Notes under the pieces: generated by a model
What the model was told of the DNA's origin: nothing
Databases searched by the model: none
Seen by the model: only the letters and a program-made list of their open reading frames with translations
Shown: in pieces, positions 1 through 64,000 of the stretch
Layout of the letters: each line of letters begins with the position of its first letter
Position numbering within the stretch: the first letter of the stretch is position 1
Position numbers and translations under genes: made by a program
Source: Evansella sp. LMS18
Lineage (GTDB): Bacteria; Bacillota; Bacilli; Bacillales; Salisediminibacteriaceae
NCBI RefSeq assembly: GCF_024362785.1
Contig: NZ_CP093301.1
Location: 4,588,001-4,652,000, forward strand
Direction of reading: 5' to 3'
Length of the DNA stretch: 64,000 nucleotides

Positions 1-218
1 TTACGCTCCCCTCATGGGAATACGTATCTTCATGGAGAATTGTCCGCTACGGGCTCGTAGCTTCTGCAGCAGCACTGGGACTTTACGGGTTTGTCCTTGC
101 AATCGGATTTTTATACATGCATTTAAGCAAGCTTGATTCACTGAATAAGTCTTACTTATATCCAATTTCACCATTTTATCCTAGGCAGATCCTTAACTTT
201 TTTAAACCGCGTAAATAG
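1..218 (+). CDS. Spore germinant receptor subunit A (GerA/GerKA family), C-terminal fragment
   Basis: Only the last 72 codons are present, read in frame 3 and ending with TAG at 216-218. The fragment holds one hydrophobic segment (roughly VASAAALGLYGFVLAIGFLY), then a loop with His-Leu-x-x-Leu-Asp-Ser-Leu and a Pro-rich end, which is the usual C-terminal pattern of GerA-type membrane subunits. The GerB-like and GerC-like genes follow directly, giving the standard A-B-C order of a germinant-receptor operon in the spore inner membrane. The ligand cannot be told from the sequence. Confidence 0.8.
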   Translation, partial: TLPSWEYVSSWRIVRYGLVASAAALGLYGFVLAIGFLYMHLSKLDSLNKSYLYPISPFYPRQILNFFKPRK

Positions 219-225
219 TTCAGTC

Positions 226-236
226 GTGCCTGGCAC
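226..236. repeat. Short palindrome GTGCCTGGCAC between gerA-like and gerB-like genes
   Basis: An 11-bp palindrome lies in the 38-bp gap between the first two receptor genes. It contains CCTGGCAC, which is also the left arm of the hairpin core of the two minisatellites at 7.29-7.61 kb and 26.85-27.94 kb. Its role is unknown; it may be a solitary degenerate member of the same repeat family. Confidence 0.4.
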
Positions 237-256
237 AAACAGAGGATGATATAACA

Positions 257-1372
257 ATGGATCCTATTTCTCAGGAAACAAATAATGGAAAAGGGGAGCT
301 CATTACCTTTACTTACAGCTCTACCATCACCTTAGGGCTCATTTTTCTGCCGTACATTTCAGAAACGGAGATACGCAGTGCATGGCTGAAAGTGATAATT
401 GCGGTTTTCCCTTATTTTCTGCTTATGTATTTGATAAACAAAGTCATCAAAAAACACGGCGAGCAGGATATACTTGGTTTATTTAAACAGAAAAGCTATA
501 AGATATTTTATTATCCAGTTGTCCTCTATTTGCTGTTCAGCACATTTTACGCGAGTCTCACTGGAACGAAAAGCCTGAGTATTATCGTGCAGACTTATTT
601 AATGCAGGACACTGACCAGGCGGTAATTATCGGGGCATTTTTACTAGTAGCATTCCTGGGCCTTCTTTACGGCATACGGACGATTACCAGAATGCTTGTT
701 CTGTCATTTTTACTTGAAGTGGCTATTGTTTTCAGTCTTTCCTTTATTATATTATCTGAAGATTTCCGCTGGATTAACCTTGCTCCCGTTTTTTCAACAG
801 ACATCCTGACCTTTGGAAGGAGTATGCTTTCTGATATGAGCAGATATGGAGGGGTAGTTACTTTGCTCGCATTCCTTCCTTATGTAAATAAGAGCGTCAA
901 CATCTTTAAAGCAACATCCATAGGTCTGCTCCTCGTAATGTACTCATATTTTATCGTCTGTTTTACAACGCTTGGAATTTTCGGTTTTGAACAAGCAATG
1001 AATTTTCTTTCGCCTACAACTGCACTGATACAGGCAACATCAGCAAGAACAGGTGTTCTCGAACGTATGGATTTGTTTTTCCTGTCTATATGGATCATGT
1101 CTTTTTACAAAATCGCACTTATCCATTTCTGGTTCGGCACCTTTTTAATGAACAGAATCGTCAAGGTAAAGCCAAAGCGGGAATGGATCCATGTTTGCAT
1201 ATTTGTCGCTTTAATAGCGATTATTGCACTAAGTACACCGAGCCTGATAAATTTTTCATGGGAGCCCTTTAACCTGAATACGTTATTCTACTCTCTGATA
1301 GTACCAATGATACTCGTTTCTTACCTGTTAATACGCAGTAAAAAGGGGGCTGGTACAGGTGGTAACACGTAA
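257..1372 (+). CDS. Spore germinant receptor subunit B (GerAB/GerKB permease family)
   Basis: 371 aa, about ten membrane segments, with a short hydrophilic N-terminus, as in the amino-acid-permease-like B subunits of germinant receptors. An internal Gly-Ile-Arg-Thr-Ile-Thr-Arg stretch and a Ser-Met-Leu-Ser-Asp-Met-Ser-Arg-Tyr-Gly loop fit the family. The start ATG is preceded by GAGGATGAT. It sits between the A-subunit fragment and the C-subunit gene, with which it overlaps by 14 bp, so the three are likely co-transcribed in the forespore. The B subunit is thought to bind the germinant; which amino acid or sugar is not predictable here. Confidence 0.88.
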   Translation: MDPISQETNNGKGELITFTYSSTITLGLIFLPYISETEIRSAWLKVIIAVFPYFLLMYLINKVIKKHGEQDILGLFKQKSYKIFYYPVVLYLLFSTFYASLTGTKSLSIIVQTYLMQDTDQAVIIGAFLLVAFLGLLYGIRTITRMLVLSFLLEVAIVFSLSFIILSEDFRWINLAPVFSTDILTFGRSMLSDMSRYGGVVTLLAFLPYVNKSVNIFKATSIGLLLVMYSYFIVCFTTLGIFGFEQAMNFLSPTTALIQATSARTGVLERMDLFFLSIWIMSFYKIALIHFWFGTFLMNRIVKVKPKREWIHVCIFVALIAIIALSTPSLINFSWEPFNLNTLFYSLIVPMILVSYLLIRSKKGAGTGGNT

Positions 1373-2516
1373 AAAAACAGTTTTTTTCGTTCTGCTTATC
1401 AGCCTCATTTGCCTTACAGGGTGCAATACCGACTCAAAGGAAATTGATGAAAGGACAATCATAGTAGGTATGGGGATCGATAAAAACGAAGAAGGCCAGT
1501 TTATTGTTTCTATTCAGGTGCCTGTCATCGTGTCAGGAGGCCAGCAAGGCGGCGAGGAGGGACTTGTAAGCGAGTTTGAAACTTTATCAGCAACACATGA
1601 TACTGTCTGGGAAGCAATTGCCGATCTGGAAGCTCAAACTCCTACGATTTTATTTTTCGGCCAGTTAAAGTCGATTATGATTGGGGAAAGACTGGCGAAA
1701 GAAGGTATTGAACAGGTCATGGATGTTCTTGACCGCAGAGCTCCACTGTCAAATGATGTACTGCTCCTTATTATCAGGAAAAAAGTGGAGGTGAGGGAAT
1801 TTCTGAAAAATGATACACAGTTAGTAAACCTGCCTGCCCTGTATATTGACCGTTTTTTTACTGCGGAACAAAAACTCTCCCGAACTGATGATGTAAAGTT
1901 GTTCGAATACCGGAGAGACAGGAATATGATTTCCAATGCTGCAACAATTCCATTAGCTTATTTTGAAACCAATACAGTTATCGAGGATATGGCTGTCTTT
2001 AAAAACGGAAAAATGGAAGGAGAACTTACAGGTATAGAAGCTGGTATCAGCGGTTTGTTAAAAGAACTGAAAATGGAAAACATAAATTACACGGTTTTAG
2101 TAGAAGGGGAAGGCCGTCTCCTGGAAGCTTCTATAAGAGCAAATATGAATTTAAGTTATTCTTTCACTGAAACTAACCCTGTAAAAATTCACCTGGAAGC
2201 AACGGGGAAGGGGGAGCTGGTCCACTTGGAAACACACAGAGACCGGGCATCCCAGGAAACGATAGATGAGCTTCATACAAAACTGGAGGAAAAAATAAAA
2301 ACCGACATAGAAGGAACCATTAATAAAATGAAGGACATCAATGTGGAACCCTGGCTGATCGGCCACAGAATATGGGCAAAAGACTATGCGTATTTTGAAA
2401 CACTGAACTGGAATGAGACAGGCTGGAAAGATGCGCAAATAGATATAAAAGTTAATGTTGAAATGGAACAGACAGGCCAGCGGATACTCCCTGAAAAAAT
2501 AAAGCTTGGCAGATGA
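1359..2516 (+). CDS. Spore germinant receptor lipoprotein subunit C (Ger(x)C family)
   Basis: 385 aa starting at GTG, with AAGGGGG upstream. A basic N-terminus and hydrophobic stretch end in a lipobox Leu-Thr-Gly-Cys (Cys22), so the mature protein should be lipid-anchored on the outer face of the spore inner membrane. The body has the family motif IIVGMGIDK near residue 33 and the usual length. It overlaps the B-subunit gene by 14 bp and is followed by a terminator, so it closes the operon. Confidence 0.9.
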   Translation: MVTRKKTVFFVLLISLICLTGCNTDSKEIDERTIIVGMGIDKNEEGQFIVSIQVPVIVSGGQQGGEEGLVSEFETLSATHDTVWEAIADLEAQTPTILFFGQLKSIMIGERLAKEGIEQVMDVLDRRAPLSNDVLLLIIRKKVEVREFLKNDTQLVNLPALYIDRFFTAEQKLSRTDDVKLFEYRRDRNMISNAATIPLAYFETNTVIEDMAVFKNGKMEGELTGIEAGISGLLKELKMENINYTVLVEGEGRLLEASIRANMNLSYSFTETNPVKIHLEATGKGELVHLETHRDRASQETIDELHTKLEEKIKTDIEGTINKMKDINVEPWLIGHRIWAKDYAYFETLNWNETGWKDAQIDIKVNVEMEQTGQRILPEKIKLGR

Positions 2517-2521
2517 TAAAA

Positions 2522-2551
2522 ACTACCTGATATCGCATGATGTCAGGTAGT
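2522..2551 (+). terminator. Terminator of the germinant-receptor operon
   Basis: Perfect 9-bp stem ACTACCTGA/TCAGGTAGT with a 12-nt loop, 5 nt after the stop codon of the C-subunit gene and followed by TTTAT. Confidence 0.8.
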
Positions 2552-2553
2552 TT

Positions 2554-2706
2554 ATCCCGATGTAACCGTCCGTAAAACTCCCGACTCAAAACAGGAGTGG
2601 AAGCGAAGATGTTCAGGCGGGAGATAACGGACGCTAACATCCCGATTGGTTCAACTAACAATTAGTGGGGGATAAAGAACCCCCCACTAATTGAAGGTTC
2701 ACTTTA
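2554..2706 (-). repeat. Structured intergenic repeat element, copy 1
   Basis: About 153 bp. Reading on the minus strand it has (i) a G-run/C-run hairpin, TTCAATTAGTGGGGGG... paired with ...CCCCCACTAATTG, then TTAGTTGAACC; and (ii) a second long hairpin whose arms are GGGATGTTAGCGTCCGTTA and its near-complement ACGGACGGTTACATCGGGA. Two further copies lie at 43025-43174 and 43282-43434 on the other strand, colinear over the whole length. No coding potential. It could be a mobile hairpin element or a structured RNA. Confidence 0.75.
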
Positions 2707-3462
2707 TGTTTGTACACTGGAAGGGGACAATAGAACGATGTGATACAGCCATAGGTGCACGGGAGATGGGAGGGGGAGGTGATGAAAATGGAGGGTGCTA
2801 AGGGGTATTGAACATGCAGACAATCAGTAATATAGGGACCAGGCAGTTAAACTCCGATTAACTATACACAAGAACAAAACAAGCAGCAACAAATACAGGA
2901 ATGCCATTGTGTTCATTTGTAATTGGTTCCAGAGACAAGTGCCAGACGCTTTCGAAAATAATATTAATTAGTCACGAATAATTTCTCAGCTGAAACAGGA
3001 CCAACTATATTTATAATTTTGGAGATGCACCAGCAGTTAAACAATTATTACTTGATAAAAAATTTTTTAATATCTCAAAACTAAAAGTATACTTAACTAT
3101 TGAGACAGAATAAATATAAAGTAAAATAGTTCCGATAATTTATATTATGTAAACTAAATAAAATAATTTTTTCGTCCCCTCTGTTATCTGCACTATCTGA
3201 AATGTAGGGCAGACCTGGTTACTTCAGTTTGTCTGCAAACAGCCTCCTGTTATTGTGTCTCATGTTACCTCCACATATTACTCCTTTCTGTATGTAATAA
3301 TACGCTGCTGTTCCACTTCCTTCATGGTTTTTTTCACATAATTTCAATACAAGTGTACAAAAACAGGCACACATCCTGTTCCGGCGTCCGTTTCCATACA
3401 TAAGCTATCACAAGAGCTTATTGTTGTGTTTTGTGATTAATTTATTTAAGGAGGCCCTTCAT
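2707..3462. other. Gene-free stretch, AT-rich
   Basis: No convincing gene. A G-rich part near 2770-2815 has ribosome-site-like runs but only a nine-codon reading frame. The rest (2850-3460) is AT-rich and probably carries the promoter of the next small gene. Confidence 0.5.
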
Positions 3463-3729
3463 ATGTCTGCTGATTATTATTATAAATTGTGCCACGACCA
3501 TATTGGCCAGGATGTAGAAATTACCGACAGACACGGTAAAATTTACAGAGGAAAAATTGAGCGTGTAGACCGGGAAAATGTGTATCTTCGCCCACATGAC
3601 TCAGTACCTGGACATGGTCACCATCACGGCGGTCCCGGAATATTTTTCTTTCCCCTCGTCGCTGCCGGACTGATTGCCATTCCCCTCATTGGAATCGCAG
3701 GATTCCGCCGCAGGCCGTACTATTACTAA
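3463..3729 (+). CDS. Small Sm-like/His-rich protein of unknown function
   Basis: 88 aa. Start chosen at the ATG with AAGGAGG eight bases upstream; an in-frame upstream start has no ribosome site. Residues 1-45 (CHDHIGQDVEITDRHGKIYRG...VDRENVYLRP) look like a small beta-barrel of the Sm/KOW kind, followed by HGHHHGG, a hydrophobic segment (IFFFPLVAAGLIAIPLIGIAG) and a basic-aromatic tail. Such short proteins are common in Bacillaceae, often sporulation-linked; that role is inference. Confidence 0.7.
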   Translation: MSADYYYKLCHDHIGQDVEITDRHGKIYRGKIERVDRENVYLRPHDSVPGHGHHHGGPGIFFFPLVAAGLIAIPLIGIAGFRRRPYYY

Positions 3730-3750
3730 TATGAATTGGTGTTGAGCAGG

Positions 3751-4302
3751 ATGAATTTCGATAAGTCAAACCTTGTTTTTGAAACAGAGCATTTTATTTT
3801 TCGCCCCCTGACTCTGAATGACGCAGAAGATCTTTTTGAGATTTATTCTGACCCGGACGTAATCCGCCTTGATTACAGCGAGCCAGTTACTACTAAAGAA
3901 CAAATGGCCGCAATAATTACGGCTGCTAACAGTAATCCATCAGTTCTGACATGGAGCGGAGAACACAAATCAATCAAAAAAGTAATTGGCACATGCGGTT
4001 TCAAAAACTGGAACAGGCAATCCCGAAATGCAGAATTAGGCGGGAATTTAGCAAGGGAGTTCTGGAACCAGGGGTATGCTGCAGAAGCATTAGCCGCACT
4101 GATAAATTACGGATTTGTAGGAATGAATTTGAATAAAGTGTACGCTTCCACAAATTCCAGAAATACTGCCGCTCTCCGGCTGTTAAATAAATTTGGTTTT
4201 ACCCAGGAGGGGCATTTCAGGGAACATCAGTTCCTGGACGGGAAATTTGCTGACGTTTTCTTCTTTTCACTCTTCAAAAAAGACTATAATAACGCGAATT
4301 AA
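3751..4302 (+). CDS. GNAT family N-acetyltransferase (RimJ/RimL type)
   Basis: About 183 aa. It opens with the family signature FETEHFIFRPLTLNDAEDLFEIYSD and has the C-terminal acetyl-CoA-binding pattern (NQGYAAEAL, then NSRNTAALRLLNKFGF). It should transfer an acetyl group from acetyl-CoA to an amine, but the substrate is unknown. The start is uncertain: upstream in-frame TTG/GTG codons at 3736-3742 exist and no start has a strong ribosome site. Confidence 0.85.
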   Translation: MNFDKSNLVFETEHFIFRPLTLNDAEDLFEIYSDPDVIRLDYSEPVTTKEQMAAIITAANSNPSVLTWSGEHKSIKKVIGTCGFKNWNRQSRNAELGGNLAREFWNQGYAAEALAALINYGFVGMNLNKVYASTNSRNTAALRLLNKFGFTQEGHFREHQFLDGKFADVFFFSLFKKDYNNAN

Positions 4303-4495
4303 GGCCTGTATTTAACATCTTTTGTTATATGCAGGTTTTTTTCTTCATTTTTCAGTCATAATTCATATGCATAATAAGTTTGTTTCAATTTTTTACAATT
4401 ATATTTCAGTTTGTTTAAACAATGATATTTTTGTAGTAACCTGGCCTCTATGTCTATAGGTATGAGTGAGACAAAAATCAAGGAGGCTTTCATTT

Positions 4496-5680
4496 ATGAA
4501 TATGAAAGATTTGAGATTCTCAAAAATGAAGATGTTGATGATAGCGGTATTTGCTTTTGCAGCCTTTTTCATAGTATCTCCGGCATCCAGTGAAGCTGGC
4601 AGCGACAAGAATTTAGGCGATATATTGCTTTATGAAGGGAAAGAGCATCCTCACGTGTCAGAACTTCAGGGGTTACTAACGGAAAAAGGATTCTTAAATG
4701 ATAACTTCACAGAAGGAGTCTATGATAGTCCCACCCGGAAAGCGGTCGCAGAATTTCAGAAAAGTGCTGATATATTAGTAGACGGGATTACCGGACCACA
4801 AACAGCCGGAGCATTAAAAGTTTTGCGTGCAGGAGACGAAGGGGAAGCTGTTGCAGAACTGCAAAAACGATTGCACAATTTAGGTTATTATCCAGCAAAC
4901 CTGGACGGTATTTTCGGCCCTGTAACTGAGAAATCCGTTAGACAATTTCAAAAAGATGAAGGCATTATTGCAGATGGTATTGCCGGCCCGCAAACTTTTG
5001 GAGCGCTTTATTCAACCGGAAAAAGTGCAGCCGTTTCAGCTGTGAATAATACTGCAGAGGTAAACTCAGACGGATTTTCCGGAACTGCCTCCGCAGAAGA
5101 AAGTAAAGACAGCAAAAACTCATCTGAGTCCCCTGACAATGGAAATAAATCCGCAAAAAGCGATGGGGAAACTAAAGAATCTCAACCTAAGAATAATACA
5201 GCCGATGAGGCTGATGAAAATACATCCGATAGTCCGGAATCAGATGACACAGTAAAGTCATCTGCCAGCAGTACTTCTGAGCAGCAGAAAAGCTCTGATT
5301 CTGAGAAGCAGGAAGAAATAAATGAAGAACAAAGTAACCAAAGTGAAGAGAAAACGGAAACCGCTTCCCGGGGGCAATCAAGTGGCCAGGGCAGGGTTTT
5401 AACAATGGAAGCAACCGCGTATACTGCTTATTGCAACGGTTGTTCAGGTATAACAGCGACCGGAATCGATTTGCGTAATAATCCAGGCAAAAAAGTCGTC
5501 GCAGTGGATCCAAATATTATCCCCCTCGGTACAATGGTGGAAGTGGAAGGTTACGGAACAGCCATTGCCGGTGATACAGGCGGTGCAATAAAGGGTAATA
5601 AAATCGATTTGTTTATGCCTAATCGTGATGATGCTCTTAAATTTGGAAGACGAAATGTGCAGGTAACTATCCTCGAATGA
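4496..5680 (+). CDS. Secreted cell-wall protein: two peptidoglycan-binding domains plus a 3D domain (YocH-like)
   Basis: 394 aa; ATG with AAGGAGG at good spacing. Signal peptide at residues 1-35. Two PG_binding_1 repeats follow (about 45-105 and 110-170), each with the pattern LQ..L...GFY......DGI.GPQT..AL. Residues 175-300 are a Ser/Glu/Lys-rich linker. The C-terminus is a 3D domain with TATGIDLR and GDTGGAIKGNKIDLF; the aspartates are the family's catalytic candidates, as in resuscitation-factor-like and MltA-type lytic enzymes. Likely a secreted peptidoglycan hydrolase of the YocH type. Confidence 0.88.
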   Translation: MNMKDLRFSKMKMLMIAVFAFAAFFIVSPASSEAGSDKNLGDILLYEGKEHPHVSELQGLLTEKGFLNDNFTEGVYDSPTRKAVAEFQKSADILVDGITGPQTAGALKVLRAGDEGEAVAELQKRLHNLGYYPANLDGIFGPVTEKSVRQFQKDEGIIADGIAGPQTFGALYSTGKSAAVSAVNNTAEVNSDGFSGTASAEESKDSKNSSESPDNGNKSAKSDGETKESQPKNNTADEADENTSDSPESDDTVKSSASSTSEQQKSSDSEKQEEINEEQSNQSEEKTETASRGQSSGQGRVLTMEATAYTAYCNGCSGITATGIDLRNNPGKKVVAVDPNIIPLGTMVEVEGYGTAIAGDTGGAIKGNKIDLFMPNRDDALKFGRRNVQVTILE

Positions 5681-5694
5681 TTAAAATAAATTAG

Positions 5695-5724
5695 AGAACC
5701 ACGCCCCGTTATGGGCTTGGTTCT
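5695..5724 (+). terminator. Terminator after the 3D-domain gene
   Basis: Imperfect hairpin AGAACCACGCCC ... GGGCTTGGTTCT, 15 nt after the stop codon. It lies between converging genes and may serve both, although the T tract is weak. Confidence 0.65.
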
Positions 5725-5748
5725 TATTGCTTTATAAGAAGTTTGAAA

Positions 5749-6825
5749 TCAATCGCGGCGATCCATTTTCTTTACTGCATCTTCAAGCTCTGTATTTGTA
5801 AGGTGAGTATAAATCATTGTTGTCTGTACAGAAGAATGCCCGAGCTGCCTGCGGAGTTTCGGTATGTCATTATTTTCCATCTGGTATCTTGTAGCAAATG
5901 AGTGACGGAGCTTATGAACAGATAATGCAGGCTTTCCAAACGCGGTTGCATATTTTTCAACCATTTTTTCCACAGATCTTGCTGTCAGGCGTCTTGTAGT
6001 TCCTTTTTTTCCCATTGGAGCAGCAGCAAACAACGCTTTAAACGATTTATCCAGCTCGTATCGTTCCAATCTTATTTTCAAGTATTCTTCAAGATCAATT
6101 TTTGCCTGTTCGCTGAAATAAACGTATTGTTCTTTGCTGCCTTTGCGTAAAACTCTAACAATATGCTTCTGTAAATCAATATCGTCAATATCAAGGCCGA
6201 CAACCTCTGAGAGACGGAGACCGGACCCGAGAATTAACGAAATAACAGCAGTATCCCGTTCCCGGTTTCTCAAATGAAAGTTATACAATTTCTTGTTATC
6301 CTGATGCATTATACCGTAATCATGGGCCACAAACTGGCGGAAAAGCTCATATTCATCGCCGCGGAGGATTTTTCCTTCCATACGATTAGCAAGAGTTTCC
6401 TGATCTTCTTTAATGTTGTTCAATTCAAGTTTCGCCATGACATTCCGCTTAATATACGGATCCAGATCGCTTGTTTCAGCGATATTCTGCAGGTAGTTAA
6501 ACAAAGATTTCAAGGAAGACAGCTTACGGTTAACTGTCAGCTTGGAATTATTTAAGCGGAATTCGAGAAACGACAGAAAATCCTCGGCTTGCTGAACGGT
6601 GATGCGTTCCAGCAATTCAAGAGGAATATCTTTTTTATTGCCTTCGAAAAACCCTTCAGCAACGATCCAGTCAAAAAAGATGATATAATCATGGCAGTAA
6701 TTTAATAGAGACGCCGGTGATAGTTTTCGTTTTCGTTTGTCTATGTATTCATTAACATACCAGGGAAGTTCCCGGGATTTTTCTTCAATGCGTTCGTAAA
6801 GTCTCTGGCGGTTTTCCTGGCTCAT
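5749..6825 (-). CDS. xerS: Tyrosine recombinase, XerS type
   Basis: 358 aa; ATG with AAGGAG nine bases upstream preferred over an upstream TTG. N-terminal SAM-like core-binding domain begins with LPWYVNEY, typical of the XerS branch. All catalytic residues are visible: Arg204 (GSGLRLSEV), Lys228 (RKGSK), His304 and Arg307 (HKLRH), His330 (LGHSS) and Tyr339 (MIYTHL). XerS resolves chromosome dimers as a single enzyme in streptococci; Bacillaceae usually carry XerC/XerD, so this copy may act elsewhere. The minisatellite at 7.29 kb is nearby. Confidence 0.85.
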   Translation of the reverse strand: MSQENRQRLYERIEEKSRELPWYVNEYIDKRKRKLSPASLLNYCHDYIIFFDWIVAEGFFEGNKKDIPLELLERITVQQAEDFLSFLEFRLNNSKLTVNRKLSSLKSLFNYLQNIAETSDLDPYIKRNVMAKLELNNIKEDQETLANRMEGKILRGDEYELFRQFVAHDYGIMHQDNKKLYNFHLRNRERDTAVISLILGSGLRLSEVVGLDIDDIDLQKHIVRVLRKGSKEQYVYFSEQAKIDLEEYLKIRLERYELDKSFKALFAAAPMGKKGTTRRLTARSVEKMVEKYATAFGKPALSVHKLRHSFATRYQMENNDIPKLRRQLGHSSVQTTMIYTHLTNTELEDAVKKMDRRD

Positions 6826-7284
6826 AATAATCAACTCCTTCCCTCCATTTTAAATCCTTGAGTTAATTTCGTCAAATTTATATTTTACGTAATAATCTTT
6901 ATTTGTTTTTAGTCGACTCATTTGTCTCTATGACCTCATAATTCTGTCTACCCTACTTTCTATTAAATATAAAAATAAAGTTGGAATTAAATTATATGAG
7001 TTTGTGTTAGTAGTTTTTGCAGAAAGCTTTTATTAGCTTCTATCAAATTGTTATCTATGATAGTTTATATTTTTCTGTTTCAGGATTTTTGATAAATACT
7101 TTGTTTTATATGTAAATATATCGTGTTATTGCGTCCTGGTATTTTGCTGGCATTTTGTTAAAGCTGCTTGGTTTTTGGCGCTTTTCGTTTTTAGGATCTT
7201 TGTTTATGTTACTTAGTTATGCTAATTGCATTCAGGTTGAAATTCCAGGCTCTATTTAACTCGTTTATACCCTTGATTGCTCGC
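6826..7284. other. Gene-free AT-rich stretch
   Basis: About 460 bp of AT-rich DNA upstream of xerS with many stops in all frames. No RNA gene or clear operator was recognised; the xerS promoter must lie here. Confidence 0.5.
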
Positions 7285-7606
7285 TCGTTTAACCTGGCAC
7301 CTTGGTTCCAGGAACCTCGGGGACAAGTTGACAAACTAGCTCATCCTCCATCATTCTCCCATTTACTCACTCGTTCAACCTGGCACCTTGGTTCCAGGAA
7401 CGCTGGTTCCAGGAACCAAGGGGACACGTTGACCAGCTCCCTAATCCTCCATCATTCTCCCGTTTACTCGCTCATTTAACCTGGCACCTTGGTTCCAGGA
7501 ACCAAGGGGACACGTTGACCAGCTCCCTAATCCTCCATCATTCTCCCGTTTACTCGCTCATTTAACCTGGCACCTTGGTTCCAGGAACCCCGGTGCCAGG
7601 TTGACC
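7285..7606. repeat. Minisatellite A: four units of 86 or 101 bp
   Basis: The core AACCTGGCACCTTGGTTCCAGG starts at 7291, 7377, 7478 and 7564, spacings of 86, 101 and 86 bp. The 101-bp unit carries an extra 15 bp (GAACGCTGGTTCCAG), a duplication inside the hairpin core. Units share ATCATTCTCCCGTTTACTCGCTC. The last unit ends with GGTGCCAGGTT, which can pair with AACCTGGCACC. The core is shared with the larger array at 26.85 kb. Reading frames across it are spurious. Confidence 0.9.
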
Positions 7607-7659
7607 ACAAATCCTGATACCAACCCCGTCGTAATTAACGTCCTAAACTTCACTATCAC

Positions 7660-8991
7660 CTAACTCCTCATCACTGCCGCCGCTGCCCTCCTGCCGGAAA
7701 TGACAGCTCCTTCCATTGTTCCGAAATAATGCTGTTTCGTATAATCTCCCGCCAGTGCCAATCCTTTAACTGGCGTACGCTGCGGTGGGCGCAGCCTGTC
7801 ATGGCCGGGGCCGAGATGGTAATACTTTTCCTTATGCCTGATTACCCGGTAATTTGATATATTTCCTTCAAGATGGATGCCAAGCTTTCTTGCGTCATCT
7901 GTTACAATGTTCATTATTTCTTCTTCATGCATGTCAATGAACTTTTCAGGGTGTGCAAGTATTACAGAGAGCCTCCCAGGCACATGTTTGAAAGTTGATC
8001 TTGATTGTTCGGCAAAACTGGCTAAAACGGTTGTCGGGCCAAAGGTTGTCCTGTCGTATGGATAACATGGCTCTGTAAGATCAAACTGGATAGTTACTGC
8101 TGACATGGTCGGCAGTCTGAAAAATGGCTGAAACCACTTATGGTCAGCAACACATGTTCGCAGCAGCTGCTTTGCCTGGACGATGTTCGTGGCCACTATT
8201 ACATTCTTGGCATAGATTTCTTCACCGCTCTTCAATACAACTCCCCTGATTTGCCCGCCATTGCCAATCAACCCAGATACATCCTGCCCAAACCTCACTT
8301 CTCCTCCCCGCTCTTCTACACCTTTTGCAAGCGGGCGAGAAAAAAGCTCTGTCATACCGCCAAGGTAAGCACCGATTCTCATACGAAACACTTTAGGGAT
8401 TGCCGGAGCAAATAACCCAAAAAACACTTTAGCTGAATATTGTTCCGGCTGGAGAAAAAACAGTCCCGTACTAAGCGGCTTAAGTAAGTATGTCTGCGCA
8501 TTTTTAGTGACACCGTATTTTTCAGCAAACTCTGTAACACTGTACTTATCAAGGCTCCCCCTCTTAACAGCATATTCTATAAAGCCTGCAGCGAGAAATG
8601 GAATAAGTGATAATTTATCCTTGAGAGAAAATATATGATTATTGCCGAAAATCCCTCGTAAAAACTGAAGAGGTGCATAACACGGAGCAATTCCAATAAC
8701 AGCCGTATCGTTTTTCTCCGGTATACGAATGTCTATGTTGTTTTCCCACATGACAATATCGTCCACCTTTACCCCGACTCTTTTCAGAATCGCCGGCATT
8801 TCACTGTAATAGCCAATATGGCGGTGGAATCCTGCTTCAACTGCCATTCCATCATCGTCCCATGAACCGCAGCGGCCACCAGGATAATTCGCTTTCTCAA
8901 GCAAAAGGACATCCTTCCCCTTTTCGGAAAGTTCAATCGCTGCGGTTAAACCTGCAAGTCCCGCTCCAACTATAACAACGTCACGTTCCAT
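7660..8991 (-). CDS. FAD-dependent carotenoid desaturase/oxidase-like protein
   Basis: 443 aa; ATG preceded by GGGGATAG. N-terminal Rossmann dinucleotide motif VVIVGAGLAGLTAAIELSEKG with an acidic strand end (LLEKANYPGGRCGS). C-terminal FAD motif KGLALAGDYTKQHYFGTMEGAVISG. This is the CrtI/CrtN/HpnE type of amine-oxidase-fold protein. No carotenoid-synthesis partner (CrtM/CrtB) is adjacent, so the substrate (carotenoid, hydroxysqualene or other) is open. It is transcribed alone. Confidence 0.8.
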   Translation of the reverse strand: MERDVVIVGAGLAGLTAAIELSEKGKDVLLLEKANYPGGRCGSWDDDGMAVEAGFHRHIGYYSEMPAILKRVGVKVDDIVMWENNIDIRIPEKNDTAVIGIAPCYAPLQFLRGIFGNNHIFSLKDKLSLIPFLAAGFIEYAVKRGSLDKYSVTEFAEKYGVTKNAQTYLLKPLSTGLFFLQPEQYSAKVFFGLFAPAIPKVFRMRIGAYLGGMTELFSRPLAKGVEERGGEVRFGQDVSGLIGNGGQIRGVVLKSGEEIYAKNVIVATNIVQAKQLLRTCVADHKWFQPFFRLPTMSAVTIQFDLTEPCYPYDRTTFGPTTVLASFAEQSRSTFKHVPGRLSVILAHPEKFIDMHEEEIMNIVTDDARKLGIHLEGNISNYRVIRHKEKYYHLGPGHDRLRPPQRTPVKGLALAGDYTKQHYFGTMEGAVISGRRAAAAVMRS

Positions 8992-9502
8992 AACTATCCC
9001 CTGCCCTCTTGAATTGAATATGGCTGAGGATAGTATTTGCGTGAGAACACAAGAAATACAGATACAAGAGAGCCAACTTTTACCTGACTCAACCGCTGCA
9101 CCTAAACATTTTTATTAAACCATATAAACTTACGATAAATACCCTCCCTGCCCATAAATTAAACTCCCTCTTTTGCCGTAGGTCAAAATATGTACAAAAG
9201 GCCCATTTTTACATAAAACTGAAATAAATTTGGTAAAAACAGTATTTTTTATGTCGAATAATGTCGAATAATCTCAATTTGTTTGAATTCCTATAAATTT
9301 CAGAGCAATTTAAAAGCATTGCCTTGCCATATCCTCTTATCTTAATTAAGCGTTATATATAACAGTTAATACTCATTAGCCGTGTTTGATAATAATTCTG
9401 ACTCTTTATAAGCTATTAAGTGTTGTTGGAAAAAAACTCAATAAAGGAGAGGATTTTTATCCAGTATGATAAATGGTTTTTCCAAAAAGGCGGGATTTTG
9501 CT
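8992..9502. other. Divergent promoter region between desaturase-like gene and ectABC
   Basis: About 510 bp, AT-rich. It includes a near-perfect 11-bp direct repeat (ATGTCGAATA twice, 9251-9271) and a partly palindromic TTATATATAACAGTTAATA near 9352. It must carry the promoter of the ectoine operon, but I cannot place -35 and -10 boxes with confidence. Confidence 0.45.
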
Positions 9503-10015
9503 ATGACAGTAAAAACCGCTGCAACGATCGATACGGAAGAAATTGTTCTTGAAAAGCCTGCTTTAAATGACGGGGCGAAAATGTGGGAGTTAGTAAACGA
9601 CTCTACCCTCGACTTGAATTCCCCCTACAAATATTTAATGATGTGCGAGTATTTTTCTGAAACGTGCGTAGTTGCAAAGGAAAATGAAAACCTTGCAGGT
9701 TTTATCACTGCATTTATCCCTCCTGAAAGGAAGGATGTAATTTTTGTCTGGCAGGTTGGGGTGGACGAATCATTCCGGGGCAAAGGAATTGCTTCAAGGA
9801 TGCTGAAAGAGCTGCTTTCCCGAGAGGCATGTAAGGACGTCCGCTATCTCGAAGCAACGGTTACCCCATCGAACACCGCGTCAAAAGCTTTATTCACCAG
9901 GTTTGCACTTAAGGAAGACGCAAAGTGTTTTATTACACCTTGCTTCCCTGCTGATTTGTTCCCGGGGGACGAACATGAAAGTGAGTTAACCTACCGAATA
10001 GGACCGCTTAAATAA
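9503..10015 (+). CDS. ectA: L-2,4-diaminobutyrate N-gamma-acetyltransferase EctA
   Basis: 170 aa. ATG at 9503 chosen because AAGGCGGG lies upstream at normal distance; an in-frame ATG at 9473 would add ten residues. GNAT fold with the acetyl-CoA loop ESFRGKGIASRML and the EctA pattern LEATVTPSNTASKALF. It acetylates L-2,4-diaminobutyrate to N-gamma-acetyl-diaminobutyrate, the second step of ectoine synthesis. First gene of ectABC, a compatible-solute pathway that marks salt tolerance. Confidence 0.95.
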   Translation: MTVKTAATIDTEEIVLEKPALNDGAKMWELVNDSTLDLNSPYKYLMMCEYFSETCVVAKENENLAGFITAFIPPERKDVIFVWQVGVDESFRGKGIASRMLKELLSREACKDVRYLEATVTPSNTASKALFTRFALKEDAKCFITPCFPADLFPGDEHESELTYRIGPLK

Positions 10016-10072
10016 CATTATTACATCCAAGAAACCTTAATTAACCAAAAAAACTCTGGAGGGATATCTAAC

Positions 10073-11362
10073 ATGACTAACAACCTTAATATCTTTAACG
10101 AACTGGAATCAAGTGTACGCAGCTATATCAGAAGCTTTCCTACTGTATTTACAAAAGCAAAAGGCAGTAAAATGTGGGATGAAAACGGCAAGGAATATTT
10201 AGATTTTTTCTCCGGAGCCGGCGCATTGAACTATGGACATAACGAACCTAAAATGAAAGAAAAACTTGTAGAATACATTATGAATGACGGAATCACCCAT
10301 TCCCTTGATAAAGCAACAACTGCAAAAGCAGAATTTCTTAAGAAATTTAACGATGTAATCCTCAAGCCAAGGAACCTGGATTATAAAATTATGTTCCCTG
10401 GGCCAACAGGTACAAATACAGTTGAAAGCGCGTTAAAAATAGCCCGTAAAGTAACCGGAAGAACAGATGTAATCAGCTTTACAAACGGTTTCCACGGTAT
10501 GACGATCGGTTCTTTATCCGTAACTGGAAACGCAATGAAGCGTAAAGGAGCAGGAGTACCACTATCTAACTCTGTAACGATGCCATTTGACCGTTTTGCT
10601 GATGAAAAAGATGATTTTTCCAGCCTGGATTACCTCGAACGATTTTTAGAAGAAGGCGGCAGCGGTGTGGACATTCCCGCAGCAATGATACTTGAAACCG
10701 TTCAAGGTGAAGGGGGCATAAATGCTGCCAGGTTTGAGTGGCTGAAACGCGTAGAGAAAATCTGTAAGAAATGGGATATTAAACTTATCATCGACGATGT
10801 TCAGGCAGGAGTTGGCCGTACAGGCACGTTCTTCTCCTTCGAAAAAGCCGGCATTAAACCAGATATAATCTGTCTTTCAAAATCAATCGGAGGTTTTGGC
10901 CTGCCGCTTGCCATCACACTGATTAAACCTGAACTGGACAACTGGCTGCCAGGCGAACATAACGGTACTTTCCGCGGGAACAACCATGCGTTTGTCACAG
11001 CTGCTGTTTCCCTCGAATACTGGGAAGATGACTCTTTTGAAAAGAGCATTGAGCAGAAGTCAGAAAAAATTACTGAATTCCTTAAATCTTTAGTTAATAA
11101 ACACCCTGAGCTCAAAGGGGAAGTTAAAGGCAGAGGCTTCATGCAGGGCATCTCCTCCCCAGTGGATGGTTTAAGTGCCAAAGTAGCAGAAGAAGCATTT
11201 GACAGAGGCCTGATCATGGAAACTTCAGGAAGCGACGATCAGGTATTTAAGCTCTTCCCTGCTTTAACCATTGAAGATTCCGAACTGGAAAAAGGCTTTA
11301 AGATCATCGGGGAAAGTGTTAAAGCAGCCATCGCAGCACAAACCGAACTAGTTGCTAACTAA
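10073..11362 (+). CDS. ectB: Diaminobutyrate-2-oxoglutarate transaminase EctB
   Basis: 429 aa, a class-III aminotransferase. Ribosome site GGAGGG precedes the ATG. Visible motifs: [15 protein letters not shown] near the N-terminus, [15 protein letters not shown] for the phosphate site, [12 protein letters not shown] with the PLP-contacting aspartate, and SKSIGG with the Schiff-base lysine. It makes diaminobutyrate from aspartate semialdehyde using glutamate, the first ectoine step. Spacing to ectA is 57 bp and to ectC 52 bp, so the genes form one operon. Confidence 0.97.
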
Positions 11363-11414
11363 TTAAATGAAATAGATTAATTTGTTAAATTTAAAAAATC
11401 AGGAGGAAAACATC

Positions 11415-11801
11415 ATGAAAGTAGTTAAATTAGAAGATATCGTAGGCACAGAAAATGAAGTAAAAGGTGAAAACTGGACCAGCCGCCGTCTGATCCTGAA
11501 AGATGTTGGCATGGGCTATTCTGTGCATGACACAATTATTAAAGCAGGAACAGAAACTCATATCTGGTACCAGAACCATCTTGAAGCAGTATACTGCATC
11601 GAGGGTGAAGGTGAAGTTGTTACCTTGAAAGATAATAAAGTTCACAAAATCTCCGCAGGAACTTTATACGCGCTGGATGAGCATGATGAGCATCTCCTTC
11701 GCGGACATACTGATATGCGTATGGTTTGTGTGTTCAATCCTCCTCTTACCGGGAAGGAAACACATGATGAAAACGGAGTATATCCCCTTGTAACTGAATA
11801 A
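11415..11801 (+). CDS. ectC: L-ectoine synthase EctC
   Basis: 128 aa; ATG with AGGAGG upstream (an earlier in-frame TTG is not needed). A cupin of the EctC family: [16 protein letters not shown] start, [22 protein letters not shown] metal-binding strand and [11 protein letters not shown]. It closes N-gamma-acetyl-diaminobutyrate to ectoine. Last gene of the operon. No ectD (hydroxylase) follows, so hydroxyectoine is not made from this locus. Confidence 0.97.
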
Positions 11802-11809
11802 AGATAGTA

Positions 11810-11838
11810 AAAGAGGGTCCCTTCAGGGCACCCTCTTT
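11810..11838. terminator. Bidirectional terminator between ectC and the next gene
   Basis: Stem AAAGAGGG/CCCTCTTT with TTTATTTTTT after it on the plus strand. It ends ectABC and, read on the other strand, touches the stop codon of the converging small gene. Confidence 0.85.
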
Positions 11839-12178
11839 ATTTTTTAAACTTATTGCCTAATGATTCATCCACATAGGCATCTTCTTTTTTGAGAAGCTCG
11901 AATGCTTCTTCCGCGTCTTCCTCATCTACTTCAAATTCAAGCATGTGGGTAAACGTGTTTTCGTCATCATGCGTGATTCCCTCCAAATAACCCGGTACGC
12001 CGGAGGTCCCGCTTCCTCCTCCAACATTGGTAGCCGCTGCGGGTATGAAGATGCCCCGGTCCGTATCATCAGGAATACTGTCCACGAATATATTTTCCAC
12101 TTTTAGTTTTTGCAATTTAGCAAGTGCTGATTCGGCGTCGTTTTCGCTTCTGAAATAGGCATGCATATGTTCAGCCAT
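11837..12178 (-). CDS. Small acidic protein of unknown function
   Basis: 113 aa; ATG with GGAGG upstream. It has two beta-alpha-like halves (MHAYFRSENDAESALAKLQKL and MLEFEVDEEDAEEAFELLKKE) joined by a Gly-rich loop, suggesting a ferredoxin-like fold. It resembles small general-stress proteins of bacilli in overall look, but I do not recognise a named family. It converges on ectC and shares its terminator. Confidence 0.7.
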   Translation of the reverse strand: MAEHMHAYFRSENDAESALAKLQKLKVENIFVDSIPDDTDRGIFIPAAATNVGGGSGTSGVPGYLEGITHDDENTFTHMLEFEVDEEDAEEAFELLKKEDAYVDESLGNKFKK

Positions 12179-12239
12179 TGATACCTGCCTCCCCTGAATT
12201 TTTCTATTATAGTACCCCTCCGCGTCATTAAATAAACTA

Positions 12240-12300
12240 AAGAAAACTCGCCGATTGGCGAGCCTTAAGGCGAAGACAGAGGCGTAGTTGCACTTATACT
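12240..12300. other. Hairpin-bearing intergenic element
   Basis: Contains the perfect hairpin CTCGCCGATTGGCGAG followed by CCTTAAGGCGAAG..., between two minus-strand genes. It could end transcription poorly or be a small repeat element; no T tract follows on either strand. Confidence 0.35.
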
Positions 12301-12375
12301 ATAGCCCTAAAAATTTTCTCTGCGCAGAATCAACTTCCCTGCTAAAATTTTATACTTTCTTATAGTGAAAAAAGA

Positions 12376-12395
12376 AGCCGGTGTGTTTCCCGGCT
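12376..12395 (-). terminator. Terminator of the YgjV-like gene
   Basis: Stem AGCCGG/CCGGCT with TTCTTTTTTC following on the minus strand, a few bases after the stop codon. Confidence 0.8.
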
Positions 12396-12402
12396 CCTTC
12401 CT

Positions 12403-13041
12403 TTATTTTATCGTTTTCTCGTAGAACTTATTTCCTTTATCATCTGTTTTTTCTTCAAAACCGACTCTGGTCAGATATTTCTGATGTCCTTCGATATCTG
12501 AATAGCTGATAAACCTTGTGTAGCCTCTTTCCAGGAAGTACTCCTTCCTGTCCTGGAAAATATAAGTGCCTGTTTTGAAATCCCTATATTCCGGTATGAC
12601 GAAGTCCAGTTCGATTTTAAGTGTTTTCTCGTCATGTTTGGAAGCAAGGAACAACCCTGCAGGTACCATGTTCCGCAGTATAAAGAAGCTGACTGTCATA
12701 TCATTTACGTTAAAAGCTGTTTTATCAGAGAACTTCCGGATTTCCTCTTTATAAAAATCAAGGAAATATTTAAAGTACTCTGTGTTTGACTCAATTTCAA
12801 GCATTTTAAAATATTCTTTAGACGACGAGTATATTCGGGTAAGATAATATACGTTAATTATGGCTATCCCGAGGTTCATGAACCCTACAGGCAATGCACC
12901 TATCAGAAAGCCATACAATGAAAAGATACTGGAACCAACAAGGTTTATCCAGCGCAGTTTAAGTATGGAACTCATTAAAAGTGATATTAAAACAATAAGT
13001 GAAGCTAAATACCCTAACCATTCTAACCAGTCAATATTCAA
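12403..13041 (-). CDS. YgjV-like membrane protein with an extra C-terminal soluble domain
   Basis: 212 aa from a TTG start (AAAGGAG nine bases upstream). Residues 1-70 hold three membrane segments with the YgjV pattern (WLEWLGYLASLIVLISLLM, LRWINLVGS). Residues 80-212 form a soluble region with VSFFILRNMVPAGLFLA and a closing segment (YTRFISYSDIEGHQKYLTRVGFE) that recalls the end of a GNAT fold. The function of the family is unknown. Confidence 0.7.
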   Translation of the reverse strand: MNIDWLEWLGYLASLIVLISLLMSSILKLRWINLVGSSIFSLYGFLIGALPVGFMNLGIAIINVYYLTRIYSSSKEYFKMLEIESNTEYFKYFLDFYKEEIRKFSDKTAFNVNDMTVSFFILRNMVPAGLFLASKHDEKTLKIELDFVIPEYRDFKTGTYIFQDRKEYFLERGYTRFISYSDIEGHQKYLTRVGFEEKTDDKGNKFYEKTIK

Positions 13042-13218
13042 TTTAAGAAACTCCTTTCAACGTTCAGGCAATACTTTCCTTTGAACCGAAAAGCATTATC
13101 TCACAGGACCTTGCATAATGCAACTGAAAACAAGTAAGACGTATAATGTCTAATTCTGTAAAATATCCATCGTCATTGCATAAGTATCAATGTAAGAGTG
13201 TCATTTAAATCTTCATTA

Positions 13219-13818
13219 TTAAAGCAGGCTGATCTCATATCCTTCTTCCTTAATCGTTCTGATAAGGTCAGGCAGTATTTTCACTGTCTGTTCCAGTTCA
13301 TGCAGGAGAATGATCGCCCTGTCCTGAAGGTTATCCTGAACATAGCCTATGATTTTCCCAGGTTCTTCTTTTAACTCCCAGTCAAGGGAAGCTATTTTCC
13401 ACATTACTATTTCCATTCCGAGCCTTTTTGCAGCAGTAACAGTATGTTCATTGTACTGGCCAAACGGCGGACGGAAATACTTTACTGACTCGCCGGTTAC
13501 TTTTTCTATTTTCATTTTGCTGTACAGAAGCTCGCGAAACTGTTCTTCTTCATTAAGCGCGGCGAGATTAGGATGGCCTCTTGTGTGGCTTCCTATCACA
13601 TGCCCTTCTTCCAGGACCCGCTTCCATGGCCGCTTTTGATGCAGCAGCCTGGACTGCCAGAAAAACATTGCTTTGGCATCTTCCTTCTTTAAAATATCGA
13701 GAATATCAGGAAGCACCTTTCCTGGACCGTCGTCGAAAGTAAGCATCACTTTTTTTCCCGTGCTGACTTCATCCCTTTTCAGTTCAGTAATTACATTATC
13801 ATCTGCAGTGTCGTACAC
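13219..13818 (-). CDS. Polysaccharide deacetylase (NodB homology)
   Basis: About 199 aa from GTG. NodB motifs are clear: TFDDGPG (catalytic and metal Asp), SHTRGHP (metal His pair) and RPPFGQYN. It probably removes N- or O-acetyl groups from a cell-wall or exopolysaccharide. No signal peptide or membrane anchor is visible, so it may be cytoplasmic or the start may lie elsewhere; no strong ribosome site precedes the GTG. An imperfect palindrome GTGTCGT..ACGACAC overlaps the start codon. It follows a glycosyltransferase gene with a 35-bp gap, likely one operon. Confidence 0.82.
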   Translation of the reverse strand: MYDTADDNVITELKRDEVSTGKKVMLTFDDGPGKVLPDILDILKKEDAKAMFFWQSRLLHQKRPWKRVLEEGHVIGSHTRGHPNLAALNEEEQFRELLYSKMKIEKVTGESVKYFRPPFGQYNEHTVTAAKRLGMEIVMWKIASLDWELKEEPGKIIGYVQDNLQDRAIILLHELEQTVKILPDLIRTIKEEGYEISLL

Positions 13819-13853
13819 GACACAAGTTTTATCTGCAACTCATGGTGAGAAAA

Positions 13854-14879
13854 TCATCTTGTTCCTTCCTCCTTGTTATCCTTTGCATTTTTACAGTTTT
13901 TATAAACAGCTGCCAGTTTTTCTGCTTCTTCTTCAGGAGAATGAAATTCCTTTACGTACTTTTTACCGCTCTCGCTCAGTTCCAACCTGAAATTTGTGTC
14001 TGTCAGCATTTTTTCCGCATAACTCAAAAACGCCTCTTCATCTTCATATAACATTCCCGTTTTCTCGTGGCTGATAATGCTTCGATTTCCGGCAATGTTT
14101 GATGCTAAAACCGGAAGACCCACCAGCATAGCTTCCAATAAGGCCGAAGACTGCCCTTCCGCAAGTGAAGTATTCAAAACCACGTCCCCCTGAGCGTATA
14201 AGGCACCCATTTTTTCATATTCTATTTCCCCTAAGTAAGTAAGCCAATCGTCGTTTTCTTTCATAAGCTGCCTTACTTTATCCCCCTCTTCCCTTTCTAT
14301 AACAGGACCTGCGAGCCAGAGACGTATTTCCGGATACTTTGTCCTCAATTTTTTCAGCATCCGGATTGCTTCAGGAATATTTTTTACTTCACGGATTCCT
14401 GCGGGGAGAATAAAAAGAAAAGTTCCCGCTTCCTTCATTAATGGAGGATCCGATTTCGGGAAACGAGCCACGCTCTGAGGAATCACAATTGTTTTTTCCT
14501 GAAGGTCAGGTACTTCCGTCAGGAGCTTGTCCATTGCCTTTTCATCAAAAACATGAACGGCTTCCGCTCCACGTAACACTTCTATAACGTCAGCCCGGCG
14601 TTCAGGGTCATACAAATCTTTATTTAAATCCGTTCCAGTAATGGTTATGATATATGGCTTCATTACTCTTCCGGTTCGTTTCATGAAATTGTAAAATCGA
14701 TATGCATGGAATCCATGGTAAATATCGCTTTCCGGCAGATCTGTAACAGAGGTTTCTTCTGTAGAAGAGACAATCTCTGTATAAATACCATGCTGGTTTA
14801 ATCCCTGTGCAATTCTCTCTGCTGTGACTTTATTGCCTCTTGGCTGATGAAAATACGGTACGGCTAATAAGGCTTGCAT
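13854..14879 (-). CDS. Glycosyltransferase family 4 (GT-B fold)
   Basis: 341 aa; ATG with AAAGGAG upstream, preferred to an upstream start 48 bases away. N-terminal acceptor domain (FHQPRGNKVTAERIAQGL); C-terminal donor domain with LAGPVI, LAEGQSSALLEAMLVGLPVLAS and the EX7E-type nucleotide-sugar-binding signature. It should transfer a sugar from a nucleotide sugar to an unknown acceptor. The polysaccharide deacetylase gene lies just downstream, suggesting a small glycan pathway. Confidence 0.85.
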   Translation of the reverse strand: MQALLAVPYFHQPRGNKVTAERIAQGLNQHGIYTEIVSSTEETSVTDLPESDIYHGFHAYRFYNFMKRTGRVMKPYIITITGTDLNKDLYDPERRADVIEVLRGAEAVHVFDEKAMDKLLTEVPDLQEKTIVIPQSVARFPKSDPPLMKEAGTFLFILPAGIREVKNIPEAIRMLKKLRTKYPEIRLWLAGPVIEREEGDKVRQLMKENDDWLTYLGEIEYEKMGALYAQGDVVLNTSLAEGQSSALLEAMLVGLPVLASNIAGNRSIISHEKTGMLYEDEEAFLSYAEKMLTDTNFRLELSESGKKYVKEFHSPEEEAEKLAAVYKNCKNAKDNKEEGTR

Positions 14880-15083
14880 AGAATTCTCCTTTATGTTGAC
14901 AGCAATGCTGTTTTTGACTAGCGACATTATATCATTTCTTCCCGGAGACGAAAAAATTTATGACTTACCTTGGAACTTTTACACCTGGGGACGCAGAAGC
15001 GCTCCCAGGTGTCATAGTGAATAACCACTCAGGCGACCTTTTTGGCTTGCAGATTAAATAATCAGGGCACCTGGTTACGCCTT
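14880..15083. other. Intergenic stretch with a long imperfect hairpin
   Basis: The hairpin CACCTGGGG ... TCCCAGGTG spans 14986-15015. Its arms recall the CCTGG/CCAGG half-sites of the minisatellites. No gene seen. Confidence 0.4.
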
Positions 15084-15164
15084 TTAATGAGGGATGAGTA
15101 ATGCGCCAATTATCACCAGGAGGATAAAAAGCACTAGTATTAGAATAATCATAGTTTTAGCCAC
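15084..15164 (-). CDS. Very small hydrophobic protein, YjcZ-like
   Basis: 26 codons from GTG (or 22 from the inner ATG at 15152), ending TAA. The protein is almost one membrane helix, MIILILVLFILLVIIGALLI, much like the conserved segment of YjcZ-family sporulation proteins (pattern LIVVLFILLIIVGA). No good ribosome site sits before the GTG, so the start is doubtful and the gene may be marginal. Confidence 0.4.
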   Translation of the reverse strand: MAKTMIILILVLFILLVIIGALLIPH

Positions 15165-15411
15165 AGCAACATACTATGACTAGTTTTAACACCACCTTTC
15201 AGGTTGATATTACATTTTATGTATCAGGGTATAGTTTGTATAGCGAGATTGCGGATAAGTTACTGGCGGAATTAAGGGGAATTGCTGGTTTTATGGCGTT
15301 TGTACATTTCGAAAGACGAAATACTTTGATATAATTAAACCAGAATAAATGATTGGAATTTCTGTACAGAGCTTTTGGAGTCTCTTAAGTCTCTCGTAAG
15401 GAGCTTATATT
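15165..15411. other. Divergent upstream region
   Basis: AT-rich region between the small hydrophobic gene and the AbrB-family transporter gene. No clear operator. Confidence 0.4.
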
Positions 15412-16482
15412 ATGAGTGAAACTGGAATGGCGCGGTTCATAGAAACCGCAGTGTTAGCAATTGCAGGCGGATATATTTTCAGCGTGGCAAACCTGCCATT
15501 GCCCTGGGTACTGGGAGCCTTAACCTTTGTCCTCCTCTGGCAAGGTATCACAAAACGAAAAGCGAATCTCCCACCCAGAGTAAAAAATTCAGGATTGATT
15601 ATATTGGGCCTTTATTTTGGCTTATACTTTACAGCCGAAACATTTATGCTGCTCGGCCCATACTTCTTTCCTTATCTGTTTATGACGGTTCTTCTCATTG
15701 GGGCAAGCATAGTCATCAGCATCCTGATCACCAACTGGATTGATGTGGATAAAATAACAAGCGTGTTTGGATCTATCCCTGGCGGCTTAACGGAAATGGT
15801 GATTGCCAGTGAATCGCTGAACGCCAGGTCCTCTCTTGTGGTTATCTTCCAGACAGTCCGCCTCCTCACTGTTCTGTTTATCGTTCCTGCAGCGATAATT
15901 TTTTATTTTAATGCTCAGGGACAGGCAGGTGGAGCAATGGCTGCTGAAGAGCCTTTTGTTTTTGGAGGCTGGCAGTATGTATGGTTCCTCCTCCCTGTGG
16001 CGGCCGGGCTTATTGTGAAAAATAAAATACCTGCCGGTTATATAATCGCCCCTCTCGCTGTAACAGCAGTAATGAATGTAAGCCCTGCGATGCTTCCCGC
16101 ATTACCGGAAATACTTTTGATCGCGGGGCAGGCAGCAATAGGAGCAAGCTTAGGGAAGAATATCTCTTTTCAGGATTTACGTCTTGGTGGAAAATACTGT
16201 TTTGTGTATTTTGGAGTAGCATTGCTGCTCATATTTATCTCTTTCGGTCTCGGTTACCTTCTCGCAAGCTTTACGTCCCTTTCTCTCGCAACCGCTGTAT
16301 TAAGCGTTGCGCCCGGGGGACTGATCGAGATGGTTCTGACAGCTTCAGTAGTAGGCGGTGACCCTGCGATTGTGAGTGCCCTTCAGCTGATTCGCATCCT
16401 TGTTATCATTATGTTTGTACCGCCGCTGTTGAAATGGTATTTCAGGAAAAAGGAAAAACAGGGTGAACCTCAGTATATCTAA
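15412..16482 (+). CDS. AbrB-family membrane protein (AbrB duplication, putative regulator/transporter)
   Basis: 356 aa with about ten membrane segments. Two homologous halves carry the hallmark loops FGSIPGGLTEMV (about residue 122) and SVAPGGLIEMVLTA (about residue 300), the duplicated membrane-AbrB (ammonia-monooxygenase-like) signature. ATG is preceded by AAGGAGC. The family's transport role is poorly defined. Single gene with its own terminator. Confidence 0.85.
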   Translation: MSETGMARFIETAVLAIAGGYIFSVANLPLPWVLGALTFVLLWQGITKRKANLPPRVKNSGLIILGLYFGLYFTAETFMLLGPYFFPYLFMTVLLIGASIVISILITNWIDVDKITSVFGSIPGGLTEMVIASESLNARSSLVVIFQTVRLLTVLFIVPAAIIFYFNAQGQAGGAMAAEEPFVFGGWQYVWFLLPVAAGLIVKNKIPAGYIIAPLAVTAVMNVSPAMLPALPEILLIAGQAAIGASLGKNISFQDLRLGGKYCFVYFGVALLLIFISFGLGYLLASFTSLSLATAVLSVAPGGLIEMVLTASVVGGDPAIVSALQLIRILVIIMFVPPLLKWYFRKKEKQGEPQYI

Positions 16483-16486
16483 TAGT

Positions 16487-16519
16487 AAAGGTGCCAGCAT
16501 GGAAACTGCCGGCACCTTT
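16487..16519. terminator. Bidirectional terminator
   Basis: Stem AAAGGTGCC/GGCACCTTT between the converging AbrB-family and MDR oxidoreductase genes. Confidence 0.8.
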
Positions 16520-16541
16520 CTTAGCGTTTAAAGCTTATGAA

Positions 16542-17552
16542 TTAACCTTGAGGGATTTCGAGAACGATCTTTCCAAACTGGTTCCCCTGTTCCATATACT
16601 CATGTGCTTTTTTGATATCTTCCAGTGGGAAAACTTTATTCACTACAGGCCGGATCTCATGCTTTTCATAAAACTTGAGCATGTCCCTGAATTCATCAGG
16701 GCTTCCCATCGTTGTGCCTAAAATATCAAGCTGTTTGAGAAAGATGACAGGTATCACTACATTTGCCTGCGGGCCGCTCGTAGCACCGAAAGTAACAATT
16801 CTGCTTCCTGGCTTTGCGATAGAGGTTAGAACATTAAACGTTTCGCCGCCGATTGTATCGATACTAATGTCTGCCCCGCCGGTCATCTTCTTGAGCTTTT
16901 TCCCCCAATCGTCAGACTTATAATTCACTCCGTCGACCGCTCCGAGTTTTTTTGCCTCTTCAATTTTATGATCATCTCCTGAAGTGACAAAAACCTTCAG
17001 ACCTTCTGCAACAGCCATTTGAAGCAGGAAAGTGGCAACGCCCCCGCCAATCCCTGGAATAACCAACGTTTCTCCAGGCTTTACCTGCCCTCTTGTAAAT
17101 AAGGCACGGTATCCTGTAAGTCCCCCTAAAGGAAGTGCTGCAGCCTCTTCCCATGATAAATAATCTGGTTTTGGAAAGACGTTGTCAGCAGGGATAGTAA
17201 TATACTGGGCATGGGTGCCGTCTGTCGGGTTTCCTGCGATGGAAAAATCCTTTCCGCTGTGCCGCGGATTGTCCCCCCAGTTTAGCGCAGGGTTTATGAT
17301 TACTTCCTGTCCTGGCTTAAAGCCTGCCACAGCCTCACCAGCTGCTTCTATTACTCCTGCTCCATCCGCACCAGGGATGGAAGGGAACTTTATCCCCGGG
17401 TAAAGCCCCTGTCTGACAAACACATCTCTTCGGTTCATCGCAGCAAATTTCAGCTTGACCAGCACTTCCCCTGGGCCAGGTTCAGGAACAGGCACTTCCT
17501 CGTATAACAGTTTTTCCAGTCCGCCAGTTTCACGTATCATTACTGCTTTCAT
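16542..17552 (-). CDS. Zinc-less MDR alcohol dehydrogenase/quinone oxidoreductase
   Basis: 336 aa; AAAAGGAG precedes the ATG. GroES-like N-terminal domain (GEVLVKLKFAAMNRRDVFVRQGLYP, IPGADGAGVIEAAG) and Rossmann domain (LVIPGIGGGVATFLLQMA). The catalytic zinc cysteine at the usual position is replaced (AAMNRRD), and the structural four-Cys lobe is missing, so it belongs to the quinone-reductase-like branch. It should use NADPH to reduce enones or quinones; the true substrate is unknown. Confidence 0.85.
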   Translation of the reverse strand: MKAVMIRETGGLEKLLYEEVPVPEPGPGEVLVKLKFAAMNRRDVFVRQGLYPGIKFPSIPGADGAGVIEAAGEAVAGFKPGQEVIINPALNWGDNPRHSGKDFSIAGNPTDGTHAQYITIPADNVFPKPDYLSWEEAAALPLGGLTGYRALFTRGQVKPGETLVIPGIGGGVATFLLQMAVAEGLKVFVTSGDDHKIEEAKKLGAVDGVNYKSDDWGKKLKKMTGGADISIDTIGGETFNVLTSIAKPGSRIVTFGATSGPQANVVIPVIFLKQLDILGTTMGSPDEFRDMLKFYEKHEIRPVVNKVFPLEDIKKAHEYMEQGNQFGKIVLEIPQG

Positions 17553-17621
17553 TCTATCAATCTCCTTTTATTTTTATATAAGTATATCTTTCTGCTAAAC
17601 AGGTTGTTTGAGCAGCACTAC

Positions 17622-18992
17622 TTAAGCAAGAAAGAACGCAATGAGTGTCCCCACGGTCCCGTATATAATGGCGAAAGGAAGATTGGCTATAGTAATTCTG
17701 TACGGGTTCTGATGTGTGTACATGGATGTTAAGGTAACTGTGACACCGTATGTAGCTGCGCTGGCAGTCGCCATGGCTCCGGTTATTAGAACGATTCCCA
17801 GACTCAGCGGGTTAATCACATCATATAACGGAGTAATTACTTCCATCAAAACACCGATAGTCGCTATTGGATGTACTCCAATCATACTCATTAGCAAATA
17901 CGAGAGCTGGATAAAAAATAATATAACCAATGGCCTGTCAGAAGCTGCAATAAAAGGATCCTGGATCACTTGCAGCAGCGGCGTGGCGCTCAGGCTATTG
18001 GAGAACAGCGCGAGTGAGACGAACAGCACTACAAAGTTCTGCATCCCGTTCGTCCTTGCTTTCCACGTGTGCCAGCCTATGGAAACAAAACTGTACCAGC
18101 GCTTCATGGAAAGAGCCCACAGAGCAGCAAACGGAAAAATAACAAGGGTGACAGCAAGTATAAAGTTTAGCTCAAATAAATTGCTTACAATGATGACTGC
18201 CGTTAAAAATACTGCCAGAGCCAGGAAAAGATGAATGATTTTTCCAACTACTTGCTTAATGGATAAGGATCTTGGTTCATGATGATAAACCGGTTCATAC
18301 GGGAGCTTGCTGTATGCTATTTTTCCCCATACTATATCAAGGCTTACCATGATGACAGAAAACAACAATAACCATGGAAGATACACTAGATAACTGACAC
18401 CGGTAGCATCCACACTGATAGCCACCATAATCTCCATCGGGCTCCATACAAGGGCCATGGAAAAAGCCCTTAAAGTTGTCTGGCTGATGAACTTATTCCT
18501 CAGGTTTACCGATAAGTTGGAGAGGTTTTCTTTCAAAACTCCCTGGGTCAGCGGCAATGCGGATAAATTGATGAAAGAAATCAGTGTATAAGACGTGAGT
18601 GTCGCCTTCCCATACAGCTGGCCAAGGTTGGAGACATTCGTCTTCATAAGTTCATTGATCCTTCTGTCAAACCTGCCGGACCGGACAACACTGTTCATCC
18701 ATGGAAGCATCATAAGCAAGGCGATAAGCCCCATGTTTGTTGTCATAAATTCCAGGAAATCCAGTGCGGGTCTGCCGCTTTGAAGGAACAGTACAACTCC
18801 TGCGAGGATAAATAATGAGCCCAGTATTTTAAACAGCCGGGACGCCCCGGGAAACGATAAAAGGAGCATAGGTATCGCCGCTGCTCCAATAAGATAAGTA
18901 AGAATTTCAATACCTGCAAAAATATTAAATACATAAACCATTAAAATAGTAAAATAAAACAAGTACAAATAATGCTTTAAAAAATGATGCAT
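17622..18992 (-). CDS. Multi-spanning membrane protein, ion-transporter-superfamily-like
   Basis: 456 aa with about twelve membrane segments and a cytoplasmic loop near residues 225-250. Two half-way hairpin-like stretches (SFINLSALPLTQGVL and SMIGVHPIATIGVLMEVITP) recall the re-entrant loops of DASS/ArsB-type carriers. ATG is preceded by AGAGGAA. I do not recognise a specific family; an organic-anion permease is the best guess. It lies 69 bp upstream of the MDR gene on the same strand. Confidence 0.65.
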   Translation of the reverse strand: MHHFLKHYLYLFYFTILMVYVFNIFAGIEILTYLIGAAAIPMLLLSFPGASRLFKILGSLFILAGVVLFLQSGRPALDFLEFMTTNMGLIALLMMLPWMNSVVRSGRFDRRINELMKTNVSNLGQLYGKATLTSYTLISFINLSALPLTQGVLKENLSNLSVNLRNKFISQTTLRAFSMALVWSPMEIMVAISVDATGVSYLVYLPWLLLFSVIMVSLDIVWGKIAYSKLPYEPVYHHEPRSLSIKQVVGKIIHLFLALAVFLTAVIIVSNLFELNFILAVTLVIFPFAALWALSMKRWYSFVSIGWHTWKARTNGMQNFVVLFVSLALFSNSLSATPLLQVIQDPFIAASDRPLVILFFIQLSYLLMSMIGVHPIATIGVLMEVITPLYDVINPLSLGIVLITGAMATASAATYGVTVTLTSMYTHQNPYRITIANLPFAIIYGTVGTLIAFFLA

Positions 18993-19115
18993 CGATGTGG
19001 TTCCTCTCTGTTATAATCACCTGTACCTTCATGTTAATCCGTCTTATTTGAATTTTCCAGAATAACGTACTAAAAATGTTTCGGAAGGCTTGGTAAATGA
19101 GAAATGAAAAAAAGA

Positions 19116-19150
19116 CTGTTACAAATTCTCCCGAGGAAGATATGTAACAG
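19116..19150 (-). terminator. Terminator of the 85-aa gene
   Basis: Stem CTGTTAC/GTAACAG followed on the minus strand by TCTTTTTTTC. It separates the 19177-19434 gene from the membrane-protein gene downstream. Confidence 0.8.
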
Positions 19151-19176
19151 ACCTGCTATCCAATGTCTATTTAAAA

Positions 19177-19434
19177 TTACAGCTGGCCGATTACTCCGGA
19201 CCTCTCATCCCCGGAAGTATCTTCCGCACTGTATTCCGATTTTTCAATGAGCTCACGTTTTTTCAGTAAATACTCCAGCTGCTGCAGCGGCATTGTTCCG
19301 TAACTTCTCCCATCGCCTAAAGTAAACTGAACGAAGGAACCTTTTTTCTGGCTGATTTTCAACGTATCACCTTTCTTGTAATGAAGCTTATTATCTTCAG
19401 AAATATCGAATTCGGCTCCTTTATAAATGTCCAT
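19177..19434 (-). CDS. Small protein of unknown function
   Basis: 85 aa; ATG with AGGAGGAGG upstream, the strongest start in the frame. A beta-rich first half (GAEFDISEDNKLHYKKGDTLKI, GSFVQFTLGDG) suggests a small SH3-like barrel, followed by a helix LEYLLKKRELIEKSE and an acidic tail. It diverges from kapB. Not recognised. Confidence 0.7.
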   Translation of the reverse strand: MDIYKGAEFDISEDNKLHYKKGDTLKISQKKGSFVQFTLGDGRSYGTMPLQQLEYLLKKRELIEKSEYSAEDTSGDERSGVIGQL

Positions 19435-19649
19435 TGTATTCCTCCTCCTGTAAGTAATCCAATCTGCGATTATATATGTATTATCTCTCCATCTGAAATT
19501 ATACATACATTAAATGAAACTTCAATCAGCAGTTCTTGTCCATCTCCCGCTGTTTTATTAGTTTTAGAAGTGAAGTTAGTGGATTATCATTATTTTCCCC
19601 ATCGTGAAAAATATGTTATGATCAACAAAAAGTGGAGGAGATTCGTTTT

Positions 19650-20042
19650 ATGGCTCTGCAGTTTGAACCAGGAGATATAGTTACAGGCATTTATAAAACA
19701 GGAAAGTATATTGGAGAAATAACTGAACAAAAGAAAGAAAGGTACGTAGTGAAAGTTCTTGCTGTTCTGAAGCATCCGGTGCAGGGGGATCTGCATCAGC
19801 CAAAGACAGTGGATGTACCTTTGTTTCATAAAAGGAAAGCACTTGGGTTAAGGGAAAAGACAAACATACCGGCGGTTTATGTGAAAAAATATGAGGGTGG
19901 AATTCCTGATTACAAGGAATCTCTAAGAAAAGCATTACAAGAGCAGAAAACAGAACTTGAGCAAGATGACAGTGAATGGGCCAAAAAATCACTGGAATCT
20001 CTTCGTCTGTTAGAAGAAGATTATTTTCCGGCAAGTGAATAA
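19650..20042 (+). CDS. kapB: Kinase-associated protein B (KapB)
   Basis: 130 aa; ATG with GGAGGA upstream. Nearly full-length agreement with the remembered KapB pattern: FEPGDIV..IYKTGKYIGEIT, RYVVKVLAVLKHP.QGDLH.PK..DVPLFH.RKALG.REKTN, then YEGGIPDY..SL.KAL and WAKKSLESL. In B. subtilis KapB supports signalling by the KinB sporulation kinase. No kinB lies next to it here; the nearest sensor kinase gene is 0.8 kb away on the other strand. Confidence 0.92.
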   Translation: MALQFEPGDIVTGIYKTGKYIGEITEQKKERYVVKVLAVLKHPVQGDLHQPKTVDVPLFHKRKALGLREKTNIPAVYVKKYEGGIPDYKESLRKALQEQKTELEQDDSEWAKKSLESLRLLEEDYFPASE

Positions 20043-20088
20043 TCAATTCACGGCTAGACTGAAAAAGTATAGATAAGGAGTGTTACAC

Positions 20089-20322
20089 ATGGGAGAATGT
20101 AAACTGGACCATAGCAGACAGGACGTACTAAACAAACTGGAACAGCAGCGGGACCATTTACCAGAAGACATTTACAGCAGCTTTTCATCTTATCTTGAAA
20201 AAGAGCGTCCACAGCTGGAGCTTAATGAGGCTTTTCATCTTCTGAAAAAATACGACCTGTCCAGTGAAGAAGAACAGCAGGAAAGAAACAAGAAAATGCA
20301 GGAGCTTCTGCAGAATAATTAA
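20089..20322 (+). CDS. Small charged helical protein of unknown function
   Basis: 77 aa; ATG with AAGGAG upstream. Almost entirely predicted helix, rich in Glu, Gln and Lys (RQDVLNKLEQQRDHLPEDIY, SSEEEQQERNKKMQELLQ). It follows kapB by 46 bp and is probably co-transcribed. Not recognised. Confidence 0.7.
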   Translation: MGECKLDHSRQDVLNKLEQQRDHLPEDIYSSFSSYLEKERPQLELNEAFHLLKKYDLSSEEEQQERNKKMQELLQNN

Positions 20323-20431
20323 TTCACTAAAAGAGGCTTGGCCATAAGCCTAAAGGGTTCCATTTTGAGGTGGTAATCTGATAAAAACGTGTGGAAATGA
20401 AGTCGTATTTACATCGTTATTGGTAGACAGA

Positions 20432-20466
20432 AATCTCGCCATAGTATTTGGCGAGATTCTTTTTTG
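20432..20466 (+). terminator. Terminator of the kapB unit
   Basis: Nine-bp stem AATCTCGCC/GGCGAGATT followed by CTTTTTT, about 110 bp after the last stop. Confidence 0.85.
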
Positions 20467-20855
20467 AATCAAACCTATTTATAACCTCAGTTACTTGTGA
20501 AAACAGCCAACGTAGCAGGGTCATTTTTCCTGATTTTGAGATAAAACCTCCTTCTTTTTTATAAAGAGGCCCTATGTCTTATCCTTGCGGAGCGAGAATA
20601 ATCGGAGATTTTCCGTTTATATGCAGCGTAGAGCCCGTTTCGAAGTTTTATAAGGGAAGAAATTCCGGTTAGACATAGCGAAACAACACATTTTCTAACT
20701 TTCCCTGTCATTAGACGGAATCTCTCCGTCTATTTAAGCTGTTTTTAATAAGAATTACGTATTAACCGGATTTTTCCCGCCTATTTACTAAATCGATTGC
20801 TTAACATTCCCCGCAACCCCAAACCACTCGATTCAAAAACCTTAAACTGTCTTAT
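20467..20855. other. Gene-free stretch with short CGGA..TCCG hairpins
   Basis: Three short, imperfect related hairpins occur: CGGAGATTTTCCG (near 20610), GACGGAATCTCTCCGTC (near 20713) and CCGGATTTTTCCCGCC (near 20766), each followed by TTTA or CTATTTA. They look like degenerate copies of one small motif. No gene. Confidence 0.45.
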
Positions 20856-21908
20856 CTATTCTTTTGGAAGGACTATCGTCACGTCCGTTCCTTCTCCTTC
20901 CTTACTGGTAAGGGAAATTTCCCCGTTATGCAGCTCGACGATACGTTTACATACCATTAACCCCAGACCTGTCCCTTGTACTTTCGTTGTAAAAAAGGGC
21001 TCAAATAGTCGTTTCTGTTTATCTTCGCTTACTCCATAGCCGTAATCTCTGATAGTTATTATGTATCTCTCTTCGTTTTCAGTCAGTGCTATGTTAATTA
21101 TTGGTGTGTCTTCTTTCGTGGCTTCAATAGCGTTTCGGATAATATTTATAAAAACCTGTTTAAGCATATCCGGATCACATACTGTCTTGCATGCTCCACC
21201 AAACTCAGTCTGTATTGTTATCCCTTTTATCTGACACTGAGGTTCCATAAACAGAATGACATCTTCAAGAAGCTTATCCAGGTTAATTTCTTTCATAATA
21301 AGCTTGCGGTTTGGCTTTCCGATAAAAAGAAACTCTTCTACAATACCGTTAATCCGTTCTAATTCATCAAGCATTATATCTATGTATTTAGCCATTTCCT
21401 GTCTGTCAGCTGTATCAATAGAGATATTCGCACGAAGCAGCTGAGTAAATCCTTTTAAGGAAGTAAGGGGATTTCTGATCTCATGGGCAATTCCTGCAGC
21501 AAGTTCCCCTGCAAGAGCGAGTTTTTCCATTTCTTTAATTTTCTTTTCATTTTCTTTTTCCTCAGTAATGTCTATAGCGGTGCCAAACACTTCCTTAACA
21601 TTGCCGTCTTCTTTATTAGGATTCAGCGTTGCCAGATAATACACCCCGTTAATACACCCTTCGTAATTAATAATATCACCATTCCAGGCCTGCTCGTAAT
21701 AGTGGACTTTTTGGGCAGCCTCTTTTTTGGGTAAAAAATCATATAAACTACGATTCAAAATGTCTGCCTGCTTCTGGCCCATCTTTTTTATAAGCTCGCC
21801 TTCTGCATATGTATGTATGTATTGGCCGTTCATTTTTCTGTATTTAAATACGAACCCATTACGCTTGGGCAAAAAATCTTTGAAATTAATTTCAGTATAA
21901 TTATTCAA
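20856..21908 (-). CDS. PAS-domain sensor histidine kinase, soluble
   Basis: 350 aa from TTG (GGGAG upstream). No membrane segment. PAS-like domain at about 15-115 ends in AIDITEEKENEKK; DHp H-box AGIAHEIRNPLTSLKGFTQL with phospho-acceptor His142; ATPase N-box INIIRNAIEAT, G1 IRDYGYGVS, F-box LFEPFFTTK and G2 GTGLGLMVCKRI. The H-box matches sporulation kinases of the KinA/KinB/KinE kind, so it may feed the Spo0 phosphorelay. No response regulator is adjacent. Confidence 0.88.
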   Translation of the reverse strand: MNNYTEINFKDFLPKRNGFVFKYRKMNGQYIHTYAEGELIKKMGQKQADILNRSLYDFLPKKEAAQKVHYYEQAWNGDIINYEGCINGVYYLATLNPNKEDGNVKEVFGTAIDITEEKENEKKIKEMEKLALAGELAAGIAHEIRNPLTSLKGFTQLLRANISIDTADRQEMAKYIDIMLDELERINGIVEEFLFIGKPNRKLIMKEINLDKLLEDVILFMEPQCQIKGITIQTEFGGACKTVCDPDMLKQVFINIIRNAIEATKEDTPIINIALTENEERYIITIRDYGYGVSEDKQKRLFEPFFTTKVQGTGLGLMVCKRIVELHNGEISLTSKEGEGTDVTIVLPKE

Positions 21909-22076
21909 TTTTACTCAGCTCCCGCCCCTATAATTCTATTATGATGAGGTGCTATGAATATATATTAAAATTATATCAAAACAGTTTATTTGAGGATATA
22001 AGTAAAATAAAAACGAATACATTAAATTTGTAGTTCATCTTATGAAGTGGAATAAACTGCGACTACAGATTCTGAC

Positions 22077-22094
22077 GGGAAAATCCATTTTCCC
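22077..22094. promoter_or_regulatory. Perfect inverted repeat upstream of the hydrolase gene
   Basis: GGGAAAAT-CC-ATTTTCCC, an 8-2-8 palindrome, 33 bp before the ATG at 22127. It could be an operator in the divergent region between the kinase and hydrolase genes; the binding protein is unknown. Confidence 0.45.
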
Positions 22095-22126
22095 TGATAA
22101 ATATAGTTAAGGAGGGTAAATCTCTT

Positions 22127-22945
22127 ATGAGGAAAGGCTTCTTGCTGAAAACAGGAGGCATTATTTTGCTTCTTCCATTCATTATATATTTGTTATTTTA
22201 TATTTTCCAGGACAGTATATTATTTTATCCCCAGCCATTAACACAGGAACGGCTTGATTATATTGAGGAAAATTATGAAGATGTCAACGAAATCATTCTT
22301 GAGATGGCTGATGGTGCTGCTGTCCACGGCTGGCTCGCAGAAAGTAAAAATGAATCCCCCTCCCCGCTCCTCATTTATTATGGCGGGAATGCGGAAGAAG
22401 TTTCTTACTTAATTAAACAAGCGAACAACCTGGAAAAACGTTCTGTATTATTAATGAATTACCGGGGATACGGAAACAGCGAAGGTTCCCCTGGAGAAGC
22501 GGCAATGTTCAGTGACGCCCTGGAAATCTATGATTACATCAGCGGCAAAGAAACGATTGATGACAACAGAATCGCAGTTATGGGAAGAAGCATGGGTACC
22601 GGGGTTGCCGTCTATGTTGCAGAGCAAAGAAACCTTGAAAAGGTAGTGCTTGTTTCACCCTACGACAGCCTGACGAATGTTGCCCGGGACAGATACCCAT
22701 TCGTTCCAGTCAGCATTCTTCTTAATCATCAATTTGACAATATAAGCCGGGGGGAGTCGATTAGCACGCCTCTCCTTACACTCATAGGTTCCGAGGACAC
22801 CATCATTCCACCTGAGCATTCCATAAGGCTGACGGAAGCATGGAATGGCCCCGCTGAAAAAATCATTTACGAGGACAGGGGCCACAATGACATTCATCTG
22901 GCCCCGGATTACTGGGAGAGCATCATTGACTTTCTTGAAAACTAA
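22127..22945 (+). CDS. Membrane-anchored alpha/beta hydrolase
   Basis: 272 aa; AAGGAGGG before the ATG. One N-terminal membrane anchor (residues 7-28), then an alpha/beta hydrolase fold with oxyanion region YYGGNAEE, nucleophile elbow GRSMGTG (Ser), acid LIGSEDTIIPPEHS (Asp) and catalytic His in RGHNDIH. Similar in design to the BEM46/YfhR group. Substrate unknown. Confidence 0.85.
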   Translation: MRKGFLLKTGGIILLLPFIIYLLFYIFQDSILFYPQPLTQERLDYIEENYEDVNEIILEMADGAAVHGWLAESKNESPSPLLIYYGGNAEEVSYLIKQANNLEKRSVLLMNYRGYGNSEGSPGEAAMFSDALEIYDYISGKETIDDNRIAVMGRSMGTGVAVYVAEQRNLEKVVLVSPYDSLTNVARDRYPFVPVSILLNHQFDNISRGESISTPLLTLIGSEDTIIPPEHSIRLTEAWNGPAEKIIYEDRGHNDIHLAPDYWESIIDFLEN

Positions 22946-22954
22946 CTGCTTTTC

Positions 22955-23956
22955 TTAGCCTAATATCGCCTTTGCGATAAGTCTGTAGGAGTTAATTCTG
23001 TCTTCAAAACTGTGTGTAATCGTATTAACCATAATTTCGTCCGCACCGGAGGTCTCTTTTATTTCCTTAAGCTTAGCGCTCACCTGGAGAGGATCACCAA
23101 TAATCATCCGCTTTTTCCCATTTTCAATAGTTTCCTTCTCTTTTTCTGAGTATGTGCGGGACAGGGTTTCTTCTAATGAGGGAATTCCTCCTCCCGCCGT
23201 TTCGGGATTGTCGCTCTGCAACTTCCACAACAAACTGCTTAAAGCAAGCTCCTCTGCTTTTTCCTCCGTTTCAGCACATATAGCTGAGACAGTTAAAATA
23301 GTTTCAGGTTCCGCACGATAAGCAGTCCCCTGAAAATTATTTTTATACCTTTCTATAATTTCGCTTCCGTCATTTTCACTCATGAATTGTCCGAAAGCAT
23401 AGGCAAGTCCGTGCTCCGCTGCAAGATCAGCGCTTTTGCCGCTCGTCCCTAACAGCCATACGTCAGGTGAGTGAGCAGGTACAGGAGCTGCGTTTACCTT
23501 TGAAAACATATGGTCTTGCGGAAAACCTTTGTAAAGAAACCGGATCAATTCATCAACAGAATCAGGAAATTTCCTGACTTGTTCGAGATAATTATCTGAC
23601 AGAGCCATCGTCACTTCCGCAGACCCTCCGGGAGCTCTTCCTAAACCCAGATTAATCCGCCCCGGAAATAGGTTAGCCAGCATATTAAAATTTTCCGCTG
23701 TTTTATAAGGTTTATAATGAGGGAGAAGCACCGCTCCCGCACCAATAAGAATTGTCTTCGTATGTGCACCAATATAGCTGAGGAGGACTTCCGGAGAAGA
23801 ACAGGCAAGCCCGGGCAGGTCATGATGCTCTGTGACCCAGAATCTCGCATAGCCTGCTTTCTCCCCTTCCTTCGCCAGCTCAGCAGAAGCCATTAAAGCT
23901 TCTGCCGCCGTTTTGCCCGCCGGGATGGGAGACTGGTCTAAAATACTAAGCTTCAT
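22955..23956 (-). CDS. LLM-class flavin-dependent oxidoreductase (luciferase-like), paralogue 1
   Basis: 333 aa; ATG giving MKLSILDQSPIPAG is chosen because family members start this way; an upstream start adds 30 hydrophobic residues without support. Luciferase-like TIM barrel with [35 protein letters not shown] and the FMN-side WLLGTSG. A second family member lies at 37081-38076. Likely an FMNH2-dependent monooxygenase of unknown substrate. Confidence 0.85.
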   Translation of the reverse strand: MKLSILDQSPIPAGKTAAEALMASAELAKEGEKAGYARFWVTEHHDLPGLACSSPEVLLSYIGAHTKTILIGAGAVLLPHYKPYKTAENFNMLANLFPGRINLGLGRAPGGSAEVTMALSDNYLEQVRKFPDSVDELIRFLYKGFPQDHMFSKVNAAPVPAHSPDVWLLGTSGKSADLAAEHGLAYAFGQFMSENDGSEIIERYKNNFQGTAYRAEPETILTVSAICAETEEKAEELALSSLLWKLQSDNPETAGGGIPSLEETLSRTYSEKEKETIENGKKRMIIGDPLQVSAKLKEIKETSGADEIMVNTITHSFEDRINSYRLIAKAILG

Positions 23957-24088
23957 AATAATCAGCCTGCTTTCTGTTATTTTTAAAGGATTGTCCCATA
24001 CTGCTAGTAGTAAAACGAATTCTATAATAAAATATGATATATTCATACTAGAAGCAAATATTGTAAATCAAGTATTGGAGTGATTAAA

Positions 24089-24337
24089 TTGGCTGCACCT
24101 GCTCAAGGCGATAAAGTATACGTAAGCAAACTGCATAACAGCTATGCAGCGAAAGGGACCGTCATCGACGTATGTAAAGACAAGGGAGGTCTCGAAGAGC
24201 ATTTTTCCGAAGAACACCCCTTTTTTATGACTTATACTTCCTGGGTTAAAAACGATAAACCTGTATACATCGTGGAACTTGAAAGTAACCTTGGACTAGC
24301 CGGCTTCCTGAAGCAGGAACTATCCACGGAGGACTAA
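24089..24337 (+). CDS. Small protein of unknown function
   Basis: About 82 aa from TTG with GGAG eight bases upstream (a GTG nine bases earlier is possible). Starts with a KOW/SH3-like strand pattern (GDKVYVSKLHNSYAAKGTVIDV). It precedes the PLP enzyme gene by 76 bp on the same strand and may be co-transcribed. Not recognised. Confidence 0.65.
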   Translation: MAAPAQGDKVYVSKLHNSYAAKGTVIDVCKDKGGLEEHFSEEHPFFMTYTSWVKNDKPVYIVELESNLGLAGFLKQELSTED

Positions 24338-24413
24338 TCCGTTCTGTATGGAATTTCCGTTTTGTGAGTGAGGTCTTTGCTGCCTCTGCAAAAAACCAAA
24401 GGAGAATTATAAT

Positions 24414-25619
24414 ATGGACAGACTCGATCTCCCTGCTTTCGATACTGAACTGGACAAGGACATTTATATTTGTACCCATTACGGGGAAAACCCTGCGGAC
24501 CATCACGGAGCCGTTGTCCCTCCAGTCTATGAAAGCTCCCTCCATGTTTTTGAAAAATACGAGGACTTCGTGGAAGCACAGAAAGACGAACAGAAAAACT
24601 ACCTGTACTGGAGAGGCACCAATCCGACAGTGGAAATTGCAGAAAAGAAGCTTGCTGCACTTGAAAGAGGTGGAAGCTGCAAATGCTTTGCCTCCGGTAT
24701 GGCGGCAATATCCGCGGCTGTCCTGGCTTTTCTTCATTCCGGCAGCCACATTATTACTCTCGGCTACGTTTATGGCACTTCTTTTAAGCTGGTAGATTAC
24801 CTGAAAGAGAAGTGGCAGGTGGAACATACAGCACTGGACGATTTTTCACCGGAAGCTTTACAAGCCGCAATTCAGGAGAATACTAAGGTTATTCTGATGG
24901 AAAGCCCCTCCTCTGTTACCTTTAAACTTGTTGATTTGTCTGCTGTTGCTGAGATTGCACAGGAAAATAATATTAAAACAATTATCGATAATACGTGGGC
25001 AACTCCTCTTTTTCAAAAGCCGCTCCTGGCCGGAATAGATGTAGTTGTCCATTCGGCGGCTAAATATTTGAGCGGACACAGTGATATTCTTGCCGGCGCT
25101 GTTATCTCTGATAACGAAACGTTGAAGCAGATTTTTGACAATGAATTTACTTTATTCGGAGCCGCGCTGCCGCCACATGAAGCCTGGCTGTTAATCCGCG
25201 GTTTCCGCACCCTGCCAGTCAGGATGAAACAGCATGAAGAAAGCGGATTAACGATAGCTCGTTTTCTACAGCAACACCCTGCAGTAAAGAAAGTGAACCA
25301 TCCAGGTCTTTTAGAAAATGAAGGCTATAAGCTTGGAAAAAAACAGTTAACCGGCTATGCCGGCGTATTTAGTTTCGAGCTGCTGGACGGGAGCTATGAA
25401 AAAGTGAAACAAGTCATAAACTCATTGAGTTTTTTTCAAATCGGTTTCTCCTTTGGTTCATACGAAAGCCTGGTTTTATCAGAAAACAACGGCAGTAACG
25501 AAGAAGAACTGAGAAGGAAGGGGATCGACCCTGGATTGATCCGGATTTCCCCGGGTCTGGAGAGCCCCCAGTCTCTCATTAATGATTTAAACGACGCACT
25601 CAATTCTATTGTCCGGTAA
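24414..25619 (+). CDS. Cys/Met-metabolism PLP-dependent enzyme (trans-sulfuration family)
   Basis: 401 aa; AAAGGAG upstream. Fold-type I enzyme with Y.R..NPTVEIAEKKLAALE, CFASGMAAISA, DNTWATPLFQKPLLAGIDVVVHSAAKYLSGHSD, where the Lys of AAKYLSGH binds PLP. The family includes cystathionine gamma-synthase, cystathionine beta- and gamma-lyases and methionine gamma-lyase; which one cannot be decided from sequence alone. No S-box leader is seen in the short upstream gap. Confidence 0.9.
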   Translation: MDRLDLPAFDTELDKDIYICTHYGENPADHHGAVVPPVYESSLHVFEKYEDFVEAQKDEQKNYLYWRGTNPTVEIAEKKLAALERGGSCKCFASGMAAISAAVLAFLHSGSHIITLGYVYGTSFKLVDYLKEKWQVEHTALDDFSPEALQAAIQENTKVILMESPSSVTFKLVDLSAVAEIAQENNIKTIIDNTWATPLFQKPLLAGIDVVVHSAAKYLSGHSDILAGAVISDNETLKQIFDNEFTLFGAALPPHEAWLLIRGFRTLPVRMKQHEESGLTIARFLQQHPAVKKVNHPGLLENEGYKLGKKQLTGYAGVFSFELLDGSYEKVKQVINSLSFFQIGFSFGSYESLVLSENNGSNEEELRRKGIDPGLIRISPGLESPQSLINDLNDALNSIVR

Positions 25620-25624
25620 ATGAA

Positions 25625-25657
25625 AAAGTTAAGGGGGAATCCCTTAACTTTTTTTTC
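25625..25657 (+). terminator. Terminator of the PLP-enzyme gene
   Basis: Perfect stem AAAGTTAAGGG/CCCTTAACTTT followed by TTTTTT, six bases after the stop. Confidence 0.92.
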
Positions 25658-25731
25658 TGCAATTAAAAGGCCTTGTGTTATTAAGGGTGCGTATACCATG
25701 GACGGGAAATTTGTCTCATTGTTTGGTTTGG

Positions 25732-26175
25732 CTATCGCTTCACTCTTCTGCCGGAAGACTTCTCCTCCAGGGGAAGAAATCTGGAGATATTTTCAACCGA
25801 GAAACTCACCGGGGAAGGAAATTTATAAGCGGTGTTATCACGACGCTTAATTCTTATATCTGACAAAGTTATATAACCATTTGCCGCTTCAACCAGCTTT
25901 CCGCTGAAAACAGGCTCAAAATGTTCGTCTTTAAAGAACAGCTTCCCGCCTTCCATGACCAGCATTACCTTTTTACCAAGCATTGCTTTAAACTGGCTGC
26001 TGTCATAAAACATGGTTTTATTCGCTTTCTTTTTCGACTTCTTGCCCTTTATCTTCCCTTTTCCACGCGCTGCCTCTCTTTTTACCGAAGCTTTTGCAGT
26101 TTTATTTGTTTGTGTTAATTCAAATTCCCTGGTCAGAGCCCCTCTGTAGAAATTCTGGTTACTCAACTGCCCCAC
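25732..26175 (-). CDS. Lysine-rich protein of unknown function
   Basis: 147 aa from GTG, or 144 aa from a TTG at 26166. Residues 20-53 are highly basic (TAKASVKREAARGKGKIKGK). The C-terminal 80 residues look like a small beta-barrel (MLGKKVMLVMEGGKLFF, VFSGKLVEAANGYITLSD). Suggestive of a nucleic-acid- or spore-associated protein, but that is inference. Confidence 0.6.
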   Translation of the reverse strand: MGQLSNQNFYRGALTREFELTQTNKTAKASVKREAARGKGKIKGKKSKKKANKTMFYDSSQFKAMLGKKVMLVMEGGKLFFKDEHFEPVFSGKLVEAANGYITLSDIRIKRRDNTAYKFPSPVSFSVENISRFLPLEEKSSGRRVKR

Positions 26176-26236
26176 CCCGCTCTAATAAAATTATCCGTTT
26201 AAGTTTATCGTCAATTCCATACATCTTATGGTCAAA

Positions 26237-26313
26237 AGCCCTTATACGTCAGCCCATTTTGGCAGGCGGACAACTGATAGGTAAATCATCCAGCCACACG
26301 TTAAATAAGGGCT
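26237..26313. other. Structured intergenic element closed by a 9-bp stem
   Basis: The ends AGCCCTTAT and ATAAGGGCT pair perfectly around 59 nt. Inside are CAGCCC..TTTTGG..AGGCGG and a TGAT-AGGTAA-ATCA hairpin flanked by CTG/CAG-like bases. The arrangement is that of a multi-helix RNA, but I cannot match it to a known riboswitch. The nearest gene downstream on the plus strand starts at 26512. Confidence 0.4.
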
Positions 26314-26511
26314 GTCACACATAAAAACGAGCATGAATAAAATGCAAACAGGCAGATGTTTAATAAATAATTACTGGCTGGTAACTTTTATTAAATTGCT
26401 GAGGTCTAAGTTGTTTTAAATAGCGAGGCATCATGAAAAAAGCTCTGGCATTGCGGTGTAAGTCTTATTAAAGCCGTATCCAATTTTTGTTTGGTAAAGG
26501 AGGGAGAAAGA

Positions 26512-26787
26512 ATGCCGAAATTCCGAAGAATCCCGGTGATCGTTGAAGCAGTAAAAATCACGAGGCCGATTACAATTGACACATTGGAAGGCTCGATTAC
26601 CGGAAACCCAGGCGACTATTTAATAACCGAAGCCTCAGGGGAGCAGTACCCTCTGGCAGCCGAAGTTTTCACCAATGAATTTGAACCATACAAAGCAAGA
26701 ATGAGCGCAAAGTCCGCCGTAATGAAATCAATGCGTAAAGTTAAACGAAAAACAATGGATTTCATTAAGAAAAACGGGCCTGAGTAA
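26512..26787 (+). CDS. Small protein with PGDYLI motif, unknown function
   Basis: 91 aa; ATG with AAAGGAGG eight bases upstream. The segment TLEGSITGNPGDYLITEASGEQYPLAAEVFTNEFEPY recalls the PGDYL domain often found in phage and Bacillus proteins. The C-terminus is basic (MKSMRKVKRKTMDFIKK). No further assignment. Confidence 0.7.
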   Translation: MPKFRRIPVIVEAVKITRPITIDTLEGSITGNPGDYLITEASGEQYPLAAEVFTNEFEPYKARMSAKSAVMKSMRKVKRKTMDFIKKNGPE

Positions 26788-26844
26788 GTTAACTGTGGGG
26801 GTGAGAGGTGGAGGGGAGTTGCTGTGTTTTTTTTGATGAGCGGC

Positions 26845-27942
26845 AACTCCTTTATGCTCACCTATACTCCCGTTTACTCCTTCTCCCAACCTGGCACTTT
26901 GGTTCCAGGTACGCTGGTGCCAGGTTGACTTTATGACCGGTCCACTGCTGCCTCATGCTCACATATACTCCCAAATACTCCTCCTCCCAACCTGGCACCT
27001 CGGTTCCAGGTACATCGGTGCCAGGTTGACTTTATGACCGGTCGACAACTCCCTCATGCTCACCTATACTCCCGAATACTCCTTCTCCCAACCTGGCACT
27101 TTGGTTCCAGGTACGCAGGTGCCAGGTTGATTTTATGACCGGTCCACTGCTGCCTCATGCTCACCTATACTCCCGAATACTCCTTCTGGCAACCTGGCAC
27201 CTCGGTTCCAGGTACGTTGGTGCCAGGTTGATTTTATGCCCTGTTGACAACTCCCTCATCCTCACCTATACTCCCAAATACTCCTTCCCCCAACCTGGCA
27301 CTTTGGTTCCAGGTACGTTGGTGCCAGGTTGATTTTATGCCCTGTCGACAACTCCCTCATCCTCACCTATACTCCCAAATACTCCTTCCCCCAACCTGGC
27401 ACTTTGGTTCCAGGTACGCTGGTGCCAGGTTGACTTAAAGCCCTGTCGACAACTCCTTCATGCTCACCTATACTCCCGTTTACTCTTTCTCCCAACCTGG
27501 CACTTTGGTTCCAGGTACGCTGGTGCCAGGTTGACTTTATGACCGGTCCATTGCTGCCTCATGCTCACCTATACTCCCGAATACTCCTTCTGGCAACCTG
27601 GCACTTTGGTTCCAGGTACACCGGTGCCAGGTTGATTTTATGCCCTGTCGACAACTCCTTCATGCTCACCTATACTCCCGTTTACTCTTTCTCCCAACCT
27701 GGCACTTTGGTTCCAGGTACGCAGGTGCCAGGTTGATTTCAAGCCCGGTCCACTCCTCCTTCATGCTCACCTATACTCCCGAATACTCCTTCTGGCAACC
27801 TGGCACTTTGGTTCCAGGTACATCGGTGCCAGGTTGACTTTAAGCCCGGCCAACACCTCCTTCATGCTCACCTATACTCCCAAAAACTCCTCCTCCCAAC
27901 CTGGCACCTCGGTTCCAGGTACGCCGGTGCCAGGTTGCCCCC
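26845..27942. repeat. Minisatellite B: eleven hairpin cores at an exact 101-bp period
   Basis: The core AACCTGGCAC begins at 26888, 26989, 27090, 27191, 27292, 27393, 27494, 27595, 27696, 27797 and 27898: every step is 101 bp. Each core holds AACCTGGCAC..GGTTCCAGGTAC..GGTGCCAGGTT, whose outer arms pair and whose middle CCAGG can pair instead. Units differ by substitutions only (for example TTTGG/CTCGG, GACCGGTC/GCCCTGTC). 101 is not a multiple of three, so open frames across it are accidental. The array ends about 110 bp before the NhaC-family gene. Confidence 0.95.
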
Positions 27943-28052
27943 CAATCCGCCCCCAATCACCCCGCTCCCAAAAAAGTTTTCTTACATATTTTCCACACGA
28001 TAACAAAGGCTAATAGGCAGTATTGCAAAACTCAGGAAACAGGTGATACTTT

Positions 28053-29459
28053 ATGGAAGCTGGATGGCTGTCTATACTGCCCTTTTTAGTTGTTATTCCA
28101 ATTGCTATTTTTACGAAACAGGTACTGCCAGGGCTGATTGCCGGGCTTCTTGTTGGTGCATACATACGGACACCTGAGCTCATCGGTGGAGTTCAGACAT
28201 TTCTTAATTATGTAGTTCAGGCACTTGTGGATGAAAATAATATTAAAATCATTGTTTTCCTATACGCCTTCTCAGGGCTTGTGGGGATGATTAAAGTAAC
28301 CGGCGGGATTAAGGGATTTGTTGAAAAAGCAGCGGAGAAAATCACTACAAAAAAACAGGCACTTATTTTAACTTATGTTTCTACTATAGGTACTTTCAGC
28401 GCTCCGACTTTCCGGTTTGTCACAATTACACCAATTATGAAGGCGCTCCTCAAAAAAGTGGAGATGTCCACCAAGGAACTGGGGTTCGTTATTGAAACCA
28501 CGGCCACTCCCGTCATCGTCCTTATTCCTGTGGCTACTGCGTTTGTCGGATACATGGTTTCCGTTATCCAGATTTCCCTGCAGAACGTTGGGGGAACTGT
28601 AGATCCATATTCCCTTTTTCTCCAGAGCATTCCGTTTAACTTTTTCGCTTTTACAATTATCGCAGTAGGCATTTACTTAAGCTTTTTTCATCATTCAAAA
28701 TCCAATGCATCGACAGATATGGAACAAGGGCAGGACGAGGAAGACTGGCATGAATGTCACCCGGTTGTTTCAAGGGAGCTTCCTGATAAACCACTCAACC
28801 TCCTCGTCCCTATTTTCCTTGTCATCAGCCTCACATTATTTTTAACGTGGTGGGACGGTAATGAACAGGCAGACAACTTCTTTGAAGCGTTTATCCAGGC
28901 AGATGTTCTGCAGGCAATGGTAATCGCCCTCATCGTAACTGTATTTTTATCCTTAGTGTTCTTTCTGTTCCAAAAAGGATTTACATTATCAGGCATGATC
29001 GAGAGTTTTATTATTGGCGGGAATGAACTCATGTCGGTCATTGTACTGCTGTCAGTTGTCTGGGGACTCTCTTCGGTCACAGATGATTTAGGGTTCTCTG
29101 CCTTTGTTACAGCCCACACGGACTGGATACCTGCCCCGTTCATCACTCCGCTGTTGTTCGTTTTTGGAGCGGCGATTTCCTATTTTATCGGTTCGGCGTG
29201 GGGGACGTGGGGGATTTTGATGCCTTTAGGTATATCCTTGAGTGCGGTAACAGACGTGTCCCTTCCTGTTATTATAGGTGCGGTTTTTGCCAGCGGTTCT
29301 TTCGGTGCCTTTGCCTCCCCGCTCAGCGATGACACGAATACGATTGCAAAAATACTGGGAATACCGGTAATGGACTATGTGAGGTTTAAATTGAAACCAG
29401 CTCTGATTGCAGCGATTATTACTACAGCTGCTTACACAGGAGTGTCGTTTTTATTTTAG
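28053..29459 (+). CDS. NhaC-family Na+/H+ antiporter
   Basis: 468 aa, about twelve membrane segments; AGGTGAT precedes the ATG. Family marks: GTFSAPTFRFVTITPIM, SAWGTWGILMPLGI and the conserved ASPLSDDTNTIAKI close to the C-terminus. A hydrophilic loop (about 215-250) is acidic and His-containing. It should exchange Na+ for H+ or carry a carboxylate with Na+. Along with ectABC and the BCCT carrier it fits life in salty or alkaline conditions. Confidence 0.88.
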   Translation: MEAGWLSILPFLVVIPIAIFTKQVLPGLIAGLLVGAYIRTPELIGGVQTFLNYVVQALVDENNIKIIVFLYAFSGLVGMIKVTGGIKGFVEKAAEKITTKKQALILTYVSTIGTFSAPTFRFVTITPIMKALLKKVEMSTKELGFVIETTATPVIVLIPVATAFVGYMVSVIQISLQNVGGTVDPYSLFLQSIPFNFFAFTIIAVGIYLSFFHHSKSNASTDMEQGQDEEDWHECHPVVSRELPDKPLNLLVPIFLVISLTLFLTWWDGNEQADNFFEAFIQADVLQAMVIALIVTVFLSLVFFLFQKGFTLSGMIESFIIGGNELMSVIVLLSVVWGLSSVTDDLGFSAFVTAHTDWIPAPFITPLLFVFGAAISYFIGSAWGTWGILMPLGISLSAVTDVSLPVIIGAVFASGSFGAFASPLSDDTNTIAKILGIPVMDYVRFKLKPALIAAIITTAAYTGVSFLF

Positions 29460-29473
29460 CGTCAGCATTAAAA

Positions 29474-29514
29474 AGAAGGCTGGTGATGCCGTCAGGACAA
29501 TCACCAAGCCTTCT
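29474..29514. terminator. Bidirectional terminator
   Basis: Stem AGAAGGCTGGTGAT/ATCACCAAGCCTTCT (one bulge) with A and T tracts on the two sides, between converging genes. Confidence 0.9.
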
Positions 29515-29519
29515 CTTTT

Positions 29520-31199
29520 TTAAGCGGCATTTTCTTTTTTCGTATATGTCAGCCTTGATACAAGGATGCCGACAACTCCGAGAATGATAAACAAAAGTGA
29601 GCGGATAAACAAAGAAGCTTCCGGAAGATCCACAACAATTACTTTCGCAAGGACTACGAAAATAAATATAACCCCTGCCGTCCGAAAAGCTTTATTTTTC
29701 CAAAAGAAACCGAGACAAGTCACAGCAATGGCGAAGACCATCCAGACAAAGGAGATAGCTGCCTGCTGAATGTGTGACTGCCAGGCAAGAGCTGTCCCGA
29801 TTTCAACTGTCTGATACGTTGCATATATCAGTAATGTGCTGACAAAAACGATTGCATTTGCTTTGTATACTTGTTTTTTCTCCGGCTCGTATGTTCGTGC
29901 CAGCTGATAAAGCAGAAGGGTCAGAAGGAGATAAACAAGCCAAGTCACCTGCTGTATGCCGCTCGTCGCCAATGTGTCGTTAACAAGAATAAGGGCAAGC
30001 ACAAAATACATAATAAAGCCGGCAATGATTCGCAAATCGCTTTTAAACCTGTAGCCGACAAATATAACAGAAGCCGCCTGGATGAGCAGTACTGATAATG
30101 TGAGTCCTTGATCGCCGGAATAATGGAGCACTGCGAAAGCACCGGCCAGCATCGCCAGGGAGTACATAGTAACAAAACTTTCGGCATCCTTTTTGGAAAA
30201 CTCATAAACTGCCAATCCTGCTAGTAAAACCGGCAGAATCCACAGCAGGTGCTCCGCCCATCCATAATTTACACTGCCTCTCACTCCATGAATCCAGCCT
30301 GTCATGATCAGTATATTGACGTATAATAAAGCGGATAACGGAAGAAATCGTTGTTTTTCCAGCAAAAATACAGCTAGGAATATACCGAACTGGAGCAGCA
30401 CAGGATAAATTAAAGCTGCAGCTTCCCCGGCAATTACACTGTAGGCAAGATAGGTTAAATGAAACAGTGCGAAGGCGCTGTAAAACAGCTTGCTGTATTT
30501 TTTATAATAGGCGTATGCCAGCAAAGCAATGTACAGGGTAAACTCGTAAGCCCCAAATATAAGTAAACTTCCCTGCTCACTGGCAGTCAGAAACGGGACG
30601 AGATAACCAGCCAGACCGACAAAAACAAGCAATAGTTCCGATTGCCAGCGATGGGCAAAGTAAAAACCAAGGAGCACCCAGCCTGTATTCATCATAAAGG
30701 CTGCAGGTGGCGGGATCATTCCGTATAGAACATTCATCGAGAACGTGGTCAGTATGAGTAGTCCCACGGCACTTCCAAGCAGGACAAGCCCAAGCTTTTC
30801 CCTCTCTCTTTTAACCTGCATGCTGCCGTAAAAGATCAGCAGACCGCTGGCACTGAAGCCTGCTATAACTCGTACAGGTTCGGTAATATATCCCTCGTCA
30901 ACGCCCATCCTGTACAGCCAGACGACACCGATTAGCAGTATAAATGCAAATACTCTTGGCAGCCATACCTGCCCAATCAGTTTTTCGAAATCGGGGCGTT
31001 TCACATATGGTTTGTTTCCGTCCTCTTCTTCCATGTCGTTAATTAAAGGCGGCTTTTCAGCTGCATATTTAAATGCCACCTTGCCAGAAGAGCTCTCTTG
31101 TTTTTCCTTTTCCTGAAACTTTAAATCTTTTAACTCTTTCACTTCCTGTTCCAGCATTGCAACTCGTTTTTCCAGCTGTTTATATGCCTCTTCGTTCAA
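29520..31199 (-). CDS. DUF2339-type polytopic membrane protein
   Basis: 559 aa from TTG (GGGGGAG upstream). Residues 1-35 are a coiled coil (LEKRVAMLEQEVKELKDL), then a soluble linker and about fourteen membrane segments, first marked by IGQVWLPRVFAFILLIGVVWLYR. This layout matches DUF2339 proteins, whose function is not known. Confidence 0.8.
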   Translation of the reverse strand: MNEEAYKQLEKRVAMLEQEVKELKDLKFQEKEKQESSSGKVAFKYAAEKPPLINDMEEEDGNKPYVKRPDFEKLIGQVWLPRVFAFILLIGVVWLYRMGVDEGYITEPVRVIAGFSASGLLIFYGSMQVKREREKLGLVLLGSAVGLLILTTFSMNVLYGMIPPPAAFMMNTGWVLLGFYFAHRWQSELLLVFVGLAGYLVPFLTASEQGSLLIFGAYEFTLYIALLAYAYYKKYSKLFYSAFALFHLTYLAYSVIAGEAAALIYPVLLQFGIFLAVFLLEKQRFLPLSALLYVNILIMTGWIHGVRGSVNYGWAEHLLWILPVLLAGLAVYEFSKKDAESFVTMYSLAMLAGAFAVLHYSGDQGLTLSVLLIQAASVIFVGYRFKSDLRIIAGFIMYFVLALILVNDTLATSGIQQVTWLVYLLLTLLLYQLARTYEPEKKQVYKANAIVFVSTLLIYATYQTVEIGTALAWQSHIQQAAISFVWMVFAIAVTCLGFFWKNKAFRTAGVIFIFVVLAKVIVVDLPEASLFIRSLLFIILGVVGILVSRLTYTKKENAA

Positions 31200-31401
31200 A
31201 CCTCTCCCCCCTGTTCCTTCACCAGAGATTTAACAATTTCATATTCTTGTTTTATCAATTCTCTTCGAAAAAGAAAATGTCCTTTATTGTTCAAAGTAAG
31301 TTACATTATTTTACATGAGGTTTTCACAAAGAAGCGATTTTTAATGCAATCTGGGCAAGGCGGCTCCGAAACAAGAGAGACCCCTGTCATTCCAGCCTTT
31401 T

Positions 31402-32244
31402 CTATTTGTTCTTATGGCCAGTTTCCACTGGGGCATCTTTGTATGTAATCCAGTCGCTCCAGCTGCCGGCATAAAGCTTAGGTTTTATTCCTGCTTCCTC
31501 CATGGCCAGAACGTTAGCACAGGCAGTGACACCTGAACCGCAATAAACAATTACATCATTTTTGTCAGTATTATACTTGCTAAGTTCTTTCGCCTGTTCT
31601 TCGGCAGGTTTCCACTTCCCGTTTTCATTGAGCCGGTTCTGCCAGTCTTCATTCACAGCTCCAGGGATATGGCCTGCCACAGGATCGATAGGTTCTGTTT
31701 CTCCTGTGAATCTCTGTTCCGCTCTGGAGTCAATGAGCAGGACATCATTACGGTGAAGAGAATCCTTCACATCCTCCGCAGAAGCAAGCATCCCGCTGTT
31801 AAGTTCAGGGATGTACTGAGTAATCTCCGGCTCTGGAATTTCTGGTGTAACTGGGTAACCCTTTTCCCTCCATGCAGAAAAGCCTTCTTCCAGGATAGCT
31901 GCGTTGTTATGGCCGGTATATTTGAGCATCCACCAAAGCCTGGAAGCCATGGCCCCGCCCTGGTCGTCATAAATAATAACTTGCTTCGTATGGTCTATCC
32001 CTTTTTTGCTGAATAATGCAGCCATCTGTTCCGTTTCTGGCAGGGGATGTCTTCCCCCATGTGTGCTTATTGGCGCGGAAAGCTCTTTCTCCAGATCAAA
32101 ATAGACTGCCCCGGGAATATGGCCCTCCTTATACTTATTGTAGCCTTTCTCCGGCTCTCCAAGTTGAAAGCGGCAGTCAGCAATAACAATATCAGGGTCC
32201 CCTAAATTTTCCTTTAGCCAGCGTAATGATTTAACATTGCTCAT
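31402..32244 (-). CDS. sseA: Two-domain sulfurtransferase (rhodanese/mercaptopyruvate type)
   Basis: 280 aa; ATG with GGAGGAGG upstream rather than the earlier start. Two rhodanese domains (about 5-130 and 150-275). The C-terminal domain has the active loop YCGSGVTACAN with the catalytic Cys; CGSGVTA is typical of 3-mercaptopyruvate/thiosulfate sulfurtransferases. It moves a sulfane sulfur to thiols or cyanide in the cytoplasm. Confidence 0.9.
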   Translation of the reverse strand: MSNVKSLRWLKENLGDPDIVIADCRFQLGEPEKGYNKYKEGHIPGAVYFDLEKELSAPISTHGGRHPLPETEQMAALFSKKGIDHTKQVIIYDDQGGAMASRLWWMLKYTGHNNAAILEEGFSAWREKGYPVTPEIPEPEITQYIPELNSGMLASAEDVKDSLHRNDVLLIDSRAEQRFTGETEPIDPVAGHIPGAVNEDWQNRLNENGKWKPAEEQAKELSKYNTDKNDVIVYCGSGVTACANVLAMEEAGIKPKLYAGSWSDWITYKDAPVETGHKNK

Positions 32245-32296
32245 CACAATTCCTCCTCCAAATTCATCAGTCATTTTTATGCAATTTCCATGACAG

Positions 32297-32345
32297 TTAC
32301 GGGGTCTGGCCCCGCACGGTTTTGTGAACTTTTTTGCCCGGACTC
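32297..32345. repeat. Short palindromic element GGGGTCTGGCCCC
   Basis: GGGGTCTGGCCCCGCACGG... precedes TTTTTTGCCC; the core is a small hairpin of a sort scattered in Bacillus intergenic regions. It lies 40-50 bp upstream of the sulfurtransferase start. Role unknown. Confidence 0.35.
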
Positions 32346-32351
32346 TTCTTC

Positions 32352-32372
32352 CAGGCAGCCTACATGCTCGGC
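32352..32372. terminator. Hairpin after the LysE-type exporter gene
   Basis: Stem GCAGCC/GGCTGC just downstream of the exporter gene on the minus strand. No good T tract follows, so termination is uncertain. Confidence 0.4.
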
Positions 32373-32382
32373 TGCGTTTAAC

Positions 32383-32988
32383 TTAAATAAGCTGCAGAAT
32401 CATATATACCGCTATCCCAAAGATGGTAGCCGCTGATATTTTATTAATCAGTTTTCGGAACTTATAATCTTTGTCTATTCTCCTGATAAAGCCCCCGGCA
32501 AACGCCAGAAGAAAGAAATACAGCCAGGAGACTATAATCGCAGCTAAAGTGAACATCCACAGAGCATCTCCGTGATACAGAAGGGAGTTCGTACCGATGA
32601 CTCCGAAAGTATCAAGAAATGCATGGGGGTTCAACAGGGAAACAGACAGAGCGAATACAACCTGCTTTTTCGCCGTTATCGGTCCGTTTCCTCCATCCCC
32701 CTGGGGCTCTTCCCTCCAGATGGCCCATGCTATGTAAATTAGAAAAACGATTCCTGCGATATAAATGACATTATGCAGCCATTCAAACTGTTCAACGAGA
32801 TAAGCAGTACCAAGAACCGCCAGCAAAATTAATAAAGTATCACAAACAGCCGCTGTAATAACGGCTGGAAATGCTTTATAAACACTTGGCTGTGTTACTC
32901 CCTGGTTAAAAATAAACAGGTTTTGCACTCCGAGAGGCAGAATCAAACCTGCAGATAATAAGAAACCGTGAATAAATGCTTCCGTCAT
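32383..32988 (-). CDS. LysE/ArgO-family amino-acid exporter
   Basis: 201 aa with six membrane segments; AAAGGTAA before the ATG. The N-terminus GFLLSAGLILPLGVQNLFIFNQG and the middle SLLNPHAFLDTFGVIG are the two conserved family loops. It probably exports arginine or lysine. Confidence 0.88.
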   Translation of the reverse strand: MTEAFIHGFLLSAGLILPLGVQNLFIFNQGVTQPSVYKAFPAVITAAVCDTLLILLAVLGTAYLVEQFEWLHNVIYIAGIVFLIYIAWAIWREEPQGDGGNGPITAKKQVVFALSVSLLNPHAFLDTFGVIGTNSLLYHGDALWMFTLAAIIVSWLYFFLLAFAGGFIRRIDKDYKFRKLINKISAATIFGIAVYMILQLI

Positions 32989-33012
32989 TTTCCGTTACCT
33001 TTCTATAATGTA

Positions 33013-33450
33013 TTATTCCGGCTGTGCTCCCTTATTCCCTGGATAATCACAAAACTCAATTATCGTCCCTTCCGTATCCGCAGGGTTCAGATAAATCAGC
33101 CTTCTGCCATGTTTGTTTGTCCGCAGCGTTTCAGGCATCACCCGAATGCCTTGCTGCTCCAGCTCCTCCAGAGCCTCCTCCAGATCATCCACCCGGTATG
33201 CCATATGGTGAACTCCCTTCCCTTTTTGCTTAATAAACCTGGCAATCGGAGAAGTGGAATTATTCGTAGGCGCCAGCAGTTCCGTCCTCGCCCCTTTAAT
33301 ATCCATCACGGCGATTTCACTTTCCACGCCAGGAGCTTCACTTACATATCTGTCAATAAGGACAGCACCAAGAACGCCTTCATAAAATGTAATGCTTCTT
33401 TCCATATCCCTTACAGCGACTCCTATATGATCTAATTCTTTTTTCACCGT
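33013..33450 (-). CDS. mce: Methylmalonyl-CoA epimerase-like VOC protein
   Basis: 145 aa from GTG with AGGAG eight bases upstream (a TTG two codons earlier is too close to the ribosome site). Two VOC beta-alpha modules. Metal ligands are visible: His7 in LDHIGVAV, His in GVHHMAYRV, and Glu in IIEFCDY. It should convert (R)- to (S)-methylmalonyl-CoA; the mutase genes are not in this window. Confidence 0.85.
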   Translation of the reverse strand, partial: TVKKELDHIGVAVRDMERSITFYEGVLGAVLIDRYVSEAPGVESEIAVMDIKGARTELLAPTNNSTSPIARFIKQKGKGVHHMAYRVDDLEEALEELEQQGIRVMPETLRTNKHGRRLIYLNPADTEGTIIEFCDYPGNKGAQPE

Positions 33451-33527
33451 CAACACTCCTGCTTGAATTATTCCGTACGCTATTATTATATACCAGCCGA
33501 GCCATTCAATGGTTTTTTCCCCAAAAA

Positions 33528-33567
33528 AAGCAGCACTGCCTGATCTTTGTTCAGGCAGCAGCTGCTT
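33528..33567 (-). terminator. Terminator of the amidohydrolase gene
   Basis: Stem AAGCAGCTGCTGCCTG paired with CAGGCAGTGCTGCTT (one mismatch), then TTTTTT on the minus strand. Confidence 0.9.
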
Positions 33568-33575
33568 AAAATCTC

Positions 33576-34940
33576 TTATTTTACGAACCAGGCTTCCTCT
33601 GGTGTTCCGTATTTTTCAAATATTGAATTCCTCGCTTCAACTGCCATTTCCCTTACACGTTTAAGGTCCACATCCAATAGTTTCCCTTCACGCTTAACAG
33701 CTTTTCCGGCGACAAAAACAGAATCCACGTTGCCCGAATGAGTACACTGGACAACCGCTCCGACAGGGTCGTTAACAGGGAAAAGATTTAAATCAGTTGT
33801 CCGGATCATAATAATATCCGCTTCTTTCCCAGGTGTTAAACTTCCCGCTTTATCATCCAGCTTCAGCGCCTTTGCTCCGTCAATTGTCGAAAATTCAAGG
33901 ATATCCCTTGCAGAAAGATGCAGCGGCGGACCAGGCATTTCCCCATTATCAAGGATCTGCTGATTCACTCTCGCTCTTTCTGCCTGTAGCGCGAACTTCA
34001 TCTGGGCAAACATATCGCCCCCTGTGGAAGTCACTACATCCACTCCCAGCACAGGTCGAACGCCGTTTTCCAGACAGAGCCCTGTCGCAGGGTAACCATG
34101 TCCCATCATCATTTCTACTTCAGGTGTAACAGAGACAGAACCGCCATTTTCGGCAATCATTTTCATTTCTTCCGGACTGACTGCGTTCGCATGGACAAAA
34201 TTCAGATCGTCACCAAGCAGACCAGCATTATGTAATTTCTCAATAGAACGATCCTGGCTCCCCCATGTTCCAAATCCAAGATGCATACTGCAGACAGCAT
34301 CTAATTCACGGGCCAGCTTGATTTCTTCCACAGAAGTATCCCAGGAACAGAACTCTGGTCCCCGGATGGCGAGACCCATGGTGAGCAGCTGGTCTCTGGA
34401 GGAAAAATGCTTCTCCTTGATATACCTCACATCGTCCCCGTCAAAAGTGGTACTTTCCCTGTTCCAGTATTCCCCTTCACCAGGAGAGCCGTGCCCGAAA
34501 ACAGCTCTTATCCCTGATTCCCGAAGTCCCCGGATCATTTCTTCCGTATGCTCCCTTGAGATAATCATCGACCAGTCGTAAATCGTAGTCACTCCTGAAT
34601 CCAGCGCTTCCAGAGCACCGAGGAGATTTCCCGCGTAGTCATCCTGCGGTGTACGCTTTGACCCTATATTTCCATAATAAATACTGCCGAGATATTTTTG
34701 CAGCGACCAGTCTGCTCCCACATTTCTGATGACCGACTCCCATGTGTGACGGTGGGTGTCAACAAGGCCTGGCATTACGATCATATCTGTGGCGTCGATC
34801 ACTTCACAATCAGAGGCTTCAATCTCAGGTTTTACTTCAACTATTTTACTTCCTTCCACAAGAACATCCGCCTTCTTAAAATCACCGATCGATTTATCCA
34901 AAGTAAGGACAATGCCGCCCTTAAAAAGTTTCCTGTTCAT
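33576..34940 (-). CDS. Amidohydrolase-family metal-dependent hydrolase (chlorohydrolase/deaminase group)
   Basis: 454 aa; GGAGGGG before the ATG. Composite domain pattern with VMPGLVDTHRHTWES (first metal His pair), MHLGFGTWG and HANAVS (further ligands), GVDVVTSTGGDMF, and the closing SLTPGKEADIIMI. This is the AtzA/TrzN/guanine-deaminase-like subfamily. Substrate unknown; a hydrolytic deaminase is most likely. Confidence 0.85.
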   Translation of the reverse strand: MNRKLFKGGIVLTLDKSIGDFKKADVLVEGSKIVEVKPEIEASDCEVIDATDMIVMPGLVDTHRHTWESVIRNVGADWSLQKYLGSIYYGNIGSKRTPQDDYAGNLLGALEALDSGVTTIYDWSMIISREHTEEMIRGLRESGIRAVFGHGSPGEGEYWNRESTTFDGDDVRYIKEKHFSSRDQLLTMGLAIRGPEFCSWDTSVEEIKLARELDAVCSMHLGFGTWGSQDRSIEKLHNAGLLGDDLNFVHANAVSPEEMKMIAENGGSVSVTPEVEMMMGHGYPATGLCLENGVRPVLGVDVVTSTGGDMFAQMKFALQAERARVNQQILDNGEMPGPPLHLSARDILEFSTIDGAKALKLDDKAGSLTPGKEADIIMIRTTDLNLFPVNDPVGAVVQCTHSGNVDSVFVAGKAVKREGKLLDVDLKRVREMAVEARNSIFEKYGTPEEAWFVK

Positions 34941-35299
34941 TATAACCCCTCCATTATTCTTGTTCTTTAAGTTGTCTGGAAAAACTCTGGTAGTTGTCTA
35001 CTACCTTGTCTAAATACTGACTGGAGAAGCCAGATTTTTTCTGAACCCCAGTATATAAATTACTTAATATACCAAAATAGATATTAAGTGGTTAAAAGAT
35101 TAATAGAAGTTACTTGAAAATTCAATTTTAAAGCTCTGCCACACGTGCCTGCTTGTTAAAAATAAAGAAATTAACCATTTTATTTACATAATTTGTATGG
35201 GATATTACTGAAATAGTTAATTTCATTACGATAAGGGCTAATAATTGGGGAAAAATTAGGGTATATGAGCCTGTAAACTACACTTTGAGGAGATATATG
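34941..35299. other. Divergent gene-free region
   Basis: About 360 bp, AT-rich, between the amidohydrolase and UV endonuclease genes. Promoters for both should lie here. No clear operator found. Confidence 0.45.
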
Positions 35300-36187
35300 A
35301 TGCGATTAGGTTATGCCTGTATTAACACAACTTTACCTACTAAATTCAAAACATGCCGCCTGGCGACTTACCATTCAAAAGGTGCCCAGTATATCAAGGA
35401 GCTTACGATAAATAACCTGAAGAATGTCCTCGCAGCCCTGGAATGGAATGTGCAGCATAACATCCTTTTTTACCGGATGAGCACGGAGATCGTGCCCCTG
35501 GGAAGCCACCAGGAAATGGACTGGGACTGGTGGGAAGACGAAGATATCCTTCAGCTGACGGACACTATTAAACAGTTCAAGGAAGAACATGATATTCGCT
35601 TATCCATGCACCCAGGACAGTATACGTTGCTCAGCACACCTCACGAACAGGTGCTGGAACGTTCTTTTCTCGACCTGGAGTATCATGACAAGTTACTTAA
35701 CCTCACCGGCGGGACAGATATGATTATTCACGGCGGGGGTAAATACGGGGACATGGAGTCGGCAAAATTACGGTTTATCGAGAATTATAAACAGCTCCCT
35801 CAGAGTATAAAAAACAAGCTCAGGCTGGAAAACGATGACAAAACATATAACCTAAATGATGTGCTGGACATCTCTGATGAAACAGGTGTCCCTGTATGTT
35901 TTGACATTCACCACCACCGTTGCTGCAACATTGGAACTTCCTTAGCTCCCATGCTTGATAAGGTTTTTGCCTCCTGGGAAAAAACCGGTGTCCCAAAAAT
36001 GCATATCAGCTCAGGAAAAACACATCCGGAAGATAGAAGCCACCATGAATATGTATTTGAAGAAGATTTTAAGGAGCTCCTCGAAGTGCTGGACGGAAGA
36101 GAAGCAGATATTATGCTGGAAGCTAAGCTGAAGGAAAAAGCAGTCTTACGGATAATTGATTTTCTTGAAAAAGAAAAGGAAAAGTAA
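35300..36187 (+). CDS. uvsE: UV DNA-damage endonuclease UvsE/UVDE
   Basis: 295 aa; second of two adjacent ATGs chosen (GAGGAG seven bases upstream), giving the family start MRLGYACINTTLP. TIM-barrel metal enzyme with LSMHPGQYTLLSTP, LVLE-like LRLENDDKTYN, CFDIHHHRC and HISSGK motifs carrying the metal ligands. It nicks 5' of UV photoproducts and starts alternative excision repair, useful to spores. Confidence 0.95.
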   Translation: MRLGYACINTTLPTKFKTCRLATYHSKGAQYIKELTINNLKNVLAALEWNVQHNILFYRMSTEIVPLGSHQEMDWDWWEDEDILQLTDTIKQFKEEHDIRLSMHPGQYTLLSTPHEQVLERSFLDLEYHDKLLNLTGGTDMIIHGGGKYGDMESAKLRFIENYKQLPQSIKNKLRLENDDKTYNLNDVLDISDETGVPVCFDIHHHRCCNIGTSLAPMLDKVFASWEKTGVPKMHISSGKTHPEDRSHHEYVFEEDFKELLEVLDGREADIMLEAKLKEKAVLRIIDFLEKEKEK

Positions 36188-36189
36188 AG

Positions 36190-36239
36190 AGGCTGTCCTG
36201 TACAGGTTTGTCAGACAACCTTGCAGGACAGCCTTTTTT
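36190..36239 (+). terminator. Terminator of uvsE
   Basis: Stem AGGCTGTCCTG/CAGGACAGCCT followed by TTTTTTT. Confidence 0.92.
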
Positions 36240-36279
36240 TACTTCATTTTTATCGGAGCTCGAGCTCCCGAAACTGTTA

Positions 36280-36870
36280 TTACCGGTAGCGTTCTTCCTT
36301 GTACGGATTCGCACTCATGGAATAACCGAGCTCCTCCCAGAACCCAGGGACATCTTCTTTCATGAACTTGATGCCTGTAGCCCACTTCGAGCCTTTCCAT
36401 AAATAGAATGAAGCCGGCGGTATTAATCTTAGAGGATATCCATGCTTAGGTGTGATATCCTGCCATTCATTCTTATGGTCTTTCCAGCGGTAGACGAATA
36501 AAGCATCATCACCGAGCAGTTCCTCCAGAGGCATATTGGCGGAGTAGCCAAATGGATCACCGTTATAATAGCCATAAACCATTACATATTTAACGTCTTC
36601 TTTTAACATAACGAGATCAACCAGGTCCCTCACCCGTATTCCTTCAAAACTCGTAGCGAATTTTGACCACGTAGTAACACAGTGCATATCCACCGTAGAA
36701 ACGGTTTTAGGAAGATTCATTATTTCCTGATATGTCAGGACTTTCTCTTCTTCCACCTCGCCGAATAATTTAAATCGCCATGTTTCTTCGTCAAACTGAT
36801 ATACATCTCCCTGATGAAGAATCGGCCAGTTTTCTGTTTCAAACTGCCCTGGCGGCAATTTGTTTTCCAT
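36280..36870 (-). CDS. Sulfite-oxidase-like molybdopterin oxidoreductase
   Basis: 196 aa from the ATG with AAGGG eight bases upstream; a start three codons earlier is possible. Single molybdopterin-binding domain with the molybdenum-ligand Cys in DMHCVTTWS and the family segments YGYYNGDPFGYSANMPLEE and HGYPLRLIPP. No signal peptide, so cytoplasmic. Substrate unknown; related to YuiH-like proteins. Confidence 0.87.
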   Translation of the reverse strand: MENKLPPGQFETENWPILHQGDVYQFDEETWRFKLFGEVEEEKVLTYQEIMNLPKTVSTVDMHCVTTWSKFATSFEGIRVRDLVDLVMLKEDVKYVMVYGYYNGDPFGYSANMPLEELLGDDALFVYRWKDHKNEWQDITPKHGYPLRLIPPASFYLWKGSKWATGIKFMKEDVPGFWEELGYSMSANPYKEERYR

Positions 36871-37080
36871 TGCAGACACCCTTCCCAGCTTCCTGTTTTC
36901 GTTGCAATATATGTTAACGAAGTGGAAAAACTATTGCAAGGAAATGGTCCAAAAGAAAATTCACAGGCAATATATTTTGTCACCCGAAATAAACTTGTTA
37001 TTATAAAAAAGTAAGCTATTTAAATTTGCGTGATTCGCTTCGGGCAACAAATAATTTTTTAATAAAGGCAGTTGAAAAAT

Positions 37081-38076
37081 ATGAGTAAACAGCTAAACGA
37101 TATAAAGTTTTCGGTGCTTGATCTTGCACCTGTTGTGGAAGGCGGTACTGTCCAGGAGTCCTTCAAAAATACAGTGGAGCTTGCACAGCATACAGAACAA
37201 TTAGGTTACCACAGATTCTGGCTTGCGGAACATCATAATATGCCAGGCATCGCCAGTTCTGCAACTTCTGTTTTAATCGGCCATGTCGCCGGGGCTACAA
37301 AGAAAATCAAAGTAGGATCCGGAGGTATTATGCTTCCGAATCACTCGTCCTTAGTCATCGCGGAACAATTCGGGACATTGGAATCCCTCTATCCCGGTCG
37401 GATCGACCTTGGCCTTGGACGTGCACCTGGTACTGACCAGCTCACAGCCCAGGCATTAAGAAGAAGCAGCAGAACAGACGGGCAGGAATTCCCGCAGCAG
37501 CTGGAGGAACTGGAAGCATATTTTGCCGGTGAGGTGAGCCAGGTCCGTGCAGTCCCTGGAGAAGGACTGGATATCCCAATCTGGCTCCTGGGGTCAAGCG
37601 GATTCAGTGCTCAGCTCGCTGCTCAAAAAGGGCTGCCGTTCGCATTTGCAAGCCACTTCTCTCCGGACAATACGATTCCGGCATTAAGGCTGTACGAAAG
37701 TCATTTCCAGCCATCGGACACACTGGAAAAGCCATATTCCATGGTCGCTGTTAATGTGATTGCAGCTGATACAGAAGAGGAAGCGGAACGCCTGGCCACG
37801 TCCCTGCAAATGCAGTTTATCAATCTCATCCGCCATAAACCTGGCAAACTCCAGCCGCCAGTTGACGATATGGATGAAATCTGGACACCGTATGAAAAAG
37901 CAGCTCTGAAGCAGCAGCTTGGCTCCACAATTATCGGCTCGCCGGAAACAGTAAAAGAAAAATTGCAGAAGTTCCTCGATGAAACAAGAGTGGATGAAAT
38001 AATGGTAACCGCTCAGATTTTCGACCATCAGGCACGCCTCAGGTCCTTTGAGATCACAGCGAAAGCTTTCCAGTAA
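37081..38076 (+). CDS. LLM-class flavin-dependent oxidoreductase, paralogue 2
   Basis: 331 aa; ATG at 37081 preferred to an upstream TTG at 37072. Same layout as the gene at 22955-23956: [39 protein letters not shown] and [23 protein letters not shown]. Luciferase-like monooxygenase of unknown substrate. Confidence 0.87.
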
Positions 38077-38106
38077 ATACAGTAAATACAGAAAAAACGA
38101 AAAGAC

Positions 38107-38160
38107 AGGCTGTTGAGAAGATTTTCCCAACAGCCTGAGGCGGGGATACCCGCCTTTTTT
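38107..38160 (+). terminator. Double-hairpin terminator
   Basis: First stem AGGCTGTTG/CAACAGCCT, then GGCGGG/CCCGCC followed by TTTTTT. It ends the LLM gene against the converging HPr-like gene. Confidence 0.85.
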
Positions 38161-38420
38161 CATGCGCTTTTTTGCTTGTTAAAATAGTCTGTAATATTTT
38201 CCAGTGCATCTGTCTCGTCTTCTCCATCTGCAATTATTTTAATTTCAGTACGAGCTGGAATTCCTAGAGACAGCACACCGAGAATAGATTTTAAATCCAC
38301 TGTTTTTCCATGATAAGTTATAGAGAGTGACGAAACATAAGTACCAGCCAGCTGAACGAGATTTGAAACCGCTTCAGGATGGAGCCCAGGTTCAGGAATA
38401 ACAATAGTTTTTTCCTTCAT
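38160..38420 (-). CDS. HPr-family protein with an altered active-site loop
   Basis: 86 aa; ATG with AAAGGG eight bases upstream. HPr/Crh fold: the regulatory-serine region LKSILGVLSLGI is intact (Ser45, equivalent to HPr Ser46). The N-terminal loop reads GLHPEAVSNLV: the phosphorylatable His (His14) is present, but the usual Ala-Arg-Pro after it is Pro-Glu-Ala. The missing Arg17 equivalent should weaken phosphotransfer by enzyme I. It stands away from ptsI; a regulatory role like Crh is plausible. Confidence 0.8.
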   Translation of the reverse strand: MKEKTIVIPEPGLHPEAVSNLVQLAGTYVSSLSITYHGKTVDLKSILGVLSLGIPARTEIKIIADGEDETDALENITDYFNKQKSA

Positions 38421-38458
38421 ATCAGTCACCCTTTCTTCAAATAATTTACCCGTGTAAA

Positions 38459-39202
38459 TTACTGAGCAGTATAACCTCCGTCAACAAGAAGGTTTGCGCC
38501 AGTGACAAAGCTTGCGTCATCGGAAGCTAGGAATACAACTGCTTTAGCAACTTCCTCAGGTCTGCCTAAACGGCCAATCGGATGGAGAGAAACTAAATGG
38601 TTTTTCATATCTTCGTCAAGCTGGCTTAAAAGAGGTGTTTCAATGTAACCAGGGCAAACCGCATTTACCCGGATGTTCTGCTGAGCAAATTCTACGGCAA
38701 GGGCCCGTGTCATGTTTACTACGCCGCCTTTTGCTGCAGTGTAGGAAGCTGTCTGCGCCTGACCAACATGACCTAAAATGGAAGCGTTGTTAATGATATT
38801 TCCCCCACCGTTTTTCTGCATTGCCTTAATGGCATGCTTTGCAGTTAAAAATACACCGTCTAAATTGACTGCAATCACTTTTCTCCACTCTTCAAGAGGA
38901 AGGTCTTCTGAAGCTCCAAGTGCTCCAATACCGGCATTGTTAAAGAGAATATCAATTTTTCCAAATTCAGTTACTGCTGTATTGATCATTTTTTCAGCAT
39001 CTGCTTCGCTCGTTACATCGGCATGGACGTATACCGCGTTCTGGCCATTTTTGTTGAGGTCTTCCACGAGAGTGTTTCCGAGATCGTCATTCATATCTGA
39101 AACAACAACCTTTGCCCCTTCCTCAACCATTGCTCTCGCAGTGTACTCTCCAATTCCGCTTGCTCCTCCGGTAATTACGGCAACTTTTCCTTCAAGTCTC
39201 AT
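38459..39202 (-). CDS. Short-chain dehydrogenase/reductase
   Basis: 247 aa; ATG giving MRLEGKVAVITGGASGIGE, with AAGGGGAG upstream. Classical SDR: TGxxxGIG cofactor loop, acidic end of beta-2 (SDMNDD) pointing to NAD, NNAGIG, catalytic Ser (NNASILG) and YTAAK. C-terminus LASDDASFVTGANLLVDGGYTAQ. Substrate unknown; similar to glucose dehydrogenase and 3-oxoacyl-ACP reductase types. Confidence 0.9.
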   Translation of the reverse strand: MRLEGKVAVITGGASGIGEYTARAMVEEGAKVVVSDMNDDLGNTLVEDLNKNGQNAVYVHADVTSEADAEKMINTAVTEFGKIDILFNNAGIGALGASEDLPLEEWRKVIAVNLDGVFLTAKHAIKAMQKNGGGNIINNASILGHVGQAQTASYTAAKGGVVNMTRALAVEFAQQNIRVNAVCPGYIETPLLSQLDEDMKNHLVSLHPIGRLGRPEEVAKAVVFLASDDASFVTGANLLVDGGYTAQ

Positions 39203-39397
39203 TTGATATATCTCCCCTTGTATGACATGGCGCATGAAATTTTGTTCTTAAGCCAGTCACTGAATTAAGTGCATTTTCATTATACCGAGCCGGTAATTTT
39301 TCTTCTATAGCGAAAGAATTTAAATATTGTCGAAAGGAAAGAAAATCATATAGCTTTCATAAAATTGCCACACTTTTCATCCCGACCGTCAAAAAGA

Positions 39398-39433
39398 AAA
39401 GGACATTTCGCCCCTATATGCGAAACATCCTTT
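39398..39433 (-). terminator. Terminator of the BCCT gene
   Basis: Stem GGATGTTTCGC/GCGAAATGTCC (one mismatch), followed on the minus strand by TTTTCTTTTT. Confidence 0.8.
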
Positions 39434-39440
39434 AAATTAA

Positions 39441-40982
39441 TCAGCTTGCCTTTTTCTGTTTTACCGTCTTCTGTTTTTCCCCTGGATTCTCTATCTCCTT
39501 GAGTTCAGCATTCAATGCTTTGACGAGGCCATAACACATTACGAGTACGATGAATGTTAACGGCAGTGCGCTGACGATGATCGCTGTCTGCAGCCCGGCC
39601 AAACCTCCTGAATACATTAACACCAATGTAGAAGCGGCGAGGATGATGCCCCACATCACTTTAATTCTGTTAGAAGGGTTCAATCTTCCTCCTGTGGTGA
39701 GCATTCCAAGAACAAAGGTGGCTGAGTCAGCTGAAGTAACGAAGAAAGTCGTTATTAATGCTATTGTAAGCACAGAGAGAAGTGCTCCAAGAGGCAGCTG
39801 CTCAAATACAAAAAAGATTGCTGTCTCAAGACTGTGACCGGAGACATTGAGTCCCTGAGTTAATTCGAGGAATATTCCAGTCCCTCCAAAGATTGTAAAC
39901 CAGAGGCCGCATACTAATGAAGGCACAAGCAGCACTGCTACCGTAAACTCACGGATTGTGCGCCCTTTGGAAACCCTCGCAATAAACATCCCCACAAAAG
40001 GTGTCCATGAAATCCACCATGCCCAGTAAAACACTGTCCATCCTTGTGTCCATGCTGCTTCTGTTGCATCAAACGGAGACAGGCGCAGTCCCATCTGAAG
40101 AAGGTTCTGTCCGTAGCTCCCGAGAGTTGTGGTAAACATGTTCAGTAAAAATAATGTGGGACCGAGAATCAGCATCGCGGCGAAAAGCAATACCGCGATA
40201 GACATGTTTGCATTACTTAAATATTTGATCCCTTTTGAAATACCTGTATTTGCTGAGATGATGAAAAGCACGGTGATAATACCCATGATTATCATTTGCA
40301 CCGTAAAGTTGTTCGGTATGTCGATAAGGTACTCAAGCCCGGCATTAATTTGCTGCGCACCTAATCCTAAGGAAGCACAAACCCCAAACAAAGTCGCGAA
40401 TACTGCGACAATATCGATCGTCTGACCGACAGGACCTTTCACCTTGTCACCAAGTACAGGATAAAGTGTTGCACTCATTAACCCTGGTGCGCCTTTTCTG
40501 AACTTCTGGTATGCCAGTGCCATCGCAACTATGGCATAAATAGCCCAGGCGTGAAGCCCCCAGTGCAGCCAAGTATATCTCATCCCTGTTATTGCGGACT
40601 GTTCTGTTCCTCCTTCACCCATAGGGGGTGTAGAAAAGTGGGAAACCGGTTCGGAAACACCGTAAAATAAAAGGCCGATTCCCATACCAGCGGAGAATAA
40701 CATGGCAAACCACGTAGGTCGGCTGTATTCCGGCTTGGAATCCGGCTTACCAAGCTTTATTTTTCCATATTTACTAAAAATCATAAACACTGCGAAAATA
40801 AGAAAGAATGTTGCCACGAGCTGGTAAAACCAGCCGAATGATTCAAGAATAAAACCTTGCGCTGTGGTCATAGCTGTTCCTAACTGTTCCGGAATCAATA
40901 CTCCGACCAGAACGAATATAACAGATAAAGCCACAGAAACTTTTAAAACTATCCTGTTTTTATCCCTATTGATGTTCAACAC
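39441..40982 (-). CDS. BCCT-family osmolyte transporter (glycine betaine/choline type)
   Basis: 513 aa, twelve membrane segments; start GTG or the next-codon TTG (AAAGGAA upstream). BCCT signatures: GMGIGLLFYGVSEPVSHF, TWLHWGLHAWAIYAIVA, and FYWAWWISWTPFVGMFIARVSKGRTIREF, with the aromatic substrate box. Na+-coupled uptake of betaine-like solutes such as glycine betaine or ectoine. Basic tail (KQKTVKQKKAS), often an osmosensing feature. Confidence 0.92.
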   Translation of the reverse strand: MLNINRDKNRIVLKVSVALSVIFVLVGVLIPEQLGTAMTTAQGFILESFGWFYQLVATFFLIFAVFMIFSKYGKIKLGKPDSKPEYSRPTWFAMLFSAGMGIGLLFYGVSEPVSHFSTPPMGEGGTEQSAITGMRYTWLHWGLHAWAIYAIVAMALAYQKFRKGAPGLMSATLYPVLGDKVKGPVGQTIDIVAVFATLFGVCASLGLGAQQINAGLEYLIDIPNNFTVQMIIMGIITVLFIISANTGISKGIKYLSNANMSIAVLLFAAMLILGPTLFLLNMFTTTLGSYGQNLLQMGLRLSPFDATEAAWTQGWTVFYWAWWISWTPFVGMFIARVSKGRTIREFTVAVLLVPSLVCGLWFTIFGGTGIFLELTQGLNVSGHSLETAIFFVFEQLPLGALLSVLTIALITTFFVTSADSATFVLGMLTTGGRLNPSNRIKVMWGIILAASTLVLMYSGGLAGLQTAIIVSALPLTFIVLVMCYGLVKALNAELKEIENPGEKQKTVKQKKAS

Positions 40983-41235
40983 TTCCTTTAATTTTTATCA
41001 CTATAGTTTTATATTAAAACATGTCACTGCAGGTTTATGAAAATCCGGTTCTTCTTTATATATTTAGATACTCCGTTATTTTATAAGTGTAATTTTTAAT
41101 CAAGAGGAAATTATGTAATAATCCTCTGTATTAGTGGCGAAAACTGTCGAATGCTCCCGCCGCACCCTTAATTGGAAAATAAATACTCTTAATTCACAGC
41201 TGGAGCACCCTTTTTTTACCAGACAAAAAAAGAAA

Positions 41236-41259
41236 ATCCGGCATTTACACATGCCGGAT
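41236..41259 (-). terminator. Terminator of the Zn-alcohol dehydrogenase gene
   Basis: Stem ATCCGGCAT/ATGCCGGAT followed on the minus strand by TTTCTTTTTTT, seven bases after the stop. Confidence 0.92.
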
Positions 41260-41265
41260 AAAGAT

Positions 41266-42402
41266 TCAAGGTTTTAAAATTACCTTAATACAGTTGTCTG
41301 TTTTCGTATCAAATTTTTCATATGCCTGTTTTGCATCGCTCAGGGGAAGAACATGTGTAATAATGTCTCCGGGGTCCACTTTTCCATCTGCAACCAAATC
41401 ATACAAGTACTGCATATACGGAATAACAGGTGCCTGTCCCATCCTTAACTCCACATTTCTGTTAAATAAATCTCCGAGAGGAAATCCGTTATACCTTGCA
41501 CCATATGCTCCTGTCAGCTGGATTACACCGGCTTTTCTCACAGCCTGTGCTGCAGTTATTACTGGATTTAGTGCTCCTCCCTGGAGTTTCATTCCTGAGG
41601 CCAGAAATTCTGCAGGGGTCATTTTCGCGTCCATGCCTACCGCATCAACAACTACGTCTGCGCCCCCTTTTGTAATTTCTTTTAAATGGTCTCCTATATT
41701 CGTTTCCTGCTCAAAGTTTATCGTTTCTACATGGTTTGTCCTTTTGGCGTGTTCAAGGCGATATCCAACATAATCAACAGCGATTACTCGTTTGGCCCCT
41801 TTCAGCCAGGCAAATTTCTGTGCCAGGAGCCCGACCGGCCCGCAGCCAAGGACGATAACCGTATCATCATTCTTCACACCAGACCGGTCAACAGACCAAT
41901 AGGCTGTAGACATGGCATCAGCAATTAATACGAGCTTCTCTTCCTCCACTTCATTCTCTTCCGGGATGCGGAAGGGGGTGAAATTACCATAAGGAACACG
42001 CATGTATTCCGCCTGGCCCCCAGCGTAACCGCCAAATGTTTCAGAATAACCAAAATAGGCTCCGGCATCTCCATGGGGATTGGAGTCGTCACACTGGCTC
42101 GTTAAATCATTGCTGCAGTACCAGCATTTGCCGCAGCTTACATTGAAAGGAATAATGACACGGTCGCCCTTCTTTACTTTTGTCACATCCGGGCCGGTTT
42201 CTTCCACTACTCCAATAGGTTCGTGGCCGATGATATAGTCTTCAGGAAAGTTGGCTACCATGCCATGGATTAAGTGCAAATCAGACCCGCAAATCGCGGA
42301 GGAAGTTACCTTTATAATAATGTCATCGGCCTTTTCAATTTCCGGATCCTTCACTTCTTTTACTCTTACATCTTTAATACCCTGGTATGTAACAGCTTTC
42401 AT
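41266..42402 (-). CDS. Zinc-dependent alcohol dehydrogenase (formaldehyde-dehydrogenase-like)
   Basis: 378 aa; GGGAGG before the ATG. Catalytic zinc ligands in ICGSDLHLI and GHEPIGVVEE, and a structural four-Cys lobe CGKCWYCSNDLTSQC. Rossmann loop GCGPVGLLAQ with Asp at the end of beta-2 (VDYVGYRLEHAK), so NAD is likely. It belongs to the group annotated as glutathione-independent formaldehyde dehydrogenase; the actual substrate is open. Confidence 0.9.
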   Translation of the reverse strand: MKAVTYQGIKDVRVKEVKDPEIEKADDIIIKVTSSAICGSDLHLIHGMVANFPEDYIIGHEPIGVVEETGPDVTKVKKGDRVIIPFNVSCGKCWYCSNDLTSQCDDSNPHGDAGAYFGYSETFGGYAGGQAEYMRVPYGNFTPFRIPEENEVEEEKLVLIADAMSTAYWSVDRSGVKNDDTVIVLGCGPVGLLAQKFAWLKGAKRVIAVDYVGYRLEHAKRTNHVETINFEQETNIGDHLKEITKGGADVVVDAVGMDAKMTPAEFLASGMKLQGGALNPVITAAQAVRKAGVIQLTGAYGARYNGFPLGDLFNRNVELRMGQAPVIPYMQYLYDLVADGKVDPGDIITHVLPLSDAKQAYEKFDTKTDNCIKVILKP

Positions 42403-42420
42403 TTACGTACCTCCCTCTCC

Positions 42421-42780
42421 CTAATTATTCGGTGTGGCGAAAGTGCCAAGACGGTCAGTGTCTTTCGGGTAAATATTTAAGTTGGCAATCGACACTGCCT
42501 CCTCAAGGGATTTAATATCCACCTCATATTGATTCCCCAGATCATGGGGATGCAGCCATCCTTTTTCTATCATGAAATCTGATAGTTCACCGTGAAGGTC
42601 CAGTGCTTTATCCATCTGCCGCTGGAAAACTGTTCTGAGTTCAGGATCAGTGGTTTCCGTAATAGCAGCACCGTACGTTCTGATTCCTGTTTTGACAGAA
42701 ATAAGAAAGTCCATCGCAAAAGCGGAATCTGCTTTGTCGGGCATATCAATGGCGTTTTGCGGATCTAAATAATCATTCAC
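42421..42780 (-). CDS. Spore coat CotF-domain protein
   Basis: 119 aa from GTG, overlapping the stop of the gene upstream (GTGA). Helical CotF domain: FAMDFLISVKTGIRTYGAAITETTDPELRTVF..QM..AL..H..L..FMIEKGWLHPHD. It is paired with the 74-aa gene before it, and is a clear paralogue of the plus-strand gene at 43673-43969. Probably a coat or spore-surface component. Confidence 0.85.
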   Translation of the reverse strand: MNDYLDPQNAIDMPDKADSAFAMDFLISVKTGIRTYGAAITETTDPELRTVFQRQMDKALDLHGELSDFMIEKGWLHPHDLGNQYEVDIKSLEEAVSIANLNIYPKDTDRLGTFATPNN

Positions 42781-43001
42781 GGTGTGTCCACCTCCTCATA
42801 TCTTAAGTTTTCTTTTTTGTAAAACCTCTGCAGTTCAGCCACATCTTTTAACGTCTGCTGAACGTCTTTTTCCATAAGAGACTTCAGCGTATTATCAAAA
42901 ACGAGCCCCTGCAGCAATTTCGATTTTAGTAAGCAGACAGTTTTAAAGTTAAGAATTTCGTGAGTTTCCATTGTTTCATGGTAGGCCAGGCGCTTATCCA
43001 T
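42777..43001 (-). CDS. Small CotF-associated protein
   Basis: 74 aa; ATG downstream of AGGAGGTGA. Helical, with ETHEILNFKTVCLLKSKLLQGLVFDNTLKSLMEKDV. It matches the layout of the gene at 43462-43680 (LHETLDAREILTVKNL...TMSGLVQCKELKAILQ), so each CotF-domain gene has the same kind of small partner upstream. Four-base overlap with its CotF partner. Confidence 0.78.
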   Translation of the reverse strand: MDKRLAYHETMETHEILNFKTVCLLKSKLLQGLVFDNTLKSLMEKDVQQTLKDVAELQRFYKKENLRYEEVDTP

Positions 43002-43024
43002 CCGGTCTGTCACCTCCTGGTTAG

Positions 43025-43174
43025 AGTGAAACTTCAATCAGTGGGGGGGGGTTCATCCCCACAGATTGTTAGTTGAACTAATCCGGATGTTAGCGTCCGT
43101 TAGCTCCCACCTAATACACCTTCGTTTTAACTCATATTTGGAAGTGGAGTTTTACGGACGATTACATCGGGATA
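43025..43174 (+). repeat. Structured intergenic repeat element, copy 2
   Basis: Plus-strand copy of the element at 2554-2706: AGTGAAACTTCAATCAGTGGGGG, C-rich return arm, GATTGTTAGTTGAAC, GGATGTTAGCGTCCGTTA, then TTTTACGGACGATTACATCGGGATA. Both hairpins are kept. It begins just upstream of the ribosome site of the minus-strand coat gene. Confidence 0.78.
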
Positions 43175-43281
43175 AAATAGCAGGTTTATTGTCCCCGTAT
43201 TTGTAATCCTTTTATACACGTAAAGTTTCAGATAAGTGTCTATGTATATTTCCTTATTCTGTACAAACTATAAAGGTATAA
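43175..43281. other. Spacer between two repeat copies
   Basis: About 107 bp, no gene. With the two copies it fills the region between divergent coat-gene pairs, so promoters for both pairs should lie in or between the copies. Confidence 0.4.
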
Positions 43282-43434
43282 AGGGAAACTTTAATTCAGT
43301 GGAGGTTTTTCCTCTCCCGCTGATTGTTAGCTGAACCAAACGGGATGTCAGTGGCCGTTATCTCCCATCTCAATGTCTTCGTTTTTACTCATTGGCGGAC
43401 AGCGCGGGAGTTTTTACAGCCGGTTGCATCGGGA
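43282..43434 (+). repeat. Structured intergenic repeat element, copy 3
   Basis: Same orientation as copy 2, more diverged: TTTAATTCAGTGGAGG / CCGCTGATTGTTAGCTGAACC, GGGATGTCAGTGGCCGTTATCTCCC, then GGGAGTTTTTACAGCCGGTTGCATCGGGA. Several changes are compensatory (GGCCGTTA... against ACAGCCGG), suggesting that pairing matters. It ends 28 bp before the ATG at 43462. Confidence 0.72.
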
Positions 43435-43461
43435 CAAATATGTTCAACAGGAGTGACGATA

Positions 43462-43680
43462 ATGCCTCAGTTAGGTCTTCACGAAACACTGGATGCAAGA
43501 GAAATACTTACTGTCAAAAATTTAAGTGTGACGAAAGCAGCAACGATGAGCGGACTTGTTCAATGTAAGGAATTGAAGGCAATCCTTCAGGCGGAAGCGG
43601 ATAAAGGAAAACAGCATATACAGCAGCTTCAGGAACTGCTTACGGGCGGTTCTGAGGAGGAGGAGAAAAATCGTGACTAA
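43462..43680 (+). CDS. Small CotF-associated protein, paralogue
   Basis: 72 aa; ATG with AGGAGTGA upstream. The open frame extends 46 codons further upstream, but that part is the repeat element, so it is not coding. Helical: LHETLDAREILTVKNLSVTKAATMSGLVQCKEL, acidic tail. It overlaps the CotF-domain gene by eight bases. Confidence 0.78.
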   Translation: MPQLGLHETLDAREILTVKNLSVTKAATMSGLVQCKELKAILQAEADKGKQHIQQLQELLTGGSEEEEKNRD

Positions 43681-43969
43681 CATACTGCAAAATCTGGCCG
43701 GCATGGCCGGCATGACAGACCAGGTAATCGCCACTGATTTTTTAATATCTTCCAAAGCAACAGTGAAAGACCTTTCTTTCGCTGTAACTGAAGCAGCCAC
43801 TCCTGAGTTAAGGTCGGTTCTGCGCACTCAGCTGAAAGACGCGATTGTGACACACGAGCTGATCACCAATTATATGATAGAAAAAGGCTACTACCACCCA
43901 AATGATATTAAAGAGCAAATAGGCGTCGACCTGAAAGCATCAAAAGCAGCATTGAAACTGGCAGACTAG
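43673..43969 (+). CDS. Spore coat CotF-domain protein, paralogue
   Basis: 98 aa from GTG. Motif VIATDFLISSKATVKDLSFAVTEAATPELRSVLRTQL, then THELITNYMIEKGYYHPNDIKEQIGVDLKAS, colinear with the minus-strand gene at 42421-42780. Likely spore coat or surface protein. Confidence 0.85.
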   Translation: MTNILQNLAGMAGMTDQVIATDFLISSKATVKDLSFAVTEAATPELRSVLRTQLKDAIVTHELITNYMIEKGYYHPNDIKEQIGVDLKASKAALKLAD

Positions 43970-44000
43970 ATTGATTTATGTTAACAGACGCAAATACAGT

Positions 44001-44029
44001 AAAACCGGGCATTTGATTTGCCCGGTTTT
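44001..44029 (+). terminator. Terminator of the plus-strand coat pair
   Basis: Perfect ten-bp stem AAAACCGGGC/GCCCGGTTTT followed by GGTTTTCATTTATTT. Confidence 0.9.
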
Positions 44030-44108
44030 GGTTTTCATTTATTTACTACTGGCTTTTGCGTTGGTGATTTGGATGAAAATTGGAGTGAGCATGACTGGGG
44101 AACTGGTC

Positions 44109-44253
44109 TTGCATACCCGCTCTGACGAAAAATTTAAGCTAGCGGGTATGCAAGACGCTCTCACGTGCCCGCTCTGAAAAAAAATTAAAGCCAGCGGGTA
44201 TGTAAGACGCTCTCGCATGACCGAACTTTAATAAACATCATGAGTTCGGGCAT
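44109..44253. repeat. Three hairpins in tandem in a gene-free stretch
   Basis: First: TTGCATACCCGCT/AGCGGGTATGCAA (44109-44153), a perfect 13-bp stem. Second: GTGCCCGCT/AGCGGGTATG (44164-44205). Third: GCATGACCGAACT/GAGTTCGGGCAT (44215-44253). They share GACGCTCTC spacers and decay from left to right, like successive copies of one unit. The region 43970-44377 has no gene. Confidence 0.6.
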
Positions 44254-44377
44254 TCCCCTTGTACCCCTCACGCCTCACACATTAAAAAGGGAACACCACT
44301 TACCACGTGTTCCCTCTATCTGAACCAAAATTAAACTTCAAGCTCACTATCACCCCACACAAACAACTTACTCAAGT

Positions 44378-45388
44378 CTATACAAACTCAATTTTCAGCA
44401 AATCCCTGACGTTTTCGATCTGGTTTAAAATTGTGATTTCACTGCTCCCTGCAAATAAGAGCCCGACAGCCCTGTTTTCCATATCAGTGACGAGAGAGCC
44501 GCTGTCACCGCCTTCGGACATATTCGTCGTAAAAATCTGATCTCTGAACCGGGCAGTCCTCCCCCGGCCAAAATTTACATCTACAGTTGTCTCCACCGAA
44601 ATAATTGTTCCTGTTGTATAGCCAGTGGTCCTGCCAGTCTTTTTCACCCGGGTTCCCACTTCTACATCTTCTTTTTTCACCCAGCCTTTCACATAACCGT
44701 TCCAGTAAATTTCCCGGTCAAGCTCCTGAAGCGAGCCTTCTGCAATTGCCGCATCGACAATATTATTCTGCTCTTCCAGCGGGACGTCAGGTGTTAAGTG
44801 AATCGGTATGAATTTACTGAGCACCGCTACCTGGTCATCACCCCTCTTACCACCATCCACAGTCCCCGGCTGTAAAATAGGATCTCCTTCTTTTGCAGCG
44901 TTGCTGTTAGCAATCACATGATTGTTGGATAAAATATAATATTTTCCTGGCAAGTTCTCTTCATTATTAAAAACTACAGCGCCTGCTGTGCCAGCTGTGA
45001 TGTCCGGATGCCCAATACTCCAGCCGCCTTTAAGCGGCCGGATTCTTGAGGTAAGTTCATTCCCCGGCAAAGTACGCTGCATCGTGTCGGCGTCTTCTTC
45101 CACCAGTTTATTTTCTGCATTTTCAATGACTGGTTCACCTATTTCCACCACATCTGTTTCTATACCGTCAACTGTGGCAGGTACAATATCTTGTTCCGCC
45201 AGATCACACTCATCTTTTTTACATTTTACAAAAGTAATTAATGCCGGTCTGTCAGTTAATTTCCCATCTACGATTTTTCTGCCAATACCCACAGCCACGA
45301 CGTTTTCTTTACTTAGTATCTCGTCTTCGTTTTTCTGGTTTTTAACCTTTTTTACTTTTGCAATCTCTGCCTTTGGCAAGTTATCCAT
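44378..45388 (-). CDS. Trypsin-like serine protease without signal peptide
   Basis: 336 aa; ATG with AGGAGG eight bases upstream. Residues 30-85 are an N-terminal domain (NVVAVGIGRKIVDGK...PALITFVKCKK) seen in Nal1-like or S1-like bacterial peptidases. Catalytic triad visible: His157 in ILSNNHVIA, Asp212 in NIVDAAIAE and Ser296 in EGGDSGSLV. No signal peptide, so it is either cytoplasmic or exported by another route. It diverges from the subtilisin gene. Confidence 0.82.
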   Translation of the reverse strand: MDNLPKAEIAKVKKVKNQKNEDEILSKENVVAVGIGRKIVDGKLTDRPALITFVKCKKDECDLAEQDIVPATVDGIETDVVEIGEPVIENAENKLVEEDADTMQRTLPGNELTSRIRPLKGGWSIGHPDITAGTAGAVVFNNEENLPGKYYILSNNHVIANSNAAKEGDPILQPGTVDGGKRGDDQVAVLSKFIPIHLTPDVPLEEQNNIVDAAIAEGSLQELDREIYWNGYVKGWVKKEDVEVGTRVKKTGRTTGYTTGTIISVETTVDVNFGRGRTARFRDQIFTTNMSEGGDSGSLVTDMENRAVGLLFAGSSEITILNQIENVRDLLKIEFV

Positions 45389-45781
45389 CCAGTACCCCTC
45401 CTGTTTGGAAAAAAATAGAGTCAACTAAGAAAACAATTGATTTAATATACTTCTCTATTAAATATTCCGTAACCTTCTTTAAGGGACTACCAAAGACAGG
45501 AATTTTCTTAGTTTAAGAGGTTAATGGTAGTTATACTGGCATCCGAAACAACATTTTTACCATCCAGGGAAGTTTTTAAGTAAAACTATGTACCTAAACA
45601 AAAACCAGATATCGATTAGTTTTTACATTTAATTCTCTTTTTGCCGCCACTTTCAACCTAGTACCTTTCTATTAATTTAAAATATTTAACAGATAATTCA
45701 TACTTTTGTGTATTTTCCTGTTAAAATTATTCCAAGAGAATATCATTCTCTAAATAAAACAACAAAGAAGGAGCTGTTTAA
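45389..45781. other. Divergent region between two protease genes
   Basis: About 390 bp, AT-rich, with no gene. It holds the inverted repeat at 45735-45751 and must contain promoters for both proteases. Confidence 0.5.
45735..45751. promoter_or_regulatory. Perfect inverted repeat, operator candidate
   Basis: AGAGAAT-ATC-ATTCTCT, a 7-3-7 palindrome, 31 bp before the subtilisin ATG and thus close to where its transcription should start. It resembles operator sites in size but does not fit the Fur or PerR 7-1-7 consensus. Confidence 0.45.
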
Positions 45782-47263
45782 ATGAAAGGCAAAGCAAAAA
45801 TCTTTATGACGTTTATGCTTGCAGTTTTACTCGTCCTGTCAACCTTCGCTTCTGGAGCTGGCGCTTCAAATGCAGATGTGCAGAACGAAGAAGAACAACT
45901 GTTAGTAGTTTTCCGTTCGGATAGCATTCCGCAAAATGCGGACGATCTGGTAGAACAGGCCGGAGGAGAAGTTACATACTCGGTTCCTGAAATCGGAACA
46001 ATTGAAGTAACAACTAATCAACCAGCATCATTTATTAAAGAAATGATGAACAACCGCGAAGTTTTATCGGTTGGCCCATCCCTTGAAGTAAAACTTGACC
46101 TGCCGGAAGTTGAAGTTGCTGAGGATGTTGAGGTTTCCAGCGCTCCTCCAGTAACAAACATCTGGGAGTCTGGTTACCAGTGGGACATTGAGATGGTAAC
46201 TGATGACGGTGCAAGCCACGATTTATATCGTGAGGCGCGCGAAGATGTTGTTGTAGCAGTTATCGACAGCGGTTTCGATTTTGATCATCCTGATCTTGCT
46301 CACGTTGTTGATGAAGAAGGTTCCCGCACTTTCGTTCCTGGTACTGAAGACTCCTGGGACTTCAACAGCCATGGAACTCACGTTGCCGGAACTATCGGTG
46401 CAGACGGCAGCATGAAAGGTGTTGCTCCTGGTACTACTCTTCGTTCTTACCGTGTATTCGGTGCAACTGGCGGAGCACAGCAAATCTGGATTACAGACGC
46501 GATCATCGCAGCAGCTGACGACGGAGCTGACGTAATCAACATGAGCCTTGGTGGTACCCGCCTTCTTGGACAGTGGTTCTTCACTGATCCTGAAACAGGC
46601 GAAAAAGTACGCGGCGGTAACAGTGCTGCAGATTATGTAGCTTACAACAGAGCAATCCGTTACGCTGTTAACAAAGGAGCTACAGTTGTTGCATCAGCTG
46701 GTAACTCTGAAATGGATTTAAGCAACCCTGCTAAAGTTACAGACCAGATGAACGCTGACAGAAATGACGGCTGGGAAGCTAAAGGAGCTACAGTTTACGT
46801 TCCAGCTCAAATGCCTGGCGCTATCACTGTCTCAGCTACTGGCGGCGGATTCGGCACTGAAGACCGTCTCGCATTCTACTCTAACTATGGAAATGGCGCA
46901 ATCGATCTTTCAGCTCCAGGTGGAGACCTTGGACCAACAAGAACTGAAGGAAGCAAATACCTTGTCCTAAGTGCTGTACCGACTTATCTTGAGTATGGCG
47001 GACGAGGACCTGAAGCTGAAGCATTATTCGGCAAAGGCTACGGCTGGAAAGGCGGAACTTCCATGGCAGCACCTCAGGTTTCCGGTGCAGCAGCAGCATA
47101 CATCGCTAAAGTTTACGCAGAAACTGGCCAAAAGCCAAACCCAAGACAAGTACAAAACGCTCTTCAGCAGACAGCTGTAGACGCTGGAAAACGCGGCTAT
47201 GACCCAATTTTCGGCCACGGCATTGTAAATGCAAACCGTGCGCTGAACGGTATCCGCAGATAA
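45782..47263 (+). CDS. Secreted subtilisin-family (S8) serine protease
   Basis: 493 aa; AAGGAGC before the ATG. Signal peptide about residues 1-29, I9-type propeptide to about 120, then the S8 catalytic domain: Asp162 (AVIDSGFDF), His197 (NSHGTHVAGT) and Ser427 (GGTSMAAPQVSGA), with oxyanion Asn in SAGNSE. Codon use is more biased (GCT, GTT, GGC, AAC) than in neighbours, which suggests high expression. Secreted broad-range protease. Confidence 0.94.
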   Translation: MKGKAKIFMTFMLAVLLVLSTFASGAGASNADVQNEEEQLLVVFRSDSIPQNADDLVEQAGGEVTYSVPEIGTIEVTTNQPASFIKEMMNNREVLSVGPSLEVKLDLPEVEVAEDVEVSSAPPVTNIWESGYQWDIEMVTDDGASHDLYREAREDVVVAVIDSGFDFDHPDLAHVVDEEGSRTFVPGTEDSWDFNSHGTHVAGTIGADGSMKGVAPGTTLRSYRVFGATGGAQQIWITDAIIAAADDGADVINMSLGGTRLLGQWFFTDPETGEKVRGGNSAADYVAYNRAIRYAVNKGATVVASAGNSEMDLSNPAKVTDQMNADRNDGWEAKGATVYVPAQMPGAITVSATGGGFGTEDRLAFYSNYGNGAIDLSAPGGDLGPTRTEGSKYLVLSAVPTYLEYGGRGPEAEALFGKGYGWKGGTSMAAPQVSGAAAAYIAKVYAETGQKPNPRQVQNALQQTAVDAGKRGYDPIFGHGIVNANRALNGIRR

Positions 47264-47265
47264 TA

Positions 47266-47303
47266 AAAAGAGATGAGGCCCCTTGAGGAGCCTCATCTTT
47301 TTT
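47266..47303 (+). terminator. Terminator of the subtilisin gene
   Basis: Stem AGATGAGGC/GCCTCATCT with A and T tracts at both ends. Confidence 0.92.
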
Positions 47304-47359
47304 ATCTTAGGCCGTACAATCATAGAAAAGGCAGCAGCTGCCAATCGATAAATGTCTCT

Positions 47360-48340
47360 TTATAATTTAATCCTTCTCCTAAGCTTTATTACATGCCATT
47401 TTGTATTAAGACCTAAACCTGGGCTTTTTAAGCCTGCAAATACTTGCATGATATTATTTTCTACAATGAAAGTTGATTTATAGTTTGCCTTGCCCCTTGT
47501 TACCCTGATTTCCTCGCCAACCCTCTCGTCCGTTACATTATTAAATTTACCTATAACCAACCTTCCACCATCAGCACTTCCTGTAGTCCCTAAAATTATA
47601 AATCTTCCATTAATGTATTGCACTTCCCCATGCCATAATTCTCCTAATTGCCCTGTGGAGATTCGATTGATTTCCTTCCAATCTCCATACACTTCTTCAG
47701 CTTCCAAAACTGCAATACTTTTATAATCTCTTTCTCCATTTAAAATATCCTTGGGCGCAATTCCGAACATATAATATTTTCCATCAGCGAGGCAAACAGA
47801 AGGTGATAAATAATCCGGAAGAGGACCAGAGAAGATAGTTTTTCTTTCGGTCCAATTAACACCATCTTTACTTGATATCCCTTCAATTAAAGAAGTCGTT
47901 TCCTTCGTGCTGAACACCGCTCTGTTTATGTAATGCATAGTTACACCATCATAGTCCATGAAAATAGCGGCATCTGAATTATGAAGCATGTCTCTGTCAA
48001 TACCATACAATGGCTGAATAAGTCCATTCGGTGTATGCCATGTAGTACCATTATCAGAATAGAAGAAATAGGGGTTTTCCCATTTTCCCTGGGTTCCTGG
48101 GTAAGCATTAATGCCCATCCAGTACTTATGGTCGTTCCACCCATTCTCAAAATAGATAACGGAAGGATGCACCCAGTCATTTTTCCCGTTTACTACTTCA
48201 TCAAAGTCTATTTTATTAGAAGTAATACAGATAAGTTCGTGTTTGAGCTCACGGAGTTTTTCTTTCTTACTCAAAAGGTTTTCAGTGGTCCAAAATGCTT
48301 TACTCAAAGGGTTATATGTTAGTTTTATTTGCAACGACAT
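47360..48340 (-). CDS. Five-bladed beta-propeller protein, glycosidase-like
   Basis: 326 aa; second ATG (MSLQ) chosen because AAGGGAG lies seven bases upstream. Repeated blades with WVHPSVIYFENGWNDHKYWM, NPYFFYSDNGTTW, SDAAIFMDYDG, LSPSVCLADGKYYMFG and WHGEVQYINGRFIILG, the pattern of GH43/GH32/GH68-type propellers. No signal peptide is visible. Substrate and even enzymatic activity are uncertain. Confidence 0.65.
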   Translation of the reverse strand: MSLQIKLTYNPLSKAFWTTENLLSKKEKLRELKHELICITSNKIDFDEVVNGKNDWVHPSVIYFENGWNDHKYWMGINAYPGTQGKWENPYFFYSDNGTTWHTPNGLIQPLYGIDRDMLHNSDAAIFMDYDGVTMHYINRAVFSTKETTSLIEGISSKDGVNWTERKTIFSGPLPDYLSPSVCLADGKYYMFGIAPKDILNGERDYKSIAVLEAEEVYGDWKEINRISTGQLGELWHGEVQYINGRFIILGTTGSADGGRLVIGKFNNVTDERVGEEIRVTRGKANYKSTFIVENNIMQVFAGLKSPGLGLNTKWHVIKLRRRIKL

Positions 48341-48419
48341 GTCCATGCTCCCTTAACCATGTTTTATTAATAAGCAAGCAGTATCAATATTGTAAAAGTA
48401 AGTACGCTAAAGCTTTTGT

Positions 48420-48854
48420 TTACTTAAGGCTGTCTAGTTTATCAGCTCTTAACTTTTCAATCCCAGCTTTGCAGACTCCGTAAGAAAGCCAGCTGCAATT
48501 TTTACAAAGTCTGTCTAAGTCGTCTGGCTGTACCTTCTGAGCAGTCCATTCAACAAGCTTGCTTTTACGGTAAAGCTTGCCAGGCTTCAATTTCAGGTGT
48601 TCGATTACTCTCTGATCCATAGATTTAATCCGTTCATCAGCATTTTCACTCGCTATACAAACAGTGCCCCCATTATGGGGACAAGCCCCGCATGCATCAT
48701 CCAGGTCGGCCACTACCCGGATAGGAAAGTCCTTATCTTCATCCCTTATTTCATCTACGATCGTTTCCATTTTTTTAATAAAACCTGGGCTGTATCCCAT
48801 TCCCTGAAATCCGTGGACACAGAGTAAATGATGCCCTCTAAGTGTTCTCTCCAT
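48420..48854 (-). CDS. DUF1284 cysteine-rich protein
   Basis: 144 aa. Starts RGHHLLCVHGFQGMGYSP, followed by DDACGACPHNGGTVC and a C-terminal CKNCSWLSYGVCKAG. The paired cysteines suggest a metal or Fe-S site. Matches the DUF1284 family as I know it; function unknown. Confidence 0.82.
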   Translation of the reverse strand: MERTLRGHHLLCVHGFQGMGYSPGFIKKMETIVDEIRDEDKDFPIRVVADLDDACGACPHNGGTVCIASENADERIKSMDQRVIEHLKLKPGKLYRKSKLVEWTAQKVQPDDLDRLCKNCSWLSYGVCKAGIEKLRADKLDSLK

Positions 48855-49023
48855 TTAAATTACTCCTTCTGCAGCAAATATCTCTTTAAAACTATTTCTC
48901 CCTATAACGAAAAATACCTTTATTTCTCAATCGCTAAATACTTCGGGCAGACGTGCAAACAACAAGGACAATTTGAATAAAATAAAACTGCTGCCTAATA
49001 AAAAGAAATAAAGGAGTCACATC

Positions 49024-49908
49024 ATGGGATATTTACTGGCCTTCATGTCCGCTTTTTGTTACTCAGTTACAAACATCGTGCTTAAAAAAGGGATGAGGCA
49101 CTCTGAAGAAAACGGAGTCTGGATTATTACTTTTATTAATGCTGTGTTTCTTGGTTTAATTTTCATCCTGTCTTTAATTTTACAAACGAGCTCCCCTTCT
49201 ATAAATCTACACGGAATTGTTTTATTTACTACTGCAGGAATTCTAATAAATTTCGTTGGCAGAACCCTTTTATACTCAGGAATAAGAAAAATAGGAGCTT
49301 CAAAAGCTGTTGCTATTAAAAACTCAGCACCTGTTTTCACTCTCTTGTTTGCCGTATTCATCATAAAGGAACAAATCAGCCTCGGACCATGGGTTGGGAT
49401 TATTCTTATTATAGTCGGGATGTTTTTGCTGGGGCTTCATTTGTTTAAAGAGGATACAGCGATTTCGGCGGGAGCGGGCTACTGGGTTGCTTTATATGCC
49501 GCCGCAGCCTACGGAATCGGCCAGGGCCTCTCTAAACAAGGAATAAACTCTTTAGATAACCCTTTTTTTGGTGTTTTTATTGGAGCAGTTGCCGCCTTTC
49601 TGATCCTAAGCCTTATTGAAGCATACCGGGGGAATTTAAAGAATCAATTAGGCAGAGTCCTGGACGGGCGCAGCAATCATTATATTGCCGCAGGAGTGTT
49701 AACTAGCCTTGCCCTTCTCTTTTTCTATTTATCTATCTCTTATATTCATGTCAGTTATACTGTGGCAATCCTCGCCGCAGATCCGGTATTTACAGTAATC
49801 TTAAGTAATTTTTTTCTGAAGAAAGAAGAAAGCATTACAAAGCTGCTGATTACTGTGGCTGTTCTCGTATTTATCGGTGCCGGTATTATTTCAGTAATGG
49901 GCGGATAA
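49024..49908 (+). CDS. EamA-family drug/metabolite transporter
   Basis: 294 aa, ten membrane segments as two EamA halves, the first ending in WVGIILIIVGMFLLGL and the second in ITVAVLVFIGAGIISVMGG. AAGGAG before the ATG. Substrate unknown. Confidence 0.88.
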   Translation: MGYLLAFMSAFCYSVTNIVLKKGMRHSEENGVWIITFINAVFLGLIFILSLILQTSSPSINLHGIVLFTTAGILINFVGRTLLYSGIRKIGASKAVAIKNSAPVFTLLFAVFIIKEQISLGPWVGIILIIVGMFLLGLHLFKEDTAISAGAGYWVALYAAAAYGIGQGLSKQGINSLDNPFFGVFIGAVAAFLILSLIEAYRGNLKNQLGRVLDGRSNHYIAAGVLTSLALLFFYLSISYIHVSYTVAILAADPVFTVILSNFFLKKEESITKLLITVAVLVFIGAGIISVMGG

Positions 49909-49996
49909 ACCGCAAGAAGCAAAATAAGACCTGGCCGGTTCAGTACCGCCACGGCAGGCCTAAAATTCATTAGTACACGTCAATTAGTAAAACAAT

Positions 49997-50134
49997 CTAG
50001 TATGATACAGAAGAACTTTTTTCTTTATTAGTTTCCAAAAATAAGCGGACTTCTTCTGGGCTCAATCCTATTTCATACGCCTCAGCCAGTAACTCTTTCC
50101 ATTCAGGATCTAATGCTAAAACCTGATCTTTCAT
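49997..50134 (-). CDS. SinI-family anti-repressor, orphan
   Basis: 45 aa, ATG with AGGGGGAG upstream and TAG stop. The sequence has the SinI dimerisation pattern LDPEWKELLAEAYEIGLSPEEVRLFLE, followed by a basic-Ser tail. SinI-type peptides bind SinR or SlrR and release biofilm and motility genes. No SinR-like repressor gene is adjacent, so this is an orphan copy, comparable to SlrA of B. subtilis. It converges on the EamA gene. Confidence 0.82.
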   Translation of the reverse strand: MKDQVLALDPEWKELLAEAYEIGLSPEEVRLFLETNKEKSSSVSY

Positions 50135-50398
50135 TTATAACTCCCCCTATTTGCTAATCTATATTTTTATGTGGTTTTGTAATGTCTGATTTGAGATAAC
50201 CTTGCTTTTGTTCGATATATTGAATATATCTGTATTATATAACTAGTTTATCTAGCCATAAACTACTGTTTTCGGTAAAAATCTATTATAAAGCATATAA
50301 TATCTTCTGGTTTCACCTTATATCTCTAATTTTCTTAATATTCAAACTTTTAATAGTGCTCTTTTGTGCTATATAGTGAATTCCCGACAAAAACAAAC

Positions 50399-50422
50399 AG
50401 CCCTCCATATAGTTGGAGGGCT
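50399..50422 (-). terminator. Terminator of the metallophosphoesterase gene
   Basis: Perfect stem AGCCCTCC/GGAGGGCT with TTTGTTTTTG following on the minus strand. It touches the stop codon. Confidence 0.88.
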
Positions 50423-51416
50423 AATTGTCTTTTTTTCTTAAAGTAAGGAAATTAATTTCCGGAGTATTTAAGAACCTGAAACGTAATAAAGGCCTCGGGC
50501 CACTGCTGCCCAGGCCGGTACTCACATATTGCTGGACTCCCCGGTGCTCCCACAATCCTTTCACCCTGTCCTGTGGCGGGAACAACCCCGAATTTTCGTA
50601 CATCGGTTCAGGAATAAAAAACGCTCCGTAAAAAGGAAGACGGAACTGCCCCCCGTGATAATGGCCTGCTAAAATAAGGTCATAATCCAGTAAATTATAC
50701 TGAGGGTCTTCATTTAATCTGTCAATTAACGCATCTACCACAGGATAATGTGTCAGCCCGATTAAAAATTCAGAATCACTTTCTGATTCGATGTGCGAAA
50801 ACTCCTCAATTAATTGTTTTAAATGAACCTGATCGTACTTTTCGTATACTTCTCTAAGCTGATATCTGCCTTCTACAACGGAAAGCTCTGCTTCCATATA
50901 TGATAAATCAAAGTCTGTAAAATGTAGACGTGACTGTCCTTTATCCACAGTGTAGATTGATTCAAGGAGATCCACTCCCCTGTCTTCCATCCCTTTAATG
51001 AATTCGTGTTTTTCGGAAACACCATTCTCGTTTATTACATAATTCGCTGTATCTGAATTTCCAGAAACATATAACGCTACATCTTTGTTTTCCATCCCCT
51101 CAATCAATGTATAGAAATTCTCATAATCAGGTGAGTCACTGTACTCATCCAGCATATCTCCAGTAAAGACAACAGCATCGTATTTCAGGTTGTTAACGAC
51201 GTTTAAAAGCCGACGCTGATTTTTCCCGAACTCCATATCATGCAAGTCAGTTATCTGTAGAATCTTATAGTTTTCAAATTCATCAGAAAGGTTCTCAATA
51301 AAGATGTCCTCACTTACTACTTTAACGCGGTTATTGTCCCAAATCGTGTAAACTGCCACTATAAATATAAAACACACAAACAGTAACAGGATAAACTTCC
51401 CCTTTTTTATGTTCAA
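50421..51416 (-). CDS. Membrane-anchored calcineurin-like metallophosphoesterase
   Basis: 331 aa from TTG (AAGGAG nine bases upstream). One N-terminal membrane segment (8-26). Metal-binding motifs in order: ITDLHD, FTGDMLDE, SGNSD (in place of the usual GNHE), LTHYP and GHYHGGQ. Next gene downstream of the lasso-peptide exporter, but separated by a terminator. Related to YkuE/YaeI-type enzymes; substrate unknown. Confidence 0.85.
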   Translation of the reverse strand: MNIKKGKFILLLFVCFIFIVAVYTIWDNNRVKVVSEDIFIENLSDEFENYKILQITDLHDMEFGKNQRRLLNVVNNLKYDAVVFTGDMLDEYSDSPDYENFYTLIEGMENKDVALYVSGNSDTANYVINENGVSEKHEFIKGMEDRGVDLLESIYTVDKGQSRLHFTDFDLSYMEAELSVVEGRYQLREVYEKYDQVHLKQLIEEFSHIESESDSEFLIGLTHYPVVDALIDRLNEDPQYNLLDYDLILAGHYHGGQFRLPFYGAFFIPEPMYENSGLFPPQDRVKGLWEHRGVQQYVSTGLGSSGPRPLLRFRFLNTPEINFLTLRKKDN

Positions 51417-51456
51417 TTTTGTCCGCTCCTTGCTTTGTTGCTATTGGTTGCTGCAT

Positions 51457-51489
51457 AAAACGCCGCATGTACTATTTAGGCGGCGTTTT
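51457..51489 (-). terminator. Terminator of the lasso-peptide operon
   Basis: Perfect ten-bp stem AAAACGCCGC/GCGGCGTTTT followed on the minus strand by ATGCAGC; the T tract is part of the stem. It lies 40 bp after the exporter stop. Confidence 0.85.
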
Positions 51490-51528
51490 ATAATTACAAA
51501 ACAAAAACACCCTCGCAAGCTCCTGGTG

Positions 51529-53322
51529 TCAATAAGTGGCTTCCATCTGTCTTCTCAGCAATGAGCCAAAAACGCTTCTTTTGTCATTTGCAAGCTGGCC
51601 GAATTCTCCTCTTTGGATTACCGCACCGTCTTCAAGAACTATTACCTGGTCCGCATTCCTGATCGTAGACAACCTGTGTGCAATAACAATGATCGTCATC
51701 TTCCCTTTTAATCTTTCCAGAGCTTCTTGAATTTTTGCCTCATTTTCCGTATCGAGGGAACTAGTTGCCTCGTCTAAAACTAGAATTGAAGGTTTTCTGA
51801 GAATTGCCCTTGCCAGCACTAACCGTTGTCTTTCACCGCCGGAAAGCTTTATCCCCCGGTCACCGATTAAGGAATCAAGGCCCTCAGGCAATTTCCTGAT
51901 AAACTCTGCAGCTGAAGAAAACTCCAACGCTTCCCACATTTCCGATTCTGTCGCATCTGGTTTTACAAGCAGCAGGTTCTCCCTGATACTGTCGTTAAAT
52001 AAGAAAGGATCCTGAGGAACATAACTAATCGCCCTTCTTAAAGAAATCAAATTCTCACTGGAAAGAGGCACACCATCAATGAGCACCTGCCCTTTCGCAG
52101 GCTTATTCAGCCCCATTAACAAATCAATCAGTGTACTTTTCCCTGCACCGGATTTTCCAACGACGGCGGTCATTTGGTTTCCAGGAATCGTTATATTAAT
52201 ATCTTTCAAAGCGTACGCCTCTTCATTATATTTAAAGGATACATTCCAGCAGGTAATATCTTTCCTTACCTGCATCGGCTTAATATCTCTCTTTTTAGAA
52301 AGGTCGAATTCTTTCGCTGACTTGCTTTCTTCCTGCATAGCTATAACCGCTTTAAATGCAGGCAGCATCGCGGCTATCTGCTCCATTGATCCCTGAATTC
52401 CTGCAACTCTCGGCCAGAGCCTTGAAAAAATCAGGATAATAAGCAGTAATTGTGCAGCTTGCGCATGAAACATGTTAACGGAGATGAATATAAAAGATGC
52501 TATTAACAGAGCTGAAGCTATCTTATAATACAACTGAGATTTCGTTTTAAGTTTCGTATATTCTACCTGCTCATGCTCCATCCGCTTTGTTATGGAACGA
52601 TACCACTCCATACGCGACTCTTCAAGTGTGTTGCTTTTAATATCTTTAATTCCGTTAATCTGATCGGTAATGCCACCCAGATAACTTCTCCCCAATTCAT
52701 AATTGCGGCTTCCTAAAGCCATAGATCGTTTCAGGAATTTTCTGTTAAAAAATAATAGGATGAGACCGCTAAGAAGTACAAAAATTGTGATTACTGGTGA
52801 TAACCAAAATGCAATTCCTATTTGAATAACGGTAAAAATCAGTGAAGCGATAAACTGTAAGAAAGAATGTGTTCCAGCACTTGCTCTGGCAATTTCTGCG
52901 GTCATTATATTGATTAAATCCGTCTTTCTGTTCTTTATATAAAAACGCCAGTCAGCATGAAGCAGCGCCTCATAGGTTTTTACTCGCATATGACGAAAAA
53001 ATCCGTGCTGAATTTTTGTTTCTCTAATTGTAATATGCCGTTGGAGTAAGTTTTGTAAAATACTTATCAGGACAAAAATAGCTAAAATGACCGGCAACCC
53101 TATTGAGGCAGGTATGCCCTGAAGAAATTCAAATATACCTGCCACAGGAGTTCCACCTGCGTCAATATTTACAATGCCTGTCATACTGATCATTGGAATT
53201 AAAAGCAAAATGCCAATCCCATCCAGTAAACTAATCAGTATCATAGCAAGGAGGTTAATGTAAAGAATCTTTCCTGCATAGGCATGTATTTGTTTTACAA
53301 AATAAAAAACAGGTTGTAACAT
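51529..53322 (-). CDS. Lasso-peptide ABC exporter (D protein)
   Basis: 597 aa; second ATG preferred (AGGAGG eight bases upstream; the first is at 53328). Fused exporter: six membrane segments in residues 1-310, then an ATP-binding domain with Walker A VVGKSGAGKSTL, signature LSGGERQRLVLA, Walker B ILVLDEATSSLD and H-loop IAHRLST. No peptidase domain, as expected since B2 removes the leader. It ends the operon and should export and give immunity to the mature lasso peptides. Confidence 0.92.
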   Translation of the reverse strand: MLQPVFYFVKQIHAYAGKILYINLLAMILISLLDGIGILLLIPMISMTGIVNIDAGGTPVAGIFEFLQGIPASIGLPVILAIFVLISILQNLLQRHITIRETKIQHGFFRHMRVKTYEALLHADWRFYIKNRKTDLINIMTAEIARASAGTHSFLQFIASLIFTVIQIGIAFWLSPVITIFVLLSGLILLFFNRKFLKRSMALGSRNYELGRSYLGGITDQINGIKDIKSNTLEESRMEWYRSITKRMEHEQVEYTKLKTKSQLYYKIASALLIASFIFISVNMFHAQAAQLLLIILIFSRLWPRVAGIQGSMEQIAAMLPAFKAVIAMQEESKSAKEFDLSKKRDIKPMQVRKDITCWNVSFKYNEEAYALKDINITIPGNQMTAVVGKSGAGKSTLIDLLMGLNKPAKGQVLIDGVPLSSENLISLRRAISYVPQDPFLFNDSIRENLLLVKPDATESEMWEALEFSSAAEFIRKLPEGLDSLIGDRGIKLSGGERQRLVLARAILRKPSILVLDEATSSLDTENEAKIQEALERLKGKMTIIVIAHRLSTIRNADQVIVLEDGAVIQRGEFGQLANDKRSVFGSLLRRQMEATY

Positions 53323-53334
53323 ATCCATTTCCTC

Positions 53335-54501
53335 CTAGGTTACTGAATACTTCCGTGTTTTTCTCCATCCCCATAAAAACGGCCGGAGCGGGAAATAAAG
53401 AAAGTGCAGCGGCTTTGGCAGGAGTAGTGTTTCGGCGTCTTCTGGGTAAGGAAATAAAAAGCTTGCTTTCATCAACAATTTCTGTGGCAGAGACATCGTA
53501 CTCAACAAATATTTTTCGTGGTACTCTGAAACATCTGCTGGGACTGGGTCAGTATGTAAGTTGACCATGTTTTCAAAATAAAAAACAGCTCCCTGTGCCA
53601 GCTTGTAGTATTTATCATTTTCCAGAATGGATTTCATTCCCTCCATCTGCTTACTGTTCAATAAAGTGGACGATAACACCACTGATTGACCTAAAACTGG
53701 CCGCATATAATAATTTTGTGAAAGTTTTAATGCAGCTGGGAAATCTGAATGCTTTTTTAAGAGCTGATGTATATCCAGCAGCCAGCGGAGACGGGACCAG
53801 CCGTGGCGTGCTCCGTGTGCAGCCAGGTATATTAACAGATCATCTTCTCCCAACATATAAACCGGGTACTTTGTAAGAGAACTCATCGATTTCCTGTCCC
53901 ATAAATCAGAAAAGGAAGGCTCTATTCCAGGGCCAGGATGTAATCTCCAATGGATCTCAAGCTTGATACCTTTTGAAGAATGGTAATAAGCGACGTGGTG
54001 ATGCCGCCATTTCCAATCATTCAAAACAGTCTGTATATAATCATCCTTTACATATCCTTCTTCAGCCAATAGCTTCTCCACGTTTAAAAGATCATTTACA
54101 GGGATTAAAAAGTCAAGATCGCTGCATGTTCTCCTCGAGATGTCACCATACAACTCATGGCCGATCATCGGCCCTTTTAAGAAAAGGACACGGATATCAT
54201 TTTCAGTTAAGAATTTACTAACACTCTCCATTTCGGCTGTTAGCTGAAGCATCTGATAAGTATTAGTCTGATATAATTGAAATAATTGCCGTGTTACATG
54301 TACTGGTATGAATTCTGGCAATTGCTTTGCTTTAGGATAAAGGACTGGATATAACCGGTGATGAATGCTCAGATCAATGAATTTATCCCAGTTGATATCT
54401 TTTACCTGTTCTGTGCTGATCGGGTCATCATTTAGTAATTTTATAATTAAGTTCAGTTCTCTCGGAATACGACCTAATTCGATAGCCATATCTTTACCCA
54501 T
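53335..54501 (-). CDS. Lasso-cluster nucleotidyltransferase (N protein)
   Basis: 388 aa; GGAGAAAG upstream. Nucleotidyltransferase_5-type fold: LFLKGPMIGHELYGD, then SDLDFLIP with the metal-binding Asp pair, and a later LEIHWRL. The same gene type occurs in paeninodin-like clusters; in the pseudomycoidin system it was reported to modify the phosphorylated C-terminus with sugar. It overlaps B2 by eight bases and precedes the exporter by 12 bp, so it is integral to the operon. Confidence 0.88.
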   Translation of the reverse strand: MGKDMAIELGRIPRELNLIIKLLNDDPISTEQVKDINWDKFIDLSIHHRLYPVLYPKAKQLPEFIPVHVTRQLFQLYQTNTYQMLQLTAEMESVSKFLTENDIRVLFLKGPMIGHELYGDISRRTCSDLDFLIPVNDLLNVEKLLAEEGYVKDDYIQTVLNDWKWRHHHVAYYHSSKGIKLEIHWRLHPGPGIEPSFSDLWDRKSMSSLTKYPVYMLGEDDLLIYLAAHGARHGWSRLRWLLDIHQLLKKHSDFPAALKLSQNYYMRPVLGQSVVLSSTLLNSKQMEGMKSILENDKYYKLAQGAVFYFENMVNLHTDPVPADVSEYHEKYLLSTMSLPQKLLMKASFLFPYPEDAETLLLPKPLHFLYFPLRPFLWGWRKTRKYSVT

Positions 54502-54967
54502 AACTTTCTCCTTCGTTTCCTGAGGAAAGTTTTTTTGCGAATTTGCTCACTACAGTGTAGTTTTCCATACCTTCTGCACCGGATATATAATAAGGTCCGC
54601 TCCTTAACCAAGCATGTGCAGCAAATGCACCATTTTCGTCCTTACCGGTCCCTAAGTAAAGCGTACTTTCAACCCCTCGTTTTTCAAGCATTTTCAAAGC
54701 AGCAATCGCTTTGACGAGGCACTGGCTCTCCCAGAAGGTGTAACGGCTCATCATATGCACTGCCTGGGATACTTGCAAAAGTGTTTTCCGTTCATGCAAT
54801 TTCGGGAAATAGTTCGTTTCTTCCATATGTTCACCAAGGGAAGGAGCAACCTTGGAAAAAGGCAGCATTTTTAATATTCGGGCCCAGGCTAAGTATATGT
54901 AAGCTTCAAACAGCATGATCTTCATCTGCCTCTCTATCCTGAGAAAAGATTTGGCTTTATTAATCAT
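54494..54967 (-). CDS. Lasso leader peptidase (B2, transglutaminase-like)
   Basis: 157 aa; ATG with AAGGAAGGAG upstream rather than the first ATG at 54988, which has no ribosome site. Transglutaminase-fold protease domain with catalytic Cys83 in FWESQCLVKA and His118 in AAHAWL. It cuts the leader from the precursor. N-terminal helical part (LRIERQMKIMLFEAYIYLAWARIL) is typical of the family. Confidence 0.92.
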   Translation of the reverse strand: MINKAKSFLRIERQMKIMLFEAYIYLAWARILKMLPFSKVAPSLGEHMEETNYFPKLHERKTLLQVSQAVHMMSRYTFWESQCLVKAIAALKMLEKRGVESTLYLGTGKDENGAFAAHAWLRSGPYYISGAEGMENYTVVSKFAKKLSSGNEGESYG

Positions 54968-54992
54968 ACTCTCCTTCCTTTCTGTCATTCTA

Positions 54993-55283
54993 TTATTCTA
55001 TCGCTGCCAGTTCTTCATTCACCAGCAATTCAAGAAAATGTAAAACTTGTTCCTCACACTGCCCTCTTTCTACATCATATTCTTCCAGCATGGCATTAAC
55101 GACGTATTCAAGAGCGGCAGGCTGTTCAATCAGCTCCCAAATACGGCCACCGATTTCACCAAGATTATAGTACTTGCCCTTATTTATGCTTAACATTACT
55201 TTCTCGCCGTCCATATCACTGACAATATTGCCTGGCCTTTGGCTGATTACTGTATTTAAAGACATCTTTTGGCTTTTGATCAT
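54993..55283 (-). CDS. Lasso RRE protein (B1, PqqD-like)
   Basis: 96 aa; AAGGAGG before the ATG. Winged-helix leader-binding domain: NIVSDMDGEKVMLSINKGKYYNLGEIGGRIWELIEQP, then the C-terminal helix bundle. It recognises the leader (Trp-x-x-Pro-x-Leu in both precursors) and presents it to B2. It overlaps the kinase stop codon by four bases (ATGA). Confidence 0.93.
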   Translation of the reverse strand: MIKSQKMSLNTVISQRPGNIVSDMDGEKVMLSINKGKYYNLGEIGGRIWELIEQPAALEYVVNAMLEEYDVERGQCEEQVLHFLELLVNEELAAIE

Positions 55284-56209
55284 ACGATTACCTCCTTATT
55301 AATAGAAGAAAGGATAAGTGCAGTTAGCTCGTCTGCAGTAAAACGAGTCTTCGGTCGCTGCAACTGATACAGGTCCAGCTTATTAACCATGGCTGTACAT
55401 GTTCTAAAATGCCACTCCATCAATCCTGCAGGCTTAAGGAAAAAATTGCGGTACGTATGATAATACAGTTTATGCAGCCGCTCAAGCTGTTCGATAGGCC
55501 GGATGTCAACATCTTCCTTTTCTGTTATCACTAACTCAAATATCCCGGCAAGGGGAAGAGGTTTTGCTGCAAATTGAGCATGAACCGGGACAGCAAACTT
55601 TGTTTCCCGGTCAACAACCGGCCTGTAAGAGGAAGAATCCATGCCAAACTCGGTCAGGCTCTCCTGCCAGAGCTTTTGCTGTGGATAAGCAAGCACTGCC
55701 ATTGGTATATTATCTTCCGTTAAAGTAACTGGAATAACATCGTCACTAATAAGCCTGTAGCCTGTCTTTAAAAGCGCGGAAGCAGTTGTGGATTTTCCTG
55801 CTCCGGAATCCCCCACAATTGCATATGCTTTCCCATTGATTTCGAGTGCTGAGCCGTGTAAAGGGAGAATTCCTCTTTGCATTAATACGGCACCCATGCA
55901 CGTACCTAATAAATAGAGACGGAGCTGGTCCTCCTGAACTCCTTTAAATGGAGAAACGAAAATTTCTTTTCCTTTTTCGATTAAAAAAATCCCTACTTCC
56001 GGCAGATTAAATAAAATAAACTTGCTGGATATGAAGAATAAATCGTCAGGGCTGGAGTAAGTTTCCCATTTCTCATTTAAATCCTTAAAAGTGATTAACA
56101 CATCGGCTGTATTTTCCGCAAGATTTACAACGGGAAGTTCAGGAAAGGAAATTTCGCTAAAAACATTGAGGCCAAACGCTTTGTATAATGAGCTTGAAGA
56201 TGTTTTCAT
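55280..56209 (-). CDS. HPr-kinase-like lasso kinase (K protein)
   Basis: 309 aa; ATG with GGAGG five bases upstream chosen over a TTG at 56242. HPrK-type core: PLHGSAL (His118), Walker A GDSGAGKST (133-141) and SDDV (Asp156-157). In paeninodin-type systems this kinase phosphorylates the C-terminal Ser of the precursor; both precursors here end in Ser. Translationally coupled to B1. Confidence 0.9.
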   Translation of the reverse strand: MKTSSSSLYKAFGLNVFSEISFPELPVVNLAENTADVLITFKDLNEKWETYSSPDDLFFISSKFILFNLPEVGIFLIEKGKEIFVSPFKGVQEDQLRLYLLGTCMGAVLMQRGILPLHGSALEINGKAYAIVGDSGAGKSTTASALLKTGYRLISDDVIPVTLTEDNIPMAVLAYPQQKLWQESLTEFGMDSSSYRPVVDRETKFAVPVHAQFAAKPLPLAGIFELVITEKEDVDIRPIEQLERLHKLYYHTYRNFFLKPAGLMEWHFRTCTAMVNKLDLYQLQRPKTRFTADELTALILSSINKEVIV

Positions 56210-56244
56210 ATGTTCCTCCATCATCTCTCTGTTTATTAACAATT

Positions 56245-56271
56245 AGCCCTCATACTTGTGGTATAAGGGCT
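56245..56271 (-). terminator. Hairpin between precursor A2 and the kinase gene
   Basis: AGCCCTTATAC..GTATGAGGGCT, an 11-bp stem with one mismatch and a five-base loop, 33 bp after the A2 stop. A T-poor tail (AATTGTTAATA) suggests partial termination or mRNA stabilisation, giving more precursor than enzyme. Confidence 0.55.
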
Positions 56272-56303
56272 GAAAGAATAATTACTCAACCCGATAAAAT
56301 TAA

Positions 56304-56468
56304 TTAACTACCAACATTTTTCCTGCAACTAGCATTGGACTGACCATCATGCGTTTCACTTTTTCCTTCTGAAGCGTCAAAACAGTCAGGGTTCGCATTC
56401 CCAGGGCCATTCATTGTCATGCTTACGTTAAGTACTTCAAGTGATGGATTATTCCATTTCTTTTTCAT
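56304..56468 (-). CDS. Lasso-peptide precursor A2
   Basis: 54 codons. The ATG overlaps the stop of cyclase C2 (ATGA). Leader residues 1-19 have Lys2-4, Trp5, Pro8, Leu10, Glu11-Val12-Leu13 and end Thr18-Met19, with Thr at the required -2 position. The core starts Asn20-Gly21-Pro22-Gly23 and has Asp28 as core residue 9, so the ring would be nine residues as in paeninodin (which also has Gly-Pro-Gly here and Pro8-Asp9). If cut after Asn20, Gly1-Asp8 would close an eight-residue ring. The core is long (34-35 residues), has Cys at core 10 and 29 and ends in Gly-Ser. Confidence 0.88.
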   Translation of the reverse strand: MKKKWNNPSLEVLNVSMTMNGPGNANPDCFDASEGKSETHDGQSNASCRKNVGS

Positions 56469-58411
56469 CTTTTCTCACCTCCTTTCAAGAATTTGTATAC
56501 TATTAAACTTCTGGTAAGGATTTTAAAATTATAATCAAATATATACTCATTTTTTGGTGGGTTATCAAACTTTTCGATTGCAGAGTCAATTACATTCATG
56601 TCAAGAATATCAGCAGCCATCGAATCCGACTGAAGACTCTTTAATTCATCAATAAATTCTCCCCATCTTCTTTTCATTCGGTGAATTGTGTCTGCTCCCT
56701 GCATTCCCCTGTATTTCCTGTTCAGTCTGACAGAATCGGGAAGTATTCCTTTTGTAGCTCTTCGGATCAGAGACCTTTCCATTCCTGCCTTTACGTATTG
56801 CTCTTCTGGAATGGATAAACAATACTGGATGACTCTGATATCATTTGTCGGGTCTCTGTTCCATAGTCCATATCGTAAGGAAAGCTTTGTATCTGCCGTT
56901 CCGCTTTTATTCCAAGGATATAGGCTTTGATAATATTGCCTTCGGTAATGATCTGGGTCATTAACAGCCTCGCCTTTATAATCCATTCCGTAATGTTCAA
57001 GTTTTTCAAACACCTTTGTCTTTTTTGCGAGACCGGGTTTAATAAATACAGTATAAGGATTGTCACTGCCTTTATTAGCTGCAGACATGAAGGCCTTTTT
57101 AGCTAAAAAAGGGAGTACCACCTTTTTACCGGTGTTGTGAAATGTACAATAAGCATCAACTTCCTGGTACAATTTGAGCCACCTTAATCGCCTTAAAAGG
57201 GAAATATAATAGTTATATGTTAATTTATAGGAGCCCCAGGATATGGAATGGTTTCCTCTTGCTCCATTTAACATTACCTTTATCCCGTCTTTTTCGGCTT
57301 CTTCATTGATCCCTTTTAACCAGTAGGTGTTCTCAAAAAATTTATATGGCATTTCCATCACTTGTAGGAAGTCATCAACTTCTGTGTATGGATCTTTTCC
57401 ACAGAAATTCAGATATTTATCTTTGACATTTCCGGTATGTTTAACTGTTTCCTTTATAAACGGCCGTTCATCGGGCAGGTAATATGCTTCTGTAAAATCT
57501 TCAAAATCATCTTCCGGTATATAACTGTAAGTATGCAATTGTTTGTTTTGAAGTTTCAGTTCACTTGCTGCAAAACCGACTACTGTTCCGGAATCAAGTC
57601 CACCGCTAAGATGGGAACCGACCTTTCCGTGTGTCCGCATTCTGTCGTTTACCGCTCTTTGAAAGACCTCCCGAAAACCTTCTTCATAATCACTGTCGGA
57701 TGAAAGAAACAGTTTCCCCGCAGAACCAGCTGTAACATATCTTTTCAATGAAACATTGGACTTACTGACAGTAATACTGTGAGAAGGCGGGAGCTGCAAT
57801 ATTTCCTTATAAGGTGTGGCATTCATATCCACTGCTTCAACCGGTCCGGGGATGGCAAGAAACTCAGCCAGCCAGTCTTCGTTTATGTTTCTTGTTATAA
57901 AAGGTAATGAAAGTAACGGTTCAATCAATGTGGAAAATACAAACTTATCTCCGCTGGCGTGATAATAAAGCGTCCTGCTGCCTGAAAAATCCCTTGCTGC
58001 GAAAATCTTTTTATTTTTCTCATCCCATATTGCAAAGGCTAAGTCACCAATCAAATGTTTAGGACATTCTTCGCCAAATTTACTATAAGCCAGTAAAATA
58101 AGCTGGCTGTCCGACATAGTATTTAATAGTGATTTATCTTTGATGTTTAACTTTTCAATTACCTCTTGCCGGTTATCTATTATTGCATCTGCGGTAATGG
58201 CCAGCTGCTTTTCATAGTCAAAGCATGGTAATTGTTCGTTGATTGATTCAGGAGTTATCCACTGAGCGTGGCACCCAAGGAACGCTTTTTCCTTATGCCA
58301 CGTATCAACCGAATCAGCCGGAAAACGCTTAAAGCCGCTCATTAATATGTTCGAATGTTCAATTGAAATCGGGTTATCATTAAAATGAACAAGGCCGGTG
58401 ATCGCGCTCAT
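56465..58411 (-). CDS. Lasso cyclase C2 (asparagine-synthetase-like)
   Basis: 648 aa; AGGAGG before the ATG. AsnB fold: N-terminal domain starts MSAITGLVHF with Ser in place of the glutaminase Cys2, as in lasso cyclases, and has FAARDFSGSRTLYY. Synthetase domain has the ATP loop SHLSGGLDSGTV. It should adenylate the Asp side chain of A2 and form the isopeptide with the N-terminus. Ends in ATGA overlap with A2; own promoter upstream. Confidence 0.93.
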   Translation of the reverse strand: MSAITGLVHFNDNPISIEHSNILMSGFKRFPADSVDTWHKEKAFLGCHAQWITPESINEQLPCFDYEKQLAITADAIIDNRQEVIEKLNIKDKSLLNTMSDSQLILLAYSKFGEECPKHLIGDLAFAIWDEKNKKIFAARDFSGSRTLYYHASGDKFVFSTLIEPLLSLPFITRNINEDWLAEFLAIPGPVEAVDMNATPYKEILQLPPSHSITVSKSNVSLKRYVTAGSAGKLFLSSDSDYEEGFREVFQRAVNDRMRTHGKVGSHLSGGLDSGTVVGFAASELKLQNKQLHTYSYIPEDDFEDFTEAYYLPDERPFIKETVKHTGNVKDKYLNFCGKDPYTEVDDFLQVMEMPYKFFENTYWLKGINEEAEKDGIKVMLNGARGNHSISWGSYKLTYNYYISLLRRLRWLKLYQEVDAYCTFHNTGKKVVLPFLAKKAFMSAANKGSDNPYTVFIKPGLAKKTKVFEKLEHYGMDYKGEAVNDPDHYRRQYYQSLYPWNKSGTADTKLSLRYGLWNRDPTNDIRVIQYCLSIPEEQYVKAGMERSLIRRATKGILPDSVRLNRKYRGMQGADTIHRMKRRWGEFIDELKSLQSDSMAADILDMNVIDSAIEKFDNPPKNEYIFDYNFKILTRSLIVYKFLKGGEKR

Positions 58412-58493
58412 GTTATCCTCCTATAAGTAAATAAAATCAAAGCTATTCTTTATCAAGTTCTCCTTATTCGTTATATAGAACATCCATAAAATA

Positions 58494-58522
58494 AAAATAC
58501 CACCTTTATGTATTAGTGTCAA
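58494..58522 (-). promoter_or_regulatory. Sigma-A-type promoter for the C2-A2-K-B1-B2-N-D unit
   Basis: On the minus strand: TTGACA (58522-58517), 17-bp spacer, TATTTT (58499-58494). The -35 is perfect and the spacing ideal. It lies between the terminator after A1 and the start of C2, about 83 bp before the ATG. Confidence 0.7.
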
Positions 58523-58605
58523 TTAGTAAAAAGTTTAAATTATTCGATAATAAATGATAAAAAGTACTGTTGTTTCTTGGACGTTGTAATCATGCAGGAA
58601 ATAAT

Positions 58606-58632
58606 AAAAAGCCCTCCGGAAAAGGGCTTTTT
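58606..58632 (-). terminator. Terminator after precursor A1
   Basis: AAAAAGCCCTTTTCCGGAGGGCTTTTT on the minus strand, a stem of nine or more pairs with a T tract, 30 bp after the A1 stop. It makes C1-A1 a transcription unit of its own. Confidence 0.9.
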
Positions 58633-58661
58633 ATGTATTAGTGGAAAACAAAATTCCTAAA

Positions 58662-58805
58662 CTAACTGTCCTCTCCCCATGTCAAATCACTAAACCTCGT
58701 CCCTGCTGGGAAGCTGTCATCAATGAAATCTCCTGGTTTCGTATTTGCCATCGTCATCCCAACGTCCAGTACTTCGAGATTTGGTTTCTCCCATTCCTTT
58801 TTCAT
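58662..58805 (-). CDS. Lasso-peptide precursor A1
   Basis: 47 codons, 14 bp after the C1 stop, GGGAGGTG upstream. Leader residues 1-19 match A2 in Lys2-Lys3, Trp5, Pro8, Leu10-Glu-Val-Leu13 and Met17-Thr18-Met19, with Thr at -2. The core is residues 20-47 (28 aa) beginning Ala-Asn-Thr-Lys-Pro-Gly-Asp. The only Asp/Glu at core 7-9 is Asp7, so a seven-residue ring is predicted; the next acids are at 10 and 11. Tail has Phe, Arg, Phe and Trp candidates for plugs and ends Glu-Asp-Ser. Confidence 0.88.
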   Translation of the reverse strand: MKKEWEKPNLEVLDVGMTMANTKPGDFIDDSFPAGTRFSDLTWGEDS

Positions 58806-58819
58806 GCATTCACCTCCCT

Positions 58820-60757
58820 TCAAGTAAATTTCTTTAAGAATCTGTGAACAACCACACTGCGCATTAAAAATCTGCAGTCTGGATTGACAGCATTCTCGGA
58901 TTTTGGTGTATCAGAAGTATTGTTTATTGCCTCCCTTAATCTTTTCGTGTTGATAAATTCTTTTGTTAATGGATCTGACACAATTCTCCTCGCTTCAAAT
59001 AAAAGTGCCTGCCATTCGCCCTTCATTCTGTGCACCCAGTCAGCTCCCTGGACACCTCGTATTCTTTGATTGAGTCGAATTTCGTCAGGCAGCAAATCCT
59101 TTGCAGCTCTTCGGATAAGGGCTCTGTCCATCCCATTTTGGACATATTGATTTTCAGGTAGTGACAAACAAAACTTTACTACCCGAAGATCATTTGTAGG
59201 GTCTCTTTTCCACAGCTTATGTTGGAGCGACAGCTTTGAAGAAACTGTGCTGCTTGCATTCCAATGGAACACCTCTTCAAAATGGTTTCTTTTATGCCTG
59301 TATATATCCTGGCTAGCGAACCAGCCAGTTTCGTCTAAACCATAATCCTTTAACTTTTCGTAAATATTCGTTCTGGCTGCAAAGGCAGGGTTTATTAATG
59401 AGGGAAGCGGACTCTCAGCTTTCCCGGATAAACCGTGAAATGATGGCAAAGCTAGTTTTACTATCGATGGTACTCGCCTGAGCCTGGCACCGCCTGCTAT
59501 TTTTGAATACTGATCAAGCTCCTGGAAAAGCTTTATCCATCTAAGCCTCTTTAACAGAACGGCATAAAAATCAGGTGCAGATCCCCAGGATACAGTTAAA
59601 TTACCCCTCCCGCCGTTTAGAAGGACACCTGCCCCTTCATTATGTGCGGCTTCAAAGATTCCTTTTATCCAGAAGGAGTTCTCAAAAAACTTATATGGCA
59701 TTTCAAGGGTTTCCAAAAACTCATCGATAACTGAATAGGGATCCTCGCCTTCAAAGTCTGAAATATGAGCGTTTACACCTCCTATGTATGATGCTGTTTT
59801 TTTAATAAATTCCGTTTCATCAGGCATTAAGTTTCCGGGCGTATAATCTTCAAAATCTGCCGGCGGAACATAACTGAATGTATACAACTGCCTATTCTGC
59901 TTTTTTAACAGTTTTGCCGCATAACTTGCTGTAATACCAGAATCAAGCCCCCCGCTAAGCTGTGCCCCAACATGTTTATGGGTTCTCAGCCTGGATTTTA
60001 CTGCTTTACTGAAAACTTCATGAAAGGCTTCAATATAGTCACCATCTGACTTTAATTTCAGCTTTTTACCCGTCCGCAAGCTGCAGTATTTCTTCATTTT
60101 TATACTTCCTTTATGAACAGTTATGCTGTGGGCAGGCGGGACCTGATAAATACTCTTATACGGAGTGAGGGAGGCATCAACTGTATCAATCACTGTTGTT
60201 ATGGCTAAAAATTCAGCCAGCCATTGTTCATTAAGTTCTATTTTAATATACGGAAGACCCAGTATAGGCCTTATCGTTGTGCAAAAAGAGAATTGATGAT
60301 TAGCGTAGTTATAGTAAAGCGTCCGGCTTCCGGAAAAGTCCCTTGCTCCAAACAGTTTTTGCTCTCTTTCATCCCAAACTATAAATGCAAAATCACCGAC
60401 CAGATATTCAGGAACTGTTTCACCCCATTTTTCGAAGCCTAATAAAATGAGCTCTGTATCTGAGGTCTCATCCCGGCTTCTTAATGGAATTTGCAATCTG
60501 TTAAAGAGCTCTTCCCGATTATCAATAATAGCATCGGCAGTAACAGCTAACTTCCGTTGAGGATCATAATGCGGGTCCTGCTCGCCAATAGATTCGGGTG
60601 TAATCCATTGTCTGATACTCCCCAAGAACATATTATTCTTGTGCCAAGACTGAATATCATCTACCTGGTAACTCTGTAAGCCATTTAACAATATGCTTGT
60701 ATACTCGGGGTTAATATAAGACTCGTCCTCCCGAAAAATGCCAGCAATCGCACTCAT
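58820..60757 (-). CDS. Lasso cyclase C1 (asparagine-synthetase-like)
   Basis: 645 aa; GGGAGG before the ATG. Paralogue of C2 over the full length: MSAIAGIF start with Ser instead of Cys2, FGARDFSGSRTLYYN, AQLSGGLDSGITAS, and a shared LEMPYKFFENSFWIKGI. It precedes A1, so each precursor is paired with its own cyclase. Ring closure on A1 is the expected job. Confidence 0.92.
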   Translation of the reverse strand: MSAIAGIFREDESYINPEYTSILLNGLQSYQVDDIQSWHKNNMFLGSIRQWITPESIGEQDPHYDPQRKLAVTADAIIDNREELFNRLQIPLRSRDETSDTELILLGFEKWGETVPEYLVGDFAFIVWDEREQKLFGARDFSGSRTLYYNYANHQFSFCTTIRPILGLPYIKIELNEQWLAEFLAITTVIDTVDASLTPYKSIYQVPPAHSITVHKGSIKMKKYCSLRTGKKLKLKSDGDYIEAFHEVFSKAVKSRLRTHKHVGAQLSGGLDSGITASYAAKLLKKQNRQLYTFSYVPPADFEDYTPGNLMPDETEFIKKTASYIGGVNAHISDFEGEDPYSVIDEFLETLEMPYKFFENSFWIKGIFEAAHNEGAGVLLNGGRGNLTVSWGSAPDFYAVLLKRLRWIKLFQELDQYSKIAGGARLRRVPSIVKLALPSFHGLSGKAESPLPSLINPAFAARTNIYEKLKDYGLDETGWFASQDIYRHKRNHFEEVFHWNASSTVSSKLSLQHKLWKRDPTNDLRVVKFCLSLPENQYVQNGMDRALIRRAAKDLLPDEIRLNQRIRGVQGADWVHRMKGEWQALLFEARRIVSDPLTKEFINTKRLREAINNTSDTPKSENAVNPDCRFLMRSVVVHRFLKKFT

Positions 60758-60793
60758 AATTTCCTCCCTGCCTTACAATAAAATAAAAACAAA

Positions 60794-60821
60794 GACTCTG
60801 TCCCATCGCTGGAATAGAGTC
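60794..60821 (-). terminator. Hairpin between the SAF-domain dehydrogenase and C1 genes
   Basis: Stem GACTCT/AGAGTC with inner TCC/GGA pairs, followed on the minus strand by TTTGTTTTTATTTT. Likely terminator of the upstream gene; the C1 promoter was not found with confidence. Confidence 0.65.
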
Positions 60822-60846
60822 GTTGGTATAACAATATATCAATTTA

Positions 60847-62001
60847 TTAACTGACTGGCTGCCGGTTAATAGTTTCCAGACAAGCGATCAAAGCAAGGCT
60901 TTCCGGAATTTCTACATCGTCAAAAGTGATTATTTCCCCTTCTTCGACTTGTCTCTTCATAACGGCATTAACAAGTATGCCAATAGGTACATGGTTGTTA
61001 TCTGTCGTTAATTTAACTGCTTCCCCTCTTACCTGGAAGCTCCCTATCCCCTTTTTAATCTCCTCTCCAGGTTTTAGCGTTCTTTTAGCAATTGCGGCGA
61101 CACTGACAGAAGGATTTTCTCCATTATTTAAAAGTACTCCTCCTCCGTTAATGACTCTTCTAATCGTTTTCACCACTTCTAAATGGCAAAAATGGTAGTT
61201 TTGTAAGATTGTATAGTATGGACCTTCTCCCATTTTAAAGTAACGCAATGCATCCTTCTGCCTTGGTTCATGCGTAGCTGTTATAAATACACCTGGCGGG
61301 GCTTTTGGTGCAACTACATATTCACAAATAGGATAACCTAAACGGGCTGCCTCTTCGGCCAATTCTTCCCCAATTGCGTTTAAATCGTCAGAGCTGGGGG
61401 ATAAAAGACCATCGACAGCGATTCCAGCTCCCAGACCATTGGCAACTAATGCCTGCTCTATTTGTACTTTAGTTCCATCTGTAAAAGAAGTAGTCATATC
61501 GATCCGTAATCCATTTTTATTGGACCAAAATTCCATGTCTTCCTGTGTAGGGTCCAGGTTAAGAAAGCCTTTTATATTTCCATAAACTAATGGTTTAAAG
61601 CCCATTTGAATAACATTTTCGTGTAAAGTGGCCAAACAGCCTGGCTGATCCCCTTCAGCCTCAGTGATAAACCCTCTTTTAGCAAAATAAGAACCTGTGG
61701 TGACTTGCAGCTCGGCATTCATAGTAACAACAGGCAAGGATGCTTTTATTGCTCTGTCGATTACCTCCGTTCCATATAAAACGTCACCGCTGCATTCGAC
61801 AATCAAATCGCAGCTTGCAATAAACTCCTCTATGGAATTTGTCAGAACTTCTGAAAAAGGATAATCATTCATAGTATTAATATCCCGGCGGGTTAGTACT
61901 TTAGCCAGTTCTAAATCTGCTTGCTTTACCACTTCGACTGCTATGCCTTTACCGATTAAACCAGTTCCTGCAATACCCACTCTGGTAATTTTTTGGTTCA
62001 T
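60847..62001 (-). CDS. Homoserine-dehydrogenase-like NAD(P) oxidoreductase with C-terminal SAF domain
   Basis: 384 aa; AGGAGG before the ATG. N-terminal Rossmann motif GIAGTGLIGKGIA, then LIVECSGDVLYG; C-terminal SAF domain (LKPGEEIKKGIGSF, VEEGEIITFDDVEIPES). Proteins of this design are found in polysaccharide clusters, where they may act on an activated sugar or amino acid derivative. It lies between the lasso locus and the rfb genes; the rfb side is more likely its home. Confidence 0.75.
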   Translation of the reverse strand: MNQKITRVGIAGTGLIGKGIAVEVVKQADLELAKVLTRRDINTMNDYPFSEVLTNSIEEFIASCDLIVECSGDVLYGTEVIDRAIKASLPVVTMNAELQVTTGSYFAKRGFITEAEGDQPGCLATLHENVIQMGFKPLVYGNIKGFLNLDPTQEDMEFWSNKNGLRIDMTTSFTDGTKVQIEQALVANGLGAGIAVDGLLSPSSDDLNAIGEELAEEAARLGYPICEYVVAPKAPPGVFITATHEPRQKDALRYFKMGEGPYYTILQNYHFCHLEVVKTIRRVINGGGVLLNNGENPSVSVAAIAKRTLKPGEEIKKGIGSFQVRGEAVKLTTDNNHVPIGILVNAVMKRQVEEGEIITFDDVEIPESLALIACLETINRQPVS

Positions 62002-62180
62002 CTGTTAAACCTCCTGGTTAAAGTTTATTCTCAATATAAAAGTACAAGATAAAAAAATAGACTTATTTGCTTTAATGAAACAAGGCCGTCTGATTCCTCA
62101 TTATAATTTTTGCAACCGAACTCATTATTTCTTCCATATAAAAGCTTCTTCTGATCTAATAAATACAATAAATATATTTA

Positions 62181-62729
62181 CTATATTTGAAAGACCTCTG
62201 CACTGCTAAGAGCATGGTGATTCTTGTCTTTTTCTGATAAAACCGGATCTGTCGTCGGCCAGGTAATCCCAATTTTTGGATCATTCCACATAATTCCCCT
62301 GTCTAACTCTGGGGAGTAGTATTCATCAACCTTATAAACAACCTCGGTATTTGGTTCAAGAGTACAGAAACCGTGAGCAAATCCTTTAGGTACGAGTAGC
62401 TGCTTCTTATTATTTTCGCTTAGTTCAATACCAAACCACCTGCCAAAGTCAGGAGATTCTCTTCTAATATCAACTACTACATCAAAAACCGCTCCCTTTA
62501 TTACCCTGACTAATTTACCCTGGGACATGGGTTTTAACTGGTAATGCAAACCACGGATTGTTCCTCTCTCAACAGATAAAGAATGGTTATCCTGTACAAA
62601 AGTATTTTCTATTCCATAGTTTTTTAATCCCATGTAATTGTAAGTTTCCATAAAAAAACCCCGTTCGTCCTGAAAGACACTCGGCGTTATCACTTTAACT
62701 TCTTCAAATATTGTATTAGTAACGTTCAA
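62181..62729 (-). CDS. rfbC: dTDP-4-dehydrorhamnose 3,5-epimerase
   Basis: 182 aa from a TTG with AGGTGA six bases upstream (a GTG at 62744 would add five residues). Cupin epimerase with GFFMETYN, the catalytic-His segment RGLHYQ, and VPKGFAHGFCTLE. Third enzyme of dTDP-L-rhamnose synthesis. It follows rfbB by 29 bp. Confidence 0.95.
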   Translation of the reverse strand: MNVTNTIFEEVKVITPSVFQDERGFFMETYNYMGLKNYGIENTFVQDNHSLSVERGTIRGLHYQLKPMSQGKLVRVIKGAVFDVVVDIRRESPDFGRWFGIELSENNKKQLLVPKGFAHGFCTLEPNTEVVYKVDEYYSPELDRGIMWNDPKIGITWPTTDPVLSEKDKNHHALSSAEVFQI

Positions 62730-62758
62730 ATTAATCACCTTCACAATTTTCGTATTTT

Positions 62759-63736
62759 CTATAGTTTAACTGTTCTTAATTTTTCCCACCACTGCCTGTT
62801 GTTCACATACCACTCAATCGTTTCTTCCAGCCCATTATCAAAAATGTAGAATGGCTCCCATCCTAATTGGCTTTTTATTTTCGACGCATCAATCGCATAT
62901 CTGCGGTCATGTCCTTTTCTGTCTTCAACATATTTTATTAGTGTTTCCGGTTTATTTAGATACCTCAATATTTCTTTTACAATGTCCATATTTTTCTTTT
63001 CGTTATGTCCGCCAATATTGTATACTTCCCCAGCCTCTCCATTATGAAGCACCAAATCAATGGCGCGGCAATGATCTTCTACATGGAGCCAGTCCCTGAC
63101 ATGCAGGCCATCCCCATAAACAGGAAGCTCTTTGTCATCCAAGGCATTAGTAACCATTAAAGGGATCAGTTTCTCCGGAAAATGGAAAGGGCCGTAGTTA
63201 TTTGAACATCGGGTAATATTTACGTGCATTTTATAAGTTTCAAAATAAGACTTAACTAATAGATCAGCAGCCGCTTTACTGGCTGAATATGGACTGTTAG
63301 GGGCCAATGGTGTTTCCTCGGTGAAGTAGCCGTCCTCACCAAGACTGCCGTATACTTCATCCGTTGAGATTTGCACGAATCTCTTTACATTGTTTTGCAG
63401 TGAAGCGTGTAGCAGCGTCTGAGTTCCCAGTACATTTGTTTTTATGAAAATATCTGGTTCCTCTATGCTTCTGTCAACATGGGATTCAGCTGCGAAATTG
63501 ATTAGTGCATCGGGAGTATGCTCTTTAATTAAAGAGTTAATAAGACCTCGGTCTATGATATCCCCTTGAACAAACCAGTAATTTGGGTTCTCTTTTATAC
63601 TTGTTAAATTTTCAAGGTTTCCTGCATAAGTCAATTTATCAAGATTAATTATTTTATATTCAGAATATTTATTTAGCATGTATCTTACGAAATTACTTCC
63701 AATAAAGCCTGCTCCGCCTGTAATTAGAATAATCAT
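62759..63736 (-). CDS. rfbB: dTDP-glucose 4,6-dehydratase
   Basis: 325 aa; GGAGG before the ATG. Extended SDR with TGGAGFIGSNFVRY, the STDEVYG active-site strand with catalytic Asp-Glu, and YSASKAA. Second step of dTDP-rhamnose synthesis, needing NAD. Between rfbA and rfbC, spaced by 20-30 bp. Confidence 0.96.
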   Translation of the reverse strand: MIILITGGAGFIGSNFVRYMLNKYSEYKIINLDKLTYAGNLENLTSIKENPNYWFVQGDIIDRGLINSLIKEHTPDALINFAAESHVDRSIEEPDIFIKTNVLGTQTLLHASLQNNVKRFVQISTDEVYGSLGEDGYFTEETPLAPNSPYSASKAAADLLVKSYFETYKMHVNITRCSNNYGPFHFPEKLIPLMVTNALDDKELPVYGDGLHVRDWLHVEDHCRAIDLVLHNGEAGEVYNIGGHNEKKNMDIVKEILRYLNKPETLIKYVEDRKGHDRRYAIDASKIKSQLGWEPFYIFDNGLEETIEWYVNNRQWWEKLRTVKL

Positions 63737-63756
63737 CTATCTGACCTCCGGATATT

Positions 63757-64000
63757 TTATCTATTTACTGCCAGTGCTGCTGTTTTGTGTTTCTCTTCTG
63801 CTAATCGAAGCAAGTATTGTCCATATTCACTTTTCTTTAAAGGCTCTGCCAAATCAAGTAACTGGGACGTAGTAATATATCCTTTGTTAAAAGAAATTTC
63901 CTCTAGGCAGGCAACTTTTTGACGCTGCCGTTTTTCAATAATCTCAATAAATTGAGATGCTTCAAGAAGTGATTCATGTGTGCCTGTATCAAGCCATGCA
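63757..64000 (-). CDS. rfbA: Glucose-1-phosphate thymidylyltransferase, C-terminal fragment
   Basis: The last 80 codons are present; the gene continues past the right window edge. The segment [18 protein letters not shown] followed by [18 protein letters not shown] is the conserved end of RfbA/RmlA. It makes dTDP-glucose from glucose 1-phosphate and dTTP. Heads the rfbA-rfbB-rfbC order seen here. Confidence 0.93.

Follow-up and report, generated by a model that had tools for sequence, protein, structure and literature searches.

A paeninodin-like lasso peptide operon of Evansella sp. LMS18 with two cyclase-precursor cassettes and a predicted common chassis

The operon analyzed here lies in a 64-kb stretch of DNA (the window, in what follows) and is predicted from its sequence to be a paeninodin-like lasso peptide locus of a Bacillus relative, giving two products. 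We consider it probable (roughly 0.78) that one chassis, formed by the genes K, B1, B2, N and D, serves two swappable cyclase-precursor cassettes whose cyclases are matched to their cores, with ring closure at Ala1-Asp10 in the precursor A1 and at Asn1-Asp9 in the precursor A2. According to this explanation, B1 would read the WxxP leader that A1 and A2 have in common, K would phosphorylate the C-terminal Ser of both, B2 would cleave past the residue that follows Thr-2, each core would be closed by the adjoining cyclase, N would help to decorate the phosphate and D would export both products, while recombination would add, remove or replace cassettes and leave the chassis in place. We infer the roles of K, N, B1 and B2 by analogy to the characterized paeninodin and pseudomycoidin systems; the cyclase specificity, the ring sizes and the disulfide are suggested by the present analysis.

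Gene content and order of the operon

An ORF check of the window identified nine intact genes, all on the minus strand and in the order C1-A1, C2-A2, K, B1, B2, N, D, with places, strand, order and ends as given in an earlier note on this DNA. The first module consists of the AsnB-like lasso cyclase C1 (645 aa; 58820..60757) and the precursor A1 (47 aa; 58662..58805), which starts 14 bases past the end of C1. The second module consists of the AsnB-like lasso cyclase C2 (648 aa; 56465..58411) and the precursor A2 (54 aa; 56304..56468), the stop codon of C2 overlapping the start codon of A2. The chassis genes are K (55280..56242), an HPrK-like kinase whose probable target is the C-terminal Ser; B1 (54993..55283), a PqqD-like RRE; B2 (54494..54988), a transglutaminase-like leader peptidase; N (53335..54501), an NTP_transf_5 nucleotidyltransferase-like protein; and D (51529..53328), an ABC exporter.

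The lasso functions that the earlier note had assigned were recovered by profile searches. In a search suggested there, both precursors passed the NCBIfam paeninodin precursor model NF033524 (45.1 bits for A1 and 57.8 bits for A2, cut-off 27). Scores above the curated cut-offs were also obtained for B1 (NF033536, lasso_PqqD_Bac, 132.2 bits, cut-off 80), B2 (NF033537, lasso_biosyn_B2, 104.5 bits, cut-off 33; PF13471, 71.7 bits), K (PF07475, Hpr_kinase_C, 37.2 bits, cut-off 33.3) and N (PF14907, 202.2 bits, cut-off 31.2). The exporter domains are present in D (PF00664, 43 bits; PF00005, 116.6 bits), and the domains Asn_synthase (88 bits in C1, 104.7 bits in C2) and GATase_7 (75.8 and 72 bits) exceed the Pfam cut-offs in both cyclases. 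With the lasso cyclase model NF033535, C1 and C2 scored 363.9 and 394 bits, under the curated NCBIfam cut-off of 525; the cyclases of the relatives L022, L070 and L107 likewise missed it (391.6-401.1 bits), so this cut-off seems unsuited to this branch of cyclases. As judged by eye, K keeps the residues H, K, D and D within the motifs LHGSA, GAGKST and SDD, and an ATG at 56209 behind a GGAGG is a likelier start than the listed TTG at 56242.

B1 is the sole match to the lasso RRE family NF033536 in a genome-wide profile search of the genome (G000), and each two-module locus in the two samples described below yielded a single K, B1, B2, N and D, which agrees with the single copies noted earlier for this operon. 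The one RRE match, the single chassis genes and the like leaders of A1 and A2 indirectly support the earlier proposal that the leader-reading parts are common to both modules.

The layout had been considered unusual, and this view had to be given up. The two-module order is no chance arrangement: of 89 distinct loci in a first sample 22 have it, as do 22 of the 90 genomes with a precursor in an order-wide sample, so rarity is ruled out. In the order-wide sample the spacing of the matches, assessed by eye, had suggested 26 of 90 two-module genomes, of which gene content confirmed 22. The two samples overlap and, when combined, hold 31 distinct two-module loci. Left out of the analyses were L108, L109 and L111 as copies of L041, L070 and L043, three of 111 cyclases shorter than 600 aa, the precursor of L071 as identical, six loci without a D above 500 bits and, in the order-wide sample, four short cyclases and repeats. 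The paeninodin/pseudomycoidin subfamily usually has one cyclase per cluster (a trait that is not strictly defining); here there are two, as in the 31 distinct loci. No paper on two C-A pairs on one lasso chassis was found in the literature searched, a weak absence given that the main paeninodin and pseudomycoidin papers lie outside its coverage.

Several candidate regulatory sites lie on the minus strand between the genes. A terminator-like hairpin with a 14-pair stem and the tail TATTTCCTGC is located past A1 (58604..58634); a promoter-like site, TTGACA-17-TATTTT with a TG ahead of the second hexamer, precedes C2 (58494..58522) and is a consensus match only; and a hairpin between A2 and K (56245..56271) is a possible partial terminator. 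Over the whole region neither kind of site was in excess of shuffled sequences, with 7 terminator-like sites found and 8.6 expected, and 26 promoter-like sites found and 26.7 expected. In a survey of 22 loci, restricted to perfect stems and plain shuffles, terminator hairpins were present in the A1/C2 gap of 8 loci and in the A2/K gap of 4, so a separate module-1 transcript is possible but not general.

Precursors and their predicted rings

The leaders of A1 (58749-58805) and A2 (56412-56468), both on the minus strand, have 19 residues each and carry WxxPxLEVL and a Thr at -2. They are followed, on the same strand, by the predicted cores ANTKPGDFIDDSFPAGTRFSDLTWGEDS in A1 (58665-58748) and NGPGNANPDCFDASEGKSETHDGQSNASCRKNVGS in A2 (56307-56411). 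The leaders of A1 and A2 are weakly more alike within a locus than across loci (p 0.037 by identity, p 0.15 by BLOSUM). A C-terminal Ser is present in both cores, in 108 of 110 distinct cores overall and in all first and all second cores of the 31 two-module loci (31/31 each). The A2 core has two Cys, each located past the predicted ring, and this pair in the tail may form a disulfide; a tail-tail bridge of this kind marks class IV lasso peptides. In all 31 distinct two-module loci the second core has Asp9 and two or more Cys.

The 110 distinct cores fall into two ring classes, Asp9 (68 cores) and Asp10 (42 cores). A2 has Asp9, and its ring is predicted to be Asn1-Asp9. A1 has an Asp at position 7, but its class conserves the acid at residue 10, and from this invariant Asp we predict a ring of ten residues, Ala1-Asp10, which goes beyond what the earlier note had claimed. 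The Asp10 class requires 3 changes over 180 cyclases, the lowest of 100 shuffles being 40, and over the same cyclases cores with at least two Cys mark a single cyclase group (1 change; shuffle mean 34.7).

Closure of A1 at Asp7, giving a seven-residue ring, is very improbable. Rings of this size are known from the xanthomonins, and Asp7 occurs in the A1 core of the window as well as in that of L027, whose cyclase is the closest one on the 180-row tree; however, L028 has Asn and L024 has Glu at position 7, and positions 7, 8 and 9 are free of acidic residues in 34 of the 42 Asp10 cores, whereas every one of the 42 has Asp10. Asp7 was therefore rejected as the ring residue of A1.

A more serious alternative, although still a doubtful one, is a nine-residue ring of the ordinary kind in the A1 class, B2 cutting one residue later (with Thr at -3) and Asn2 closing the ring. 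Characterized lasso rings have 7, 8 or 9 residues (PMC13352647), and rings of more than nine are called too flexible in one review (PMC12427821). The one-residue shift turns the invariant Asp of the Asp10 class into residue 9, and ANTKPGDFID then aligns without gaps with LGxxGxxxD cores. Against a later cut, all 110 distinct precursors have Thr at -2, with one leader-frame length in both ring classes, and in the 17 of 31 two-module loci that have an Asp10 first core the single B2 must also process an Asp9 precursor. The first residues point in the same direction. The 42 Asp10 cores begin with A (37), L (3) or G (2), all of them frequent at residue 1 of Asp9 cores, and their second residue is mostly S or N; Ser1 occurs in two cores of the order-wide sample (L169, L211). 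Furthermore, the Asp9 core ASRNWGKYDEGY (L096) and the Asp10 core ASTVWGPYTDEAY match at residues 1, 2, 5, 6 and 8, their one-residue difference in length lying directly before the Asp, and if both cores were shifted, that of L096 would get an eight-residue ring. The ten-residue ring predicted for A1 is thus the reading that we retain. No report of such a lasso ring was found in the literature searched, whose coverage does not extend to the main paeninodin and pseudomycoidin papers, making this too a weak absence.

History of the cyclases and exchange of cassettes

The earlier note had described the cyclase as duplicated. C1 and C2 are 47% identical over 646 columns and sit in different parts of the trees, which rules out a recent local duplication; they represent two old lineages brought together. 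Both keep the ATP-binding motif SGGLDS, and at the columns conserved in at least 95% of 180 cyclases C1 deviates at two (I72V, Y108F) and C2 at three (L84V, W112F, A245G). C1, the only cyclase used in a fold search, gave an AlphaFold2 model with a mean pLDDT of 89.7, whose best PDB matches were TsnB9, asparagine synthetase and beta-lactam synthetase. No column strictly separates the enzymes of Asp10 cores from those of Asp9 cores among the 180 cyclases; the nearest to doing so is residue 276, with Ile or Val against Val.

It is very unlikely that one module is decaying and a single lasso peptide is made. The C1 of the window does sit on a long branch (0.72, against a median of 0.34), and the sister-species locus L107 is without C1-A1; on the other side, C1 and A1 are open and have conserved residues, GGAGG-like upstream sites and the C-terminal Ser.

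Comparison with relatives revealed the gain, loss and replacement of cassettes. In the window, C1-A1 lies between a gene for a DRL-type oxidoreductase and C2, whereas L107 has two glycosyltransferase genes and one gene without a Pfam match at that place, the flanks of the difference being 89% and 79% identical. Similarly, L202 lacks the C2-A2 module of L183, the operon being otherwise collinear. L070 and L112 agree inside the operon at mostly 0.86-1.00 per 100 bases, but at 0.47-0.73 in a replaced tract that runs from about residue 275 of C2 through A2 to about residue 105 of K, and thus takes in the synthetase domain of C2 from its start and leaves the N-terminal domain. In L207, L213 and L219 B1 is 91-94% alike, while the cyclases are 46-55% identical in each half and the cores differ; the later part of N and D differ as well between L213 and L219, which makes the chassis less than fully constant in that pair.

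In 22 loci, the class of the module-1 core requires 3 changes on the C1 tree, which is the minimum, compared to 10 on the chassis tree (70 of 300 shuffles as low) and 11 on the C2 tree (156 of 300), neither of which improves on shuffled data. With 31 loci, the core class requires 4 changes on the C1 tree, again the minimum, 13 on the chassis tree (1 of 300 shuffles as low) and 14 on the C2 tree (8 of 300); the chassis tree thus retains some core-class signal, and exchange is not free. C2 and C1 show no clear difference in the correlation of their distances with those of the chassis, the bootstrap interval (-0.10 to 0.33) including zero. Exchange of cassettes over a conserved chassis suggests that the leader is the common plug and that the cyclase is matched to the core.

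An alternative of low probability is that the cyclases are redundant, either closing either core, and that the extra C is carried by linkage with a useful precursor. C and A do adjoin, one enzyme set serves several caulosegnin cores (PMC13352647), and in L179 one cyclase stands ahead of two near-identical precursors. Redundancy is less easily reconciled with the constancy of the pairing: all 111 cyclase rows of the first set have a precursor as the next gene, and a called precursor follows 111 of 117 cyclase ORFs of the order-wide sample. Of the six exceptions, two are split ORFs, two are partial copies (about 245 aa) located behind D, and the last two belong to loci in which the model missed the precursor. 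Moreover, both cyclases have been kept for long, with 47% identity and intact conserved columns, and the exchange between L070 and L112 swapped the synthetase domain together with the precursor while the N-terminal domain of C2 was kept. Core-matched cyclases therefore remain our preferred reading. The earlier claim that each cyclase is specific to its own core gains indirect support from the joint inheritance and replacement of C and A in relatives; since the two genes are adjacent, this may be plain linkage, so strict enzyme specificity is a part of the claim that we only infer.

Relation to known systems and implications

The cluster of paeninodin (Paenibacillus dendritiformis C454) has one cyclase and one precursor, compared to two of each here. 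It also has a kinase for the C-terminal Ser and separate B1 and B2, and its core AGPGTSTPDAF..., with Asp9, is like some module-1 cores of the present loci; its ring has nine residues, whereas ten are predicted for A1. The pseudomycoidin cluster of Bacillus pseudomycoides also combines K with N, and the C-terminal Ser of pseudomycoidin is phosphorylated and then hexosylated; its core AGPGKRLVDQVF... has Asp9, and a second cyclase is not mentioned in the review literature available to us. The caulosegnin cluster likewise has several precursors with different ring sizes on one set of enzymes, but caulosegnins I-III (8- and 9-residue rings) come from the same enzymes, whereas here each precursor has its own cyclase (PMC13352647). 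As is predicted for A2, the ring of metanodin starts with Asn; this peptide comes from an uncultivated gammaproteobacterium, and its core is unrelated to that of A2 (PMC12670498).

The linear polyphosphorylated peptides (LPP) found beside Bacillota paeninodins have like kinase, N and exporter genes and likewise lie near polysaccharide genes, but their leaders carry YxxP and are served by their own RRE and a signal-peptidase-like protease (PMC13381572). Both leaders of the window carry WxxP, and profile searches of the nine operon genes gave no match to the SpI-like peptidase that marks LPP.

If the cyclases are core-matched on one RRE, peptidase, kinase and exporter, the operon would represent a natural form of the plug-in scheme sought by lasso engineers, in which leader and chassis are kept and a 2-kb cassette, or merely the synthetase domain and the core, is swapped; the pairs L070/L112, L183/L202 and window/L107 indicate natural cut points. 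A ten-residue ring, if true, would break the stated rule of seven to nine residues and shift the limits used by precursor finders. The uniform second cores, with Asp9 and a Cys pair, beside variable first cores raise the question of whether the two products differ in their job. Taken jointly, we lean slightly towards a large class of Bacillota lasso peptides whose macrolactam rings have ten residues, from an N-terminal Ala, Leu, Gly or Ser to Asp10, a class that belongs essentially to one cyclase clade and includes A1 of the window, the same chassis making a two-Cys lasso peptide with a nine-residue ring in parallel; the C-A cassette, and sometimes the synthetase domain and precursor alone, would then be the natural unit by which lasso peptides diversify on a shared leader-reading chassis.

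Gene content and frequency of the two-module operon

The lasso operon was located at positions 51529-60757 of the window, on the minus strand, and its nine genes follow the order C1-A1-C2-A2-K-B1-B2-N-D, which confirms the earlier note in gene order, strand and place. With curated models, both precursors (A1 and A2) were assigned to the paeninodin family, B1 to the lasso PqqD-like proteins and the leader peptidase B2 to the lasso B2 proteins. In Pfam, the kinase K is HPr-kinase-like, the nucleotidyltransferase N matches NTP_transf_5, and the cyclases C1 and C2 are asparagine-synthase-like, each with a GATase_7 domain. The NCBIfam lasso cyclase model gave 363.9 bits for C1 and 394 bits for C2, below its cut-off of 525, as were the cyclases of all three relatives tested. 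The predicted structure of C1 (mean pLDDT 89.7) matched TsnB9, asparagine synthetase and beta-lactam synthetase. The genome is a single contig of 4.9 Mb. The operon adjoins a dTDP-sugar epimerase gene (within 60847-62744 of the window), and glycosyltransferases are found at the sister-species locus (L107:170-5140), a setting that fits earlier descriptions of such clusters close to capsule genes.

The earlier note had called this layout unusual, which was not borne out by the samples. Two cyclase-precursor (C-A) pairs ahead of one chassis, the K-B1-B2-N-D set ending with the exporter gene D, were found in 22 of 89 distinct loci from a contig scan and a family sample, a set chosen mostly by likeness to C1 (best 80 of 185 candidates). 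A second, order-wide sample was taken independently of likeness to C1 and comprised 397 genomes; 90 of these genomes contained the precursor family, and 22 of the 90 showed the order C-A-C-A-K. Both samples have loci in common, their union being 31 distinct two-module loci, and in the two-module loci of both sets one each of K, B1, B2, N and D was called without exception. The two-module layout is common.

Other arrangements were also observed. L161 (genome G279) carries its second, Cys-type C-A pair behind D and not ahead of K, so that a cassette can occupy either end of the operon. Behind D, L155 and L185 carry an incomplete cyclase copy (about 245 aa), comprising the N-terminal part only, with no called precursor beside it. 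L179 (G345), with one cyclase followed by two near-identical precursors 257 bp apart, is a case of two precursors per cyclase. In L085, L088, L093 and L094 a B2-D or B1-B2-N-D set ahead of C-A-K-B1 represents a rearranged chassis, and three of these four loci have two RRE genes.

Descent and exchange of the cassettes

The description of the cyclase as duplicated in the earlier note was not upheld, since C1 and C2 fall in separate old lineages on the cyclase trees. With 108 cyclases in the tree, one label change suffices for those in second position together with four single ones with like cores (shuffle mean 22.8); with 180, the label "core with at least two Cys" also changes once (shuffle mean 34.7). 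First-position cyclases are spread over a number of other groups, each tied to a core type of its own: ASTxxGPxTDEAY, ANPxxGxxLD and relatives (including ANTKPGDFID of the window), LGxxGxxxD, and the paeninodin-like AGPGxxxPD. All 31 two-module loci combine a Cys-free first core with a second core that carries Asp9 and two or more Cys, and both cores (31/31 each) end in Ser. As judged from these comparisons, C1 and C2 are two old lineages. One group of the transporter tree of 83 loci (SH-aLRT 99) takes 49 of the 55 C1-only loci and contains no two-module or C2-only loci; this separate grouping suggests that, in many cases, a first cassette was added to a C2-type operon.

The module-1 core class of 22 loci required three changes on the C1 tree, the minimum possible. 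On the chassis tree, built from K, B1, B2, N and D joined end to end, it required 10, a count matched or undercut by 70 of 300 shuffles, and on the C2 tree 11, matched or undercut by 156 of 300. With 31 loci the changes were 4, 13 and 14, respectively, and because shuffles were as low in 1 of 300 (chassis tree) and 8 of 300 (C2 tree), the chassis in this larger set keeps some memory of core class.

Gain, loss and replacement can be followed between close relatives. The window and locus L107 from the same genus share 89% DNA identity over 60875-63903 and 79% over 50001-56020, with matching flanks (dTDP-sugar epimerase, DRL-type oxidoreductase and metallophosphoesterase genes); L107 lacks C1-A1 and has in its place two glycosyltransferase genes and one gene with no Pfam match. 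L183 and L202 are collinear from C through D, with an identity of about 0.7-0.9 per 100 bases, and L202 lacks the C2-A2 module. Inside the operon, L070 and L112 are mostly at 0.86-1.00 per 100 bases (minimum of 0.78 between A1 and C2; 0.72 in the first comparison window of C1), with unrelated DNA ahead of C1. Identity drops sharply (0.47-0.73) in a tract that starts near the SGGLDS motif, at roughly residue 275 of C2, spans A2 and ends at roughly residue 105 of K. Protein identity is 94% in the N part and 54% in the C part of C2, and 42% and 97% in those of K. The N part of K also varies more in pairs with no exchange (0.66 vs 0.89 in L059/L061), so the K share of the tract may be ordinary. 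Additionally, L207, L213 and L219 have B1 proteins 91-94% identical, cyclases 46-55% identical in each half, and three core types; L213 and L219 also differ in the later part of N and in D.

In several pairs, such as L070/L112, L022/L206 and L059/L061, the first 110 residues of K are far more variable than the rest. Exchange tracts have their ends in this part, which may recognize the core or the tail of the precursor.

Ring size and predicted products

Counted from the leader Thr at -2, which is present in all 110 distinct precursors, the predicted ring-closing residue is Asp9 in 68 of the 110 distinct cores and Asp10 in 42, of which 34 lack an acid at positions 7 to 9. Among order-sample cores with their own cyclase, the acid is at 9 in 89 of 111 and at 10 in 22; L224, L226 and L227, with the acid at 10, carry a second acid at 8. 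The trait changes twice over 108 cyclases and three times over 180, where 100 shuffles gave no fewer than 26 and 40 changes, respectively; with so few changes it is a stable character of cyclase clades. A possible history, the root of the 180-cyclase tree not being fixed, is that Asp10 arose once in an 85-row clade and was lost in its LGxxG group of 31 rows, with L221 as a separate case. A1 of the window belongs to the 85-row clade; at the place of its Asp7, L027 also has Asp, L028 has Asn and L024 has Glu.

Characterized lasso rings are given as 7, 8 or 9 residues in PMC13352647, and PMC12427821 deems larger ones too flexible. No ten-residue lasso ring was found in the open-access literature searched, a scope outside which the main paeninodin and pseudomycoidin papers lie. 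B2 might cut one residue further on, giving A1 a nine-residue ring, which we consider rather unlikely; the predicted masses of the two readings differ by one Ala. The ten-residue ring predicted for A1 is the boldest proposal of this analysis. For A2, metanodin (PMC12670498) is the one described parallel to its predicted Asn1, and a tail disulfide (class IV) is possible, because both Cys lie behind the predicted ring.

Proposed shared leader reading and cyclase-core matching

Precursors with a WxxP...Thr leader but no adjoining called cyclase were observed in L228-L232, L234-L237 and L239, located 22-33 kb from another precursor-family match, and in L238, L240-L242, L204, L222, L211, L213, L200/L077, L195/L062 and L051. 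Their cores mostly start with Lys followed by Gly or Phe, are Pro- or Gly-rich, and have DS or GS as their usual last two residues. Such precursors may be linear clients of the lasso chassis; their leader is WxxP, whereas that of LPP precursors is of the YxxP type. In L209 and L214, the sequence segment with the lasso operon also holds small ORFs whose first residues, MKMAYxAPEVKEHQMIQFETAQSWNC, resemble the leader motif published for LPP, YxxPxVLxHQxIxFETxxS.

As described for characterized relatives in PMC13381572 and PMC5067487, the RRE binds the leader and hands the precursor to the leader peptidase. PMC9266682 places phosphorylation of the precursor's C-terminal Ser by the kinase ahead of maturation, and associates N with one or two hexoses carried by the phosphate. 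Since the lasso RRE family has one match in the genome and the leader frames of A1 and A2 are equal, the simple reading is that the single B1 and B2 would serve both precursors alike. Each core would be closed by its matched cyclase, as suggested by C-A pairing, tree agreement and the exchange of a cyclase domain together with its precursor. A called precursor directly follows the cyclase in 111 of 111 rows of the first set and is found after 111 of the 117 cyclase ORFs in the order sample. Of the six exceptions, two are split ORFs, two are partial copies located behind D, and at two loci the precursor escaped the model. Linkage alone could account for part of this evidence for matching. Taken over these relatives, the proposal of shared leader reading with core-matched cyclases is well supported by comparison.
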